The notes under the pieces are model-generated. The model saw only the letters and a list, made by a program, of their open reading frames with translations. It did no database searches and had not been told where the DNA came from. DNA of 64,000 nt from Pirellula sp. (GTDB taxonomy: Bacteria; Planctomycetota; Planctomycetia; Pirellulales; Pirellulaceae). A program made the translations under genes and the position numbers. This document shows positions 1 to 64,000 of this stretch, one piece after another (within the stretch, counting starts at the first letter, position 1; each line of letters begins with the position of its first letter). Where the stretch lies: positions 1 through 64,000 of the forward strand of contig JAJTID010000022.1 in the NCBI GenBank assembly GCA_021300155.1, in the 5' to 3' direction.

Positions 1-374
1 CCAATCGTTTGGGAGAGTCCTGAAGTATTGAATTTCGAGTACTTCGCCGGCAAACCAGACTTCATGTTGACCTCAGGACCCGCCGAGGATTCCATAATGC
101 TCTTTGTAATCTCGACTTTGTAAGCACCAGGTACAGCACCGGATTTCTCATCAAAGGCCTTCATTTGGAATTTACCTTCTTTGTTAGTAACTCCGTGCGC
201 ATTGTACGTTCCCTGTTCGGCAATGAAGATGACCGTAGCATCGGACACCGGCGTACCTTCAAGCAACACGACTCCTTCAGCCGGAACAGTTTTCGGGAGA
301 TTGTCACCCTGGCAACCTGCCAAACAGAAACAGGTACATAATGCAAAAGATAGTTGGGCAATATGTGAATTCAA
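1..374 (-). CDS. Lipoprotein with carboxypeptidase-regulatory-like fold (3' end outside window)
   Basis: This is a minus-strand reading frame whose C-terminus lies beyond the left edge. I place the start at the TTG at 372-374, because GGAG lies 7 nt upstream and the nearest in-frame upstream codon of interest is a stop. The product begins with a short hydrophobic stretch ending in the lipobox LAGC. It continues as a small beta-rich domain (VVLLEGTPVSDATVIF, then NKEGKFQMKAF and PGAYKVEITK), the pattern of planctomycete carboxypeptidase-regulatory-like lipoproteins. These are predicted to be lipid-anchored on the periplasmic side; their function is unknown. It lies 90 bp downstream of the DUF1559 pseudopilin on the same strand, a pairing often seen in this phylum, so co-transcription is likely. 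Confidence 0.8.
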   Translation of the reverse strand, partial: MNSHIAQLSFALCTCFCLAGCQGDNLPKTVPAEGVVLLEGTPVSDATVIFIAEQGTYNAHGVTNKEGKFQMKAFDEKSGAVPGAYKVEITKSIMESSAGPEVNMKSGLPAKYSKFNTSGLSQTI

Positions 375-416
375 ATTATCACTCCATACGAAAAGTTTTT
401 GTCATAATAGAAGTTA

Positions 417-441
417 GGGCTGAAGCGAAAAGCTTCAGCCC
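417..441 (-). terminator. Perfect 10-bp hairpin between the pseudopilin and lipoprotein genes
   Basis: GGGCTGAAGC and GCTTCAGCCC form a perfect 10-bp stem with a 5-nt loop (GAAAA on the plus strand). It lies in the 90-bp gap between the DUF1559 gene and the lipoprotein. On the minus strand it is not followed by a clean T run, so it may be a weak terminator, a transcript-stabilising hairpin or a dispersed REP-like sequence. The stem itself is certain; the role is inferred. Confidence 0.5.
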
Positions 442-463
442 AATAAACCTCGGGAAGAGTCAA

Positions 464-1611
464 TTATTCCGGAACAGAGACGGTTTCACCACCAGCCTTG
501 CTACCGAGTGCTCCCCAGACACCGAATGGGCTTGGAACGCCGCTGGTTGCGGAAGGTGCTGGAACAGCGAGATTGCCGGTATCTATATTGTTCGAAACAA
601 ATCGGACAGAACCGTCAGCCATACCAACCTGAACACCTCCGGTGTGAAAACTTCCAGCACTGAAAATGCCACCTTCCCAGTGCGGTTCGCCCGTTCCCAC
701 GAAGAGGAAGCAAGAAGCTTGATTCGGAGGCAGGATAGTTGTCACGCCAGCGAAGAATACTTTTCCTTCCCAGGCTCGGAATCCGCGAGCGGTGTCACCC
801 GTGTAGATCAGAGAAGGCGTCAACCAGTTTCTGCCATTCCATTGTGCACGACAGCTTAGGGGCGCATATGTTGCGGGATCTGCCGCGATACCTAAAACCA
901 TTCCGGCCCCTTGGTTGCTGAACGGTCTAATGAATTCGGAAAGAGCAATGGTGTTGCTGGTACCATCCGAGGCATCGGAAATTCTTGCATAGGATCGCCC
1001 GAAAAGACCACGATTGACGATAGGCAATTTTTGACCGGAAAGTGCTACAGACCCTCGTTCTTTCGTTGCTCCCTGAATCACCATTGATGCAGCGTAGTTG
1101 TCACCCGCACAATAGCCATAGTTATTCAATCCTCGAGTTCTGTCTGCATTTGTAGGTTCTTGGGTTCCAGGATTGCTTGGGCATTCTAAAAATGAAGCAC
1201 GTGCGCGGAAAGGAGCAGCACCATTCCAGGGTTCACGACCGTCGTTGGTAATTGATTGAAAAAGTGCATTCTGCTCGATGAAAGGCAAAATCGCGTAGTG
1301 CCCGGACATTGCAAACCTCTGCGCACTACCCTGAATGGAACCGGGGTGAACACCTCCGGTCCCGCATTGCATGGCAGGGAACCGTTTGTGGGCTGATTCG
1401 TAATTGTGACAGGAAAGTGTGATTTGCTTGACATTGTTGCTGCATTGCATACGACGTGCTGCTTCTCTCGCAGCCTGAACGGCGGGCAAAAGCAAACCCA
1501 CCAAAATACCGATGATGGCAATAACCACCAAAAGTTCTACGAGCGTAAACCCTGGCCTTCGGCCAAAACTCTGTCACTGGTAGAAATTAAATGATTCTTC
1601 ATATTGCGCAT
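464..1611 (-). CDS. DUF1559 pseudopilin-like protein, apparent N-terminal frameshift
   Basis: This is a planctomycete DUF1559 protein of about 370 residues. It has a type IV prepilin-like N-terminus ([17 protein letters not shown]), the [13 protein letters not shown] segment that follows it in the family, and a C-terminal H-x9-DG motif ([12 protein letters not shown]). Such proteins are thought to be exported by a pilin-type route and are highly expanded in planctomycetes; function unknown. The pilin frame has no start codon before GFTLVE and runs into an in-frame stop at 1574-1576. The first usable codon, TTG at 1531, would remove the prepilin cleavage site. A plausible true start with ATG at 1611 or 1602 is in another frame. 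Adding one base to the AAAA run at 1565-1568 would join the two frames. This is either a sequencing error or a recent inactivating mutation. Confidence 0.75.
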
Positions 1612-2002
1612 GATCTCGCCATTCAATGGTTGGGGCGATGTCATTGTGGCTTCAAGACTGATCGAGCTGCCGAGATGAAAAAAACGGCATAAACACAAAA
1701 AATGCGTGGTGGGCTTAATCTCTCAACTCGATGCATGCCGGCATTCTGGGATTCAAAGTGGACGGCATCTAGATTGTGCCTACTACTTTGGTTTTTGACA
1801 GGCGACTGAGGAATGCCCATCGTGCGTTTGCTGAACAACCGATATCGAAAAACAACAGGACCGTCAGCTAGAAATTCTGCGTCTCTCGCATTCTGTTTTG
1901 ATGGTTCCTCTGCCAATCGATAGATCCGACAAAGAAATTAGACTTACTCTCGATGTCTTTCTTTCGACCTATGCAGTCGAAGCAAAAACGCCGCAGGTGG
2001 TC
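1612..2002 (-). other. Intergenic stretch with no convincing gene
   Basis: About 390 bp lie between the DUF1559 start and the transaldolase stop. The only longer reading frame (91 codons, minus strand, 1641-1916) has no recognisable family, signal peptide or clear ribosome binding site. A 10-bp palindrome, ATGCCGGCAT, is present near 1737. It presumably carries the promoter of the pseudopilin gene, but I could not identify one. Confidence 0.4.
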
Positions 2003-3064
2003 TCAGTTTGGGTTAGCGAGGGTCTTTCGTTTTTCGGCGATGGTCTGCAAAAGTTGTTTTTGGGGAGCGACGAACTTGGCGACTCCTTGTTCCATCAGCG
2101 TCGCTTCCAAATGAGCGACATCGATTGCTGCATCTAACTCTTTTTGGGCTTCGGCCGATATCATCTGATCGACCTGACGCACAAAGGACTGTTGACTCGA
2201 TGCGACGGCTTGATTCGTTTCTGGCGGATTCGTTTGGATGTCCGAACCTGCAAGTGCGCTTACGTACTTCCATGCCGGATCCGCAGGATTTTTAGTTCCG
2301 GTGCTCGCGAAGATAATCTCTTGTTCCAGTGGTGTTTTGTTCTTCGCCCAGAATGCTTGATTCGCTTGCCAAATACGTTTTGCATTCAAAATGCCGTATT
2401 GTCCTTGTGCAGCTGAAGAGAGTCCTTTGTGTTGCTCCAGTGTGTACTGGTCAATACGAGATACAAAGATGCTGTAAACGCTCTTGAATTGATCCAGCGA
2501 TTTACGGCGCTTCGCACCTCGCCAAACAGCATCGCGGGCCAGTTCATACTGTCGCATCGTAAAGATCAGCGTGACGTTGAGGGTGACTCCTGCCGCTGCA
2601 AGCTCTTCGAGCGAATCTAGCCCAGCAGGTGTGGCAGGAACCTTGATCATACGATTGTCGTGACCTGCTGCCCACTGTTTACCAAGTGCAATGTACCTTT
2701 GAACCCTATCTGCGTGCGGCAAATTGACCGCTGGATCTTCCAACAAGGGATCCAATTCGAAACTGACCCAACCTGTGTTGCCACCACTGCTTTTCCAGAT
2801 GGAATGAAAAGAGGATTGTGCATCTCGCACGAGTTGGTCGGTCACATTCCAACAAATGGTCTCATCATCTTGCCCCTTTGCTATAAAGGAGGCGATAGAA
2901 TCGTCAAAACGACCCGTGCGAACCAAACCGGAGACAATAATCGGATTGCTCGTGGCACCTACTGCTCCCCAAGCCAAATTCAATTCGACAAGTTTTGGAT
3001 CGATCGAATCCAAGTACAGTTTAGTGCCGGTTTGAACAAGCGAAGTAATTGATGCATTGGACAT
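2003..3064 (-). CDS. tal: Transaldolase
   Basis: The 353-residue product is a transaldolase of the non-oxidative pentose phosphate pathway. It transfers a dihydroxyacetone unit from sedoheptulose 7-phosphate to glyceraldehyde 3-phosphate in the cytosol. The family landmarks are the early [12 protein letters not shown] segment, WVSFELDP, the Schiff-base lysine in MIKVPAT, and [10 protein letters not shown]. Its length and the form of these motifs suit the longer bacterial transaldolases rather than the short TalC/FSA type. I use the ATG at 3064 rather than the TTG 33 nt upstream, because the protein then begins [11 protein letters not shown] like its relatives. It is divergent from the SDR gene, with about 100 bp between the starts. 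No pentose phosphate neighbour is present. Confidence 0.93.
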
Positions 3065-3166
3065 TGTGTTTCTCGATCCACCTACGGAGTATTGCAAATT
3101 GAATTTTTTAGCACAACGCTCTAGCGATGAAACGTTTTGTGCACATTCTCATCATTGGAGTATAGC

Positions 3167-3988
3167 GTGAATTCGGAATCATCGAAGGAGAGGGCTTGCC
3201 CCGTGGCCTGGATTACAGGAAGTGGGGCACCGCGAGTCGGCCGAGTTATCGCGGAGGAGTTCGCCCTCGCCGGCTACCGAATCGTACTTCACGCAAACCG
3301 ATCGCTCGAAGAGGCAGAATCGTTTCAGCGAGAGTTAGTTAGGAAAGGTACCGAAGCGATGATTGTCCAGGGCGCAGTCCAGGACGGCTCGTTTGCACGG
3401 CGCTCGGTCGACTTGATTCTGAGTCAATTCGGCCAACTTGATGTCTGCGTCAACGCGGCCGCGGTGTGGGACTGGAAACGCCTTGAGGATGTTACGGTCG
3501 ATGACCTGCAGCATCAATTCGAAGTCAACACGCTCGGTTCATTTCTTTGTAGTCAAGCCGCAGGATTGGCCATGGTCTCGAATTCCCATGGCGGTTCCAT
3601 CATTTTGATCGGTGATTGGGCCGTGGCTCGCCCATACCCTAAGTTCTCGAGCTACTTTGTCGGAAAAGGGGCTATTGAATCGATGACTCGCTCGCTTGCT
3701 GTAGAGCTGGCATTTCGAAATCCGTCGATTCGCGTGAACGCGATTTTGCCGGGTCCCGTGATGCTCGATCCTTCTATCTCAACCGAGGCGGCGGAGCGAA
3801 TTCGCGACCAGTCCCTTTTAAAGCGTCATGGGACACCGCAAGATGTTGCACGAGCCGCTCTGTTCTTGGCCGAACAGCCCTTTATCACTGGGGTATGCTT
3901 GCCTGTTGATGGCGGACGGACTATCTACTCGGGGGAAGGATTGGATGCCGTTGCCCACCCCACATTCTTGAAGGGACTACATTCTTGA
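3167..3988 (+). CDS. Pteridine-reductase-like short-chain dehydrogenase/reductase
   Basis: This is a 273-residue classical SDR with a Rossmann fold. The cofactor motif is TGSGAPRVG (residues 17-25), followed by HANRS at 42-46, which suggests NADPH preference. NAAA is at 96-99 and YFVGK at 163-167 supplies the catalytic Tyr and Lys. The residue 13 before the Tyr is Asp150 rather than the usual Ser. That Asp-Tyr-Lys spacing, the TGxxxRxG form and the HxxRS motif match PTR1/FolM pteridine reductases, so pterin reduction is the best guess, though unproven. The GTG at 3167 is preferred because GGAG lies 6 nt upstream; an upstream start at 3137 has no such site. The last residues are altered by a 17-bp tandem duplication. 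Confidence 0.85.
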   Translation: MNSESSKERACPVAWITGSGAPRVGRVIAEEFALAGYRIVLHANRSLEEAESFQRELVRKGTEAMIVQGAVQDGSFARRSVDLILSQFGQLDVCVNAAAVWDWKRLEDVTVDDLQHQFEVNTLGSFLCSQAAGLAMVSNSHGGSIILIGDWAVARPYPKFSSYFVGKGAIESMTRSLAVELAFRNPSIRVNAILPGPVMLDPSISTEAAERIRDQSLLKRHGTPQDVARAALFLAEQPFITGVCLPVDGGRTIYSGEGLDAVAHPTFLKGLHS

Positions 3989-3997
3989 AGGGACTAC
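3964..3997 (+). repeat. 17-bp perfect tandem duplication across the SDR stop codon
   Basis: The unit ATTCTTGAAGGGACTAC occurs twice in direct tandem (3964-3980 and 3981-3997). The second copy supplies the stop codon at 3986-3988. Without the duplication the protein would end GLPEK and stop at the TAG that now lies downstream; with it the end is GLHS. This looks like a recent slippage event. Confidence 0.9.
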
Positions 3998-4089
3998 CTG
4001 AAAAGTAGCTTTGACTAGACAGATTGCTAAAATGTAGACCGACGCGCCAGAACAACCTTCTCAGTATATTTGTGGATGCGGAACCAGCC

Positions 4090-4758
4090 ATGAATCAATG
4101 CAGATCCCTCGTTTGTTTGTTTACTCTCCTGCTGCAATTCCTGACCGGCTCCGTGCTTGCTGCACAGGAATCTTCACCAACGTCGAATGAAAAGAAAACA
4201 TCATCGACGACGGAAACGATTACCCTCGGTGGTGGTTGCTTTTGGTGCGTAGAGGCGGTGTTCCAACGACTCAAGGGAGTTTCAAAAGTCGTCTCCGGCT
4301 ACACAGGCGGACATGTTGAAAACCCAACCTACGAACAAGTCAGCGGCAAAAAAACAGGACACGCTGAAGTTGTTCAGGTGACATTCGATCCCGAGGTGCT
4401 CCCGCTCGAGTTATTACTCGAAGTATTCTGGTACACGCACGATCCGACAACACTGAATCGACAAGGAAACGACTATGGACCGCAATACCGATCGTCTGTC
4501 TTCTATGGGACGGATAAACAACGCGATGTTGCAGAAGCGGTCATGAAAAAACTTGGTCAGTCGAAGGAATTCAAGAAAGCGTACAAGAATCCGATCGTAA
4601 CCGAGATCACCCCGCTCTCTGTCTTTTATCCAGCAGAAGAATACCACCAGAACTTCTACAACTTGAACAGGCGAAATCCCTATTGCCAAAGTGTCGTTGC
4701 TGGAAAAGTTCGAAAATTCGAGAAGCTATTCAAGGAACACGCTACTACTAAGAAGTAA
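4090..4758 (+). CDS. msrA: Peptide-methionine (S)-S-oxide reductase, exported
   Basis: MsrA reduces S-methionine sulfoxide in oxidised proteins and regenerates with thioredoxin or another thiol donor. The catalytic motif GCFWC is at residues 49-53, with Cys50 as the expected nucleophile. It is followed by SGYTGG, the conserved HAEVVQVTFDP and EEYHQNFY, and the domain is complete. Starting at the ATG at 4090 gives a classical Sec signal peptide (SLVCLFTLLLQFLTGSVLAA) ahead of a short Ser/Thr-rich linker, so the enzyme probably works in the periplasm. The frame is open to 4024, but that start would bury the signal peptide. It is downstream of the SDR gene with about a 100-bp gap; no msrB is visible nearby. 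Confidence 0.93.
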   Translation: MNQCRSLVCLFTLLLQFLTGSVLAAQESSPTSNEKKTSSTTETITLGGGCFWCVEAVFQRLKGVSKVVSGYTGGHVENPTYEQVSGKKTGHAEVVQVTFDPEVLPLELLLEVFWYTHDPTTLNRQGNDYGPQYRSSVFYGTDKQRDVAEAVMKKLGQSKEFKKAYKNPIVTEITPLSVFYPAEEYHQNFYNLNRRNPYCQSVVAGKVRKFEKLFKEHATTKK

Positions 4759-4847
4759 CTCAACATTCTTAAGCATCAGGCGAAAATCGGTTTGGAACAT
4801 CACAACCCGCAGCGTGAGTTTTGAAGTTGCGCGTTATTATGGTTTTC

Positions 4848-4930
4848 GGGCCAAAGGCCCAACCTTTTGCATAGCCCAGGCTGAAGGCCTGGGAGACGAA
4901 ACAAAACAAATCCCTTAGGGCCAACGGCCC
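4848..4930 (+). repeat. Left 83-bp REP cluster of the IS200-like element
   Basis: Three hairpins lie in order: GGGCC-AAA-GGCCC (4848-4860), CCCAGGC-TGAAG-GCCTGGG (4875-4893) and GGGCC-AAC-GGCCC (4918-4930). The same three occur in reverse order and reverse complement to the right of the transposase gene, with the total length also 83 bp. The stems are conserved and the spacers diverge. Confidence 0.9.
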
Positions 4931-4957
4931 GACCGTTTGATGAAAAGGCGCTTTGAC

Positions 4958-5413
4958 ATGCCACAGTCCCTCGCCCAAGTTTGGCTCCACCTCGTCTTTT
5001 CTACCAAGGAACGTCGCCCGTTTTTGAATAACGAGGAGTTTCAAATTGAAATGTTTCGGATGTTATCGCATCATGTCAAAGAAGCCGGTTGTGTGAGCGC
5101 CTCTGTTGGTGGACACATTGATCATGTCCATTTGCTGGTCGGCTTATCACGAACAATCACGATCGCAAAGTTAGTCGAGAAAATCAAAACAGAGACATCG
5201 ACGTGGGCGAAAACCAAAGAGGCTTGCTCGTCCACATTCAGTTGGCAATCGGGCTATGGCGTATTCTCGGTTGGCCACGCTAACCGAAATGCCGTGGACG
5301 AATACATTAGGAATCAACGAGAGCACCATCACAAATCATCATTCCAAGATGAGTTCCGTGAATTATGCAAACAACATGATATCGAAATTGACGAACGTTA
5401 CGCTTGGGATTGA
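4958..5413 (+). CDS. IS200/RAYT-family Y1 (HUH) transposase
   Basis: The 151-residue single-domain protein is a tyrosine recombination-type HUH nuclease that cuts and joins single-stranded DNA at hairpins. The HUH motif is His56-Val-His58 inside GGHIDHVHLLV. The nucleophile is expected to be Tyr116 in VDEYIRNQREHH, and the family ending DERYAW is present. The ATG at 4958 gives the usual start MPQSLA and has AAGGCG 8 nt upstream. An ATG at 4940 would add six residues. No truncation or frameshift is seen, and no accessory TnpB is present. The flanking inverted REP clusters are its likely substrates, by analogy with RAYT proteins; this is inferred. Confidence 0.9.
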   Translation: MPQSLAQVWLHLVFSTKERRPFLNNEEFQIEMFRMLSHHVKEAGCVSASVGGHIDHVHLLVGLSRTITIAKLVEKIKTETSTWAKTKEACSSTFSWQSGYGVFSVGHANRNAVDEYIRNQREHHHKSSFQDEFRELCKQHDIEIDERYAWD

Positions 5414-5430
5414 ATCCGATGCAAATGGGC

Positions 5431-5513
5431 GGGCCGTTGGCCCTATTGGACAATCTAAGGAACGATTACCCAGGCCTTCCGCCTGGGCTAGGTAAACATA
5501 GGGCCTTTGGCCC
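5431..5513 (+). repeat. Right 83-bp REP cluster, inverted copy
   Basis: The hairpins GGGCC-GTT-GGCCC (5431-5443), CCCAGGC-CTTCC-GCCTGGG (5469-5487) and GGGCC-TTT-GGCCC (5501-5513) are the reverse complement of the left cluster in reverse order. A fourth small hairpin, GGCC-CGAA-GGCC (5528-5539), lies just outside, 10 bp before the stop of the convergent DUF1501 gene, and may serve as its terminator. Confidence 0.9.
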
Positions 5514-5549
5514 GGAAAAACAAATCCGGCCCGAAGGCCCTTCAGTGTC

Positions 5550-7055
5550 CTACGCAAGGATTTTAGAAATCACTTGCGGGCTTTCGACTCCAGTGAGTTT
5601 CGCGTCTAGCCCTTGATGCTTGTAAATCAATCGATTGTGATCGATTCCCAATTGATGAAGCATCGTCGCATGCAGATCGAAAATGCTGACCGGGTCGCTG
5701 GTAATGTTGTAACTGTACTCATCCGTCTCACCGAGAGACATTCCAGGCTTGATCCCTCCCCCCGCTAAGAAAATCGTAAAGCATCGAGGATGGTGATCGC
5801 GACCATAATTGTCGGCCGTCAAGGCTCCTTGGGAATAGATTGTCCGTCCGAATTCGCCTCCCCAAACAACGAGTGTGTCGTCCAATAGGCCTCGTTGCTT
5901 TAGATCTTGAATCAGGGCCGTTGTCGGTTGGTCTGTGTCTTTGCACTGTCCTTTGATCGCCGCGGGCAATCCGAAGTGATGATCCCAACCCATATGAAAC
6001 AACTGGATGAACCGAACATCCCGCTCCGCTAATCGGCGAGCCAACAGGCAGTTCGACGCATACGTTCCCGGCGTCTTGACCTCCGGTCCATACGACTCCA
6101 AGACACTCGCGGACTCACCGGAAATATCGGTCAAATCGGGGACACTTGCCTGCATGCGAAACGCCATTTCGTATTGGGCGATTCTCGCTTGAATCTCTGG
6201 GTCACCCACAACATCCAATCTGTGTGCATTGAGTTGCTGCAATTCATCGAGCGTTCCGCGTCGCGCATCGCGAGCCACTCCGGGCGGATTGGAAAGATAC
6301 AGAACAGGATCGCCGGAATTTCGAAATTTGACTCCTGCATGCTGCGTTGGCAAGAACCCACTGCTCCACAACCGATCATACAGCGGCTGATCATCCTTTC
6401 GCCCCGTTCCAAACGAAGTCAACACAACGTACGCCGGTAAATCTTCACATTCACTGCCGAGCCCATAGCTCAACCAAGAGCCCATACTTGGAAATCCACC
6501 CAGTTGCCGTCCTGTTTGAAAAAAGGTGATCGCCGGGTCATGATTGATCGCTTCGGTGTGCATCGATTTGATAAAACACAACTCGTCCGCAACCTTGGGC
6601 AGATGCGGCATCAAATCGCTGATCCACGCACCTGACTGACCATGTTGAGCAAATTTGAAAATGCTGGGAGCGACAGGAAAATTCTTTTGGCCCGATGTCA
6701 TAGTGGTCAAACGTTGACCTTGGCGAATCGAGTCAGGCAAATTCTCACCGTGCTTGCTCGTCATGGCTGGTTTAGGATCAAACAAATCCATCTGCGATGG
6801 AGCACCCGATTGAAACAGATAGATCACGCGTTTCGCTTTGACCGGCAGATGTGGCCAATTCGACAGCATGCCTTTCGACTTGGATTCCGATGGCTGGGCA
6901 CCAATTGCACTTCCAATGTGCATCGATTGTTGAAGCAGCGATGTTAATGCGGCAAAACCTATGCCAGTGCCTGACCGAGTAAGAAATGTTCGGCGCGTGA
7001 TCGCTTGCCGAATCGACACGGGCAAATGGTAAAATTGATTGTCATTGCAATTCAT
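5550..7055 (-). CDS. DUF1501 family secreted protein (sulfatase-fold)
   Basis: The 501-residue product starts with a twin-arginine signal (TRRTFLTRSG followed by a hydrophobic stretch). It continues as a DUF1501 domain, related in fold to alkaline phosphatase/sulfatase enzymes. Landmarks are KAKRVIYLFQSGAPSQMDLFDPKP near the start, and WGGEFGRT, GRDHHPRC and GGGIKPG near the end, typical of the planctomycete family. Biochemical function is unknown. The ATG at 7055 is preceded by GGAG 9 nt upstream, which lies inside the last codons of the PSD1 gene, so the two are probably translationally coupled. It forms the last gene of a DUF1080, PSD1, DUF1501 operon. Confidence 0.92.
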   Translation of the reverse strand: MNCNDNQFYHLPVSIRQAITRRTFLTRSGTGIGFAALTSLLQQSMHIGSAIGAQPSESKSKGMLSNWPHLPVKAKRVIYLFQSGAPSQMDLFDPKPAMTSKHGENLPDSIRQGQRLTTMTSGQKNFPVAPSIFKFAQHGQSGAWISDLMPHLPKVADELCFIKSMHTEAINHDPAITFFQTGRQLGGFPSMGSWLSYGLGSECEDLPAYVVLTSFGTGRKDDQPLYDRLWSSGFLPTQHAGVKFRNSGDPVLYLSNPPGVARDARRGTLDELQQLNAHRLDVVGDPEIQARIAQYEMAFRMQASVPDLTDISGESASVLESYGPEVKTPGTYASNCLLARRLAERDVRFIQLFHMGWDHHFGLPAAIKGQCKDTDQPTTALIQDLKQRGLLDDTLVVWGGEFGRTIYSQGALTADNYGRDHHPRCFTIFLAGGGIKPGMSLGETDEYSYNITSDPVSIFDLHATMLHQLGIDHNRLIYKHQGLDAKLTGVESPQVISKILA

Positions 7056-7061
7056 GATGCA

Positions 7062-10000
7062 TTACTCCTTGGTCACGACTTCATCGAGATTAAGCAGGAC
7101 GTTTGCCGTCAAGGTGAGAGCAGCCAACTCTGCGGATTGCATATCGGTTGTTTTTGATTCTCCCCATGCGACAAGCTTCTTTGCAGCCTCAAGATCGGAA
7201 CTGTAGGCCTGAACGCGTCGTTCGTAACCACGTACCAACACATCTAACTCTTGTTGCTCTGGATAACGGCCGGTAACTTGCCGAAAACCCCAGCGAATTT
7301 TGCTTTGCAGATCGTTGCCTGGCTGATCATTCATACGTTGCGCTAAGACACGAGCCGCTTCTACGAATGTCACTTCGTTCAATAATGCTAACGCTTGCAA
7401 TGGCGTATTGGTTCTCGATCGTTTGACGGTGCAAAACTCGCGCGATGGCGAATCAAACATCAACATCGTTGGCGGTGCTGCTGTTCGTTTCCAAATCGTA
7501 TACAACGAACGACGATACAGGCCATCATTCTTATCGTGTTTGTAGCCTCGCAAATCTCCATACTTGCTCGTCTCATCCCAAACGCCATCCGGCATATAAG
7601 GGCGTACGCTGGGGCCACCCACTTTCTCTACCAACAAACCACTTATGGCCAACGCTTGGTCGCGGACCATTTCTCCTGGAAGCCGGAAACGAGGGCCTCG
7701 TGCAAGCAATTTGTTATCCGCGTCATTCTTGTAGTCGAGCGGATCAGCTTTCGATGTTTGTCGATAGGTTGCACTCATGACGATCTGTTTTTGTATCCCC
7801 TTCATATCCCAGCCGATTCGCACGAACTCGGTCGCCAGCCAATCGAGTAGTTCCGGGTGGCTCGGTACTTCCGCTTGCGTGCCGAAGTTATCGACCGACT
7901 TGACGAGCCCGATACCAAAGAATCTCTCCCACTGTCGATTCACCCAAACGCGAGCTGTCAGTGGATTCGATGGAGACACTATCCATTTCGCAAGCCCCAG
8001 TCGATTGACGGGAACATTTTCAGGTAATGGCGGCAGAACGGACGGAATTCCCCTGCTTACTTTCTCTCCCGGCTTGTCGTATTCTCCTCGTCGCAATACG
8101 AAAGCATCGCGGGGCGTTGGCAACTCTTTCATAATCATCGAAGTTGGCAACGAGTTCTCGAAGTCGGCTAGCTTCTTTTTGGCCGCTTCCAAGTCGCTCT
8201 GTTTGCGAGAAAACGGATTGTCTACGTGGACGCGAAAGTAGTTCGCAATCTCCTTGGTCTGTGCTGCTGTTCTATCTGCAACAGGTGTAGCCAAAGCCGA
8301 CCGGAGGGTCTCAGGCAATCCAATCTTGTCAATCTTTGCCACCGACGCCGCAACGCTGGTCGCATAAAGTCGAAACCGACCAATGTTGTGACCCGCGATC
8401 GCTTTATGGAGAAGACGAACAGTTAACGTTGCGTCTTCCGGGATCTTCGTCGTTTGATCGACGAGAAACATAACGTTGCGAGTCAGTCGCTTCTCAGGAT
8501 CGTTTCCATCGATCGCCCAACCCTTCCCCTTGGAAAAAATAGATAATGCTTCATAGCCCTTTTGGTTGTAATCTGCCTCCGCTTTTCCAAAGCTCACCTT
8601 CAGCGGTTCGGCAATCGATTTCGAATGAACTTCTGCTTCAATTCCCGAAAGAACAAAGTTCCCGTTAAAGGCTCTACCCAAGCTTTGGTTCGGCAGCGAT
8701 GGATCGGGAATGACTTCCAATCGTATCCCGGTCAGTTCGCCAGCAGCGATCGGCGTGGATACGATATACGTATCGAGATCTGGGTTCTTGCCCGATGCCA
8801 GCCACGAGTCATCGTTCAGTTTTTTGAACTTCGCTTTCCCTTCGCTTTTGACAGAAGCGATCTTCAATGGAGTCCAAATGTTGGGTGTATCGGAATTCTC
8901 TTTCGAGATGCGGGACTCCCATTCGGTTTGCAAAGCGGGTAGTTCCTTCTCGGCTTCCGCAGCTACCTCTTGTGCGTGGTGAACTGCATCTTGAAACTCC
9001 ACCAGTTTTTTGGACTGCTCCTCGGTGGGCAATGTGATGAGCGGTTTGGAGTTGCCTGATTTTCCACCGCTACCTTCGCTATCAAGTACGCCGCTTTCGT
9101 CGATAGAGTTGAAGAATGCAAAGAGTTGGTAAAACTCCTTTTGCGAAATGGGATCGTATTTGTGGTCATGGCAACGACAACATCCCACGGTCAATGCGAG
9201 CCACGTCTGACCGGTCGTTTCCACTCGATCGATCACTGTTTCAGCGAACCACTCTTCAACAATTCGTCCTCCTTCACCATTGATGCGATTATTGCGATGA
9301 AACCCAGTTGCAACAAACTGCTGTTTCGTCGGTGAAGGAAGTAAATCCCCCGCAAGCTGTTCAATGGTAAACTGATCGAAAGGCATATTGGTGTTGAACG
9401 CCCGGATCACCCAATCGCGCCATTGCCACATTTGTCGCGACGAATCAGTTTGAAATCCATTGCTGTCGGCGTAGCGAGCATAGTCCAACCACTGCAACGC
9501 CATACGCTCCCCGTAACGTGGCGAGCCCAACAGACGGTCGACCACTTTTTCGTACGCACGCGGAGATGTGTCATTCAAGAACGCATCGATTTCTTCCTGC
9601 GTTGGAGGGATGCCTGTCAAATCGAGGGATACACGCCGAATCAGCGTCGTTCGATCTGCTTCGGGAGATGGCTTCAATCCGTGTACCGCTAGCTTCTCTT
9701 GGACGAACAAGTCGATTGGGTGCGCAGTTGAACCTGCCTCTCGTTTGGGCAACTCAGGTACCACCGGTGGAATGAAAGCCCAATGGCCTTCGTAAACAGC
9801 CCCTTCTTCAATCCAGCGCTTAAGCGTTTCCTTTTCTTTGGCAGACAGCGTCTTGTTCGATTTTGGTGGTGGCATCAGTTCGGACTCATCCGAGGTGAGG
9901 ACCCGCTCCATCAAATGACTCTTGGCCGCATCACCTGGGATGATGGCCAACGTGCGAACCGCATCATCGCGCACATCGAGTCGCAACTCTGCTTCGCGAT

Positions 10001-10145
10001 GCGATCCATCTGGTCCATGACAATGGAAACAATTTTCGGAAAGGATCGGACGAATGTCTCGATTGAACTGGATCCGCTCCTCAGACCATGCCGTCGTCGA
10101 ACAAGCGATCAGTAGCAATACTAGGAAAGAAATTTGGCGTCTCAT
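7062..10145 (-). CDS. PSD1-type cytochrome c domain protein (DUF1549/DUF1553)
   Basis: This exported protein of 1027 residues belongs to the planctomycete cytochrome family. A signal peptide (ISFLVLLLIACSTTAWS) precedes a cytochrome-like domain with the heme motif CFHCH near residue 39 and a MPPP loop that may supply the distal Met. DUF1549 follows (about 140-350) and DUF1553 makes up the C-terminal third, ending in the family's RSRTNTPLQALALLNE block. A less conserved region of about 300 residues lies between them. A second CxxCH (CRCHDH) occurs near residue 325 within DUF1549. These proteins are predicted periplasmic or surface proteins of unknown reaction, almost always paired with DUF1501. 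Its start shares one base with the DUF1080 stop (TAATG). Confidence 0.92.
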   Translation of the reverse strand: MRRQISFLVLLLIACSTTAWSEERIQFNRDIRPILSENCFHCHGPDGSHREAELRLDVRDDAVRTLAIIPGDAAKSHLMERVLTSDESELMPPPKSNKTLSAKEKETLKRWIEEGAVYEGHWAFIPPVVPELPKREAGSTAHPIDLFVQEKLAVHGLKPSPEADRTTLIRRVSLDLTGIPPTQEEIDAFLNDTSPRAYEKVVDRLLGSPRYGERMALQWLDYARYADSNGFQTDSSRQMWQWRDWVIRAFNTNMPFDQFTIEQLAGDLLPSPTKQQFVATGFHRNNRINGEGGRIVEEWFAETVIDRVETTGQTWLALTVGCCRCHDHKYDPISQKEFYQLFAFFNSIDESGVLDSEGSGGKSGNSKPLITLPTEEQSKKLVEFQDAVHHAQEVAAEAEKELPALQTEWESRISKENSDTPNIWTPLKIASVKSEGKAKFKKLNDDSWLASGKNPDLDTYIVSTPIAAGELTGIRLEVIPDPSLPNQSLGRAFNGNFVLSGIEAEVHSKSIAEPLKVSFGKAEADYNQKGYEALSIFSKGKGWAIDGNDPEKRLTRNVMFLVDQTTKIPEDATLTVRLLHKAIAGHNIGRFRLYATSVAASVAKIDKIGLPETLRSALATPVADRTAAQTKEIANYFRVHVDNPFSRKQSDLEAAKKKLADFENSLPTSMIMKELPTPRDAFVLRRGEYDKPGEKVSRGIPSVLPPLPENVPVNRLGLAKWIVSPSNPLTARVWVNRQWERFFGIGLVKSVDNFGTQAEVPSHPELLDWLATEFVRIGWDMKGIQKQIVMSATYRQTSKADPLDYKNDADNKLLARGPRFRLPGEMVRDQALAISGLLVEKVGGPSVRPYMPDGVWDETSKYGDLRGYKHDKNDGLYRRSLYTIWKRTAAPPTMLMFDSPSREFCTVKRSRTNTPLQALALLNEVTFVEAARVLAQRMNDQPGNDLQSKIRWGFRQVTGRYPEQQELDVLVRGYERRVQAYSSDLEAAKKLVAWGESKTTDMQSAELAALTLTANVLLNLDEVVTKE

Positions 10146-10975
10146 TATTGTTTGCTCAAGTCTAGCAATTCCACTTTACGAAATTCGATCGGATGGCTCT
10201 CGGATTGAAGCGAGATCGTTCCGCCGCTCAACATCTTTGTACCTGATTTTGCGGCGAGCTCTTTTGCATGGGCATCGCGTTCATCGAGTTGCGGCTTGTT
10301 GTACTCAAGTACGACTGCACCTTCGAGAATATGGCGAATAACTTCGTTGCCTCGCACTTCGACTTCGGCGGTGACCCAGCCGTCACCGTGATATGTTTTC
10401 GATTTAGAGTTCGTGCAATGATTTAGAATCAATTTGCCATTCATCTCGACATTGGTGCCAGGCGTGCATAGGTTGGAAGTCGTTCGATTGTCTTTGCCAT
10501 TTCCACCGAGAAACTGCACCTCGATCGATGCAGGGAAGTCCTGATCCTTGCTCATCGTTTCTGGTTTCTCACCGTGAAGCATGACACCGCTATTGCGAGT
10601 CGCCCAACCAGGTCCTCCCTTCGCTTGATTGCCAACAAACCGATACTCGATGCGAAGCCGATAATGGGAGAAAGTGTCTTTGTAGAAGAGGTGCCCAAAG
10701 GTCTCTTTGAACTCTGGATAGCCTTCATAACCTACTTTAAGTATTCCATCTTCCACACGGTAGGTATTGGCATGATTGACACCCAGATCGTGATACCGAA
10801 TCTTAGGAGTCCATCCGGTCAGGTCTTTTCCGTTGAAGAGCTGAATCCACTTTTCAGTCACCGGCTTGGCATCTTGGCCGATCGCCACGGGAGACAAAAT
10901 ACAACCGAAAGCAAGAGACAAACCTACAAAAACGCGATGACCTGGGAATTTCATGGAAATGGTAAATCGAATCAT
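10145..10975 (-). CDS. DUF1080 (3-keto-disaccharide hydrolase-like) secreted protein
   Basis: The product has a signal peptide and a DUF1080 concanavalin-like beta-sandwich. The opening WIQLFNGKDLTGWTPK, the middle RNSGVMLHGEKPE and the closing PIEFRKVELLDL are family hallmarks. DUF1080 domains are associated with 3-keto-disaccharide and other glycan hydrolysis in Bacteroidetes and planctomycetes; the substrate here is unknown. The frame is open to 11119. I prefer ATG 10975 or 10954 because these place the signal peptide (RVFVGLSLAFGCILSPVAIG) near the N-terminus, but no clear ribosome binding site decides between them. The stop overlaps the next gene's start by one base, so it is the first gene of an operon with PSD1 and DUF1501. 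Confidence 0.88.
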   Translation of the reverse strand: MIRFTISMKFPGHRVFVGLSLAFGCILSPVAIGQDAKPVTEKWIQLFNGKDLTGWTPKIRYHDLGVNHANTYRVEDGILKVGYEGYPEFKETFGHLFYKDTFSHYRLRIEYRFVGNQAKGGPGWATRNSGVMLHGEKPETMSKDQDFPASIEVQFLGGNGKDNRTTSNLCTPGTNVEMNGKLILNHCTNSKSKTYHGDGWVTAEVEVRGNEVIRHILEGAVVLEYNKPQLDERDAHAKELAAKSGTKMLSGGTISLQSESHPIEFRKVELLDLSKQ

Positions 10976-11200
10976 GCGAGAGAAACGGGAGGGGTAATCC
11001 AGCGGAACTACCATTATAAGCCGTAACGTCGTTGTTGTGGATTCGGTAAATCTAAAGTTCTGACGTAGTTTTCCTGTGGCTGCTTGAGTAACCTGTGACC
11101 TTCGGCGGATAACGAACATTCCGATTCAAGGTAGCACGAAAATCAGGGTTTCACCACAAAGTTCAAAGTGCGACCCGCAAGCGTTGAGGTGTGAAAGTAC

Positions 11201-11872
11201 GTGGCGACGATCATCGACTGGGTCCTCCATTTGGACAAACATCTCAATGAACTCATCACGAGTATCGGCCCCAATTGGCTTTATTTGGTTGTCTTTGGCA
11301 TCGTTTTTTGCGAAACCGGTTTGGTTGTTCTGCCTTTCCTGCCGGGGGATTCCTTGTTGTTCGCGCTCGGAGCTTTGTGTGCTTCATCGACCAATGAATC
11401 ACTGAGCCTATGGGTGCTCATTCCCATGTTGACGTTTGCCGCGATTGCTGGAGATGCTCTCAACTATTGGCTCGGTGCCAAGATTGGACCACGCATCTTT
11501 CAAAGTGAAAGTTCCTGGTGGCTGAACAAGAAGCATTTGGATCGAGCGCAGGCTTTCTATGAGAAATATGGTGCCAAGACGATTGTCATTGCTCGCTTTG
11601 TACCTATCGTGCGGACGTTTGCACCATTCGTGGCTGGTGTTGGCAAGATGAACTTCACCAAGTTCTGGATGTATAACGTGGTCGGCGGTACGGTCTGGGT
11701 CGTCTCGTTCCTCCTGGCTGGCTACTGGTTCGGAAACTTGGAGATCGTCAAAAAGAATTTTTCTCTCGTGACCATCGGCATTATCTTGCTAAGCGTGTTG
11801 CCTATCGTCTTCGAGTGGATCGCACATCGCAGAGTCCAGTCGCAATCGACACACCAGTCGACTAGCGAATAA
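11201..11872 (+). CDS. DedA family membrane protein (VTT domain)
   Basis: This 223-residue inner-membrane protein belongs to the DedA/VTT family, which is linked to lipid scrambling/recycling (undecaprenyl phosphate or phospholipid) and to envelope homeostasis. The family signature begins ETGLVVLPFLPGDSLLF, continues with GDALNYWLGAKIG, then the glycine-rich RFVPIVRTFAPFVAGVG, and ends in two hydrophobic helices. It starts with GTG at 11201, about 80 bp from the divergently transcribed DUF1080 region. Its 3' end lies 33 bp from the convergent hemC stop, with a small hairpin between. No partner gene identifies the substrate. Confidence 0.9.
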   Translation: MATIIDWVLHLDKHLNELITSIGPNWLYLVVFGIVFCETGLVVLPFLPGDSLLFALGALCASSTNESLSLWVLIPMLTFAAIAGDALNYWLGAKIGPRIFQSESSWWLNKKHLDRAQAFYEKYGAKTIVIARFVPIVRTFAPFVAGVGKMNFTKFWMYNVVGGTVWVVSFLLAGYWFGNLEIVKKNFSLVTIGIILLSVLPIVFEWIAHRRVQSQSTHQSTSE

Positions 11873-11905
11873 CGCATGGCTTCTGAACAAGAAGCACTAC
11901 GCACC

Positions 11906-12856
11906 TCAGCTATCGTCACTGCTCTCTTCGGTCTCTTCTTCGCCGTGGATGAGTTCGTCTGCACCAAGCTCGCAAAGGTCGCGAGCCGCTTCGGTCCCGA
12001 GCAGTGCCGCTTGTTCGATGTTCGATGCACGAGTTGCGGGCCAACTCCAATACTGTTCGATCATCTCGGAGTAGTCCATTGAGAAAACGCGGGCCGTGAG
12101 TCGCACCGTTTCACCATCGAATACTGAGTGCGCTGCGAGCGGCGCCAGGCAACCAGCACGCATAACTCGAAGCAAAGTTCGTTCGATAACCACTGCAAGA
12201 TGCGTCGACAAATGGTCGAGTTTCATCAACGCGTTGCGAAGCTCCTCGTCTTCTTCGCGCGTCTCCAACCCCAATGCAGCTTGCCCGACTGCAGGTAACA
12301 TCTCGTCAAACGAAAAACGATGTGTGACTCGATTCGATAGTTGCAACCGATGAAGCCCCGCACACGCGAGAATGATCGCGTCATACTCGGTGGTATCGAG
12401 TTTCCGAATGCGCGTATCGACATTGCCTCGAATGTCCATCACTTCTAGATCCGGTCTCAAGCGTAGTAACTGGGCTTTTCGGCGAGGCGAACCAGTACCG
12501 ATTTTCGCCCCTTCGGGCAGATCGAGCAACGAAGAATAATTGACCGATAGAAAAGCATCAGCAGCATCTTCACGATCAGGTACAGATGCTAGCACCAAAC
12601 CCGGCACCAGTTCCGTAGGCAGATCCTTGAGGCTATGAACCGCCAGATCGCAGGTCTTATCTAAAAGCGCCCGTTGAATCTCTTTGGTAAAGACGCCAAT
12701 CCCTCCGGACGCTCCCAGTGGAGTGGTAGAGACATCTCCCGACGTCGTAATTTTTACCAATTCGACAGAATGTCCTTCTTGCTCGAGGAGCGATGACACG
12801 TGATTGGCTTGCCAAAGGGCGAGTTGGCTTTGTCGTGTTCCAAGTCGAATGTGCAT
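11906..12856 (-). CDS. hemC: Porphobilinogen deaminase (hydroxymethylbilane synthase)
   Basis: HemC polymerises four porphobilinogen units into hydroxymethylbilane in tetrapyrrole biosynthesis. Seen in the 316 residues: MHIRLGTRQSQLALWQ at the start, HSLKDLP at 74-80, GTGSPRRKAQL at 120-130, DIRGNVDTRI, and PAVGQAALGLE. The dipyrromethane cofactor attaches to the Cys of AGCLAPLAA (Cys236); the usual motif has GGC, so the first Gly is replaced by Ala. The C-terminus carries an acidic tail of about 12 residues (EEETEESSDDS). No other heme gene is adjacent. The abundance of cytochrome-type proteins in this window gives it an obvious cellular role, but not a direct operon link. Confidence 0.96.
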   Translation of the reverse strand: MHIRLGTRQSQLALWQANHVSSLLEQEGHSVELVKITTSGDVSTTPLGASGGIGVFTKEIQRALLDKTCDLAVHSLKDLPTELVPGLVLASVPDREDAADAFLSVNYSSLLDLPEGAKIGTGSPRRKAQLLRLRPDLEVMDIRGNVDTRIRKLDTTEYDAIILACAGLHRLQLSNRVTHRFSFDEMLPAVGQAALGLETREEDEELRNALMKLDHLSTHLAVVIERTLLRVMRAGCLAPLAAHSVFDGETVRLTARVFSMDYSEMIEQYWSWPATRASNIEQAALLGTEAARDLCELGADELIHGEEETEESSDDS

Positions 12857-13287
12857 GGAGTTGTCGTCGTAAGTGCTTATCGGACAGAGTATTGCATCGA
12901 AAAATAGGTGCCGAACTCGCAGGAGGGAAAGAAGAGTGCGTGACTCAAGGTTCTTTGTCCTGAACGGTCTGAGACAGATGCTAAACCCTTTCCCTCATTT
13001 CGCCCAGACCGATACCATCGGTTCGGGTACAGGAAAGGGCTTCATCCAAAAGGAGGCTCAGAAGGTGGATACAATAACGAATGCATGCGACCTTTAATGT
13101 CCGTCAAAAGAATATTGAATTTTGTCAGCACGGTAGTCCTTGTCGTTCAGGCCCTTTTGCAATCCGTCGCCCCTTCGTTTCCGATAGGAAAGTGCAATAT
13201 TGGTTTATTGATGACGGTACCGGAACACGTAAGGTTGACCATCTTGCGATCACGCTGACAGACGGTATCAAGCACCAAGGAACAGTC
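12857..13287 (-). other. 430-bp gap with one long imperfect hairpin
   Basis: No convincing gene is seen between hemC and the DUF1501 stop. A nested dyad occupies 12986-13039: an outer stem CCCTTTCC/GGAAAGGG, a CCC/GGG segment and an inner ACCGAT/ATCGGT stem with a 3-nt loop. It lies about 130 bp upstream of hemC on the minus strand, so it could be part of the hemC leader or a terminator for the DUF1501 gene. No T run follows on either side. Confidence 0.4.
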
Positions 13288-14730
13288 CTAAGCCAAGAGC
13301 GGTTTGACGACGTTGCCATGCACGTCGGTCAACCGATAATCTCGTCCCTGAAATCTATAGGTCAGTTTGGTATGGTCAAAGCCGAGCAAATGCATCCAAG
13401 TCGCTTGCAAGTCGTGTATGTGGACCGGATTCTCCGCAATCGAGAAACCTAACTCGTCCGTACTTCCGTAATTGAAACCACCTTTGGTGCCGCCACCAGC
13501 CATGAACATCGTGAAGCAATCTGGGTAGTGATCTCGCCCCAAGACAGATCCTCTTGCGGTTCGTCCCTCACGGAATGGAGTACGGCCGAATTCTCCGCCC
13601 CAAATGATCAATGTCTCGTCCAGTAATCCGCGTTGCTTCAGATCTTTGATCAATGCAGCAACAGGACGATCCATCGTTTCGCACTTTTTGGTCAATCCAT
13701 CGCGAATATCTTCCGCCGGCCCCGTTCCGTGAAAATCCCAACCCCAGTCAAAGAGCTGCACGTATCTGACTCCTGATTCGACCAGCCGTCTCGCCAGCAA
13801 ACAATTGTTCGCTAAACTCGCTGCTCCCGCCTTGGCTCCATAGGCATCCAAAGTCTCTTGGCTCTCTTTTGAAATATCCATGACTTCTGGCACGCTGGTT
13901 TGCATTCGAAACGCCAACTCATACTGTGCGATTCTCGTCTGGGTCTCGGGATGCCCCAATTCGTCTACTTGATAACTATTCAAATCTTGCAACGTATCCA
14001 GAGTCCGCCTCCTTAGATCGCGACTCATCCCCGATGGATCGGAGGCATACAGAACCGGATCTCCTTGCGAACGACACTGCACACCCTGATAAACGCTTGG
14101 CAAGAAACCACTTCCGAACGAACTCTTCCCTCCGTTCGGTTGAACTCCACTGCTAATGAGTACCACGAACGCAGGCAAGTTTTCATTCTCGCTTCCGATT
14201 CCATACGTTAGCCACGATCCGAACGACGGACGCCCACCGCGAGGTGAGCCCGTGTAGATCATCAACTCCGCAGGCGCATGATTGAATTGATCTGTATGCA
14301 TACTATGAACCATGCACAATTCATCAGCGACGGTTTGCAAATGGGGAATACAATCCGAAAGCATCATTCCTGATTGCCCGCACTTCACGAACTCATGTCG
14401 TGTCCCAAGCAACTTGGGCACACCTGTAGTAAATGCGAACTCCTTTCCCGCCAATACCGACGCGGGGGCGTCCTGACCATCCATCTCTACCAATTTTGGC
14501 TTGTAATCGAACAAATCCAAATTGGGAGGCGAGCCTGTCATGTGCAAGTAAATCACTCTCTTCGCTTTGGCCGCAAAGTGAGGCAATCGCGGACGTAGCG
14601 GATTACTAATATCCGCCATCGCAGTTGGACCTGACAAGTTCTGTAATGCGATTGCCCCCAACCCTCCAGACATCGAGCCAAGGAAGTATCTACGTGTTTG
14701 TTGTGCAAGCAGATTTTGGTATGGGTTCAT
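13288..14730 (-). CDS. DUF1501 family secreted protein (sulfatase-fold)
   Basis: This second DUF1501 protein of the window has 480 residues. It has a QTRRYFLGS twin-arginine-like N-terminus and the family blocks KRVIYLHMTGSPPNLDLFDYKP, WGGEFGRTPF and GRDHYPDCF. It is colinear with the copy at 5550-7055 but clearly divergent, so this is an old family pair and not a recent duplication. Its ATG overlaps the stop of the upstream PSD1 gene by 4 bases (ATGA), indicating translational coupling. Its role is unknown; the constant partnership with PSD1 suggests the two form a periplasmic functional unit. Confidence 0.92.
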   Translation of the reverse strand: MNPYQNLLAQQTRRYFLGSMSGGLGAIALQNLSGPTAMADISNPLRPRLPHFAAKAKRVIYLHMTGSPPNLDLFDYKPKLVEMDGQDAPASVLAGKEFAFTTGVPKLLGTRHEFVKCGQSGMMLSDCIPHLQTVADELCMVHSMHTDQFNHAPAELMIYTGSPRGGRPSFGSWLTYGIGSENENLPAFVVLISSGVQPNGGKSSFGSGFLPSVYQGVQCRSQGDPVLYASDPSGMSRDLRRRTLDTLQDLNSYQVDELGHPETQTRIAQYELAFRMQTSVPEVMDISKESQETLDAYGAKAGAASLANNCLLARRLVESGVRYVQLFDWGWDFHGTGPAEDIRDGLTKKCETMDRPVAALIKDLKQRGLLDETLIIWGGEFGRTPFREGRTARGSVLGRDHYPDCFTMFMAGGGTKGGFNYGSTDELGFSIAENPVHIHDLQATWMHLLGFDHTKLTYRFQGRDYRLTDVHGNVVKPLLA

Positions 14731-17700
14731 GGTTTCATTAGGAATTCGTCGAGGTTCAAAACAACATTACAAACCGTCGTCCAAGCTGCCATCTCTACTG
14801 TCGACGCACCATCAGGCAACAGCCCAATCGGATCCGTCGCTAATTTCGACGCGCGATCCGCAGCCGATTCCAAATCAACGCGAGCCACATCCAACAACTG
14901 GAGAACGGACTTCGTTTCTCGCTCTGCAGGAAGCCGAGCAAGTGCGTGCTCAAATATTCTCGCGATGCGTTCCTCGTTCGATGCCTTCGGCAACTCCACC
15001 AGCACGACTCGCCGAGCAAGCCCCTGAGCTGCCTCGATGAAGACGGGATCGTTCAATGTCACCAACGCTTGTAACGGTGTGTTTGTCCGATCGCGTTTCA
15101 AGACACACACTTCTCGATTCGGTGCATCAAATGTAGCCATCGATGGATATGGACTTGAGCGACGCCATTGCGTGTAGATCGCTCTTCGGAGACGATCTCC
15201 ACCCGTACTGGTTTCCCAATCGGTGTTGCTACCAAACGCGGCTTTCAAACCCAAATTCGGTTGTGGGGGACGGGTTGGAGGCCCAAACATCTTCATCGAA
15301 AGCAACCCGCCAGCGGCAAGTGCATTGTCCCGAATCTGTTCTGCTGTCGCCCGAAAACGCGGGCCTCGCGATACGAAAATGTTCTCGGGATCTTCTTCAA
15401 AGCGAGCGGCCGTGACTGACGAAGTTTGTTGATACGCCGCAGTCATCACCAACATTCGAAGAAATTTTTTGGTATCCCACCTTAACTCCATAAGCTCATT
15501 GGCTAAATAATCCAATAACTCTGGATTGCTCGGCAAATCCCCTTGGGAACCGAACTCTTCACTGGTCCGAACAATCCCCACACCAAACAGAGTCTCCCAG
15601 TACCTGTTCGCAATCACTCGAGGCGTAAGCGGGTTGTCCTTTTGCATCAACCATCGTGCCAAATCAAGGCGATTGAGTTTTTCTGTTTTCGATGAATCAT
15701 TTTTGTAGGGATGAAAGGCTGTCGGAAGACCTGGATCCACGCGATCTCCATGCACGCGATAGTTGCCACGCAACTGAACAAAGGTCTCTCGTGCCTTTGC
15801 CGATGGTAATTCTGCCATCACGGGGACCGTTGTCGCTGGCTTCAGATCTGCCAACAACTTTGCCAACGCATCGCGACGCTCCCGCAAGGGCTTTCGCTCC
15901 GGCGAAACTTCGGCAGCATAGTAGTTATGTAGTTTCCCAAACTCCTCACTGGAACGTTCGCTTGCTTGCTTTCGAACCCATTGCTGCACCTGAGTCGGAA
16001 GCGACATCAAGGCCGTTGCTCTCGCATCGTTGGTCGTTGCAATTCTAAAACTAGCCAGTACATGTCGGCGATGGTCCGATTGAAACTCTAAACTCAAACG
16101 AATCACACCGGGCTTGTCCCAGGTTTTCAGTCGTTCCATCCATTTCGAAGAATCAACCGCTAGGACCAACTCATGCGGTTTGTTGATGGCATCGCCAACC
16201 GCCCATCCTGACTTTTTATCCGTATCGATCGCTAACTTGGCATCAAATTTCTCTTGGGCGAAGTCCGCGTTTGCCACGCTCCAAGGAATTTCGATCGAAG
16301 GGAGCAAATCGATCGTTTGCGATACTTTCGGCTTTTCGATCACGTACGAATACACTTCTTCCCGTGCTGCGTTGAGTACTCGCACTTTTGCGCCCGCTAA
16401 TCTAGAGAGCAATTTATTGTCTGTGCGATTCCAAACAATGATTTTGTCGATAGGCTGATTCGAAAGCAAATCAAGCTCCCACCACGGGGAGTCACATGTT
16501 TCTGTATGAGTGACAGAGTTCTTCTCATAATCGCCTGCTGTATTTCCATCCACGGCCCTCGATGCAACTCCGCCGTGGGATTCGTTGATTTGGGAAGCAG
16601 TTCCTTTGCGAGCCATGTTCTCATCGTTTGAGAACACTTGCACTTCGGCTAAAGATAAAATCTTATTGGCACCTGGCAACTCAATACGAACATATTGACC
16701 TGCAATACTTGTTAATTCCGCCGGGACCAACTTCGCACGAACATCGGTCAAAACAAAGTTTCCGTTTCCGATGGCGGCACCACCACCAGGAAGCGTCTTA
16801 TCAGGAACGGTTCGAATTGCCAGCCCGCTCCATTCTTGAAGTCGCTTCACATCAGCAATTGGCCATTCAATCGAATAGATATCTTTATCCGCATCATTCT
16901 GCACTCGAATCTTTCCCGAATCATCGATCGCAATCGAAGAGTTGGTCTTTGCGGTGACTTTGGATGGGAAGACACTTGTCCATTCCACTGGAGCGGTCAG
17001 TTCTTTCTCCCAGGCGATCTGCTTTGGCTTCATCGACTCGTCAGCCATCTCTAATTGCTGCAGAACCGATTCTTGCTCTTTGACGAGATCTTCGCGCATT
17101 CGCCTTTGCTCAGACGTGAACCAAGAAAGCAAGGGACTTTCATCGCGACGATCCGCGTCCTGGCTTTGATTCAGTATCGCAAACACTTGGAAGTACTCTT
17201 TATGCGAGATTGGATCGTATTTGTGGCTATGACATTGCGCACAAGCGATCGTGACTCCCATCCAGACGGCCATCGTTGTGTTGACACGGTCCACGACAGC
17301 TACATTTCGAAACTCTTCGTCGTTCGTCCCACCTTCGTTGTTGGTCAATGTGTTTCGATGGAATGCAGTTGCAACCAGTTGATCCTCCGTTGGGTTCGGC
17401 AATAGATCCGCTGCTAATTGTTCCAAAGTGAACTGATCAAATGGCATTCCCTCATTGAAAGCTCGAATCACCCAATCGCGATATCCCCAAATTGTTCGAG
17501 GAGGGTCGTCAGCATATCCTGCTGAATCTGCATAGCGAGCCATGTCTAGCCACTTGCGTGCCCAATGTTCACCGAAGGCAGGTGAGTTCAACAACCTATC
17601 GACAGTCCGTTCGTACGACAAGGGTGAGTCGTCTTGCAAAAAATCATGTTGCTCTTGCAACGAGGGTGGCAATCCCGTCAGATCGATGGAAAGCCGACGA

Positions 17701-18245
17701 AGCAAGACTCTCTTGTCCGCTTGTTTGGAAGGAAGCCAATCTTTCTTCGTGAGTTGACGCAACACCAACTGATCGATGGGAGAATTCCGCCAAGCCTGAA
17801 AAGCCTCGGGCGGATCAACGGGGACGACGGTGGGAACTTCTAGTGCATCGAAGGACCAATGCTTAGTGTACTTCGCTCCTTGATCGATCCATTTTTTTAG
17901 TTTTGCAACCTCATTCTCCGTCAGTTTCGAAGCGAAGTGCGGTGGAGGCATCCGTTCATCTTCGTCGGTGCTAACGATACGACGAATCATTTCGGATGCT
18001 TCCGACTTCCCCGGGACGACTGCTGCGGCACCAGAATCGGTGGGCGCGACAGCTTTCTCAAAATCGTCTAGACGAAGCCCCGATTCGATCTTCTCTTCGT
18101 CGGGACCGTGGCACGCAAAGCATCGATTCGACAAGATCGGTCGAATGTCTCGTTTGAAATCGACCTCTGTTTCCGCTCGCAGCGATGAACATGAGCAAGC
18201 GACCAGAGACAAGGTCGCAATGGCAAAACGATAAAGGTTACACAT
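14727..18245 (-). CDS. PSD1-type cytochrome c protein with discoidin-like domain
   Basis: The 1172-residue exported protein has a signal peptide ending near a cysteine-rich stretch, then a cytochrome-like domain (CFACHGPDEE, residues 41-50, with MPPP later). DUF1549 follows, with an internal CAQCHSHKYDP, and DUF1553 is C-terminal (KRDRTNTPLQALVTLND). In the linker between DUF1549 and DUF1553, about residues 520-640, lies an F5/8 type C (discoidin)-like domain with LAEVQVFS, ASRAVDGN, and PWWELDL followed by a VWNRTDN segment. Such domains bind carbohydrates or surfaces, so substrate tethering is a reasonable inference. It is the first gene of a two-gene operon with DUF1501. The gap to cyanophycinase holds nothing recognisable. 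Confidence 0.92.
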   Translation of the reverse strand: MCNLYRFAIATLSLVACSCSSLRAETEVDFKRDIRPILSNRCFACHGPDEEKIESGLRLDDFEKAVAPTDSGAAAVVPGKSEASEMIRRIVSTDEDERMPPPHFASKLTENEVAKLKKWIDQGAKYTKHWSFDALEVPTVVPVDPPEAFQAWRNSPIDQLVLRQLTKKDWLPSKQADKRVLLRRLSIDLTGLPPSLQEQHDFLQDDSPLSYERTVDRLLNSPAFGEHWARKWLDMARYADSAGYADDPPRTIWGYRDWVIRAFNEGMPFDQFTLEQLAADLLPNPTEDQLVATAFHRNTLTNNEGGTNDEEFRNVAVVDRVNTTMAVWMGVTIACAQCHSHKYDPISHKEYFQVFAILNQSQDADRRDESPLLSWFTSEQRRMREDLVKEQESVLQQLEMADESMKPKQIAWEKELTAPVEWTSVFPSKVTAKTNSSIAIDDSGKIRVQNDADKDIYSIEWPIADVKRLQEWSGLAIRTVPDKTLPGGGAAIGNGNFVLTDVRAKLVPAELTSIAGQYVRIELPGANKILSLAEVQVFSNDENMARKGTASQINESHGGVASRAVDGNTAGDYEKNSVTHTETCDSPWWELDLLSNQPIDKIIVWNRTDNKLLSRLAGAKVRVLNAAREEVYSYVIEKPKVSQTIDLLPSIEIPWSVANADFAQEKFDAKLAIDTDKKSGWAVGDAINKPHELVLAVDSSKWMERLKTWDKPGVIRLSLEFQSDHRRHVLASFRIATTNDARATALMSLPTQVQQWVRKQASERSSEEFGKLHNYYAAEVSPERKPLRERRDALAKLLADLKPATTVPVMAELPSAKARETFVQLRGNYRVHGDRVDPGLPTAFHPYKNDSSKTEKLNRLDLARWLMQKDNPLTPRVIANRYWETLFGVGIVRTSEEFGSQGDLPSNPELLDYLANELMELRWDTKKFLRMLVMTAAYQQTSSVTAARFEEDPENIFVSRGPRFRATAEQIRDNALAAGGLLSMKMFGPPTRPPQPNLGLKAAFGSNTDWETSTGGDRLRRAIYTQWRRSSPYPSMATFDAPNREVCVLKRDRTNTPLQALVTLNDPVFIEAAQGLARRVVLVELPKASNEERIARIFEHALARLPAERETKSVLQLLDVARVDLESAADRASKLATDPIGLLPDGASTVEMAAWTTVCNVVLNLDEFLMKP

Positions 18246-18482
18246 AGTCCCGCAGCGTCAGGGTGGAGGAAAACGACCACTCCATTGTAGCTAAACCCAT
18301 CTTTCTGGCATCCTCGAATCCCGTAATCCTTTTGGATCGGGGCGGTGGAATTTCAGAGGTTTTGCGGTCACAACACCAGCAGAATGATCTTCCTGAACTA
18401 CGACTCCATTCCATGGTCGCTAAATTCGCGTCGTGAAGAGGCTACAACCACTCGATCGCCGTTCAAAGAAAGTCGACAACGA

Positions 18483-19451
18483 TCATGGCTTTACTCGGAT
18501 AAGCGATGTCCCTCGTTCGGGCTTTCGTCTGAGTTTCGCGGATTCGTCGGATGAAAGTTCATACCATTCCAGCGTGCGCAGTTCGGGTTCGCGAATGAAA
18601 ACATGGCTGTTGCCCAGTCCCATCGTTTTCAGAGAATCTCCTTCAATGATGAGCGCGGTACTCTCTTCGATCGCCAGTCCAATCATAGTTTCGCCAGCGT
18701 CGGTTCGACCCGCAAGTCGGTTCAGACGCTTCGTGTCACGAAGCAAACCTGCGAAGCGTTCGAGTCGACCACCTACGGTATCAAAATGCTGCTCGACGAT
18801 GGCTCCCCGCATCAATCCGAATCCGTGAGCGGCCACGGCGGATGCAGGACGCCCATCGTCATCGTCTTCCTGCCAGAGGGTCATGATTTCCGGAAGTGCC
18901 GCCATGCCCGCGGAAGTGCCACCCACCACGCCGCCTCGTTCCAGAATGTCGATCAGCGCTTTTTGAAACAATGTCTGTTCTGGGAACGCTGCAATATACC
19001 GATAGTTGAGTCGTGTTTGGGCGCCACCGGAAAACCAGACACCGGTAGCATTCAAAAGCGGCCGAACGAAATCCTCATTGTCAGAATCGTCAGGTTCGTC
19101 GGTGTATAGGAATTGAAAGCTCTTGATTTGTCCACTGCGTTCGAGATAAGTCCATGCTCCATAGCGATCCGAGATGTCTTCTAAAAACGCTTCTTCGGAG
19201 TCATATTCTTGTTGACGATAGCCTGCGCTCGGTACGAACACGATCTTGGCATCTTTGCCCCCTGCCAATTCGATAAACTTCTCGAATACATCCTCGGTGA
19301 TGACACCACCACCGTGCAGAACGATGGACGGAGGGTTCTTGGGGCTCTTGGCTTCGGGCAGCATCAATACATTGTCTGCAGCGACAACCTGATTTACGGA
19401 AGGTAAATGCAGAAAAGCGATAATCGCAACGGTGCGGAATACGACGTTCAT
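18483..19451 (-). CDS. Cyanophycinase-like serine peptidase (S51), exported
   Basis: This 322-residue protein of the peptidase S51 family resembles cyanophycinase, which cleaves multi-L-arginyl-poly-aspartate into beta-Asp-Arg dipeptides. The catalytic serine is Ser180 in GGVVGGTSAGMAA, with FSGGAQTRL upstream. A signal peptide (TVAIIAFLHLPSVNQVVAA) suggests an extracellular or periplasmic enzyme. AGGAG lies 5 nt before the ATG. No cyanophycin synthetase is present in the window, so the natural substrate could be foreign polymer or another isopeptide. The family call is firm, the substrate is inferred. Confidence 0.85.
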   Translation of the reverse strand: MNVVFRTVAIIAFLHLPSVNQVVAADNVLMLPEAKSPKNPPSIVLHGGGVITEDVFEKFIELAGGKDAKIVFVPSAGYRQQEYDSEEAFLEDISDRYGAWTYLERSGQIKSFQFLYTDEPDDSDNEDFVRPLLNATGVWFSGGAQTRLNYRYIAAFPEQTLFQKALIDILERGGVVGGTSAGMAALPEIMTLWQEDDDDGRPASAVAAHGFGLMRGAIVEQHFDTVGGRLERFAGLLRDTKRLNRLAGRTDAGETMIGLAIEESTALIIEGDSLKTMGLGNSHVFIREPELRTLEWYELSSDESAKLRRKPERGTSLIRVKP

Positions 19452-19597
19452 AATGTCTCCTGAAGTGGGGCTGTTCAGAAGTATAGATTGCGTTTTCGCG
19501 CCGCTGGAACAGCAGTGGATTGTAAGGATTTTTCCATCGGTAACGGCTAGTGTGCGGAGCTCTTTGTACCAACTATTTCGTTTGCAACAACGGACAC

Positions 19598-20353
19598 CTA
19601 GTACCGCTTGGGTTCGTTCGGTGACGTCGGATTTGCTCCTGGAGCGCCAGGATTCCCCGCAATCACGTTAGGACCGCCCGGGGCCCCAGATGATGCCTGT
19701 GCGATACGAACATTCAGGGCGCTGATCCGTTGGAAGAGATCTGGCTGGCTGTTGTTGATAGCTAGGCTCTGCTGATAATTCTGGACGGCCTGCATCAGTT
19801 CGCCCGAGTTTTCTCGGAGCTTCCCTTTTGCAGCCCAAGCTTTTGCATTTCGCGGATCCATCGCCAAGGCTTCGTCGAGGTACTGCTCCGACGCCTTGGT
19901 TTGGTTGAATTCTTGGTGTAGTCGAGCCAGTTCCACTCGGGAGTCGGACAGATTTGGGGTTCGTTGCGTCCAGTTCTTGAGCAGCGAGAAAGCCTTTTCC
20001 GATCTTCCGCTATCGACCAGCAAAACCGCTAGCCCTCGGTGGCAATCGACATGATTGGGGGACAGATCGAGGCATTGATTGTACAAAGCCTCCGATGTCT
20101 CGATCATTTTGGCATCTTTCGCATTTACACCCAGCCGGTGGTAGGTCGAAGCCAAATTGTAGTAAACGTCTGGATTCGAGGGATCAGCTTGCTTGGCTAA
20201 TTCGAATTGCTGCAGTGCTTCGGCATATCGACCCTGCTGGAAAAGGGAGACACCAAATCCATTTTGCCCCATGTTGCTCCGGCAGCCACCAAAGAAGACC
20301 AGACCTGTCACGAGGCAAATTAGCGTTGGTATGGTCGTTGCGTTGGACTGCAT
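19598..20353 (-). CDS. TPR-repeat lipoprotein
   Basis: The product has 251 residues when started at the ATG at 20353. It starts with a hydrophobic signal and lipobox (LVFFGGC), then several tetratricopeptide repeats, for example QQGRYAEALQQFELAKQ, PDVYYNLASTYHRLG, SPNHVDCHRGLAVLLVDSG and PRNAKAWAAKGKL. It ends in a Gly/Pro/Asn-rich tail. It is predicted to be an envelope-anchored scaffold for protein-protein contacts. The frame is open upstream to 20692, but that extension lacks features and would bury the lipobox. No specific partner is suggested by neighbours. Confidence 0.85.
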   Translation of the reverse strand: MQSNATTIPTLICLVTGLVFFGGCRSNMGQNGFGVSLFQQGRYAEALQQFELAKQADPSNPDVYYNLASTYHRLGVNAKDAKMIETSEALYNQCLDLSPNHVDCHRGLAVLLVDSGRSEKAFSLLKNWTQRTPNLSDSRVELARLHQEFNQTKASEQYLDEALAMDPRNAKAWAAKGKLRENSGELMQAVQNYQQSLAINNSQPDLFQRISALNVRIAQASSGAPGGPNVIAGNPGAPGANPTSPNEPKRY

Positions 20354-20772
20354 TTGGTCATCTTTCCCTGGTTGTGTGGATCGGATGGAGGCCGAACCTT
20401 GTTTACGGTTGGGAATAGCAGATAGAATTCGGGAAGACAAGATAAATTGGGAAGGTAGGTCAGTTCGTTGGCGAGGATTATGCAACCTCGAGAAGGATTG
20501 CTTCATTTCTGGATTCGCCGCTGAGACTTGAGCCAAATAGAAGAAATACTGTCTAAAACCTGCGGAACGACAAAAGTAGATGCTGATAACCGAGGTACGA
20601 AAACCCGTTCGTACCGGCCCGCTCCAAACGGTCGATGGAACAGTACCAACGAATTTCACTTGCCGCTCCAAACTGTCTTGTGCGATTCCCATGTCAACGA
20701 AGCGTACGCGTTGACTAACTGTCTACGATAGCCGGAACCCAATCCCAATCTTTGTCTGTGGAGATCCAATTC
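20354..20772. other. Divergent intergenic region, no gene seen
   Basis: About 420 bp separate the divergently transcribed TPR lipoprotein and DUF1573 genes. Open frames here are only extensions or shadows of the neighbours. It must hold at least two promoters, but I see no striking repeat, hairpin or consensus site. Confidence 0.4.
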
Positions 20773-21807
20773 ATGCGATCCTTCGCTGTAGCGACGGCCA
20801 TTGTCGCTTTGTGGGTATGCCCAACCCATGCTATTCAATCGTCGAACATGTTCGCTTCGACTTCCCATGATTTTGGTACGGTGGCACGTGCTGCAAAGAC
20901 CGAACATCGTTTCTATTTTGACAACCCTTACGATAAGCCGCTCCATGTTCGTAGCGCCCGCACATCTTGCGGTTGCACGACACCTATCGTCGAAACGCAC
21001 GAAGTTCCGCCTCGCGGGCGCGGCAGCATTTTGGCTCGGTTCAATACGGACACGCACACGGGGCAACGCGCCGCAACGCTGACCGTGACCTTCGATCGCC
21101 CTTCATTCAGCGAAGTACAACTCCATGTAAAAGGTTACGTTCGCACCGACGTGGTCTTCAATCCAGGCGAGGCCTCGTTTGGCAATATTCAACACGGGAA
21201 AGAGAAAACGGTCTCTGTCGCGCTCGACTATGCCGGCCGCTCCGATTGGCAAATCAAAGGCCTGACGACGAGTGAAGCCTTCTTCTCAGCGACAGCGGAA
21301 GAAGAGTCCAGGAACGCTGGCCGAGTGCGTTACAACATCGCGTTGAAGATGAACGATCAAGCACCAGAGGGGCCGTTTCAAAGTGAGCTTATCGTGGTTA
21401 CCAACGACCGCAACTTGACCAAGATTCCCCTTCGAGTCATGGCCAATATTGTTGCCGGCATCACCGCTTCACCCACGACCGTTTCTCTCGGTGATATCCT
21501 CGCCCAAGAGCCAGTAAAACAGCTCATCGTTTTGAAGAGTCAATCGCCATTTTTGATCAAGAGCGTAAACAGCGATGTCTTCGATGTCGACGTGAAGTTG
21601 AGCGAAGAAGCCAAGGCGATTCAACCCCTCCAGCTGATGTTGAAGGCCAAAGAGGGTGAGTACGGAAAAGAAACGCGAGGCTTTATTCGATTCGAAACCG
21701 ATCTAGCCGATCGCCCCGAAATCGAAGTAGGCACCGTATTTCGATTAAAGGCTCCTGCACCTGCACCCATCGTGAATCCAGCCGGTGACGGATCCGAAGA
21801 GCTTTGA
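20773..21807 (+). CDS. DUF1573 secreted protein
   Basis: The 344-residue protein has a signal peptide (SFAVATAIVALWVCPTHA). It then has an N-terminal DUF1573 immunoglobulin-like domain with the diagnostic TSCGCTTPIVE motif around residue 70, followed by two more beta-rich repeats (FNPGEASFGNIQHGKEKTVSV and ASPTTVSLGDILAQEP). Proteins of this type are exported and often surface-associated in planctomycetes and Bacteroidetes; function unknown. The ATG at 20773 is favoured over an upstream start because GGAG lies 9 nt before it and it opens the signal peptide. It converges on aspS with a hairpin at the junction. Confidence 0.88.
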   Translation: MRSFAVATAIVALWVCPTHAIQSSNMFASTSHDFGTVARAAKTEHRFYFDNPYDKPLHVRSARTSCGCTTPIVETHEVPPRGRGSILARFNTDTHTGQRAATLTVTFDRPSFSEVQLHVKGYVRTDVVFNPGEASFGNIQHGKEKTVSVALDYAGRSDWQIKGLTTSEAFFSATAEEESRNAGRVRYNIALKMNDQAPEGPFQSELIVVTNDRNLTKIPLRVMANIVAGITASPTTVSLGDILAQEPVKQLIVLKSQSPFLIKSVNSDVFDVDVKLSEEAKAIQPLQLMLKAKEGEYGKETRGFIRFETDLADRPEIEVGTVFRLKAPAPAPIVNPAGDGSEEL

Positions 21808-21818
21808 CATGCACAGCA

Positions 21819-21839
21819 CCTAAGGATTGCATCCTTAGG
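21819..21839. terminator. Hairpin between convergent DUF1573 and aspS genes
   Basis: CCTAAGGAT-TGC-ATCCTTAGG is a perfect 9-bp stem with a 3-nt loop. It starts 11 bp after the DUF1573 stop and includes the aspS stop codon. It lacks a T tract on either strand but is placed as a shared transcript end would be. Confidence 0.5.
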
Positions 21840-23619
21840 ATTGCGGTTTCGTATCCCCGATGAAACGTATTCCCAACTCGCGAAGTTGCTTTGGACTCAC
21901 TTCGGACGGTGCACCCATCATCAAATCTTCGGCCTTCTGATTCATTGGGAACAGAATCACTTCCCGAATGTTTGGCTCGTCCGCTAGAAGCATCACGATA
22001 CGATCAACTCCAGGTGCTGACCCTCCGTGAGGAGGAGCCCCGTATTTGAACGCATTGATCATGCCACGGAATTGCTCATCTACGACGCTTCGATCATAGC
22101 CCGCTATCTCGAACGCTTTGTACATGATCTCAGGCTTATGATTTCGAATCGCACCCGACGACAGCTCGATGCCATTGCAGACAATGTCATACTGAAATGC
22201 CAGAATGTCCAACGGGTTCTGTGTCTCCAAGGCATTCATCTCTCCCTGAGGCATGGAGAACGGATTGTGGCTAAAGATCACTTTCTGCTCCAACTCATCC
22301 CACTCGAACATGGGGAAGTCAACGATCCAGCAGAACTTGAAGGTGTTCTTCTCGATCAAATCGAGCTCTTGCCCAACGCGTGTCCGAGCAAGTCCCGCTA
22401 GCTTGGCTGCAACGTTCGGCTTTGCACACGCAAAGAAGACGCCGTCATCTGGCCCCAGTTGCATTTGCGATACTAGTTGAGCCACTCGCTCTGGGCCCAA
22501 GTTCTTTGCGACACCTCCACCACCTTCACCACCCTTGAAATTGATATAGCCAAGTCCTGCGTACCCTTCGTCTTTGGCCCATTGGTTGGTACCATCGAAG
22601 AAGCTGCGAGCGCGAACGCCTGCGCCCGGTGCAGGAATCGCCCGCACCACGGAGCCTTCTTCGATCGCTTTTGCAAATACGCCGAAGCCGCCGCCTCGGA
22701 AGACCTCGGTGACATCCGAAATGACAATCGGATTGCGAAGGTCAGGCTTATCGCTACCGTACTTCAACATCGAGTCCTTGAACGCGATTCGAGGAAACGG
22801 AGGCGGCGTCACGTGTTTGCCACCTCGGAACTCCTCGAAGACGCCATGCAATACAGGTTCGATCGCATTGAAGACATCTTCTTGCGTTACAAAGCTCATT
22901 TCAAAGTCGAGCTGATAGAACTCGCCCGGAGATCGGTCTGCTCGCGCATCTTCATCTCGGAAGCAAGGAGCAATTTGAAAGTATCGATCAAAGCCCGCGA
23001 CCATCAGCAGTTGTTTGAACATCTGAGGTGCTTGTGGCAACGCGTAGAACTTGCCATGGTGCAAACGAGATGGGACTAAAAAGTCTCGCGCCCCCTCGGG
23101 ACTGGATGCGGTCAAGATCGGAGTTTGAAACTCGGTAAACCCTTGATCGATCATCCGTCGACGCAAACTAGCAATCACCTGACTGCGCAATACGATGTTG
23201 GCATGAAGCTTCTCACGTCGCAAATCCAAGAAACGATTCCGGAGTCGGATCTCTTCCGGATACTCCGCATTGCCAGCCACCGGCAACGGCAATTCCGCAG
23301 CCTCGGACATGAGTTCGATCTCTTCAGCCCGGACTTCGATCTCACCTGACGGTAGATTCGAGTTGATTTGATCCGCTTTCCTGGCAAGCACTTTGCCATC
23401 GACTCGAATCACTGACTCCAGTTTGACCCCTTGGATCAACGCAAAGGCAGAACTGTCTTTGTCAATCACAACCTGCGTCAGACCGTAATGATCTCGCAAG
23501 TCAACAAATAAAAGATTCCCGTGATCGCGAACACGAAAAACCCAACCGGAGAGACGAACGGCGTGGCCAACGTCGGATAGTCGAAGTTGGTTGCAGTTGT
23601 GGGTTCGATACTTGTGCAT
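21835..23619 (-). CDS. aspS: Aspartyl-tRNA synthetase
   Basis: AspS charges tRNA-Asp (and in many bacteria tRNA-Asn, if non-discriminating). The 594 residues have the bacterial-type layout: an OB-fold anticodon domain ([23 protein letters not shown]), then class II motif 2 ([10 protein letters not shown]), a GAD insertion, and motif 3 near the C-terminus ([24 protein letters not shown]). Length is normal for the bacterial enzyme. Discriminating versus non-discriminating activity cannot be decided from this alone. The gene stands alone on the minus strand. Confidence 0.97.
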
Positions 23620-24012
23620 AAATGAGGGTCAATCCGCGTAAAACATCCATAATTCTAGACTCGGCAGCAAGTTATCGGCTGTAACCTCGCTTCTCAAGGC
23701 CTATTTCTTCCAGATCCAATGGGTTGCAGAATCATTCTAGACGGACTATATTCCTTTTGGGTGGCGGTAAGCCGCCCTTAGCTAACCTTTCGGGCATTTA
23801 AACTTCCTTGAATGGTAGCGAACCTGCCGGTGCTCCATGTTGGCCTGACAATCAACCCCTCTTCGACTCCTGAAGCGATCGTCCTCCACGGTCGCCAGGT
23901 CATCGTGGAGCACCAGCCCCTCCTCTCCATGGCTTATTTTTTATTTTTGTCGACCAAAACTTTTTAACCACATCCAAAGTCCTAGAGCACAACCCACGAA
24001 CTTACATTCATT
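23620..24012 (+). other. 393-bp divergent region with two hairpins
   Basis: No gene is seen between aspS and the oxidoreductase. A compact stem GGGTGGC/GCCGCCC with loop GGTAA lies at 23759-23777. A larger dyad lies at 23829-23914: GGTGCTCCA pairs with TGGAGCACC, a symmetric 6/6 internal loop follows, then CCTG/CAGG, with an inner CTTC/GAAG. It ends about 100 bp before the oxidoreductase start and may be a structured leader. The function is unknown. Confidence 0.4.
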
Positions 24013-25344
24013 ATGAGCCAGCAACCTATCAACCAAAAAGAAACCAGACGTGCGTTCCTCCAAACGGGTGGTGCGATTGCGGCAGGCATGACTGCTGTAA
24101 CTGCTCTCCCAATCAGTCGCGCTGCACACATGTTCGATAGCGGCGAAATCAAGATTGGTCTCGTAGGTTGCGGTGGTCGCGGAACCGGCGCCGCTACCCA
24201 AGCTCTCGATACCCACAGCGAGTCAAACCGCCTCAAATTGACTGCAGTTGCGGACCCCTTCGAGTATCGAATGACGGAATCGCTCAAGTCAATTTCGAAG
24301 AAACATGAGAAACTCGTTGCCCTCGAAGACCGAAAATTCGTCGGAGTTGATGCATACAAACGATTGCTTGAAAGCGATGTAGACCTTGTTATCCTGGCAA
24401 CACCTCCTGGATTTCGTCCATTGCACTTTGAAGCGGCCGTGAAAGCTGGCAAGCACGTATTCATGGAAAAGCCTGTAGCTACCGACGCTCCAGGAGTGCG
24501 ACGTGTTCTCGAGGCCAATAAAATTGCAAAAGAAAAGAAACTGGCGGTGGCCGTAGGACTTCAACGTCGGCATGAATCCGGGTACCGTGCGACAATCGAG
24601 AAACTGCGGGACGGTGCAATCGGAGATATCGTTCTGGCGCGAGCCTATTGGAATCAAGGAAGTCTGTGGCAAAAGAATCGATTGCCAGAACAAACCGAGC
24701 TAGAGTATCAAATCCACAATTGGTACCACTTCAACTGGTTGTGCGGTGACCATATCTGCGAACAACACATCCACAACCTGGACGTGATCAATTGGCTGAT
24801 GGACGGTCACCCCGTCGAAGCACAAGGATCAGGTGGTCGACAGTTCCGAACCGACGTTGGTCAAATCTACGATAACCACTTTGTAGAATACACCTACGCT
24901 AATGGCACCAAGATGATCAGCCATTGCCGTCAAATTCCTGGTTGCTGGAATGCGGTCAAAGAGTTTGCCCACGGAACCAATGGTTGGTGCGAAATCAACG
25001 CAGGAAAGATCTACGACAAGAACAACAAAGAAATCTGGAAAGCACCTGCGAACGAACAAGGGCACGCAAAAGAGCATGTCGATTTGTTCGCAACGATTCG
25101 CAATGGCGTGATCCCCAACGAAGGTGATTACGGTGCGTACAGCACGATGACCGCAATCATGGGCCGAATGGCCACTTACACCGGCAAGATGCTCAAGTGG
25201 GATGATTGCATCAACAGCAAAGTGGCTCTTGCGAACACCGATGCTATGGACACCTTTAAACGTGAAGCTCCATTGCAACCTGACAAGGATGGCAAGTACT
25301 GGGTTCCATCCCCAGGACGCGACGAAGCCGATTTGGTCATCTAG
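24013..25344 (+). CDS. Gfo/Idh/MocA family oxidoreductase with Tat signal
   Basis: The 443-residue NAD(P)-dependent oxidoreductase has a twin-arginine signal (RRAFLQTGGAIAAGMTAV), a Rossmann domain (IGLVGCGGRGTGAA, then HVFMEKPVATDAPG) and a C-terminal Gfo/Idh/MocA alpha/beta domain. EKPVA carries the usual catalytic Lys. Planctomycete genomes hold many of these secreted paralogues, thought to act on sugars or inositols after export with bound cofactor; the substrate is unknown. It stands alone, divergent from aspS, and is followed by a strong intrinsic terminator. A shallow leader dyad sits upstream. The start ATG at 24013 has no strong ribosome binding site. Confidence 0.92.
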   Translation: MSQQPINQKETRRAFLQTGGAIAAGMTAVTALPISRAAHMFDSGEIKIGLVGCGGRGTGAATQALDTHSESNRLKLTAVADPFEYRMTESLKSISKKHEKLVALEDRKFVGVDAYKRLLESDVDLVILATPPGFRPLHFEAAVKAGKHVFMEKPVATDAPGVRRVLEANKIAKEKKLAVAVGLQRRHESGYRATIEKLRDGAIGDIVLARAYWNQGSLWQKNRLPEQTELEYQIHNWYHFNWLCGDHICEQHIHNLDVINWLMDGHPVEAQGSGGRQFRTDVGQIYDNHFVEYTYANGTKMISHCRQIPGCWNAVKEFAHGTNGWCEINAGKIYDKNNKEIWKAPANEQGHAKEHVDLFATIRNGVIPNEGDYGAYSTMTAIMGRMATYTGKMLKWDDCINSKVALANTDAMDTFKREAPLQPDKDGKYWVPSPGRDEADLVI

Positions 25345-25392
25345 CCCGAATCAGAGATTCACCGTCGGAGTGCAATCAGCGATTGAACCATT

Positions 25393-25459
25393 ACGGTCCG
25401 TTTGGCAGCCTCTCTATCGCCCTCGATGGCGAACTGCCAAACGGACCGTTGGTTTTTTT
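25393..25459 (+). terminator. Strong intrinsic terminator of the oxidoreductase gene
   Basis: ACGGTCCGTTTGGCAG (25393-25408) and its exact complement (25434-25449) form a perfect 16-bp stem. The loop contains a smaller TCGCC/GGCGA stem. Seven T residues (25453-25459) follow. The structure starts about 50 bp after the stop codon. Confidence 0.92.
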
Positions 25460-25616
25460 GATCAGAATCTTTCGATCTAAATCGTAACTATTGGCGTTTT
25501 GCTGCCGGCCCGAAAGGCCGCATAATTAACTTCACAACTAACGCGTTTGGTTGGCATAACATCTTTGCTCGAGGCAAATCAATCAACGAACCGTCAAGTT
25601 ATAAGTAGCGATGAAA

Positions 25617-27695
25617 TCAATCGCTGACCATCGAGACGGATTCTACATTCGTGTCTCGAGAGATTTCGTTGTAACTCAAGATCCGAACATGAGGCAGATT
25701 CTCTTGGGTCATTTGCCGCAATGGCACGCGAATCTTTGGACTAACAAGTACACAAAGTGGTCGACTCTGTTGTTCTAATTTCTTCAGATGCTCAGCGATG
25801 CGTTGACACGTCTTGTTGATCGTCTCCGGGGACATTCGCAAAAAGATCCCTCGTTCCGTCTGCTCCGAACCCGCCGTAATTCGATCCTCCATTGCAGGAT
25901 CGAGCGTAACCACTTTCAGAACACCCGCACTGTCGCGGTAACGGTGTGAAATCGTTCTGGCCAATCGATGTCGAACGTATTCTGTGAGCCAGATCGGGTC
26001 TTTCACTCGATGCGCGAAATCACCCAACGTTTCTAAGATGACTCCGAGTTGTCGGATAGGAACATCTTCTCGCAGTAGATTCTGAAGCACTTGCTGTACC
26101 TCGGATAGTTTCATCAATCCTGGAATGAGCTCTTCCACGATCGTTGGTGAACCCTTCTTGAGCTGCTCAATCAACTGCTTCGTAACTTCGCGTGTCAACA
26201 ATTCTTCCGCATGTTGGCGAGCCGTTTCTTGCACGTGGGTTGCAAGTACCGCTGCGCATTCGGCCACTTGGTAACCATAAATCTCAGCTTGCTGCCGTTG
26301 ACGTGGGTCAATCCAAAATGCTTTCTTTCCAAATGCCGGTTCTGTCGTCTCGTCGCCCGCGATCGGTCCTAATGTCAAGCCACTATCGATCGCGAGCAAT
26401 CGATCGGTTCTTAGCGATCCTTGGGCAATTTTGTTTCCGTTCATGGAAAGTTCATACGAGTACTCTGGTAGGCTCATACGATCTTTGATTCGGAGCATTG
26501 GCAGAAGTATCCCCATCTCGCTCGCCAACGTCGCTCGGACAGTGGAGATCCGCTTCATCAAATCTCCACCGCGATTTGGATCCGCAAGTGCAATCAACTT
26601 TGCCCCCAACTCCAATCGCATCGCATCGACTTCAAGGAAGTCTTCCGCTTTCTTTTCGGGCGGCGCTTCTTTCGTGGCACTGGTCGCAGCTTTCTCTTTG
26701 GCGGTGGTTTCGGTCGCAAGCTGTTTCGCTTGTCGCTTCATCACTACCGCTAAAGCAATACAGCCAACTCCCATCGTCAACATCGGAAGTGTCGGTAAAG
26801 CAGTGAAGATCAGCAATAGTAAGAAAACACCGGAGATGATCAACGCTTCCGGGCGAGAAAAAATCTGACCTAGAAACTGGCCTGAGAAGTTTGACTTCTG
26901 CGTGCTTCGTGTAGTGAGCAATGCTGCTGCCAACGAGATCAAGAACGCGGGCACTTGGCTTACCAATCCGTCACCGATCGTCAATTTTGAATATACTTGT
27001 GCAGCTTCGGAGAGTGTCATGTCGGCGTACATGTACCCCATGTACAAACCGCCGAACAAATTGATAAATGTAATCGCGATCCCTGCGATTGCGTCACCGC
27101 GAACAAACTTCGACGCACCGTCCATCGCTCCATAAAAGTCCGCTTGCTGGGTGATTTCCTCGCGTCGACGTTGCGCCTCTTTTTCGTCAATCGCTCCCGC
27201 GCTCAAATCCGCATCGACAGCCATCTGACGCCCAGGCATCCCATCCAATGCGAATCTCGCGGCGACTTCACCAATACGTGATGCACCTTTTGTAATGACG
27301 ATAAAGTTGATCAAGAAGATAATCACAAAGAGGATGATCCCGACTTCGATTGAGTCGCCAGACACAAACTCTCCGAACGCGCGAATCACATCTCCCGCTG
27401 CATCGAGCCCTTCGTCTCCCGTTCTCGTCAAGACTAGGCGTGTCGTGGCTAAATTGAGCACCAGTCGTGACAATGTAGTCGCGACCAACATGGCTGGGAA
27501 AATGTTGAACTCCAACGGCGATTGAATAAAAATCGTCGTCAAGAGAACGATGACGCCGATCGCAATATTAGCGGACAACAAGATATCGAGCAGTGCGGGA
27601 GGCAACGGCACCAAGATGACGACGAGGCAACCGATAATCCCGATGGGTACTACTGCATCTTTGTATTTGGAAATGGCTCGCATCCATGCGCCCAT
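25617..27695 (-). CDS. flhA: Flagellar biosynthesis protein FlhA
   Basis: FlhA is the large export-gate protein of the flagellar type III secretion system. The 692 residues show the expected arrangement: about eight N-terminal membrane helices up to about residue 320, including the highly conserved TTLSRLVLNLATTRLVL, VVITKGASRIGEVAARFALD and GMPGRQMAVDADL segments. A large cytosolic C-terminal domain follows. A hydrophilic Ala/Lys-rich linker separates the two parts. The length is normal. No other flagellar gene occurs in the window; scattered flagellar genes are common in planctomycetes. It starts at ATG 27695 (or 27683), 168 bp from the divergent sulfotransferase. Confidence 0.96.
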   Translation of the reverse strand: MGAWMRAISKYKDAVVPIGIIGCLVVILVPLPPALLDILLSANIAIGVIVLLTTIFIQSPLEFNIFPAMLVATTLSRLVLNLATTRLVLTRTGDEGLDAAGDVIRAFGEFVSGDSIEVGIILFVIIFLINFIVITKGASRIGEVAARFALDGMPGRQMAVDADLSAGAIDEKEAQRRREEITQQADFYGAMDGASKFVRGDAIAGIAITFINLFGGLYMGYMYADMTLSEAAQVYSKLTIGDGLVSQVPAFLISLAAALLTTRSTQKSNFSGQFLGQIFSRPEALIISGVFLLLLIFTALPTLPMLTMGVGCIALAVVMKRQAKQLATETTAKEKAATSATKEAPPEKKAEDFLEVDAMRLELGAKLIALADPNRGGDLMKRISTVRATLASEMGILLPMLRIKDRMSLPEYSYELSMNGNKIAQGSLRTDRLLAIDSGLTLGPIAGDETTEPAFGKKAFWIDPRQRQQAEIYGYQVAECAAVLATHVQETARQHAEELLTREVTKQLIEQLKKGSPTIVEELIPGLMKLSEVQQVLQNLLREDVPIRQLGVILETLGDFAHRVKDPIWLTEYVRHRLARTISHRYRDSAGVLKVVTLDPAMEDRITAGSEQTERGIFLRMSPETINKTCQRIAEHLKKLEQQSRPLCVLVSPKIRVPLRQMTQENLPHVRILSYNEISRDTNVESVSMVSD

Positions 27696-27863
27696 AAAGT
27701 TTTTGCCGCCGTTCTTGAGAAATTCCGATCAGAATTTGGAAGTTAGCCAGAAATCTCTCTAGATGTCTATATCGGTTTACGGGAGCGGTTAGTAATGTAG
27801 CATGCGAGGAAGAGTCCTCGGATGAACTCTTTTTGACGATCGCTAGCAAACTTCGTACTCGGG

Positions 27864-28985
27864 ATGTCTTCGGGCCAGAACAATACCAACTCCTATCCAA
27901 CCTGGGCTCCACGATTTTGGCATGGTATGCCTTCCAAAGTCTGGATTCCTCACTTGGTGAGAAATCGATTTCAAGTCCGTCTCACGCGATTGCACATCGC
28001 AGCCGGTGTTTCGGCATTCATGCCGTTCACCGATTTGATGGCCGCCTCACAACATGTCTTGTTCGGTCGGGCGATTGCGAATACGCAACTCCCCCAAGCA
28101 CCGATCTTTGTACTCGGCCATTGGCGAAGCGGCACAACCCTTTTGCATGAACTGCTGGGCTTTGACAATCGTTTTGCATCCCCAACAACTTTTCAATGCT
28201 TTGCCCCTTGGCATTTTCTCCTCACCGAGGCGATGGTCACCCGTTTTTTTGGGTGGGTGCTACCTGACAAACGACCCATGGACAACATGAAGGCCGGATG
28301 GTCGCTTCCACAAGAAGACGAATTTGCATTGATGAACCTCGGTGCACCAACGCCCTACACGTATATGATGTTTCCTCAGCATGGCTTCGTGGATGAAAAC
28401 ACGCTGGCATATGACACCTTCGAACCAGAACAGCTTGCGCGTTGGAAGTATCTTTTTGATTGGTTCCTCAAAGCACTCACCTACAAGACCCAAAAGCCGC
28501 TCATCTTGAAGAGCCCACCTCACACGGGACGCATTGGAATATTGCGTGAGATGTATCCCGACGCCAAATTCATACACATCGTACGCGACCCGCGAAAACT
28601 CTATCCGTCGACCTTCAAGCTATGGAAGTCGCTCGAATCCATTCAAGGCCTGCAACGCCCGCATACCGATGAAGAGCTGCAGCCGTTTGTTTTCCGGTGC
28701 TTGAATCGGATGTACGATGCCTTTGAAGTCGGCAGGCAAGGGTTAACGCAATCGCAAATCATCGACGTGCGATACGAAGAGTTGGTAGCGAACCCCGCTG
28801 GTGTCGTTGAATCCATCTATCAACAACTCGATTTAGGTGGATTCGAGTCCATTCGAGATTCGCTGACGAAACGAACCCAAGATGAGAAGGAGTACAAAAC
28901 CAATCGCTTCGGTCTCGACGAGGCAACAGAAACTCTTGTTTTGCAAAACTGGAAATCCTACGCAGAACGGTACGGGTACGCTTAG
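27864..28985 (+). CDS. PAPS-dependent sulfotransferase
   Basis: This 373-residue cytosolic sulfotransferase-family enzyme is expected to transfer sulfate from PAPS to an unidentified acceptor. The 5'-phosphosulfate loop is GHWRSGTT (residues 85-92), followed by LLHELLG. The 3'-phosphate site is within VRDPRKLYPSTF. LKSPPHTGR lies between and is also conserved in this subfamily. Planctomycete sulfotransferases may modify sulfated glycans or lipids; the acceptor is unknown. The gene stands alone, divergent from flhA. A hairpin downstream at 29117-29144 may end the transcript. Confidence 0.9.
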   Translation: MSSGQNNTNSYPTWAPRFWHGMPSKVWIPHLVRNRFQVRLTRLHIAAGVSAFMPFTDLMAASQHVLFGRAIANTQLPQAPIFVLGHWRSGTTLLHELLGFDNRFASPTTFQCFAPWHFLLTEAMVTRFFGWVLPDKRPMDNMKAGWSLPQEDEFALMNLGAPTPYTYMMFPQHGFVDENTLAYDTFEPEQLARWKYLFDWFLKALTYKTQKPLILKSPPHTGRIGILREMYPDAKFIHIVRDPRKLYPSTFKLWKSLESIQGLQRPHTDEELQPFVFRCLNRMYDAFEVGRQGLTQSQIIDVRYEELVANPAGVVESIYQQLDLGGFESIRDSLTKRTQDEKEYKTNRFGLDEATETLVLQNWKSYAERYGYA

Positions 28986-29116
28986 AGAATCTCCGAGGTT
29001 TCCAACGGCTCAACGCGAGCCATACAGACAAGGGAAAGACAATGCGTTCTCAATCTACCAGCTTCCGCTCGATAAAGCACATGAGCTGTTATTGGCATGA
29101 TTAGACACCATTCGAG

Positions 29117-29144
29117 CGACGGAATCACATGGATTGTGCCGTCG
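29117..29144 (+). terminator. Possible terminator hairpin after the sulfotransferase
   Basis: CGACGG and CCGTCG form the outer stem, and AATC/GATT an inner stem. A pyrimidine-rich TTCTTC follows without a pure T tract. It lies 130 bp after the sulfotransferase stop and just left of the direct repeat at 29151. The assignment is tentative. Confidence 0.35.
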
Positions 29145-29150
29145 TTCTTC

Positions 29151-29187
29151 GTCACGCGTACTGGCTCACGTTTGATCTAATCGATCA
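29151..29187 (+). repeat. Left direct repeat of the 29-32 kb block
   Basis: GTCACGCGT (29151-29159) is followed after 10 bp by GTTTGATCTAATCGAT (29170-29185). The same two words occur in the same order and orientation at 31795-31834. The second word holds a dyad, TGATC-N5-GATCA (29173-29187), that recurs at 43625-43639. Confidence 0.6.
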
Positions 29188-29252
29188 TTTCTTGTCGATC
29201 TATACAAAGCTCCCAAGTGGTTTGGTTCGGTGGATTCGAAGCCTGACTTCAA

Positions 29253-30992
29253 CTAACGGCGTTTCACCATGAACAGATCTATCGCAATACCAACTTGCGT
29301 TTTCCTAACTAAAGCACCGATTGGACCCGCTTCTTGTATAAGGACTGTGTTTGCTTTTTCCCAAAATTCATCGCTCGACAGTTGGCTGGTCCGTTTCTCT
29401 CGTTTTGACGCGTTTTCAATCCACGATGGCATATCAAAATAATGAATCATCACAATTCTATCCGTCGCGTTTGCCAGAGATTTGCACTCATCCAAAACGA
29501 ACTGAAAGCCAGCAGCGTCTAGGAGTGAATCGTCAGCCTCCACTTTGTCGTTCAAAAACTTATCAACAGAAGACGTGTAAAGTATATTGGAATCAACACG
29601 ACCTACTGCTCCGTAGAAGCCGCCTGGATTTCCTTGCAGATTAAAAAATGTTCCTCGTGAATTCGACAACTCGTCTGCTGGCTTCGGTATAGCGATATTT
29701 CTACTCTGATGGAATGCGGTAGTACTCTCCTTAAACTTAGCACTCAACAGCGGGGAATTCAGCACAGTGGACTGAACCTTCTTTTTCAACCATTGATCAG
29801 CCTCATCCCTATTGGTTACGGGTATCTGTGCGCTTGTACTTCCATCTGCATTCTGAATCCATACAAACCGATTTTGGATTGGCAATGGGTTGCTTTTTTG
29901 AATGTTCTTCATCGTTAAAGTGGTACCAAAGCCTTTTGGCGCAAGAGTAACCTCCGCCAACAACTGGCCGAAAGACTCTGCGGAATCAAAAACAAAGCTA
30001 GCGCTGATTGCATCCTCTGGTGCAACAACCATTAAGTCCTTTAGTTCGAGTTGATGCTTGAATATTCCAGTGATGGATTCTCGAAGTTGAGTTTCTTCGT
30101 GAATCTTGGTTCGAATGCCAACTTCAAATTCTCTCTTCGACTTGCTGCTGTCCGGTTGAGTGAGTCGAATCGCAATAGACTCACAACAGTGCTGAAGAAA
30201 GTTTCGTGCAGTAAAGAACTCTCCGAATGCGTTGCGTTGTTGACTCCCAAAATATTTGTAAAGCGCAGACGGGCGAGCAAACAGCGACAATAGGCAGGGA
30301 GAAGACTCGAGCGCCGCGCTTTTACGCAAATCAACCCAGTCGGAATGTCGGGACAGACAAGTGTCTAACTTGGTACTCCTTTCAACGCACGAAGCTAACT
30401 GGCACAGCCGATCCAAATGCGAACCAATAAGTATCTTCCCGTTGACCGCAACAATGCCGACCTTCAGATCTCCAGGACCAATAACACACGTTTGCAACAG
30501 TCTATTTTGATAAGACTCTTCCTTCCACTGCAAGCTCTGAAGGCCTAATGTTCGCTTCAAAGAAAAGTCAACGACACGCTCAAAAACAATATCGTTCCCC
30601 TCGGAATCTGCAATGATCGAAAAAGATAAACCATCCAAGTCCGGATAGACTGCAAAAACCACTTGACCAGTGAACGCGTCAGACACCTCTTCCCTCGAAA
30701 AGCCCGACTTTTCTATTGCCTGATTCCGATGCAAACCGACGTATACTTTGGCCGAAAGCCAGTTAAGCAAAATCGAAAACGGATCCGTGGACTTTGTCTG
30801 TTCTGTTAGCTGCGAAAACAGTTCATGCGATTGAATGGATTTCGTTAGGGCGGATAAATCGTCAATCGTCAATACAACTAACGCATCTTCGAAAACAAAG
30901 TTAGCTAAGTCTTCACTTTTCCGGTCGCTAGATTGCCCGCGAGCAATATTGCAAAGCAAAAACGGAACCGCAATCAACAGGAAACGCACCAC
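29253..30992 (-). CDS. Secreted protein of unknown function (579 aa)
   Basis: I do not recognise a family with confidence. A signal peptide (FLLIAVPFLLCNIARG) leads into a mixed alpha/beta protein with no transmembrane segment after it. There are recurring short patterns in which hydrophobic strands end in a charged or polar turn (VVLTIDDLSALTKSI, VVFAVYPDLDG, IVMIHYFDMPSW). This resembles planctomycete secreted proteins with repeated domains such as DUF3352, but I cannot confirm it. The gene lies with the next one in a block that appears more AT-rich than its surroundings and is flanked by direct repeats. Its start at 30992 is near the left end of the signal peptide. Confidence 0.7.
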   Translation of the reverse strand: MVRFLLIAVPFLLCNIARGQSSDRKSEDLANFVFEDALVVLTIDDLSALTKSIQSHELFSQLTEQTKSTDPFSILLNWLSAKVYVGLHRNQAIEKSGFSREEVSDAFTGQVVFAVYPDLDGLSFSIIADSEGNDIVFERVVDFSLKRTLGLQSLQWKEESYQNRLLQTCVIGPGDLKVGIVAVNGKILIGSHLDRLCQLASCVERSTKLDTCLSRHSDWVDLRKSAALESSPCLLSLFARPSALYKYFGSQQRNAFGEFFTARNFLQHCCESIAIRLTQPDSSKSKREFEVGIRTKIHEETQLRESITGIFKHQLELKDLMVVAPEDAISASFVFDSAESFGQLLAEVTLAPKGFGTTLTMKNIQKSNPLPIQNRFVWIQNADGSTSAQIPVTNRDEADQWLKKKVQSTVLNSPLLSAKFKESTTAFHQSRNIAIPKPADELSNSRGTFFNLQGNPGGFYGAVGRVDSNILYTSSVDKFLNDKVEADDSLLDAAGFQFVLDECKSLANATDRIVMIHYFDMPSWIENASKREKRTSQLSSDEFWEKANTVLIQEAGPIGALVRKTQVGIAIDLFMVKRR

Positions 30993-31084
30993 AGCAAAAC
31001 TCCCTTAAGGTGAACTATTTCTCAGCTAGGCAGGAAGCTTGTTCCTGCTGAAAATTCTTTCAGAAGCAGAGATATGAGCCAAGT

Positions 31085-31591
31085 CTATGGTATTGGATCT
31101 GGGATGGGCTCAGGTGCCAGGACGGGATTGACATTGCATCCAGCGCGGCATCTATCAAGCTCTTCCGCAGCCAAACGTATTGCCTCACCCCTCGCCCGTT
31201 CAATTTCCAATAGTTCACGAGCCTCGTCAACTCGCAGTTGAGCAAGGGTTGCTTGTGCATCACGAATCAGCCGTTCCCTATCTGCAGCGGACAGGTTTGG
31301 ATCGTTCTGGTAGCCTTCTATCTCCTGCTCTAGTCGCCATTTTTCATTTGAATATCTACATTCAATATCTTCGCGTAACCTGTCATATTCGAAATCGATG
31401 TCAGCGAGCGTCTCTAAATATTTCCTCCAACATTCTTCTTTGCAGTCTTCTATCGTAACTACAGGAGGTTCCGGCTCCTCGACCTGAAATGCACACAAAG
31501 ACGACGGACTAGCGAATCCTAAACCTAAAGATAATCCGCCGACAAAAACAAAACTTCTAACGTATTGGCATACATTGGCATACATTGGCAT
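31085..31591 (-). CDS. Secreted coiled-coil protein with repeats over its start
   Basis: The product has 168 residues when begun at the ATG at 31591. A signal peptide (VRSFVFVGGLSLGLGFASP) is followed by a region with paired cysteines (DCKEECW), then a long charged helix, probably coiled coil (residues about 60-150, such as NEKWRLEQEIEGYQ and RLIRDAQATLAQLRVDEA), and a CRAGC motif with a Pro-rich tail. No family is recognised. The start region is a 10-bp tandem repeat, ATGCCAATGT, so several ATGs compete. Those best spaced from the GGAG at 31606-31609 are in the wrong frame, and the in-frame ATG at 31591 is 14 nt from it. The open frame to 31717 is a weaker option. Confidence 0.65.
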   Translation of the reverse strand: MPMYANVCQYVRSFVFVGGLSLGLGFASPSSLCAFQVEEPEPPVVTIEDCKEECWRKYLETLADIDFEYDRLREDIECRYSNEKWRLEQEIEGYQNDPNLSAADRERLIRDAQATLAQLRVDEARELLEIERARGEAIRLAAEELDRCRAGCNVNPVLAPEPIPDPIP

Positions 31592-31601
31592 ACATTGGCA
31601 T
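31563..31601 (-). repeat. 10-bp tandem repeat, about 3.8 copies, at a start codon
   Basis: On the minus strand the unit ATGCCAATGT occurs three times followed by ATGCCAAT, starting 4 nt after a GGAG. The unit is not a multiple of three, so loss or gain of one unit changes which ATG is in frame with the downstream signal peptide. Unit counts are read directly from sequence. Confidence 0.9.
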
Positions 31602-31794
31602 AGATCTCCACAAAGAGGCCAGAAACGGGAATGACTGAGGGTGCAGTCCAAATTGCGATTTGGAATCACGCACACCTGTTTACGAATTGTACAGAAGCTA
31701 CAACTGCATACAAGCACATAGGCCCAAAAATATGGAGCAACCGTACGAAGACATTTTGAATTATCTGTTTTGCGGGGTTGATCCGTGGTTCATT

Positions 31795-31834
31795 GTCACG
31801 CGTCTAGCTTAGGGCCGCGTTTGATCGAATCGAT
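31795..31834 (+). repeat. Right direct repeat of the 29-32 kb block
   Basis: GTCACGCGT (31795-31803) is followed by GTTTGATCGAATCGAT (31819-31834), the second word with one mismatch to the left copy. The 9-bp word is identical. The intervening spacer is 15 bp here and 10 bp on the left. Confidence 0.6.
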
Positions 31835-31856
31835 ATACTGACTATGCCTCCAATGA

Positions 31857-33176
31857 CTATGCCTCCAACCCTCGCATCGTTCCAGTAGAGGTTGCGAACC
31901 GTTCGGCTGGTAGCCCCATTCGCTGAAGCATCGATACGAAAAGATTGGGCAACGGGTAATTGTTCTGCGTATCAAATGCCAAGTGTTGACCGTGTCGGAA
32001 GCCACCGCCGGCAAGTAAGACGGGCAAATTCGTTGTGACGTGCGTATTGGCGTTCCCCAGGTTGCTACCGTATAGCACCATCGTTCGATCGAACAACGTC
32101 TCTCCATTTTCGGAGATGCCCTTCAAGTCGGAGAACAACTGATCCAACAAGCGCATATGCCACTGATCGATGGCTTCGAGTTGCTTTAACTTGCTGCTGC
32201 TCTTTCCATGGTGCGATAGATTGTGATAACCGTCAGTGATGTCGGTTCCGTGCAAATCGATCGCAGGTGAGTTCACGCTATCCAACATCAGCGTGACAGC
32301 CCGCGTCGAATCGGTTTCAAATGTCAATCGCGCCATGTCATACATGAGGCGAACTTTGTCCATATACTCCTTGGGATCCGATGGATCTTTTGGCTGTTCC
32401 CCTTTGGGCTGTGGTTTCGGAATCGCCTCCCAAGCCTTGGATGCTTCCAATCGTTGCTCTAGGTCTCGTACTCCCGTCAAATATTGATCCACACGTTCGC
32501 GATCTTTCGGGCCAAGTGTTTTCATCAACGATTTTGTCTGGTCCGCGACGGAGTCCATGATACTCTGTCCCAACTCTAGCTTTCGAACTTGCTGCGCGAC
32601 CTGCGACTCCGACCCTTGAAGAAACAATTGTCGATACACGGCGGAGGGTTTCTCTTCGCATGGGATCAGGACCCCTGCACCCGTCCACGACAAACTCCGC
32701 AGTCCTTGTTTCACGTTCACGCCGAGCGTCATCGAAGGAAAACGTGTGAGATGGCCAATCTGTTCTGCGATCAATTGATCTAGCGAAATGGTGTTCCGGA
32801 ATCCACCGCTACCTGGGTGAGGTGCGGCTGTCAAAAAGCAGATGTCGGCCGGGTGCCCTCCATCCACATCCGGATGCCACACGCCGCTAAAGACAGTGAA
32901 GTCGTCGCGATGCTTCTTTAAAGTCTCGAGATAAGGCGAAAGAGTGTAATCGCGTCCGGCGCTTGTTGGAAAAAAGTGTTCAGGTAACAAACCGAGGTTG
33001 TTGCAGATGCCCAACATGCGACGAGGAGCGACCGCGGAACCAGTCTCTCGATCGCGGTTTGTTTCTCGGCCCACAGCAGGACGCATTGCATCGAGAAACG
33101 GAAGGGCCAGCCCAACTCCCATCCCTCGCAAAATAAACCGACGGCTCAACGACATATTTTTCAAGAGGACGGCCAT
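31857..33176 (-). CDS. DUF1552 family secreted protein
   Basis: The 439-residue protein has a Tat-like start ([25 protein letters not shown]) and a DUF1552 domain: [35 protein letters not shown], and later a conserved [16 protein letters not shown] and [12 protein letters not shown]1552 proteins are related in concept to DUF1501 and occur almost always with DUF1592-type cytochromes, as here. The upstream gene ends 7 bp before the start, so the two form an operon. Function unknown; an exported role in degrading polymers is an often-made but untested inference. Confidence 0.92.
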
Positions 33177-33183
33177 AACAAAC

Positions 33184-35760
33184 CTACTTGTTCAAAAACA
33201 TAGGACTGCAAACAATCTCTTCGATCATCGAGCGAACAGGAAACCCATCTGGTTCCAGTCGGTCTAGCATCCGCTCTACCTCGACACGATCGCTGAATCG
33301 AGGAGACGAACCTGTCGAATATACTAACAATTGGTTCAAGAGATTTCGAGCAAGTCCCCGTTGATTCTTCAACAGAAGCGTCTTAAGTTCGAAAATGTCC
33401 TTGAATTCTTCTCCCGAAGGCAAGATTCCAGACGCATCCACGGCGGGCCCTTTTCGAAATGTGAATGGCTGGCCATTCTTGCCAAAGCCAAGTATCTTCT
33501 CTCCGTCCTCATTCAAGCTTCGATAGTGAGTTCGCCAACCACCAGAGACATCAAAGCTCTCTAACGCGAATCCAACCGGGTCGATTTTGGAATGGCAACC
33601 GGCGCAGCTTGCGTCTGCTCGATGCAATTCAAGCTGCCGTCGAATGGTCGTCGCACCTCGCGTATCTGGCTCAATCGCTGGAACGCTCTTGGGTGGCGGT
33701 GGAATTTTCGTACCTAGAATTCGCTCGTTGACCCAAACACCTCGCAACACAGGTGAGGTTGTTGTGCCATTCGCTGTGACCTTCAACACACTGGCTTGCG
33801 TGAGCAGGCCTCCGCGCGGGCTATCCGGCGGTATTGACACTTTGCGCAAATGGGTTCCTTCAAACAGCGGGAACTCGTAGTGTTTCGACAATCGCTCATT
33901 CACAAAGGTAAAGTCCGAATCAATGAACGTACCGACAGAGAGATTCTTCTGAATCACTTCGTTTAAAAAAAGCTGCGTCTCTTCGAGCGATGCGTCGACG
34001 AGGGAATCGTCAAGATAATAATCAGGGTAAAGGATCTCGTCAGGGGATGTGTCGTTTGCTTTCCGAAGATCTAACCAATACGCGAGGAACGCATCTACAA
34101 ATCGTCGCGAGTTCGGATGATCGAGCATGCTGCGAACTTGATCTCGTAGGCTCGTCGGATCACCAATAGCATTACGCTCAACAAGCTCGATCAGCGATTC
34201 ATCAGGTTGGCTATTCCAAAGAAACAAACTCAACCGCGAAGCAACCGATAAAGCGTCCAGCTTCCCAACCGGTTCTGTTACACAAATAAAGTCAGGTGAA
34301 CATAACGCCGCAACGTAAGCTGCAATCATGGATTCTTGAAAGGAATGCCCCTTCGATAAAGCATTTTTGGCGACGGCAGTGAATCGTTTTGCATCTTCCT
34401 CGGATACCGTTCGTCGATAAGCCTTCGTTAGGAATCGGCGAATGAGACGATCGACGTCGACCGTTGTATCGTTGGACACCACCTGATAAGTCCCTTGAAC
34501 CCTAGCACTTGGCAGCGTGTCGAATAGCAATTGATGGCCTGCAGTCGGCCATGACTCTAGAATTGGACCTTCCACTTCTAGATAGCTAAACGCCACGCCA
34601 GGCATCCCGTCCTCTTCCGCCAACGGATTGTGCCAATTGGATGGACGCGAGCGAAAAAGCCTGACGGCATCGGGTTGAATCGTTTCCCCTTCCAGCAAGT
34701 ACACGTCAAGCTCTTGTACGGAAGGTTGAATTTGAAAATCGAACTCACCGATGCGTCGCAATTGACGTGGAGGCAACTCGGAATAGATGACAACAGGTTC
34801 CGATCTTCGGCCAATCGAAGTTTTCTCGCGATCCGGTCGCCACCATTTTTTCTCTTCCCCTTCTGCCCAAAAGGTATAACCCTTGAAGCGAAGCTTGTAC
34901 CGTCCTGATCGCGGTGCTTTGAAGTCCGAGAATCTGGGTTCAATCGGCTCATAGCTACTAGCGACGACACCAAATGCTTCTCGCTCCCGTTGTTCCGGAT
35001 TCGCTTCGCCCACCGTGAAAGGATGCTTATCATCGCGAAGAACGGCCAGATCCGGAGCGTAATCGATCAATGGAAAGACGGCGCGTTCGGGGCTTCGATT
35101 GAATACGGTGTAGTGTGTCTTTCGATTGAAGGAAGCTTGCTCGCGAGCATAGTAGCGAGTGATCTTCGATGTTGGAGCATCGAGACGATCGGAAATCACT
35201 TGTCGCAATGCATAATCTGCAGCTTGCATGTATCGAGCCATGTTGACATGCGACACATCGAGAGCTTCGCTTACCTTGTTGAATCGAAAGAGCTCGCCGT
35301 CCTCGGGCAACATCGTCTTCAGTTGCAACCACGGGGCATCGAGCAATTCTCTCAAAGTGTTTTCATATTCGTAGCGGTTCAATCGCCGAAGGGTCGTTCT
35401 TCCCCGCGCCGCGATCAACTGTTTGTCAAAGTCCACAAGGATTGGGAACAAGGTACGAGTGAATTCACTCCTTTGCTCTTCGGTCACGGAGTTGTCTGGC
35501 GGCATCTCGCCGGCTTGTACTCGATCGTAAATCAAGGCCCATGCGTTCAGATTCTCCTGGGTAAGCCCGCGGTCTAGCATTTGGCTCAAATCGAAGCCAG
35601 CTTCAGCAGATTTCCCAGTATGGCAATCGAGGCATTTCGAGCCCATGAACTTTGCTAATCTGCTGTCGAATTCCCCCCCAAAGGCCTTCGAGCATTCGGA
35701 TACAACCAAACCGATGCTTGCTGCGGTGACGAAAACATAGAAACAGTGCTTCACAGACAT
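33184..35760 (-). CDS. DUF1592/DUF1588/DUF1585 planctomycete cytochrome protein
   Basis: The large exported protein has 858 residues from the ATG at 35760. It combines a signal peptide, a cytochrome-like segment with one heme motif (CLDCH, about residue 45), DUF1587 ([16 protein letters not shown]), DUF1595, DUF1592 (the [14 protein letters not shown] region), DUF1588 (which includes [26 protein letters not shown]) and a C-terminal DUF1585 (the [15 protein letters not shown] region) that also holds CAGCH. It is a canonical member of the planctomycete family found paired with DUF1552. The start is chosen because GGAG lies 9 nt upstream. Predicted periplasmic, with unknown activity. Confidence 0.92.
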
Positions 35761-35865
35761 TTCGGTCAACTCCAGTCGTTGGGGACGAGACCGTAAGTCT
35801 CGATTCCCTTCCCATTGTACCTCAAATGTCTTGAACTCGTGAATCAGAGAATGAACACGAAATCG

Positions 35866-36588
35866 CTACGATGCCGCTTGGCAAATCAACCGTTTCATCT
35901 CGGCGACTGCGTTTTGAAATCCGACGAAAACAGCCCGACTCACGATACTATGTCCGATATTAAGCTCGAACATATTTGGAATCGATGCGATCGGCAAAAC
36001 GTTTTGATAGGTGAGGCCATGCCCTGCATGCAGTCGTAATCCTAAGTCGCTAGCGATCACTCCGGCTTTGATCAATCGATCGAGTTCGGCTCGTTGCTCA
36101 GCACCCTTGGACAGTGCATACTGCCCGGTGTGAAGTTCGATCGCTTTCGCACCGAGTGCCTTTGCGGTCTCAATTTGTTGTGGATCCGGATCGATGAAGA
36201 GACTGACTTCGATCCCGCATGCATGGAGTCGTGCGATGGCTTCTTTGACTGCGGGCGGATCCCCAAGCAGATTGAGCCCACCTTCGGTTGTTACCTCTTC
36301 ACGTTTTTCTGGAACCAACGTAGCTTGATGGGGATGCGTATCGCAGCAAATGCCGACGATCTCCGGAGCACAGGAGAGTTCGAAATTCAATTTGATATGG
36401 ACTGTCTCTTTAAGAACGCGTACGTCGCGATCTTGGATGTGCCGTCGATCCTCCCGAAGATGTACTGTGATCGTATCGGCTCCACCCAACTCGGCCAACG
36501 CTGCCGCAACGACAGGATCGGGTTCGTACGTTCTTCGAGCTTGTCTAATGGTCGCGACATGGTCAATGTTAACGCCTAACTCAATCAT
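35866..36588 (-). CDS. pdxJ: Pyridoxine 5'-phosphate synthase
   Basis: PdxJ condenses 1-deoxy-D-xylulose 5-phosphate with 3-amino-2-oxopropyl phosphate to make pyridoxine 5'-phosphate (DXP-dependent vitamin B6 route). The TIM-barrel landmarks are all visible in 240 residues: [15 protein letters not shown] at the start, [46 protein letters not shown] and [14 protein letters not shown]. The ATG at 36588 begins [13 protein letters not shown] as in the family; an upstream TTG would add five residues. No pdxA or dxs gene is close, so it is probably a monocistron. Confidence 0.96.
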
Positions 36589-36742
36589 ATACTCGATTTC
36601 CAACGCCGTTGGTGTTTCATGAAACGCACTCTCCCCGTTCCGTTATACGAACTCGGTTCCGTTTGTGAAGGTCGAAACAGCCACCGCATTGGGAACTAGC
36701 AAGGGATTTTTAAGATACCCGTAAGCGTTTCTTTTTCTCCAG

Positions 36743-37867
36743 CTATTTCGGATCGATCCATCGACCAACTCGCCCTCCAGCTCCAGCCGCCCACACAAAA
36801 CCGTCCGATGCCACATGCAAGGCATGAAATCCTGTATCTGAAAGTGGCTGCCAACGATCAAGTTCCGTTGCGGCATCCGAACCTGTTGGTCCAACGGCTA
36901 TCCAATGTTGGTCAGTTGCTGAAAAGATGACGCACGAGCGAAAACCTCGAGTGGATTGCAGGACGGGCACTCGCCACGATTTACCGGCCAAATCTGAAAC
37001 CGCAATCGTTCCATTTTTGTTGTCCATCTCCTTATAGTCACCACCCACAGCGACAACGGACTGTCCAGCAGAGGCTAAAGAAAAAATCCCTCGAGAAGGG
37101 CTGCTGGCTAACAAGGGAATCTCCATGCTACTCCAGTGCAGTGGTTTGTTATGCGGTGCGTTCTTGCGAAAATCGGTACAACGAAGAATTCGAGCGACAC
37201 CGTCGCGACCACCTAAACCGATCCACACATCATCTCGCAACAAAAGCATACTGCTGTTGCTGGCTGCGAAGCCCGCTTCGCCATCGAATACTGGCGGGGA
37301 GTTCTCGACGTTTAGTCGTTTCCATGAATCCCCTGAATTCGACGTGACCAACAACTCGAGGCAACCGGAAATAGGATCACCAAATACAACACCTTCCGAC
37401 GGATTGAAGAATTTCATTCCATTAAAGAAGGATGCCGCACGATCGCTAGAGAAAACAGTTTTCCAAGTTTGACCACCATCGGTCGTCTTGAAGATGTTTG
37501 CAGGTTGGCCAGCCGTTGCAACGATACAGGTATTTGCATCCCAGGCATGGATCGAGCGAAACTCTGATTTTTCGAAGCCTGGAATCGCGAAGACATCGAA
37601 AGCGATACTTGGTAGCGTTGCGTTGCGGCAACGAATAATGGTCCCTTCACTGCCGCACGCCCACGCCGTATTTAGATCGATTGCGAACAATCCCCGCAGG
37701 CTCGACTTCTCTTTTGCAACATGTTCGGCCCATGCTTTAGTGGATATTGTCCCATTCGAATTGGGAACTTGAGCCATGCAATCTTGGTTCGCTGAGTACA
37801 CCAACACAAGCAACAGGTAGCAAAACACAAGAAGCAGGTAGCAAACGAATTGCGGCAACCGAACCAT
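36743..37867 (-). CDS. Ycf48-like beta-propeller secreted protein
   Basis: The 374-residue protein resembles the Ycf48/HCF136 family of beta-propellers, named for photosystem II assembly but also common in non-photosynthetic bacteria. Repeats such as DLNTAWACGSEGTIIRC, GQPANIFKTTDGGQTWK and SGDSWKRLNV are typical of BNR/sortilin-type blades. GGAGGAG sits 8 nt before the ATG at 37867, which settles the start. The signal peptide contains a 21-bp imperfect tandem duplication (CYLLLVF CYLLLVL), making its hydrophobic core unusually long. Predicted secreted or periplasmic; function in this organism unknown. Confidence 0.82.
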   Translation of the reverse strand: MVRLPQFVCYLLLVFCYLLLVLVYSANQDCMAQVPNSNGTISTKAWAEHVAKEKSSLRGLFAIDLNTAWACGSEGTIIRCRNATLPSIAFDVFAIPGFEKSEFRSIHAWDANTCIVATAGQPANIFKTTDGGQTWKTVFSSDRAASFFNGMKFFNPSEGVVFGDPISGCLELLVTSNSGDSWKRLNVENSPPVFDGEAGFAASNSSMLLLRDDVWIGLGGRDGVARILRCTDFRKNAPHNKPLHWSSMEIPLLASSPSRGIFSLASAGQSVVAVGGDYKEMDNKNGTIAVSDLAGKSWRVPVLQSTRGFRSCVIFSATDQHWIAVGPTGSDAATELDRWQPLSDTGFHALHVASDGFVWAAGAGGRVGRWIDPK

Positions 37868-37946
37868 AGGTGACACTCCTCCAAATTCACCAGCGTAGCG
37901 TTTGGTTTTGGCATTGGAAGCCGGGCTCAAGGTGTTGCTGATTTAA

Positions 37947-38014
37947 TCCTAACCCGAAGCGTAAGCGACAAAGGAAAATCCCATAAAATACCTCGCGCAC
38001 CCTTCGGGTTAGGA
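37947..38014. repeat. Intergenic dyad, 13-bp stem (REP-like)
   Basis: TCCTAACCCGAAG (37947-37959) is the exact complement of CTTCGGGTTAGGA (38002-38014), with a loop of 42 bp. A partial third copy, GCTGCGGGTT, lies near 38060. It sits between two genes on the minus strand. The family of intergenic repeats built around AACCCGAAGCG is likely dispersed in related genomes, although I cannot check copy number here. Confidence 0.7.
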
Positions 38015-38125
38015 TATTTTCTTTGCCAGTGGTAAATCCATAAAATCAACAAGCCGTCACGCTGCGGGTTGGGGCTGAATGATCATTCCTAGAGCCGAGA
38101 GAAAGAGGCTAGAGACAGTTATCCC

Positions 38126-39568
38126 TTAAAGATCGTCTGCATCCATAGAGACAGGTTCCATGACTTTCGTGTTTCGCTCCACTGCAATTACTACCGTTTG
38201 CTCATCGACACCGTCGCGGCTCTTGGCAGTCGCTGGCAGAACTTGACGTCTATCTGGGAGTGGCAATCGAATCGAGAAACTGCCATCGCTTCGCACCTTG
38301 ACCGGTTCTTCGCCGACATGCAAATGTGCATCTGGATGGGTCGAACCGAAAACGATAAGTTCCGCATTCACTTCGAAGTGAAATTGTTTATGTCGTTTGA
38401 GGCTTCCCTCGGCGCCACTTCCGAATTGCGAAAGAACGTCTGGGTCCATGCTTCGTTTGAGTCGTTCTTCGAATACTTCTTCAAGATCGCCGGACTGTGT
38501 GTCTTCGTTGTATCCCCCACTCATCGCATAGATCTTCTCCGCGTCCTTGGCGATGTCAGCCCAATGGTCATCCGCGGCATCTTTTCCTCCTGGCGGCGGC
38601 ATCGTTACTGCATTGCTTCGGGCAAGTTCAAAGAACCGCCCGTTCGATGTCAAATAACCCATCAGCAGCTTGAACGAACTACCTGGCGTTTCGAGTTCGA
38701 TGTACCAGTTCCGGACACCACCATGAATCTCGATGTCGCGAAACACGGTTTCAGCACTGTTTGTCGTGCCAGTATCTTCGATTTTGAGAATGCGCAGAAT
38801 TGGTTTTGCAGTGTGCCAATTCTCAGCAATCGACACGCGAGCGCGTTCGACAGATTGCCGAGTGATGTCCCAGTGGGCGTGAAGCCAATAGGCATCTCGG
38901 ACCATCAAGATCAGTCGATCCTTCCCTTTTTCAAGCTTTGGCGTTGGCGTCGTCTGGACGAGGGATGGTTTAGGGGTTGGCTGGGCTAAATCCTTGCGGA
39001 GCTCTTTCATCGCCTGAGCATTTCTGATCTTGGCGACAATGTCCGGCTTTGTGTTTGTTGGTGGAGGAACCGGATCGGCTTTTTTTGAGGGTGCCTTCAT
39101 AACCTTGGCCTTCGCAGCGGGTTTGACCGCTGCGATCTTGGCTTCGGGGGCGATCGGCTTCTTCTGGGGAGTGGCAGGTTTGGGAACCGGTTTTCCACTC
39201 GAAGCACTCGTTTTTAGAGGCTTCTGAGCAATCAACTTGGCTGGCTTCTGTTCTACTTTCCCTTTAAGGGGTGTTTTCTTTACTGGCGATTTTGTTGCGA
39301 CTGTTTTCGCACCAATCGCCTTGGAAGTTTCCTTCATCTTTGGCTTTGTCTTATTCGAAACAATAGCTTTTTTTGTCTCGACTACTTTTTTTGTCTCGAC
39401 TGGAGTCGACCCCCGGGCGGGTTTCGATTTACTCGAACTGGTCGTTGTTTTCGCAATAGCTTTCGTCTGAGACTTTGCTTTGGTTGCTGTCGCCTTCTTG
39501 CCCGGCTTTGCAGTCGACAACTTTACCGCTGCTTTTGGGCTGGCGGTCTTCTTGCGTTCTGTTGGCAA
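38126..39568 (-). CDS. DUF4912 protein with histone-H1-like Lys/Ala/Pro N-terminus
   Basis: The 480-residue protein is in two parts. Residues 1 to about 220 are a low-complexity Lys/Ala/Pro/Thr tail with repeats such as KKTASPKAAVKLS, KPAKLIAQKPLK and KAKVMKAPSKK, like eukaryotic histone H1 tails or bacterial HU-like tails. Residues about 235-480 form a DUF4912 domain, recognised by ILMVRDAYWLHAHWDIT, RNWYIELETPGSSFKLLMGY and SNGRFFELARSN, with a further beta-rich stretch following. TTG is used as start, with AGGAG 7 nt upstream. The basic tail suggests nucleic acid or polyanion binding, but no signal peptide is visible; function inferred only. Confidence 0.8.
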   Translation of the reverse strand: MPTERKKTASPKAAVKLSTAKPGKKATATKAKSQTKAIAKTTTSSSKSKPARGSTPVETKKVVETKKAIVSNKTKPKMKETSKAIGAKTVATKSPVKKTPLKGKVEQKPAKLIAQKPLKTSASSGKPVPKPATPQKKPIAPEAKIAAVKPAAKAKVMKAPSKKADPVPPPTNTKPDIVAKIRNAQAMKELRKDLAQPTPKPSLVQTTPTPKLEKGKDRLILMVRDAYWLHAHWDITRQSVERARVSIAENWHTAKPILRILKIEDTGTTNSAETVFRDIEIHGGVRNWYIELETPGSSFKLLMGYLTSNGRFFELARSNAVTMPPPGGKDAADDHWADIAKDAEKIYAMSGGYNEDTQSGDLEEVFEERLKRSMDPDVLSQFGSGAEGSLKRHKQFHFEVNAELIVFGSTHPDAHLHVGEEPVKVRSDGSFSIRLPLPDRRQVLPATAKSRDGVDEQTVVIAVERNTKVMEPVSMDADDL

Positions 39569-39770
39569 AGTAAAGCTCCTAGCGAATCTGGCGTCGAAAG
39601 CAACCTAAAGTGGGGAAATTCCCGCGATCATTCATTTTTCTCAGTATGCTTGCCCACGTTAAGATTTCTAGGGTTTCCTGGAAAACTTGGATAGGTCAGG
39701 GTTGACTTTGTGCGGATTATCCGTGGAAATCTCCTCTTCCGCCCCCGGTTTTCTTCGGAATTATCGAATT

Positions 39771-40034
39771 ATGTCCAGCGACCTTGACCCCGAAGATCAC
39801 AAGAAACGCTCCAGAGAGAGCGTCTATGTGAGCGTGAACGCGTTCTCGCGAGTGATGGCAGTCATCATTCTGATGTTGGTGCCGGGCGCTCTCGGGTACT
39901 TCCTGGACGGTTTGCTCAAGACAAGCATATGCGTGGTGATCGGATTCCTAGCCGGCATGGTGATCGCTGGTGTTGGCCTGATGTTTGTCGTGAGGCAAGC
40001 CAACGAAGACTTAAAGCAGAAAACCAAGCGATGA
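39771..40034 (+). CDS. AtpZ/AtpI-family membrane protein of the ATP synthase operon
   Basis: A small membrane protein of 87 residues when started at the ATG at 39771. It has a short polar, basic N-terminus (DPEDHKKRSRES) and two hydrophobic helices (VMAVIILMLVPGALGYFLDG and CVVIGFLAGMVIAGVGLMFVV), the layout of AtpZ/AtpI-type proteins that help c-ring assembly or ion handling. The position as first gene of the ATP synthase operon supports this. It overlaps the next gene by 4 bases (ATGA). The frame is open to 39687, but the earlier part lacks family features. Confidence 0.8.
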   Translation: MSSDLDPEDHKKRSRESVYVSVNAFSRVMAVIILMLVPGALGYFLDGLLKTSICVVIGFLAGMVIAGVGLMFVVRQANEDLKQKTKR

Positions 40035-40405
40035 AAACTGGCATCTTGCTGTTCTTGTCAGTGGCATTGACTTGCCAATTAGTTGGCACGTTGGTGATCC
40101 AACTCTTTTATTTTTCGAAAGGAACTTGGCCCCTTTTCCTGGCGAATGTTGCCTGCCTCGCTTCTTCGTTGCCACCTTACTTATTGCGGTTTACTCGGTT
40201 CGGAAAACAAAATTCGTCCGCGATTCCGTTGGTATCTGTAGGCTGGCGGACGGGTGTACTTGTGTGCGCAATCCTGCTTAGTGCTGCGACAAAATGGCCA
40301 CTACACTTTTTTTATTGCTTCTGTCTGTTGGGCTGTTATTTTCCTTTTCTGCTATTAGAATCCGCACTCGCCATTGTTAAAGTTCAGCAAGATTCTCGTC
40401 CCTAG
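40031..40405 (+). CDS. Small hydrophobic protein, possible AtpI (ATP synthase I chain)
   Basis: A 124-residue protein with four predicted membrane helices (ILLFLSVALTCQLVGTLVIQL, WPLFLANVACLASSLPPYLL, VLVCAILLSAATKWPLHFF and a C-terminal FPFLLLESALAIV). The arrangement and position before atpB fit the ATP synthase I chain family, which in other bacteria takes part in c-ring assembly or magnesium uptake, but the sequence is too divergent to name firmly. It starts within the previous gene and ends 8 bp before atpB, so all three are one transcription unit. Confidence 0.65.
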   Translation: MKTGILLFLSVALTCQLVGTLVIQLFYFSKGTWPLFLANVACLASSLPPYLLRFTRFGKQNSSAIPLVSVGWRTGVLVCAILLSAATKWPLHFFYCFCLLGCYFPFLLLESALAIVKVQQDSRP

Positions 40406-40413
40406 GGCATTGC

Positions 40414-41739
40414 ATGTCCAATATCATCCTCCACATCAAAGATAGCTATTACTTCGAGGTTCCGAAGGCGCTGTGGAGAAGCAAATGCGATAGCATCGAG
40501 AAGCTTCCTTCCTGGCTGGTCCGTCTCGATAGTGACTATCAAAATTTTGAAGCTGCGAAAATCGTATCTTCTTTAGAGTCGGCGGGCGTTCCGGGGGATT
40601 CTCTTGGCGGCCTCGTGAGTGAATGGCAGGCATGGAAAGGTTCAAAACCTGCCAACTCGGGTTGGCCTTTAGATGCCTTTCTGGAAAGCCAAGTTGAGGA
40701 ATTGCATTCCAGGGCTGCAAAGTGGGCAAAGGTTAACGCTGCTGACGCGGCAGTACCGTTTCAGGCTTATTTGTCTGAGAACGCAAATTCCGAGCCATAT
40801 GCTTGGTTTGCAAGTCTTGCGGCCGACGATGGGTTCAAATCTAAGTGGAAAGAAATCAAAGCCTCCGTAGATACGGCGGAGTTTTTGAATTCCTACAAAA
40901 AAGAAACACCGAAATGGAGCGAGGAAAAGCTCGCCTTTTATAACAAGTCTCTAGATGGCAAGGTGTTGATTCCTCAGCCATTTGGCGTTCTCAAGAATGC
41001 TTACGAACCGAGCTCTGGACTCTGCATTTCGAAGTTCATGATTCTGCAGGTTTTCGTTGCGATTTTGCTGGTCGTTGTGTTGCGATGGTTGGCGAAAAAG
41101 ATTGCGAATGGCGATGCCCCGAAGGGCAAGCTTTGGAATTGCATGGAATCGGTATTGCTATTCGTTCGCAATAGCGTCGTGGTTCCGGCGATGGGAGAAG
41201 AGGATTCGAAGAAGTTTATGCCACTCCTTTGGACCTTTTTTGTCTTTATTTTTGGTCTTAATTTGATCGGTATGGTTCCTTGGCTGGGGTCGCCTACAGC
41301 AGCCCTTGCTACAACTGGAACTTTTGCATTTGTTGTATTCGCGGTCGGCGTTGGCATGGGTGTGAAGACCTTTGGTGTGGCTGGATTCTTGAAGAACATC
41401 TGTCCAGAACTCGGGCTGCCTTGGTATTTGGCTTTTTGGGTGGTGCCGTTGCTTTGGGTGATTGAGTTTGCTTCGCTGTTTATCAAGCATGCGATTTTGT
41501 CGATTCGGTTGCTTGCAAATATGGTGGCTGGTCACGCGGTTCTTTTGGGGATCATGGGTTTAGCGGTAGGCGTTCATGCCTATGCAATGAGCTCTGGTGC
41601 TTGGGGGGCTCTTGCTGGTGCTTCGGTTTTGGGAATGACAGCCTTGAGTGTGCTGGAAGTATTTGTGGCGTTCCTGCAAGCCGCCGTGTTTACGTTCTTG
41701 GCGGCATTGTTCATTGGGAGTTCAATGCACCATCACTAG
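40414..41739 (+). CDS. atpB: F0F1 ATP synthase subunit a with long N-terminal extension
   Basis: AtpB forms the ion channel next to the c-ring. The conserved half-channel region is complete, with the essential arginine Arg365 in SIRLLANMVAGH and the final helices VLEVFVAFLQAAVFTFLAALF ending in GSSMHHH. Predicted helices begin only at about residue 208 (MILQVFVAILLVVVLRWL). The first 200 residues are a soluble, Trp- and Lys-rich extension (LPSWLVRLDSDYQNFEA and similar) not found in E. coli AtpB and not a signal peptide. The gene is 8 bp after the small membrane protein. Whether the extension contacts other subunits is unknown. Confidence 0.93.
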   Translation: MSNIILHIKDSYYFEVPKALWRSKCDSIEKLPSWLVRLDSDYQNFEAAKIVSSLESAGVPGDSLGGLVSEWQAWKGSKPANSGWPLDAFLESQVEELHSRAAKWAKVNAADAAVPFQAYLSENANSEPYAWFASLAADDGFKSKWKEIKASVDTAEFLNSYKKETPKWSEEKLAFYNKSLDGKVLIPQPFGVLKNAYEPSSGLCISKFMILQVFVAILLVVVLRWLAKKIANGDAPKGKLWNCMESVLLFVRNSVVVPAMGEEDSKKFMPLLWTFFVFIFGLNLIGMVPWLGSPTAALATTGTFAFVVFAVGVGMGVKTFGVAGFLKNICPELGLPWYLAFWVVPLLWVIEFASLFIKHAILSIRLLANMVAGHAVLLGIMGLAVGVHAYAMSSGAWGALAGASVLGMTALSVLEVFVAFLQAAVFTFLAALFIGSSMHHH

Positions 41740-41785
41740 GTCTATTCGGTCATCGTTTGTTTCGGTTCGCGTTGGGGCGAAATGA

Positions 41786-42139
<354 letters not shown>

Positions 42140-42212
42140 TCGCTTCGCTTTCGCTGAAAGCGACACGCGTTATCCGATTGGTTCCTGTTTCTGTGAAGGC
42201 CCTTTGATAATC

Positions 42213-42893
42213 ATGTGCTTAGTTCATCGGTTCAAAGTAATCGCTATTGCGTTTCTCTCGATGTTTTTGCTGACAGCAAAACTTACGGTGGCTCAGGAGA
42301 GTGCTCCAGCTGCAGCGAGCGATACGAAGGTAGCAGAATCCGGTCATGCCGATCATGAACCTCATGATCCTACGCATGACTTCGCGGGTGCGATGCAATC
42401 CAATCCAATGGAATGGCGTGCGGACGGAGCGATTTTTTCGCTCATCGTCTTCTTGTTGTTGTTGGTTGTGTTGCGATTTTTTGCTTGGAAGCCTATTTCG
42501 GAAGGGTTGGAAAAGCGAGAAAGATCGATCGCCACTCAAATAGCAGAAGCGAAGCAAGCGTCAGAAACCGCGGCTGCAAAGCTGAAAGAGTATGAGGCAA
42601 AGCTCGCAGATGCAGCGGTTAAATCGCAAGAGTTAGTTGCCCAAGCGAGAAAAGATGCTGAATTGGTTGCCGACAGAATCAAAGCGGAAGCACAGGCGGA
42701 AGCGACTCGGTCCAAAGATCGTGCTCTCGCTGAAATAGAAACCGCCAAGAATGCCGCTTTATCGGAACTAACGAGCAAGAGCACGGATATGGCTTTTGTG
42801 TTAGCAAGGAAAGTGGTTGGTCGTGAGCTCAAGGCAGAGGATCATCAACGATTGATCACCGATGCCATTGGTGGCTTCTCGAGCACAAACTAG
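42213..42893 (+). CDS. atpF: F0F1 ATP synthase subunit b
   Basis: AtpF is the peripheral stalk subunit. In 226 residues it has a signal-like N-terminus (VIAIAFLSMFLLTAKLTVA), a His/Asp/Glu-rich linker (HADHEPHDPTHDF), one clear membrane helix (AIFSLIVFLLLLVVLRFFAW) and the long alpha-helical stalk (EGLEKRERSIATQIAEAKQ and on). The extra N-terminal hydrophobic segment and acidic linker precede the usual single membrane anchor. The ATG at 42213 is chosen because it opens the signal-like segment; the frame is open upstream to 42087 in the atpE region. It lies between atpE and atpH. Confidence 0.92.
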   Translation: MCLVHRFKVIAIAFLSMFLLTAKLTVAQESAPAAASDTKVAESGHADHEPHDPTHDFAGAMQSNPMEWRADGAIFSLIVFLLLLVVLRFFAWKPISEGLEKRERSIATQIAEAKQASETAAAKLKEYEAKLADAAVKSQELVAQARKDAELVADRIKAEAQAEATRSKDRALAEIETAKNAALSELTSKSTDMAFVLARKVVGRELKAEDHQRLITDAIGGFSSTN

Positions 42894-42951
42894 TTATTTA
42901 TTTTACGTTGTCGTTTATCTTCCTACTTAGAGCGTTGTCCCCGGTTAGCAA

Positions 42952-43575
42952 ATGTCAGAAAAAGTGAGCAAAATAGCCACCGTCTTCGACAGCGAAGAGC
43001 AACATGTGGGGCAGTTGTACGCGAAGGCGTTACTTCAGGCTGCATCCTCGGACGGTCAGGTTGACAATGTTGTCGATGAGCTTGAATCCTTTGTAGGCGA
43101 GGTATTTGAGAAGTCCCCCTCGCTTGAGACAATTTTGTCGAATCCAAAGATGTCGGCGGATGAAAAGATAGGCATTTTGGACAGAGTTTTCTCTAGTTCG
43201 ATGAACAGTACGTTGTTGAAATTTCTCAAGGTGCTGTGTCGACGACAACGTATGCAATTCGTGCGAGCGATTGCTCGCTCTGCAGCGGATCAAAGAGACG
43301 AGCTTGCTGGTCGAATGCAGGTAGATGTGATAACGAGTACTGGACTTTCGGATGCATCTTCGGCGGCATTGGCTGCAAAGCTAAGTGGAATCTTCAAGAA
43401 GGAAGTGCGATTGAACCCAAGCGTTGATCCGAGCATCCTCGGCGGGTTGGTCGTACGGGTTGGAGACACCGTGTACGACGGCAGTTTGGACGGCCAATTG
43501 AAGCTGTTGCGCAAAGAGACGAAGGTGAAAGCGGAAGCTACCGTTCGTTCGAAAGCGTCTCAGTTGGCCAATTAG
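42952..43575 (+). CDS. atpH: F0F1 ATP synthase subunit delta
   Basis: AtpH joins the F1 head to the peripheral stalk. The 207 residues show the family layout: an N-terminal helical bundle (ATVFDSEEQHVGQLYAKALLQAA) and a C-terminal domain with LLKFLKVLCRRQRMQFVRAIARSA and the conserved PSILGGLVVRVGDTVYDGSLDGQL. The length and motifs are ordinary. It is between atpF and atpA; the gap of 156 bp to atpA contains a perfect 16-bp palindrome (43653-43668) and a GATC dyad. Confidence 0.93.
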   Translation: MSEKVSKIATVFDSEEQHVGQLYAKALLQAASSDGQVDNVVDELESFVGEVFEKSPSLETILSNPKMSADEKIGILDRVFSSSMNSTLLKFLKVLCRRQRMQFVRAIARSAADQRDELAGRMQVDVITSTGLSDASSAALAAKLSGIFKKEVRLNPSVDPSILGGLVVRVGDTVYDGSLDGQLKLLRKETKVKAEATVRSKASQLAN

Positions 43576-43652
43576 TTGAAACAATAATCAAAGGAACTTC
43601 GGTTTTCTTTGCGAAAGATTGCTTTGATCTAGTCGATCATGGCAATTAAACA

Positions 43653-43668
43653 TGCGAGCATGCTCGCA
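43653..43668. repeat. Perfect 16-bp palindrome between atpH and atpA
   Basis: TGCGAGCATGCTCGCA is a perfect palindrome with no loop, 64 bp before atpA. A related dyad, TGATC-N5-GATCA (43625-43639), lies just upstream. Placement inside an operon suggests a protein-binding or processing site; no terminator T tract follows. Confidence 0.6.
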
Positions 43669-43731
43669 ACTCCATCAGATATATTTTTTCACATAAGTAT
43701 TGCGTAGATAGTCGCTTGAGAGGTTTGACTC

Positions 43732-45237
43732 ATGAAGTTTAACTCGGATGAAATCGCAGCCGTCATTCAAAAAGAGATTGAGACGTTCGGTAGCCAAGTC
43801 GATGTCCGAGAGGTAGGTACGGTTCTCGAAGTCGGGGACGGTATTGCTCGGGTTTATGGACTTTCGAACGTTATGTCGGGGGAAATGGTCGAGTTTCCTA
43901 GCGGCGTAATCGGCCTCGCGTTCAATCTGGAAGAAAAAAGCGTCGGGGTGATCATCCTCGGTGACTACCTAAAGATCAGCGAAGGGGATGAAGTCAAGGC
44001 ATTAGGTACTTTGCTTTCTGTCCCTGCAGGTGATGCGGTTATCGGTCGTGTGCTAGATCCCTTGGGCAATCCATTGGATGGCAAAGGACCAGTCAATACG
44101 ACCATCACTCGTCCTGTGGAACTCATTGCGACCGGTGTGGCTGAGCGGCAACCTGTGCATGAGCCAATGCAAACCGGTATCAAGGCAATTGACGCGATGA
44201 CGCCGATTGGTCGAGGTCAGCGTGAATTGATTATCGGTGATAGAAAGACAGGCAAGACCGCAGTTGCGATCGATGCGATTATCAACCAAAAAGGCAAGGG
44301 AGTAAAATGCTTCTATGTTGCCGTCGGACAAAAAGACTCGTCGGTTGCGTTGGTGATCGATGCGTTGACGAAAGCTGGAGCAATGGACTACACGACAGTT
44401 ATCGTGTCCGGAGCATCGGCACCTGCACCGTTACAATATGTTGCACCATACGCAGGTACTGCAATGGCGGAGCATTTCATGTTCAACGGTGAACATGCAT
44501 TGATCGTTTACGATGATTTGAGCAAGCAAGCGGTTGCGTACCGGCAATTGAGTTTGCTCATGCGTCGCCCACCAGGTCGTGAGGCGTTCCCCGGGGACGT
44601 TTTCTATTGCCACAGCCGATTGCTCGAACGATCCGCCAAACTTTCGAAGGAATTGGGGGGTGGTTCTTTGACAAGCCTCCCGATTATTGAAACACTCGAA
44701 GGGGAAGTTTCGGCTTATATTCCGACCAATGTTATTTCGATTACCGATGGTCAGATCTATTTGCAACCAGACTTGTTCTTTGCAGGTATTCGTCCCGCGA
44801 TGAATGTGGGTATCTCGGTTTCTCGCGTGGGTGGTAATGCTCAGATCAAAGCCATGAAGAAAGTGGCCGGTGGTTTGCGGCTCGACTTGGCTGCTTTCCG
44901 TGAGCTAGAAGCCTTTGCACAGTTGGGAACCGAACTAGATCCGGCGACGCAATCGAAATTGGATCGAGGTTATCGAATGGTAGAACTGCTAAAGCAATCG
45001 CAGTACCAACCGATGGAAGTGGCCGATCAAATCATCAGTATCTATGCGGGCACTCGAGGATATCTAGATGAAGTTCCATTGGCTAAGGTTCGAGACTTCG
45101 AGGTTGGATTGCTGAACTTCGTTCGCGATCGCAAACCGGAATTGCTCGACAAGATCCGAAACGAAAAAGATTTGACTTCAGAGATCGAAGAAATGATCAA
45201 GTCGGCAATTTCCACATTCAAAGCTTCATTCAAGTAA
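43732..45237 (+). CDS. atpA: F0F1 ATP synthase subunit alpha
   Basis: AtpA is the regulatory nucleotide-binding subunit of F1. The Walker A is GDRKTGKT (residues 169-176; the usual form has Gln in place of Lys172), with [17 protein letters not shown] as the Walker B region and [20 protein letters not shown] following. The full N-terminal crown is present ([17 protein letters not shown]). Length (501) is normal. GAGAGG precedes the ATG by 8 nt. The gene is followed 26 bp later by atpG. Confidence 0.97.
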
Positions 45238-45263
45238 TTAGTTACCGAAAGGTTGTTTAGGTC

Positions 45264-46160
45264 ATGGCGAATATTCGTCAGCTCGATAAACGGCGCAAGT
45301 CGGTAAAAAACATTCGCAAGATTACTCGAACGATGGAGTTGATCGCGACGGCTCGTTTCAAGAAAGCGATGGATCGAGCTGCAGCGGCGACCGACTACAC
45401 CAAGCGAATTACGCAGATCGTTCAGGATTTGGCGAAGAGTGGAACCGACGTCAGTCACCCCTTGCTGGTTGCCCGAAGCGAAATCAAGTCAATCGACATG
45501 TTGGTGTTGACCGCGAATCGTGGTCTTTGCGGCGGATACAATGGTAACCTCGTCAAAGCAGCGACGGTGAGACGCAACGAAATCAAGCAGCAAGCGGCAA
45601 ATGGCCAGCTCAGTGTGAGTGGTAAGAAAGGTATTTCGGCACTAAGGTTCGCTGGCATGCCGATCGAACACACCTTTACCGAGTTTGACGACCAGCCTGC
45701 GTATGACGCGGTCGCGAGAATCGCAGACAGCCTGATCGAACGCTACATCACAGGCAAAGTCGATCGCGTCGATGTCGTGTACACCAAATTTTTGAGCAGT
45801 TCGAAACAAATTGCGACCGTCGAAACACTTCTTCCGTTTTCTTCGCTTGAGATGCCTTCCGCAGATTCGAGTAAAGCAGTTTCCGGCTCGCAAGGGATTC
45901 GTGACGATTACGAGTTCCTTCCTTCCGCTGGGGCTATTTTGGAAGAAGTTGTTCCTGCTAGTTTCCGAGCGAGACTTTTCAAGTGCTTCTTGGATGCTGC
46001 GGTCAGTGAACAAATAGCGCGGATGGTTGCGATGAAGGGTGCAACCGAGAACGCGGGCGACTTGATCAAGTCCCTATCCCGAACTTACAACCGAGCTCGT
46101 CAAAGCAAGATTACTGGTGAAATCATGGAAATCATCGGGGGCGTCGAGGCGCTCGGTTAA
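45264..46160 (+). CDS. atpG: F0F1 ATP synthase subunit gamma
   Basis: AtpG is the central rotor shaft. Landmarks: the N-terminal helix RRKSVKNIRKITRTMELIATARF, the Rossmann-like central part with NRGLCGGYNGNLV, and the C-terminal helix EQIARMVAMKGATENAGDLIKSLSRTYNRARQ with ITGEIMEIIGGVEAL at the end. The length is normal at 298 residues. A gap of about 120 bp separates it from atpD, larger than the other gaps in the operon. Confidence 0.96.
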   Translation: MANIRQLDKRRKSVKNIRKITRTMELIATARFKKAMDRAAAATDYTKRITQIVQDLAKSGTDVSHPLLVARSEIKSIDMLVLTANRGLCGGYNGNLVKAATVRRNEIKQQAANGQLSVSGKKGISALRFAGMPIEHTFTEFDDQPAYDAVARIADSLIERYITGKVDRVDVVYTKFLSSSKQIATVETLLPFSSLEMPSADSSKAVSGSQGIRDDYEFLPSAGAILEEVVPASFRARLFKCFLDAAVSEQIARMVAMKGATENAGDLIKSLSRTYNRARQSKITGEIMEIIGGVEALG

Positions 46161-46228
46161 CACGAACGATACACGTTTCACGGCGATTGCCTTGGAACAC
46201 GACAGATGCGAGGCTTTGCTTCGCTTAA

Positions 46229-47734
<1,506 letters not shown>

Positions 47735-47736
47735 CG

Positions 47737-48132
47737 ATGGCAGATAAGCAAGTTCGATGTGTTGTTGTTACACCTGAGAAGACTGCATTGGAAGCGTCGT
47801 GTGATTCTCTGACGCTTCCGTTGTACGATGGTGAGTTTGGAATCCTGCCTGGACGCGCTCCGATGGTGGGTCGTCTCGGCTTTGGGTTATTGAAGATGCG
47901 AAACGGTACGTCGACAACCGATTGGTTTGTAGATGGAGGCTTCGTACAGGTGACTCGCGATGGAGTCTTTGTCTTGACGGATCGACTACTGAAGCCTGAT
48001 CAGATCGACAAAAAGCAAGCCGAGGAAGATCTTGCCAAAGCGATGACGATCAAGACAAACTCGCAAGAAACGCATGCTTTGAAAGAGCGAACTCTGACGC
48101 AAGCCCGAGCCAAAATGCGGCTCGCGAAGTAG
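47737..48132 (+). CDS. atpC: F0F1 ATP synthase subunit epsilon
   Basis: AtpC is the small subunit that links gamma to the c-ring and can inhibit ATPase activity. The beta-sandwich is recognised by VVVTPEKTALEASCDSLTLPLYDGEFGILPGRAPMV, then VDGGFVQVTRDGVFVLTDR, and a C-terminal helical pair that includes ERTLTQARAKMRLAK. It is the last gene of the ATP synthase operon (131 residues). Confidence 0.94.
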   Translation: MADKQVRCVVVTPEKTALEASCDSLTLPLYDGEFGILPGRAPMVGRLGFGLLKMRNGTSTTDWFVDGGFVQVTRDGVFVLTDRLLKPDQIDKKQAEEDLAKAMTIKTNSQETHALKERTLTQARAKMRLAK

Positions 48133-48138
48133 CATTGC

Positions 48139-48555
48139 TTGCGCCACGACGATCCCTACCGTTACGAAACTCCAAAATCGATCAGCATCAGACGATTGTC
48201 TCAGGTTGGAAACTCTGTGTTTGGCGTCCGACGTTCCCTGGTGCTGTCCCATAGCTCGGTTACCTATGAGTTGCCCCGCGGAACATTCAAAGTGGAGATT
48301 CCTGTCGGACATGTATCGATTTGCATTGAAAATCGAGAGTTCGAGCCAAAGCCTCCGACGATGCCAGCCACCCCGCCGGGGATGAATCTACCGCCGGAAG
48401 TCATCAAGAGTATGCAAGCTAGCAGCAAAGAATCGAGCAAGGTATCTGACCGCTGGGTCAAGCTGCCAGAGAAATACTACGATATGGGAACATCGGGCTT
48501 GAAGATTCTCGTCAAAGGGGGCAAGCAACAAGAAACCATCGAATTCAAAAAGTAG
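48139..48555 (+). CDS. Lipoprotein-like C-terminal fragment
   Basis: The 138-residue frame begins with a TTG 6 bp after atpC. Its last 90 residues (VTYELPRGTFKVEIPVGHVSI, then a Pro-rich loop, and YYDMGTSGLKILVKGG) match the C-terminal half of planctomycete carboxypeptidase-regulatory-like lipoproteins. The first 40 residues are Arg- and Ser-rich and show neither a signal peptide nor a lipobox. I read it as a 5'-truncated or degenerate copy, or a cytoplasmic variant. A complete homologous gene may have been lost here by rearrangement downstream of the ATP synthase operon. Confidence 0.5.
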   Translation: MRHDDPYRYETPKSISIRRLSQVGNSVFGVRRSLVLSHSSVTYELPRGTFKVEIPVGHVSICIENREFEPKPPTMPATPPGMNLPPEVIKSMQASSKESSKVSDRWVKLPEKYYDMGTSGLKILVKGGKQQETIEFKK

Positions 48556-48564
48556 GTGGACTGT

Positions 48565-49059
48565 TTACTTTTTTCCCAGACGCCGTTTGTTTTCGAAGAA
48601 TTCGGTCAACAGTTGGCCACATTCTTTCGCGAGGATGCCACCAAAAACTTCGCAGCGATGATTGAGCCGTGGGTCGGTGAGAAGATGGAAGAGTGATTCT
48701 ACTGCGCCGGCTTTCGTATCGATGGCACCATAAAACACTGTTGGGATTCGGGATTGTAGGATTGCCCCCGCGCACATCGGGCAAGGTTCCAGCGTGACAT
48801 AGAGGGAGCAGTCTTCGAGTCGCCAAGATTTCAACTGCGCCGCGGCTTGTGTGATTGCAATCATCTCTGCATGCGCGGTCGGATCCGCTAATTGTTCTCG
48901 TTGATTGTAAGCAGCTGCGATGATTTGATGCTTATGTACAATCAAAGCACCGACCGGCACCTCGTCTTCGATGGCCGCTTGCTGAGCGAGCTCGATCGCT
49001 CGCCGCATAAAGTGCTCGCTTGCGAACGGAAGAAGTTCATCGTCGCTATTTTTTATCAA
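48565..49059 (-). CDS. tadA: tRNA-specific adenosine deaminase
   Basis: TadA deaminates A34 of tRNA-Arg(ACG) to inosine in the anticodon wobble position. The zinc site is complete: His63-Ala-Glu65 in TAHAEMIAI, and Cys93 and Cys96 in EPCPMCAGA. The C-terminal part ([24 protein letters not shown]) is also typical. The start is at 49059, giving 164 residues. It overlaps the upstream membrane-protein gene by 14 bases, so the two are co-transcribed with greA. Confidence 0.93.
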
Positions 49060-49732
49060 GAGCTTCTTCCATGACTTTCATGAAGACTTGCGAGACGCTT
49101 TGATTGAATTCTTCTTTGGGGATCTCGAAGCGATCATTCATTGCCTTCATTCGTCGCATGAACTCTCGCAATTGTTCCGCCGTGATGCCATCTCTCGGTT
49201 TCAAGCGGCCCGACTTCTGCTCTTTGATGCAGACATTTTGTGTTCCGAATTCCATGTCTTGCATCGACAGTTTGCCCAAGGATGCGCAATGGAACCATCG
49301 ATCGCATTCAAAGGAGAATTCGGCCTTTTCTTCAGGCGACATTTCCGACGCTTGGGCGATGAGATTTAGGTTCTCGACGGCTCCCCATTGAAGGATAGCA
49401 CTTTCAGTCAATCGAATTCCTAAACGCGAAAGTTGCCGGGTCGTGAGTTCTTCACGTTCCATCGATTCGGAAATCTCATTGAGTTTCGCGATGATGATCT
49501 GGCGATCGTTCTGACCGAGCGAGGATTGTTCTACCCATGGAATGAGTTGTTCACGGACGGATCTAGCGGCGGTCTGTCCCTGTTTTCCCATGAGCATCAT
49601 GGACATGTAGACGAAGAAAATGCTGATGCCTACAAGTCCGAAAATTCCAATCACGACGCAAGCGGGCCCGAGGGAAACATCTTTTTCTGGGTAACTCGGA
49701 TTGGTCGCACGGTTATTGGTCATATTGTCCAA
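49046..49732 (-). CDS. Single-pass membrane protein, unknown function
   Basis: No family was recognised. The 228 residues have a short polar N-terminus and one hydrophobic helix ([26 protein letters not shown], residues 24-50). A helical hydrophilic domain follows ([39 protein letters not shown] and on), with three cysteines in [13 protein letters not shown] and NVCIKE. It lies between greA and tadA on one strand, with starts touching the greA stop, so it is part of that operon, but nothing indicates a role in transcription or tRNA modification. Confidence 0.75.
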
Positions 49733-50209
49733 CTAGTCTTCAAATTCGATAGAAAGAACTTCATATTTCAGTGTTCCGCGAGGAGCAGCAATTTCAACGG
49801 TCTCTCCAACTTTTTTCCCCATAATGGCTGCACCGAAAGGGCTGCTGGAGAGGATTTTTCCATTCTCATAGTCTTCGTCGCCTGCCCCGACCAACGTGTA
49901 GACTTCCTCATCCCCCCAGGAGTCCTTGAGCCTGACTTTGGCGCCAAAAACGACCTGATCGCGTGGTAGGGTCGAGGTGTCGACGATATGTGCTTTACTG
50001 AGTTTGGATTTGAGCGAGTTGATTTTCGCTTGCATCATGCCTTGGTTTTCTCGCTGGGCATGATATTCCGCGTTCTCTTTCAGATCCCCTTCGGCGCGTG
50101 CTTCAGCGATCTTCTCTGAAATGAGAGGCATCTCGACCGTTTCCAGGCGTTCGATTTCAGCCTTCATTCGGTTGTAACCCTCTCGGGTCATGGAAACGAA
50201 ATCCGTCAT
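49733..50209 (-). CDS. greA: Transcription elongation factor GreA/GreB
   Basis: The 158-residue Gre factor rescues backtracked RNA polymerase by stimulating transcript cleavage. The N-terminal coiled coil holds the acidic tip ([20 protein letters not shown]), and the C-terminal FKBP-like domain follows ([34 protein letters not shown]...[20 protein letters not shown]). The start has GGAG 10 nt upstream at 50221-50224. Its leader holds an intrinsic terminator 20-70 bp before the start, and the loop of this terminator is complementary to the ribosome site. Confidence 0.93.
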
Positions 50210-50231
50210 GGTTCAAAATCTCCGCAAAAGC

Positions 50232-50278
50232 AAAAAAAGATGCGACTTGAATCCCCGGGCGGAGATAAAAGTCGCATC
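50232..50278 (-). terminator. Intrinsic terminator in the greA leader, with anti-Shine-Dalgarno loop
   Basis: On the minus strand, GATGCGACTT and AAGTCGCATC (50239-50278) form a perfect 10-bp stem. The loop folds as ATCTCC-GCCC-GGGGAT, and seven T residues follow (50232-50238). It sits upstream of greA and would stop transcription before the gene. The loop contains ATCTCCGC, exactly complementary to GCGGAGAT (50218-50225), which holds the greA ribosome binding site. Confidence 0.85.
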
Positions 50279-50497
50279 ATGACTCACACATTGTAAGCAT
50301 TTTATTCCAGCTTGAACCACAGCATCTTTCCCGCCGCAACGAAAAAGTCAACCCCAAGAGCTCGACGAAAGCCTAGTGACACGCTGGTCTACGGTGCCTC
50401 TTGAGAGCGCCCAACTGTCGGAAAATTCTCTCGGGATTATTCGAAAGGGCTCGGATATAATCGGTCACTCTTCCTTGGAGTATCCGAATACCAGATG

Positions 50498-50528
50498 GTT
50501 CTCCAAGCCAGAGTCCGTTCTCCAAGCC
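50498..50528 (+). repeat. 12-bp direct repeat upstream of the thioredoxin gene
   Basis: GTTCTCCAAGCC occurs at 50498-50509 and again at 50517-50528, 19 bp apart. An inverted CTTGGAG lies upstream near 50474, making a partial dyad. The repeat is about 80 bp from the thioredoxin start and in the region shared with the divergent greA promoter. The rest of the 396-bp gap, from 50279 to 50605, holds no recognisable gene. Confidence 0.5.
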
Positions 50529-50605
50529 GGAAGTCTTTGTGCCATCCCAGTGGGAGGAAGATTGATTTGAATACGATTTTGACTTCAAAGTGGTACGCTC
50601 GAACG

Positions 50606-51442
50606 ATGTTCCTTCGATTCCGATGCCTCGTGGCTCTGGCGGTTTGCGGCGCCGTATGTGATAGCTATCACAATTGTTGTGTTGATGCTGCCGTTGTCGG
50701 CGGGCAAGAGGGGGGGAATGCAAGCCGAGGGGAGGCCGCGTCGAAGGAAGCGGCGGAGTTGTTGCCGATCTTCCATTCGGTGGAAGATGGCTTGGTGGCC
50801 TCTGAAGAACTCGATCGGCCCGTTGTGGTGTTGTTCACTGCGAGTTGGTGTGGTCCATGCAAGGAATTGACGAGTGCCTTAAAGGAAAGATTTGAGGCAG
50901 AGCTTCTCAAGCCATTGGCGAACAGCCTTTTTCGAAGCTGGGTTATTGTCAAGGTGGACATCGATGAACGCAAAGATTTAGCGGACCGATTTGAGATTCG
51001 AGGTGTGCCCGCGATGCGTGTTCTAGACTTGAACGAAAAAGTACTGGCGAAAACAGAAGGTTATGATTCTTATGCATCGTTTGCCGAGTGGCTTGATAAT
51101 TGCAAAAGAACCTCGACACCCCATGTTCAACGCTCGCTTCAAAACAGCACCGACCTATCGGAGGTTATGGCGGAGCTCGTTGTTCTCCTTGGAGATCGCA
51201 ATGTGGAAATCCGTGAACAGGCGATGCATCGGTTATCGAGCGATAGAAAATTAACGCAACGGAACATCCTCGAGGTGATGCAAGGCGGAAGCCTAGCGCA
51301 GCGACTTTGCTCCTTGGAGATCTTGAGGAAGTGGGGAGTCGATGTTTCAGGTTTCGATCCATGGAAGCCAGAAACGTTTCAGGATGCGCGAATCGCCAAA
51401 TTGCGAGATGCGGTCGTCCAAGATGGAAACGGTAAGGACTAA
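50606..51442 (+). CDS. Exported thioredoxin-fold protein
   Basis: The 278-residue protein has a signal peptide (LRFRCLVALAVCGAVCDSY), a thioredoxin domain with the redox motif WCGPC at residues 81-85, the usual cis-Pro loop (GVPAM) and an alpha-helical C-terminal domain of about 100 residues (ILEVMQGGSLAQRLCSLEILRKWG). The N-terminal part of the mature protein is rich in Ala and Glu. The gene precedes exbD by 36 bp. Domain and redox motif are clear; the substrate is unknown. The ATG at 50606 gives the signal peptide; an open frame runs from 50495. Confidence 0.88.
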   Translation: MFLRFRCLVALAVCGAVCDSYHNCCVDAAVVGGQEGGNASRGEAASKEAAELLPIFHSVEDGLVASEELDRPVVVLFTASWCGPCKELTSALKERFEAELLKPLANSLFRSWVIVKVDIDERKDLADRFEIRGVPAMRVLDLNEKVLAKTEGYDSYASFAEWLDNCKRTSTPHVQRSLQNSTDLSEVMAELVVLLGDRNVEIREQAMHRLSSDRKLTQRNILEVMQGGSLAQRLCSLEILRKWGVDVSGFDPWKPETFQDARIAKLRDAVVQDGNGKD

Positions 51443-51478
51443 GAAACTGTATTGAACCCTTGAACTGAGACATAGAGC

Positions 51479-51901
51479 ATGGCAATTACGATCCGAAAAG
51501 GCAAAGCGCTCGAAACGCTCAACTTGACCCCGTTGATCGACGTCGTCTTCTTATTGTTGATCTTCTTTCTTGTCGCGACTCGCTTTGCGCAGGAAGATCG
51601 CGAGTTGCCAGTTCAGCTTCCTTCCGCTTCCAAAGCGTTGCCGATGACGATGGAACCCAATGAGCTCGTAATCAACGTCGATACCCATGGAGTCTATGTG
51701 GTGCGAGGGACGCCAATGACGGTAGAGGCACTAGAGGAGGTGGTTAGCAAAGCAGTGGCTGACAACCCTATTCATCAAGTGGTCGTGATACGGTCCGATC
51801 GCTCTACGGCCGTTCAATCCGTCGTGACGATCATGGATCTGTGTACGAAGCTGAAAGTCCCGTCCTACAAAATCTCGACGGACGCGACACCTGCATCATG
51901 A
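51479..51901 (+). CDS. ExbD/TolR-family biopolymer transport protein
   Basis: The 140-residue product has one N-terminal membrane helix (LNLTPLIDVVFLLLIFFLVATRF), in which the buried Asp of LIDVVF is the conserved proton-transfer residue. A periplasmic domain follows (ELVINVDTHGVYVV...VVVIRSDRSTAVQSVVTIMDLCTKLKV) typical of ExbD and TolR. These proteins couple proton motive force to outer-membrane or envelope tasks and normally need ExbB/TolQ. No ExbB is next to it here. It overlaps the downstream toroid gene by 4 bases (ATGA). Confidence 0.92.
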   Translation: MAITIRKGKALETLNLTPLIDVVFLLLIFFLVATRFAQEDRELPVQLPSASKALPMTMEPNELVINVDTHGVYVVRGTPMTVEALEEVVSKAVADNPIHQVVVIRSDRSTAVQSVVTIMDLCTKLKVPSYKISTDATPAS

Positions 51902-54684
51902 CGAATCAACGAACAAACGCTACAGGTTTATTGTTGCTCGACGTTGCATTCGCATTGTTCGGCGCATTGGTTCTTTACTTGATAGTACGATTGTTGAGTT
52001 TCGATGACCCGAATCCGCTTCAAAACGCGTGGACTTATGTTTTAGGAGTTCCGACCGTTGTCGTGGCTGTCTCCATGCTCACGCATGTGTTGTCCAATGA
52101 GGTTGTCGAACGATCCATTCAGGTTGGTTTCTTGGCGAGCGTGTCGGTCCATCTGTTATTGGCGATTTCTGCAATTCACTTCGTCATGTTTCAAGGTGTT
52201 TGGCCGACCGATACGCCGGTTGTTTCTGTCGTGCCGACCAAGGCGAGAACTAAAGTGCCGCAATACTACCATCCTAGTCCATCGACCAGTTTGGCACGCC
52301 CCGACTATTTGAAGCCGATCGAAACGGACAATCAGCAGGCTTCGGAGTTGCCCGCAGAGATCAAGAAACTTACTGAGTCCACCAAATTGCAATTGGAAGT
52401 CGCTCGTGAATCCATCAAGACTTCGCTGGCTGAGAGAAGCTTTGAACAAGATCGTAGAACGGAGAGCATTCCGACTCCAACGATTCGTTCGAGCGCGGCC
52501 AAGTTAGAGCGCCCCGATCTTGCTCCCAATCGACGGATAACGCAGGAAACGATTGAAGTGCCAATGCTGGAGCAAAGGTCAGAGCCTGCACCTGAAAACA
52601 ATCCGAAACCAATCGACATTGAGCGGTTACCATCGACGGAGAGTTCCAGTATCGCGACGAAGATAGATTTCAATGTGCGCGATGTGCCTCGGCCGAATTT
52701 AAGTAGTCGAACGATCGAACCATCACCTTCGGTATCACCTAAAGAATCGATCGAAAAGCAACTACAGCAGTCGATGAGTGCGATGCAGTTGCCTTCCCCA
52801 AAATTGCCGAATCGAAATGAATTGGTCCGCGATGATAAACCGATGACGAGTGAGATTCTTGTACCACGATTGCTACAGACGGATTCGAGAGACCGTTCAC
52901 CACTAGCCCCTATCGCTCAAGCTGCCGAAACCGATGTGACAAAGTCGATGGCCTCCCGAGTTTCGAGGTCGGACGCATGGTCAATCGCATCACCATTGGG
53001 CGAGTTCTCGCCGAGTTTTAGTGCATCGAATTTGAACGCAGAGAGAGCGAGTCAAGAGACATCCAGTTCGAGGGCTAATTACTCAATTGGTACTCGTCTG
53101 GAAAAGCAACCGCAGTCCCAATCGCCAGACTTCTGGAAGGATCCTCGTTTCCAAGAAGAGGGGCTGGCTGGCGGTGTGCGGTCCATTTTGGGTGGCGAGA
53201 CGATGGGACGCGTTTCTTCGAATCCTACTGGCAATTCCATAGTCCCGATCGAATTCGAAGCTGGAATCAAGGAACCCAAGTCCAATGCGGCATCGTTAGC
53301 TTCGGAGCTTTCGCCAGGTGAGGTTTCGATTTCGAGATCAACAATGTCTTCGAGAAAGGCAGGAAATATTGGTGCACCGAGTATCTCATTGCCCGATGTC
53401 GGCAGAGAGTCATGGACAGGTCCGAAGAGCGACCTACCTCGCAAGGCTCTATCGGCGTTTGATTTGGAGAGCGTTGTTCCTGAGTTACGAGCAACGGATT
53501 TCGCGCCGGAGCGATTGACGCGACCTGAGCTTGCAGGCCCGAAGATTGCTGCATCGAGTGTACCTATCCCAACACCTGCGTTTTCACAACGATTGAAGCG
53601 GATCCAAGAGTGGGAGAGCCAAGCCGCTTCGGAACTCGGACCGCTCGGACCGCAAACGGAATTAGCGATTGAACGTGGATTGCAATTCTTGGCAAAGTAT
53701 CAGCGAGCCGATGGTTCTTGGAATTTGGGTGATTTCGGACAGCCGGTTAGGATGCAAAGCAATACGGCGGCTACGGCATTGGCGTTGCTTTCGTTTCAAG
53801 GAGCAGGCTACACGCATCGTCAGTTCAAGTATGAGAGCGTATGCAAAGGTGCGTTGTCTTCGCTAATTGAAAATCAGAAAGCCAATGGCGATTTGTACCA
53901 GAAGGCGGATTCTGTTTCGAACGCGAACGCTCGGTTGTATAGTCACGCCATCGCAAGTCTCGCACTGTGTGAAGCTTATGGAATGACGCAGGATGAAACG
54001 ATGCGAGGCAATGCTCAGAAAGCCATCGATTTTTTGGTCGCAAGCCAAGATCCGATTGGAGGAGGATGGCGATATGCACCGCGCGTGGGTTCTGACACGA
54101 GTGTCACAGGTTGGGTGATGATGGCATTCAAGAGCGCCGAACTATCAGGCTTGAATGTTCCCAAGAATGTATATGTTGGAATTCAAAAGTGGCTTGATAA
54201 CTCGCAAGATAAAGAGGCTGCCTATTTGTATCGCTACAACTGGCAAGCGAATACCCCGACGACGCAGCATGGTCGTATTCCAACCCCCGTTATGACCAGT
54301 GTAGGATTATTGATGCGACTCTACACGGGGTGGCGACGCGATAACCCGAACATGCAGCAAGGAACACGATGGCTATTGGGTAGATTGCCTTCCGAAGGAA
54401 CGGTTCGCGCCCCTGCGAGAGATACTTACTATTGGTACTACGCCACACAGGTTATGTTTCATGCGGGCGGAGATACGTGGAAGAAATGGTATGGAACGCT
54501 TTACCCAATGTTGATTCAATCACAACAGGAGGCAGGCGAGTATGTAGGTTCGTGGGAGCCAGGTGGTCCAATTCCAGACGCTTGGGGTGAGTTCGGTGGG
54601 CGATTGTATGTGACAACCCTGAATCTCTTGTCATTGGAGGTATACTACCGACATCTTCCGCTGTACGAAGCGACCGCAGACTAA
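51898..54684 (+). CDS. Membrane-anchored alpha-alpha toroid protein (prenyltransferase/squalene-oxidase repeats)
   Basis: A 928-residue protein in three parts. Three membrane helices come first (residues about 8-95: LLLLDVAFALFGALVLYLIV, AWTYVLGVPTVVVAVSML, and VSVHLLLAISAIHFVM). A long Ser/Pro/Arg-rich linker of about 480 residues follows, with no repeats I can assign. Then a C-terminal alpha-alpha toroid begins near residue 585, with AIERGLQFLAKYQRADGSW, KAIDFLVASQDPIGGGWRY and GWVMMAFKSAELSG as repeats, the pattern of squalene-hopene cyclase and prenyltransferase repeats. No catalytic Asp cluster for cyclases is obvious. Starting at ATG 51898 overlaps the exbD stop; an earlier start would read into exbD. 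Confidence 0.85.
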   Translation: MTNQRTNATGLLLLDVAFALFGALVLYLIVRLLSFDDPNPLQNAWTYVLGVPTVVVAVSMLTHVLSNEVVERSIQVGFLASVSVHLLLAISAIHFVMFQGVWPTDTPVVSVVPTKARTKVPQYYHPSPSTSLARPDYLKPIETDNQQASELPAEIKKLTESTKLQLEVARESIKTSLAERSFEQDRRTESIPTPTIRSSAAKLERPDLAPNRRITQETIEVPMLEQRSEPAPENNPKPIDIERLPSTESSSIATKIDFNVRDVPRPNLSSRTIEPSPSVSPKESIEKQLQQSMSAMQLPSPKLPNRNELVRDDKPMTSEILVPRLLQTDSRDRSPLAPIAQAAETDVTKSMASRVSRSDAWSIASPLGEFSPSFSASNLNAERASQETSSSRANYSIGTRLEKQPQSQSPDFWKDPRFQEEGLAGGVRSILGGETMGRVSSNPTGNSIVPIEFEAGIKEPKSNAASLASELSPGEVSISRSTMSSRKAGNIGAPSISLPDVGRESWTGPKSDLPRKALSAFDLESVVPELRATDFAPERLTRPELAGPKIAASSVPIPTPAFSQRLKRIQEWESQAASELGPLGPQTELAIERGLQFLAKYQRADGSWNLGDFGQPVRMQSNTAATALALLSFQGAGYTHRQFKYESVCKGALSSLIENQKANGDLYQKADSVSNANARLYSHAIASLALCEAYGMTQDETMRGNAQKAIDFLVASQDPIGGGWRYAPRVGSDTSVTGWVMMAFKSAELSGLNVPKNVYVGIQKWLDNSQDKEAAYLYRYNWQANTPTTQHGRIPTPVMTSVGLLMRLYTGWRRDNPNMQQGTRWLLGRLPSEGTVRAPARDTYYWYYATQVMFHAGGDTWKKWYGTLYPMLIQSQQEAGEYVGSWEPGGPIPDAWGEFGGRLYVTTLNLLSLEVYYRHLPLYEATAD

Positions 54685-54758
54685 TGCACGACAGACGAAT
54701 AGACCGCGATTTGATAGCCTGAGATTTGATTCGAGTATTGAAACCCGACTAGAACAAT

Positions 54759-55100
54759 ATGAAGCCACAGCCGACAACACTTCGACTTAGCCCTCGCCGA
54801 TCATTGGAGATTGAGTGGAGTGATGGCCGAACCATGGACTACCCCTTCAAGACGCTTCGAGATGCTTGCCCGTGCGCGACTTGCCGGGAGAAAAAGCGAG
54901 CTTCAGAAGGGAAACCCAAGAATTTGCTGAATATTCTTGCGGCTGAAGAAACGGTGCCGCTGGCGGTTGCCGACATGCGACCGGTGGGGAATTACGCCTA
55001 TAACATTGCTTTTTCTGATGGTCATAGCTCAGGGCTGTTTACAATAGAGTTATTGCGTGAAATCGGCCAACCGATGCAACAGCCTATAACTCCCACCTAA
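54759..55100 (+). CDS. DUF971 protein (gamma-butyrobetaine hydroxylase-like N-terminal domain)
   Basis: The 113-residue protein has a DUF971/GBBH-like_N domain: LRLSPRRSLEIEWSDGRTMDYPF, then a Cys cluster CPCATC (Cys37, Cys39, Cys42) that likely binds zinc or an iron-sulfur centre, and VGNYAYNIAFSDGHSSGLFTIELLRE. DUF971 proteins often occur near Mrp/ApbC-type Fe-S factors or stand alone, so the link to the neighbouring genes is unclear. It follows the toroid gene by about 75 bp and may share its transcript. Confidence 0.9.
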   Translation: MKPQPTTLRLSPRRSLEIEWSDGRTMDYPFKTLRDACPCATCREKKRASEGKPKNLLNILAAEETVPLAVADMRPVGNYAYNIAFSDGHSSGLFTIELLREIGQPMQQPITPT

Positions 55101-55105
55101 CTTCA

Positions 55106-55582
55106 ATGCTTGCACCATTTTCTGACACGAGTTTATCGCATCGCGATACGTCGGAGGATTTATTGCTCGTCGGTTGGCGAGAAACGATTGCTTTGCCAGA
55201 ATTCGGGCTTGAGAAGATGTATGCCAAGCTCGATAGCGGGGCATGTCTTTCTGCGTTGCACGCTGAGAAAATCGAACTGTTTCAAAAACGTAGGCAAACG
55301 TGGGTGCGATTTGTTACCAGCAGCGATTTAGAGGACGATAATTCTCCATTCCGATGCGAAGCAAAGTGGCTTGGTGACCGGGCGATACGTTCCTCGAACG
55401 GGCAAACCGAATTGCGACCTGTTGTAGAAACCCAAATTTACTTGGGCGGATTTCAATGGACCATTGAGTTTTCGCTAAGTGATCGCACTTCCTTGGAATG
55501 CAAAGTATTGCTTGGGAGGAACGCGATCGCATCGCGTTGTCTTATCGATTGTTCGCGAAGTCATCTCATGAGTCGTCCTTAA
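55106..55582 (+). CDS. RimK-associated retropepsin-like zinc protease
   Basis: The 158-residue protein belongs to the RimK/ATP-dependent zinc protease family (retropepsin fold). The expected active-site region is AKLDSGACLSALHAEKIE, with Asp-Ser-Gly-Ala where the family usually shows Asp-Thr-Gly-Ala. GWRETIALPEFGLEKMYAKLD upstream and a later FSLSDRTSLECKVLLGRNAI are also family features. The gene starts 5 bp after the DUF971 stop. No RimK ligase is adjacent. Activity and substrates are unknown. Confidence 0.82.
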   Translation: MLAPFSDTSLSHRDTSEDLLLVGWRETIALPEFGLEKMYAKLDSGACLSALHAEKIELFQKRRQTWVRFVTSSDLEDDNSPFRCEAKWLGDRAIRSSNGQTELRPVVETQIYLGGFQWTIEFSLSDRTSLECKVLLGRNAIASRCLIDCSRSHLMSRP

Positions 55583-55689
55583 TTTTCGAGTTTGCCAGTC
55601 AAAACTCTTTTTGGCAAAGATACACCCCGTGATTGACCTGTTGGGGAATGCAGTTTAGCATCGTGGTTTGTCCTGGTTGCCATTGTCGC

Positions 55690-55842
55690 TGACCGCACCG
55701 CCGGTCACAAACAAATTGTCGTTGACCGCTCCGTCGGTCACAAACAAAAAACCGTAGACCGCACCGTCGGTCATCCGCCCACATCGTCGTTGACCGCTCC
55801 GCCGGTCATCGCCAAATACACAGTTGTCCGCACAGTCGGTCA
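55690..55842 (+). repeat. Array of five 18-bp dyads at 33-35 bp period
   Basis: Copies start at 55690, 55723, 55756, 55791 and 55825. Each is near TGACCGCNCCGNCGGTCA, with stem TGACCG/CGGTCA and a 6-nt loop; the fifth copy is degenerate in one arm. The gaps are 15, 15, 17 and 16 bp and share words (CAAACAAA in two, and TCGT endings in several), so it is a tandem minisatellite with a dyad core. It lies 39 bp upstream of the DUF1080/sugar-dehydrogenase start. No cas gene is near. Confidence 0.9.
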
Positions 55843-55880
55843 TCCCGCAATTTTCCTTCCTGTTCCCTGGAGCCACTCTC

Positions 55881-57806
55881 ATGATTCGAGCCCGTCTAAG
55901 GCATTTTCTCATCGTCGCACCACTTCTCAGTAGCTGCATTGGCTGGGCCGGGATCGCCAATGCGGAGGCGCCTCTCAATCAGCTAACTAGAACAGAGCAA
56001 TTGAGCGGTTGGAAATTGCTGTTTGATGGGAAGTCGACAGATGGCTGGCGAAATTACAAGAAAGAAAAAGTATCCGATGGATGGAAGATCGCTGACAACT
56101 CACTGATTCGCGAGTCCAAGGGTGCTGGCGATATCATCACGAAGGACAAGTACAAGTACTTTGAGTTGATGCTCGAGTACAAGATATCGGAGGGTGGAAA
56201 CAGCGGGCTGATGTTCCACGTTACGGAAGATAATCCGAACCCATGGCAAAGCGGTCCTGAAATTCAGATTCAAGACAATGTTGCAGGGCACGATCCTCAG
56301 AAAGCGGGTTGGCTCTATCAATTGTACAAACCGACTGCACCGAAGTGGGCAAAGGAAGCAGGCGAGTTGGATATGACGCGGCCAGCCGGTGAATGGAATC
56401 AGCTCTTTGTACGCATCGCACCGAACCAATGCGAAGTATCGATGAATGGTGGTGTCTACTATCAATTCAAAATCGGTAGCAAAGACTGGAATGATAAAGT
56501 CGCAGCGAGCAAGTTTGCGAAGTTCGAAGGCTTTGGAAAAGCAGGTACCGGGCATGTTTGCCTCCAAGATCACGGCAATCTCGTTTCATTTCGAAATGTA
56601 AAGATTCGCGAGTTGCCTGAGACCGGTGCGCCGCCACAACCGATCGATGGCAAGATTGCAATGAAAGGAACGCCAGCGTTTCCAAAAATGAAATGGCAAG
56701 GCTGGGAGCCTGTGGATGAAGATGGCACTGTTAACAAGCCGTTGCGAATTCTCGAATTGACGTATGCCAAGGGCGTTCCGAATCGACTCTTTGCATTAGA
56801 TCAACGCGGTTGGATTTTTACCTTTGAAAATAATCCCAATGTTGAGAATGCGACGCGATTCCTCGATATCGAATCCAAGGTCAATTTGTGGTATGGGCCG
56901 GGTGCAAACGAGCAAGGGCTGCTAGGATTGGCGTTCCATCCAAACTACAAATCGAATGGTGAGTTCTTTGTTTGCTATACGAAGAAAGAAAACAATCACT
57001 CCATTCTCTCTCGATTTAAAGTCTCGAAAGACGATCCACTCAAGGCCGATCCAAACTCAGAAGAGATTTTGCTCGATGTGGAGCAGCCTTATCAGAACCA
57101 CAATGGTGGCTCGATAGAATTCGGTCCAGATGGATATTTGTATGTAGCCTTTGGCGATGGTGGATTGCGAAATGATCCGAAGGCAGCAGGGCAAAATCGC
57201 ACTCAATTGCTTGGTTCAATCTTGCGATTGGACGTCAATAAGAAATCAGATGGTTTGCCATACGGTGTGCCAGCCGACAATCCTTATGTTGGAAAGACTG
57301 GATTGCGTCCCGAAATCTACGCACATGGATTTCGCAACCCATGGAGGATCGCTTTTGACAAGAGCGGAAAACTTTGGTGCGCCGATGTGGGCCAGGACCT
57401 TTACGAAGAAGTGAACGTCGTTGTAAAGGGTGGTAATTATGGATGGAGCAATCGAGAAGGAACTCGCCCCTTTGGCAATAGACCTGCGGTGGAAGGAGTA
57501 TCGGCACCGATCGACCCGATCTGGGAATACGATCACGTCACGGGCAAATCCATTACGGGCGGTCGTGTATACCAGTCGGATCGTCAGCCTGCTCTCAAGG
57601 GCAAATACCTGTATGCAGATTATGTTAGTGGAAGTATCTGGGCTTTAACCTACGATTCGACCGTTGGCAAAGTCGTTCGCAACGAGCAAGTGATTGAGGG
57701 TGGCATTCCAGTTCTCGCCTTTGGTGAAGATGAGAACGGGGAAGTCTACTATCTCCGAGATACCAACAAAGCAGAAGCGATCTTCCGCTTTGAAAAGGGT
57801 GAGTAA
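55881..57806 (+). CDS. DUF1080 - PQQ-type sugar dehydrogenase fusion protein
   Basis: The 641-residue exported protein fuses two domains. A signal peptide (LRHFLIVAPLLSSCIGWAG) precedes DUF1080 (about 38-240: KLLFDGKSTDGWRNYKKEK, NSGLMFHVTEDNPN, HGNLVSFRNVKIREL). Then a glucose/sorbosone dehydrogenase-type six-bladed propeller follows (about 270-640: EQGLLGLAFHPNYKSNG, HNGGSIEFGPDGYLYVAFGDGG, YAHGFRNPWRIAFD, GGNYGWSNREG), the domain that uses PQQ and calcium in characterised enzymes. GGAG lies 11 nt upstream of the ATG. The combination suggests oxidative attack on an oligosaccharide; the substrate is unknown. Confidence 0.9.
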   Translation: MIRARLRHFLIVAPLLSSCIGWAGIANAEAPLNQLTRTEQLSGWKLLFDGKSTDGWRNYKKEKVSDGWKIADNSLIRESKGAGDIITKDKYKYFELMLEYKISEGGNSGLMFHVTEDNPNPWQSGPEIQIQDNVAGHDPQKAGWLYQLYKPTAPKWAKEAGELDMTRPAGEWNQLFVRIAPNQCEVSMNGGVYYQFKIGSKDWNDKVAASKFAKFEGFGKAGTGHVCLQDHGNLVSFRNVKIRELPETGAPPQPIDGKIAMKGTPAFPKMKWQGWEPVDEDGTVNKPLRILELTYAKGVPNRLFALDQRGWIFTFENNPNVENATRFLDIESKVNLWYGPGANEQGLLGLAFHPNYKSNGEFFVCYTKKENNHSILSRFKVSKDDPLKADPNSEEILLDVEQPYQNHNGGSIEFGPDGYLYVAFGDGGLRNDPKAAGQNRTQLLGSILRLDVNKKSDGLPYGVPADNPYVGKTGLRPEIYAHGFRNPWRIAFDKSGKLWCADVGQDLYEEVNVVVKGGNYGWSNREGTRPFGNRPAVEGVSAPIDPIWEYDHVTGKSITGGRVYQSDRQPALKGKYLYADYVSGSIWALTYDSTVGKVVRNEQVIEGGIPVLAFGEDENGEVYYLRDTNKAEAIFRFEKGE

Positions 57807-57884
57807 TCTCTCGAGTGAGCATCACAGACGATTTTTCTAGCTATTTCGAAATCGATCTCACAACAAGAGTGAACTGAACTAGCT

Positions 57885-58937
57885 ATGGAAGAATCGTCTG
57901 AGAAACCGCGTCGACGTCCTCGTTACGCGGGGAGAAATCCTAGGAATTTTCAGGACAAGTATAAAGAGCACCAGCCGGAGAAATACCCAGACGACATTCG
58001 AAGAATCGTTGAGGGTGGCAAAACTCCGGCGGGAATGCATCGACCCATCATGGTCGATGAAGTGATGCATGTTTTGGCGCTCTCCCCTGGCGAAACGGTT
58101 GTCGATTGTACGCTGGGGTATGGCGGGCATGCTTCTGCGATGTTGAAGGCAATACAGCCGGGTGGATACTTTCTAGGTGTCGACGCAGATCCCATTGAGC
58201 TTCCGAAGACAGAAGCTCGACTTCGATCGCTTGTTGCTCCGGCTGTATCCATCCAACTGCGGCGGATGAACTTTGCAGGTGTTTCCAATTTTCTGGCCAC
58301 AGAAGCGCCTGAGGGTGTCGATGCGGTTCTGGTAGACCTCGGGTGTTCCTCGATGCAGTTGGATGATCCGACTCGCGGCTTTAGTTTCAAATTCGAGGGT
58401 CCTCTCGACATGCGTATGAACCCGAATCGAGGTGTGGCAGCTTCTGAGTTACTCACCTCATTATCGCCCGAAGAACTCGAAGCGATGCTCGTAGAGAACT
58501 CCGACGAGCCCCATGCCAACCGAATAGCCACGGCCATTCTTCGCACGCACAGAAAAGTGAAGATTGAATCGACGCTGACCCTGGCCAATGTCGTTCGACA
58601 ACAGATGCGAGGGCTTGGGGAAGAAGAGCTAGATCGTACTGTTCGAAGAGTTTTTCAATCGCTTCGGATCGTTGTCAATGAAGAATTTCAATCGCTAGAC
58701 GCATTCCTTGCACAGATCCCTTATCTTCTGAAAAAGGGGGGGAGGATTGCGATGATCTCGTTTCATTCCGGCGAGGATCGCCGCGTGAAAGGTGCATTCA
58801 AAGCGGGATTTGAATCGGGGCACTTCAGTTCGATATCGAAGGAGATCATTCGCCCTACGTTGAAAGAGCAACAGTCGAACCCACGATCCAAGTCCGCAAA
58901 GTTGCGATTTGCGATTCGAAGCGCGACCGGCCTTTAG
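57885..58937 (+). CDS. rsmH: 16S rRNA (cytosine(1402)-N(4))-methyltransferase
   Basis: RsmH methylates N4 of C1402 in 16S rRNA. The 350 residues contain the SAM-binding region DCTLGYGGHASAML, DAVLVDLGCSSMQLDDPTRGFSF, LDMRMNPNRG, and the C-terminal GGRIAMISFHSGEDRRVKGAF. The N-terminus carries an extra basic segment of about 30 residues (KPRRRPRYAGRNPRN...) before the catalytic domain, which I do not see in the usual enzyme. In most bacteria rsmH starts the dcw cluster with mraZ and ftsL; here no such neighbour is present. It has an ordinary start at the ATG. Confidence 0.95.
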   Translation: MEESSEKPRRRPRYAGRNPRNFQDKYKEHQPEKYPDDIRRIVEGGKTPAGMHRPIMVDEVMHVLALSPGETVVDCTLGYGGHASAMLKAIQPGGYFLGVDADPIELPKTEARLRSLVAPAVSIQLRRMNFAGVSNFLATEAPEGVDAVLVDLGCSSMQLDDPTRGFSFKFEGPLDMRMNPNRGVAASELLTSLSPEELEAMLVENSDEPHANRIATAILRTHRKVKIESTLTLANVVRQQMRGLGEEELDRTVRRVFQSLRIVVNEEFQSLDAFLAQIPYLLKKGGRIAMISFHSGEDRRVKGAFKAGFESGHFSSISKEIIRPTLKEQQSNPRSKSAKLRFAIRSATGL

Positions 58938-59061
58938 GCCAGAGCCGACAAGAGTCAAAGCAGTAGGCACATTCCATGTGCCGTCCACCTGGGAGTACCT
59001 TCAAAAATCCATGAGCGGATGGCACGACAGATCGTACCTGCCACTTTCGTCAACAGAATCA

Positions 59062-59985
59062 TTAGGGTTTGGGATCGTGTGGATACTGTTTGGCCCATTT
59101 ACGAAAGTATTCTTGCGTCGTTGCTGTTCCGTAGTTTTCTAGTTTTCCAGCGTTGATAATGGTGTTGGTGATTCGTCCGATCTCTTTTTGTGCAGCGATG
59201 TTTCCTTCGAGGAACTTTTCAAATTCGAGAGCAGCTTTCTCTACATCTTCTTTTTTAGCGTTGAGACGGATGATTGGCTGCAACCAAGACCGAAGATTGA
59301 CGCTTTCTCCTTCTGTGGTGGCAGGTTGTCTCATCATCTCTTGCATGCCCTCGAGCGATTCCAACTTTGGAATCTCTCCACCCGCAACCTCCACGACACT
59401 CTTCAAGATCTTGGGCAAATCGACCTGCAAGCTTGGTTGAACAATGGCGTAGTTCGCTGTTACCTTTTGGTCTTTGCCGACCAAGATGGTAAGCATCACA
59501 TTGCGGTTTAGCCCGTAGCTACCAGGTCCTTCGCGACCGTCTACTGAAATTCCAACCGATGCGTCCTTTGCTAACCCATGTCGAATGCGTTTCAAGGTAG
59601 CACTAGCGTTGGATTTATCGTCGTCCAACCAAACGACTCCCGTGTGCAAACCATCCTTCTTTCGACTGGCGGTGTATGTCGAGAGGACTCGGGTCATGCT
59701 AATTGATAATCGATTCAAATCGTGGACAAAGATCAAAACGATTGGCTTGTCTTTTGCCTCGCGCACAAAATCCATTTCTTTCCCCTCGGCTTCGTCGAAC
59801 GCGCCGATCACTGAGAATGGCGCCAAGGGCTCTCCTACTTGCGGGCCCGAGAACACTGGCTCTTGCGCATGCGAAGCGGGGCTCAGGGCTAATCCCAAAA
59901 GGAGGATTCCAGCCAGGTAGAGCTGCGTGAATCTGTCGTATTCCCTTGAAATCATCTTTGTGAAAATGAATAGGTGGCTGTGCAT
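59062..59985 (-). CDS. Secreted thioredoxin-fold protein lacking a CxxC motif
   Basis: The 307-residue protein has a signal peptide (LYLAGILLLGLALSPASHA) and a central redoxin-like core (KPIVLIFVHDLNRLSISMTRVLSTY, VVWLDDDKSN, GVSIDGREG-type loop and NVMLTILVGKDQKVTANYAI) but no CxxC pair at the expected site. It ends with a helical C-terminal domain (AALEFEKFLEGNIAAQKEIGRI). AAGGA lies about 9 nt upstream of the ATG, inside the end of the CxxCH gene, so they are translationally coupled. A non-catalytic, binding thioredoxin fold is the best reading. Confidence 0.7.
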   Translation of the reverse strand: MHSHLFIFTKMISREYDRFTQLYLAGILLLGLALSPASHAQEPVFSGPQVGEPLAPFSVIGAFDEAEGKEMDFVREAKDKPIVLIFVHDLNRLSISMTRVLSTYTASRKKDGLHTGVVWLDDDKSNASATLKRIRHGLAKDASVGISVDGREGPGSYGLNRNVMLTILVGKDQKVTANYAIVQPSLQVDLPKILKSVVEVAGGEIPKLESLEGMQEMMRQPATTEGESVNLRSWLQPIIRLNAKKEDVEKAALEFEKFLEGNIAAQKEIGRITNTIINAGKLENYGTATTQEYFRKWAKQYPHDPKP

Positions 59986-59988
59986 GCG

Positions 59989-62900
59989 TTAGTTTCCTTT
60001 GTTCTTTGAGACTTCTGTTCTCAGAAATTCTAACAGACACGCCAGTTCCTTGGGTGAAAGTACTTCATCAAAGTTACTTGGCATTAGGGATACTTCCCCT
60101 CTTTTTTCTTGTTCGATGTCCATGAGCGGTATCACTCGTTTTGTTCCGTTCTGTTCTGCGATGGTTATCGATACATCGTTTCGTTCTTGCACAAGTCCCG
60201 TTACCGTCTCTCCACCATCCAAAAGCAAGAGCGTGACTCGGAAAGCTTCGTCGACATTCCTATCTGGCCACAAGATATCTTCGCATAATCGTTCGAGTCC
60301 CCGATTGCCTATTCCCTCAAGTTGTGGACCCAGGACATTGCCAACAGAGCCTAGTTTGTGACATTGGGCACACTTGTCGGCATATACTTTTTTCCCAATT
60401 TCCACGTCGACGGTTTCTCTCTTGATGGAAGCCAATTTTGATTCGATCCTATCGCTGCGATTCGAACTCTTCTCTGCGAGTGTTTTGATCGCGGCCAATC
60501 GGTCCGAATCGGACTTCGAGAGACCGCCCCACCAACTCGGGGGCAGTGTGCTTACAACATCCGGGGAAAGGATGTTTGATTCAATCCACTCGGCTAACCG
60601 TTCCGGCGCACCTCGATATTTGGAAATGCGAAGGATGATCTTTGCCTGTTGGGTTGCAGACCATCGACGAAATAGTTGTCGATACTGTTGTTTCCAAACT
60701 GAGAAGGCTTCTGAAAAGCGAAGCCCCTGAGCGTCTGGCGTCTCCCAGAAGAAGCGTCCTGTTAGATCCCACTGCTGCGTCTCCATGGCATAAGTGAGCA
60801 TTTCTGTATCGATCGGTTGATCTTCCAGCCATGCTTTTTTCCAGACTCGCAGTTTGCAAGACTCGGAAAGAAGGGGTGAGGACACCCATTTCCATAGTGC
60901 GGTACTTTGTTTTGCAGCTTCGAGCCCGACTAGAGAAACGAAGGATTGAATCAAAGCATAGTCCGAACGGCGCGCGTCCATGGCTAATGCATCAACGCTA
61001 AAGCCTCCCACACCTAACCAAGCGTAACTGGACCCCGCATCACCATCGACTACTTCAAAAAGAATCGTTTGACCAGCGTATTCCTTTAGATCCCACTCCA
61101 CTCGTTTGGCAACGTCGTTGCGAGGCGGGTACGCTCGAAACAACTCTTTGGTTTCGCCCGAACGAAGATCCAACAATATCAACCGTGCGAAGTTCTTTTG
61201 GTGGTCGGGCATATTTGGTAAACCGTTGTGACCGGCAATGTAGAAACTCCACTTCTCGGGTGCAACTATTGGCCCCGTTCCCCAGCTTCCTTGATAGCTT
61301 TCCCCAAGAGGAAAACTGCTATAGATGTCTAGCGGCGACGTTTCTTGTTCTCCGGGGATGCGACGTTTGCGAGGCTCAATCGGCCAATCTTTGCGGTCGT
61401 CACGTTTGCCCGGTGTTGTTGCCATCCAATCAAGAACAACAGAATTGCTCTTCTCGAATCGTTGAAGCCAATCGTTGGCCAAGAGCTCCATCGTCGTTCG
61501 AGCCGCCGACACGACGGGTGGAGACAGTTTGCCTCGCGACTGGAGCTGCCGTTGCAACAGGTTTAGCAATCGGTGCGCATAAACACTTTGCTTTTCAGCC
61601 GTCAATGAACCTTCCCGATGGAGCAGATCCAGAACACGTTCGACATTTTGATCGTCCGCAACACCGATCAACTTTTCCATCGCTTGTCCCCATTCGGTTC
61701 TTTCCTGAGCGGAAGCATTCTTCAGCAACGAGAGCTTTTGATCGAGAAGATCGAGAGCGACCGAATGACATCGCGTGTCTTTCGTCGCCAGAAGCACCTT
61801 GAGCATGATCGCATATCTAGGGGACGAGAGTGAAGATTCGGGAGCGATCGTCGTTCGAAGCAGGGAAGAGGTAGCGTTCGAGTCTTTTTCCATCGCACCC
61901 AAGATGCTCTTTCGAAGGGCGATCAAGAAACTCTGCACGAGAATTGGGTCTTTCGATCGCTCCACTTTCTCAACCAACGGAATCATAGATTTCAAGGAGC
62001 CAATGTCAGGGGTGTCTGCAAACGACTCGATCGTCTTCAACCAACGCATTGCGGTAGGAGTGTCTGTTAAGTCCAACTCCGCAAGGGGTTTGTTCAGGGA
62101 TGAATCCGCGGATGCATCGACGGCTGATGAAACTCGCTCGATACGATTGGTTGGCGTTGTGGATCGGATTCGCCACAGTCGTCCGCTGGTGCGATCTCGA
62201 TCGGGGTGATCGAGTGGGACTTCGTAGTGTCCGATAACTTTGTTATAGAAATCTGCAACGTACAGATTCCCATCGGGACCGAAGACCAAATCGACTGGCC
62301 GAAACCAAGAGTCTTCGCTCGTGAGGAGATCGGGTAGTTCTGTCGCTTTCGCCGTTGCGCCTGTGTATTGAAGTTGGTTCCGATTGATTCGACAGGTCAT
62401 CACATTGCCACTAACGAGTTGCCCTCGCATGCTACTAGGAAAACTAGAGTCTTTAGTATGTGCCAAGCCTGCGATCGCAGTACTGCCATGCAAATGGTCC
62501 ATGGTTGCAGGGACGAAGCCCAATCCATCATCTGGACGACCAAAGCTGGGATAGCATCCGCCCCGTATCAATTGAGTGATCGGTTTGCTATGGCAATCGG
62601 CAGAGAACCAATTTCCCCATTCGTCTTGCGTCATTCCGAATGGGTTGACTTGTCCCTTTGTATAAAGTTCGATGCGACTACCGTCGGGACGAAATCGAAA
62701 GACATTACCGGAGGTCATCGAAACGGAGTGTCCGTCCGTTCCGGAGACCGTGGATTGATTATTGAAGCCATGGCAAGCATAGATCCACCCGTCGTTGCCA
62801 TCTCGTAACGAGTTCACCATCCCATGCGTATCTCGGCTGGTGTCGAATGGGCCATAGAGTATCGACCGCTCATCGCACTTGCCATCGCCATCGGAATCGC

Positions 62901-63369
62901 GGAGTTTCCAAATGTTAGGAATCGAAAAACAGATCGCTCCATCCTCGGTTGGTAGGATACCAATGGGAATGTTCAGATCTTCCGCAAACACCGAGTGCGT
63001 TTCAAACGAACCGTTGCCGTCACGATCTTCTAGCACGGCAATTGAATCCGTACGCTTGTCTCCTTCCTTTGCAGGAAATGGGTAATGGGTTGTTTGCGTT
63101 ACCCACAGTCGGCCCTTGCGATCGAACGCGAGATTGAGAGGTTTCTTGATGGTCGGTTCCGAGGCAATCAGATCGATAGCAAAACCATCTGGCAAGTGAA
63201 AACCTGCTTGCTCGTCGGCGGGCGATCTGTGCGGAGTCGATCGGATGGTCAGTCCATACTCCGCGGCGGCCGTAACGGGCTCCTTGACGCGAAGATCGTC
63301 CGCGTTCGCATTCGTGCGGCAACAGTGGGTAAGAAGCAGAGTTAGGCAAAGTTGATGAAAGAGTTTCAT
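59989..63369 (-). CDS. PVC-type CxxCH heme protein with N-terminal propeller
   Basis: The 1126-residue exported protein has a signal peptide (LFHQLCLTLLLTHCCRTNANA), then a beta-propeller region typical of the PVC-type dehydrogenase-like family (residues about 60-430, with GFAIDLIASEPTIKKPLNLAFD and GFVPATMDHLHGSTAIAGLAH). A long helical region follows, then a carbohydrate-binding-like part (YAGQTILFEVVDGDAGSSYAWLGVGGF), and a C-terminal cytochrome c domain with the heme motif CAQCH and a later Met-containing loop. Start at ATG 63369 gives the signal peptide; the frame is open to 63702. It is upstream of the thioredoxin-fold gene and probably co-expressed. Confidence 0.88.
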   Translation of the reverse strand: MKLFHQLCLTLLLTHCCRTNANADDLRVKEPVTAAAEYGLTIRSTPHRSPADEQAGFHLPDGFAIDLIASEPTIKKPLNLAFDRKGRLWVTQTTHYPFPAKEGDKRTDSIAVLEDRDGNGSFETHSVFAEDLNIPIGILPTEDGAICFSIPNIWKLRDSDGDGKCDERSILYGPFDTSRDTHGMVNSLRDGNDGWIYACHGFNNQSTVSGTDGHSVSMTSGNVFRFRPDGSRIELYTKGQVNPFGMTQDEWGNWFSADCHSKPITQLIRGGCYPSFGRPDDGLGFVPATMDHLHGSTAIAGLAHTKDSSFPSSMRGQLVSGNVMTCRINRNQLQYTGATAKATELPDLLTSEDSWFRPVDLVFGPDGNLYVADFYNKVIGHYEVPLDHPDRDRTSGRLWRIRSTTPTNRIERVSSAVDASADSSLNKPLAELDLTDTPTAMRWLKTIESFADTPDIGSLKSMIPLVEKVERSKDPILVQSFLIALRKSILGAMEKDSNATSSLLRTTIAPESSLSSPRYAIMLKVLLATKDTRCHSVALDLLDQKLSLLKNASAQERTEWGQAMEKLIGVADDQNVERVLDLLHREGSLTAEKQSVYAHRLLNLLQRQLQSRGKLSPPVVSAARTTMELLANDWLQRFEKSNSVVLDWMATTPGKRDDRKDWPIEPRKRRIPGEQETSPLDIYSSFPLGESYQGSWGTGPIVAPEKWSFYIAGHNGLPNMPDHQKNFARLILLDLRSGETKELFRAYPPRNDVAKRVEWDLKEYAGQTILFEVVDGDAGSSYAWLGVGGFSVDALAMDARRSDYALIQSFVSLVGLEAAKQSTALWKWVSSPLLSESCKLRVWKKAWLEDQPIDTEMLTYAMETQQWDLTGRFFWETPDAQGLRFSEAFSVWKQQYRQLFRRWSATQQAKIILRISKYRGAPERLAEWIESNILSPDVVSTLPPSWWGGLSKSDSDRLAAIKTLAEKSSNRSDRIESKLASIKRETVDVEIGKKVYADKCAQCHKLGSVGNVLGPQLEGIGNRGLERLCEDILWPDRNVDEAFRVTLLLLDGGETVTGLVQERNDVSITIAEQNGTKRVIPLMDIEQEKRGEVSLMPSNFDEVLSPKELACLLEFLRTEVSKNKGN

Positions 63370-63580
63370 GCGGCAGAGAGCTCGGGAAGGGTAGGTAACC
63401 TGGGGGAGGTTGAGAGAAAATAGGAAGCTTAGGTTGGCATGGAGTTTGATAATTGTAATCAATTTCAACACTTTCGTTAAAGTCGCCCCGGGTGTGACAT
63501 TGCACTCGCGAACCTTCTTGCTGTATTCACGAGGAATATTCGTCCCGTATATTGCGTTTGACCCTTGCAGGAGAAGTAGG

Positions 63581-64000
63581 ATGCCCATCGTCGCTAGCAG
63601 ATACGCCGCGAGCACTTTGTTTGTCCTGACCCTATTCGGCGCGACCGGATTCGCACAAATGGGTGGCGGTGGAGACAATTCACCCGCATTCAGTGAACCC
63701 AAATTTATCGATAAGCTCTACGAGGCCGGTGGACCTCGTGCTCGGCAAGCAAAGGACGGATCGGTGATTCTCTCGGTCAAGATCGAGGGGAACCAATCAG
63801 TCTCCGAAAACGCTATCTTGACGGTCCTGCAATCGCGAGAGGATCGCGTCTTCGATCACTATACATTCAATCGAGATATCGCTGCTCTCTACCGCACGAA
63901 CCTCTTCAAGAAGATCGATTCCTATTTCACCGAAGTGGAAAAAGGAGTGCATATTAAATTGGTCGTTGTGGAACGTCCCATCGTTCGCGAGGTGTTCTTT
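63581..64000 (+). CDS. BamA/Omp85-type outer-membrane assembly protein (5' part only)
   Basis: The first 140 codons of a gene continue past the right edge. It begins with a signal peptide (AASTLFVLTLFGATGFA), a short Gly-rich stretch (MGGGGDNSPAFSE) and a POTRA domain (SVILSVKIEGNQSVSENAILTVLQ, then YTFNRDIAALYRTNLFKKIDSYFTEVEKGVHIKLVVVERPIVREV). Such POTRA domains precede an Omp85 beta-barrel, which folds outer-membrane proteins. GGAGAAGTAGG precedes the ATG. The gene is divergent from the CxxCH protein; about 210 bp lie between the starts. Confidence 0.88.
   Translation, partial: MPIVASRYAASTLFVLTLFGATGFAQMGGGGDNSPAFSEPKFIDKLYEAGGPRARQAKDGSVILSVKIEGNQSVSENAILTVLQSREDRVFDHYTFNRDIAALYRTNLFKKIDSYFTEVEKGVHIKLVVVERPIVREVFF

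Follow-up and report, generated by a model that had tools for sequence, protein, structure and literature searches.

The greA Locus and Its Intergenic Region

The window analysed here, the whole 64,000-nucleotide stretch of a Pirellula sp. contig, carries greA on its minus strand (positions 49733..50209), with the ATG at 50209 and the end of the gene at 49733. The encoded protein of 158 aa matches NF001261 (170.4 bits; cutoff 167) and the Pfam domains GreA_GreB_N and GreA_GreB, and the genome contains a single match to this GreA (E <= 0.001). The upstream neighbour, located at 50495-51442 and divergent from greA, encodes a thioredoxin domain. On the other side, a 228 aa open frame (49046-49732, minus strand) starts right behind the stop codon of greA and overlaps a tadA-like frame (48565-49059) at the latter's end. 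A comparison of this 228 aa frame with Pfam and NCBIfam gave no match at E <= 0.001.

Reading along the greA strand, the intergenic region presents, in this order, the pair TTGACT-16-AAAGAT, 45 nt, a 40-nt hairpin, a T7 tract, the ribosome binding site GCGGAGAT, and the ATG. This ribosome binding site (50218..50225, minus strand) was assigned from the sequence, its GGAG being 10 nt 5' of the ATG.

A Predicted Terminator Hairpin Ahead of greA

The initial annotation had described a 10-bp stem followed by T7, on the same strand and 5' of greA, and this arrangement was confirmed at 50278-50232. The predicted terminator hairpin (50239..50278, minus strand) consists of a 10-bp outer stem with arms GATGCGACTT and AAGTCGCATC, a 2x2 internal loop, a 6-bp inner helix, and a GCCC loop, corresponding to the RNA fold ((((((((((..((((((....))))))..)))))))))) at -23.4 kcal/mol. 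Right behind it lies the T7 tract (50232..50238, minus strand), five T columns of which are invariant across 26 same-genus sequences. The hairpin ends 29 nt and the T tract 22 nt 5' of the ATG, and folding of the 104-nt greA leader gave a z of -5.2.

In a scan of both strands of the window for hairpins with T-rich tails, the greA hairpin was the third by energy, and hits at -20 or below appeared at 0.011 per 200 nt of strand. The two stronger ones, at 25393-25449 (plus) and 5501-5540 (minus), lie just past the 3' ends of open frames, and by this position they would be ordinary 3' terminators. A generic terminator scan missed the greA hairpin, because its 10-bp stem encloses a 20-nt loop and the scan permits loops of 3-8 nt. 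A search of the region 49600-50700 against Rfam gave no match at E <= 1.

A Predicted Promoter Upstream of the Hairpin

A predicted -35 element, TTGACT (50346..50351, minus strand), aligns with TTGACA in most of the genus and is followed, after a 16-nt spacer, by a predicted -10 element, AAAGAT (50324..50329, minus strand), a weak match to TATAAT whose position is kept in the genus; from these we infer a transcription start near 50317. Relatives were scored for an exact TTGACA, TTTACA, or TTGACT separated by 16-18 nt from NANNNT, at most 150 nt upstream of a hairpin with dG <= -12. Such a pair was present in 24 of the 26 leaders of the genus and in 65 of 95 others, the three -35 hexamers having been picked after the sequences had been viewed; the reverse strand gave 0 in both sets, and the shuffled expectation was 0.4 for the genus and 1.1 for the others. 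A plain consensus promoter score reached a mean of 8.7 of 12, versus 7.5 for both controls, and a generic promoter scan returned none at its cut-off. The initial annotation had named the absence of a promoter upstream of 50278 as one point that would speak against it; a predicted and conserved one is located there. Its proposal that transcripts can end ahead of greA gains support as a possibility from this promoter together with the predicted terminator on the gene's own strand.

Between the -10 element and the hairpin, the median distance was 45 nt for leaders of the genus, compared with 24 nt for those of other genera, corresponding to a median pre-hairpin RNA of 39 nt (24 genus leaders) and 18.5 nt (62 others). 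This RNA showed no excess of pairing with the 5' arm of the hairpin, the only arm considered (mean z of 0.04 in the 24 genus leaders and 0.41 in the 62 others, after excluding three leaders with fewer than 8 nt before the hairpin), so a classic antiterminator pairing with the 5' arm appears unlikely.

Conservation of the Hairpin in Relatives

For the analysis of relatives, a hairpin was called when it lay in the last 200 nt of a leader with dG <= -15 and the 8 positions behind it included 5 T or more. The set for the family Pirellulaceae comprised 140 hand-chosen greA leaders from many genera, including 26 of the same genus, and their shared ancestry means that they do not count as independent. 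They were drawn from the listed matches among the 210 of 222 genomes with a GreA match, a list that did not extend to the weakest ones, plus G003 and G012. At the expected position of the start codon, 13 of 100 leaders showed a codon other than ATG, seven of them GTG or TTG and six shifted by one codon.

A hairpin with a T-rich tail was found on the greA strand in 112 of these 140 leaders and on the opposite strand in 17. All 26 same-genus leaders carried it, versus 1 on the opposite strand, and so did 86 of the 114 family leaders outside the genus, versus 16. Lowering the demand to a dG of -9 gave 126 leaders on the greA strand and 39 on the opposite one; conversely, 28 of the 140 had no hairpin at dG <= -15, and 14 had none at -9. 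Some of the family hits lie more than 100 nt from the greA start, and surely part of those at weak energy or large distance are not terminators. In other families of the order, 12 of 19 leaders presented a hairpin, versus 2 of 19 on the opposite strand (dG <= -15), some of them again more than 100 nt from the start; these 19 came from 23 genomes outside the family, after dropping G044 and G058 (weak matches), G047 (no match), and G050 (near a contig end). Among distant loci, mostly from Proteobacteria, the figure was 8 of 69, versus 2 of 69 on the opposite strand (dG <= -15), the 69 having been retained from 80 loci after removal of L171-L180 (nearest planctomycete, mostly in the family set) and L185 (a match at a contig edge). 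Within this distant group, the Psychrobacter loci L198, L208, and L218 showed a strong similar hairpin ending 19 nt 5' of greA and followed by the tail ATTGGTTT instead of a T run. Beyond the class, many genomes of planctomycetes had their GreA match inside a reading frame of roughly 640-1400 aa, for the most part 700-1000 (for instance, G331:C106:15565-16017), which suggests a fusion of GreA with a long additional portion; genes of this kind would require a different leader.

In the alignment of the 26 same-genus leaders (25 of them distinct), the 16-pair structure formed in 88.6% of cells, compared with 82.9% in shuffled alignments, and sliding one side of the helix by 1 to 3 columns left 35 to 47% paired. 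Nine of the 16 pairs showed changes on both sides, a number equalled by 1 of 500 shuffles, and the covariation score of the 16-bp helix was reached by none of the 500, although the shuffles ignore relatedness; the number of further pair types was less clear (41 of 500). The alignment thus points to compensatory changes in the hairpin and to an inner helix conserved in the genus. Judged from open frames only, this genome and its sister G024 have a divergent upstream neighbour and other genomes a tandem one, with promoter and hairpin retained despite this change, so that the element can most probably be assigned to greA.

Sequence of the Stem and Its Occurrence Elsewhere

The outer stem of the genus reads GCG[A/G]C...GTCGC in nearly all leaders, and in other genera the 3' arm frequently ends in AGGT or AGGTCG. 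In these other genera, AGGT was present in 62 of 86 hairpins, versus 9 of 39 hairpins on the opposite strand and 7 of 142 other hairpins of the window, and GGTCG in 36 of 86, versus 1 of 39 and 2 of 142, respectively. Since the motif was chosen post hoc and the window hairpins are mostly not terminators, this enrichment is a lead and not a clean test. The genus itself showed AGGT in 10 and GGTCG in 13 of 26 leaders, and the other families of the order showed each of them in 1 of 14.

Several searches addressed whether such stems occur away from greA. The pattern GACCTC-N-GAGGTCG-TTTTT was sought in 16 genomes selected for look-alike leaders; 9 of them had it, and at greA only. The looser GCGAC-N-GTCGC-T5 gave 108 rows in 27 genus genomes, versus 77 for the reversed control and with rows sliding along one T run counted more than once; 17 of them were at greA, and outside greA the pattern occurred at about the control rate, with some good hairpins. 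Hairpins of the form GCGACC...GGTCGC followed by T5 were seen away from greA at G011:C827:4199-4227, G011:C751:47092-47122, G013:C446:5299-5331, G005:C93:292-317, G019:C135:48446-48470, and G022:C3:38122-38154.

A covariance model derived from the leaders of the genus recovered the one of greA in 26 of the 27 genomes of the genus (the exception, G004, is without a greA match too), and in 13 of the 26 it also matched the antisense copy of the greA hairpin. Searched through 60 genomes under stricter filters and with the best 78 candidates per genome, the model gave a single weak match outside greA (E 0.039, in G036) and missed the greA leaders of other genera. In addition, ATGCGAC-N-GTCGCAT occurs at one other site of the genome (G000:C30:97349-97374), with a short loop. 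The idea of an abundant generic terminator repeat was rejected because of this single further site and the near exclusivity of the genus model for greA leaders among the candidates scored. We conclude that the stem sequence of the greA hairpin appears constrained, yet similar stems are also present elsewhere in the genus genomes.

The Proposed Anti-Shine-Dalgarno Pairing

The initial annotation had further proposed that the loop of the hairpin acts as an anti-Shine-Dalgarno sequence. The complementarity was as described, ATCTCCGC (50259..50266, minus strand) pairing in full with GCGGAGAT, from 50266-50259 to 50225-50218. In shuffles of the inner segment, a complementary run of at least 8 appeared in 0.2% of 20,000 cases, so that the match is unusual when considered by itself, but it was spotted after reading 64 kb. 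The assumption of an open loop did not hold, since the segment folds as AUCUCC-GCCC-GGGGAU, a 6-bp inner helix past the 2x2 internal loop, and the first six bases of ATCTCCGC constitute the 5' strand of this helix.

The match of 8 nt is complete in this genome only, and the sister genome G024 has 7 plus one G-U. When each leader's own ribosome site was compared with swapped ones in the genus, pairing was slightly better with the leader's own site (p 0.03 both for energy and for run length), and 14 genus representatives gave p 0.04 for duplex energy and 0.14 for run length; without this genome (G000) and G024, the genus values became 0.12 for energy and 0.28 for run length, and the 71 leaders of other genera gave no signal (p 0.28 and 0.50). 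In the genus alignment, where the ribosome site is poorly aligned, the pairs between loop and ribosome site formed in 48.9% of cells versus 47.7% in shuffles, and the pairing slid by -3, -2, or -1 columns outperformed the proposed register. Cells changed on both sides exceeded all 500 shuffles (26 versus 17.1), being the one measure of five to do so. As for energy, the outer stem alone (-11.9) and the duplex (-12.5) add up to -24.4 before any pseudoknot cost, compared with -30.1 for the nested fold. The anti-Shine-Dalgarno design was therefore rejected on permutation, covariation, and energy tests, and a block of translation by this pairing, as initially suggested, is not conserved, is energetically disfavoured, and would use bases of a conserved inner helix. 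Most likely, the match arose by chance, helped perhaps by a purine-rich 3' arm that resembles a ribosome site.

Discussion

The explanation that we favour, with a probability of about 70%, is that the leader of greA works as a GraL-type attenuator. Comparison among relatives supports the hairpin, T tract, promoter, their conservation, and a constraint on the stem sequence, whereas termination as such, a read-through fraction, and feedback by GreA are inferred, the last from E. coli. Transcription would start about 39 nt 5' of the hairpin at a sigma-70-like promoter, and the intrinsic terminator would stop a fraction of the transcripts, releasing them as short leader RNAs some 85 nt long, so that the greA mRNA would arise by read-through alone. 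Synthesis of greA should indeed depend on read-through because the gap of 22 nt between the T tract and the ATG could hardly fit a second promoter. As no antiterminator was detected, read-through is probably governed by RNA polymerase together with its associated factors. If E. coli is taken as a guide, GreA may favour termination and in this way keep its own level constant, a feedback that the initial annotation had raised as a possibility and that would fit what is described for that organism.

Passages of the E. coli study (PMC6829880) report that GreA autoregulation acts in cis through the GraL leader, that it requires catalytically active GreA, which increases termination in vivo, and that the effect was seen in vivo and not in vitro. 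According to the same passages, swapping the arms with the pairing kept abolished autoregulation in log phase and left some repression in late phase, and autoregulation was independent of the sequence past the U tail of the terminator. The authors left both direct and indirect models open and proposed an additional unknown factor (PMC6829880).

The closest competitor overlaps the attenuator just described and differs in the effector: the leader terminator could be tuned by a general cue (NusA, NusG, nucleotide supply, or temperature) or set a constant greA level. We regard it as a real contender, somewhat short of even odds. In its favour are the strong hairpin and unbroken T tract without an antiterminator signal, no sequence feature marks GreA as the effector, and similar stems precede T runs elsewhere in the genus. 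Against it, the genus model recovers greA leaders and one weak match besides (best 78 candidates per genome), and a plain terminator would not require arms as constrained in sequence as these. A bolder reading would make the leader terminator a sequence-specific sensor of GreA activity across distant phyla, working without an antiterminator through the behaviour of polymerase and GreA at the hairpin. Here, the arm sequence and not pairing alone would do the sensing, as hinted at by the E. coli arm swap, and the stem base GACC...GGUC(G) immediately 5' of the U tract is common to GraL and many family leaders. The near absence of the motif in the other families of the order and the similar stems elsewhere in the genus make this reading doubtful.

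The remaining readings are less probable still. The short RNA could act chiefly in trans as a small RNA, attenuation being its production route, in line with the conserved stem sequence and with passages reporting that GraL acts in trans too (PMC6829880); loop and pre-hairpin sequences differ among relatives, however, and we find this unlikely. Slightly less credible is a hairpin that serves as terminator of the upstream gene or as a 5' stabiliser of the greA mRNA, without attenuation. Several genus members have a tandem frame ending about 150 nt upstream, and hairpins at the 5' end can stabilise an mRNA, but here the neighbour is divergent, a predicted promoter lies between it and the hairpin, and the T tract is kept. 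The least probable of all, by a narrow step, is the dual attenuator of the initial annotation, in which the read-through RNA would form a pseudoknot, the hairpin loop masking the ribosome site and blocking translation as well. It draws on the exact 8-nt complementarity with its near copy in G024, the duplex energies in the genus representatives, and the excess of cells changed on both sides; against it stand the inner helix on the same bases, the more stable nested fold, and a pairing no better than shuffled ones, whose weak signal is absent in other genera and fades without this genome and its sister. In E. coli, moreover, autoregulation did not need the region past the terminator.

For E. 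coli, PMC6829880 leaves unsettled the route by which GreA restrains its own production via the leader. A compact leader terminator in another phylum, with a constrained stem, offers natural variants to locate the bases that matter, and the hairpin, as a predicted leader terminator kept across much of the family like the one of E. coli greA, suggests that attenuation in greA leaders reaches the Planctomycetes.

Compared with known anti-Shine-Dalgarno hairpins and ribosome-site pseudoknots, the leader has in common an upstream segment that is antisense to the ribosome site, and differs in that this segment is not conserved and is part of another helix. Published attenuator predictions also include attenuators before greA, the greA/rnk family being ranked seventh, and reportedly show a clear antiterminator in each case, whereas none was detected here; the main text of that paper contains no mention of planctomycet- or pirellula. 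Likewise, among the listed matches on planctomycete greA leaders, start-site maps, or small-RNA maps, titles and abstract openings, which are weak evidence, named no such leader. The initial statement that the arrangement is not described can hold for the dual design only, and not for a terminator in a greA leader.

With GraL (RF01769; PMC6829880), the resemblance is one of organisation, homology not being established because the RF01769 model matched 0 of 40 relatives and, among 14 control genomes, E. coli only (best 65 candidates per genome), and the genus model scored 4.5 bits (E 5.5) on the E. coli leader, so that there is no covariance-model match in either direction. The two also differ in the RNA before the hairpin, about 39 nt here, and in the distance from the hairpin end to the start codon, 29 nt here and 102 nt in E. 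coli. Our method recovered the E. coli hairpin as GCTGACCTGGG...CCCGGGTCGGT-ATTTTTTT. Its stem base, GACC...GGUCG before the U tract, resembles that of many family leaders, and greA is in both cases divergent from its upstream neighbour (dacB in E. coli). The stretch ahead of the terminator, 19 nt in E. coli in the passages of PMC6829880, is close to the median of 18.5 nt in other genera of the family. As predictions, both traits of the GraL type are found in the family, namely an intrinsic terminator on the same strand in the greA 5' UTR (112 of 140 leaders) and an upstream promoter with a very short pre-hairpin leader (24 of 26 and 65 of 95), with promoter, terminator hairpin, U tract, and greA in the same order as that described in passages on GraL (PMC6829880).
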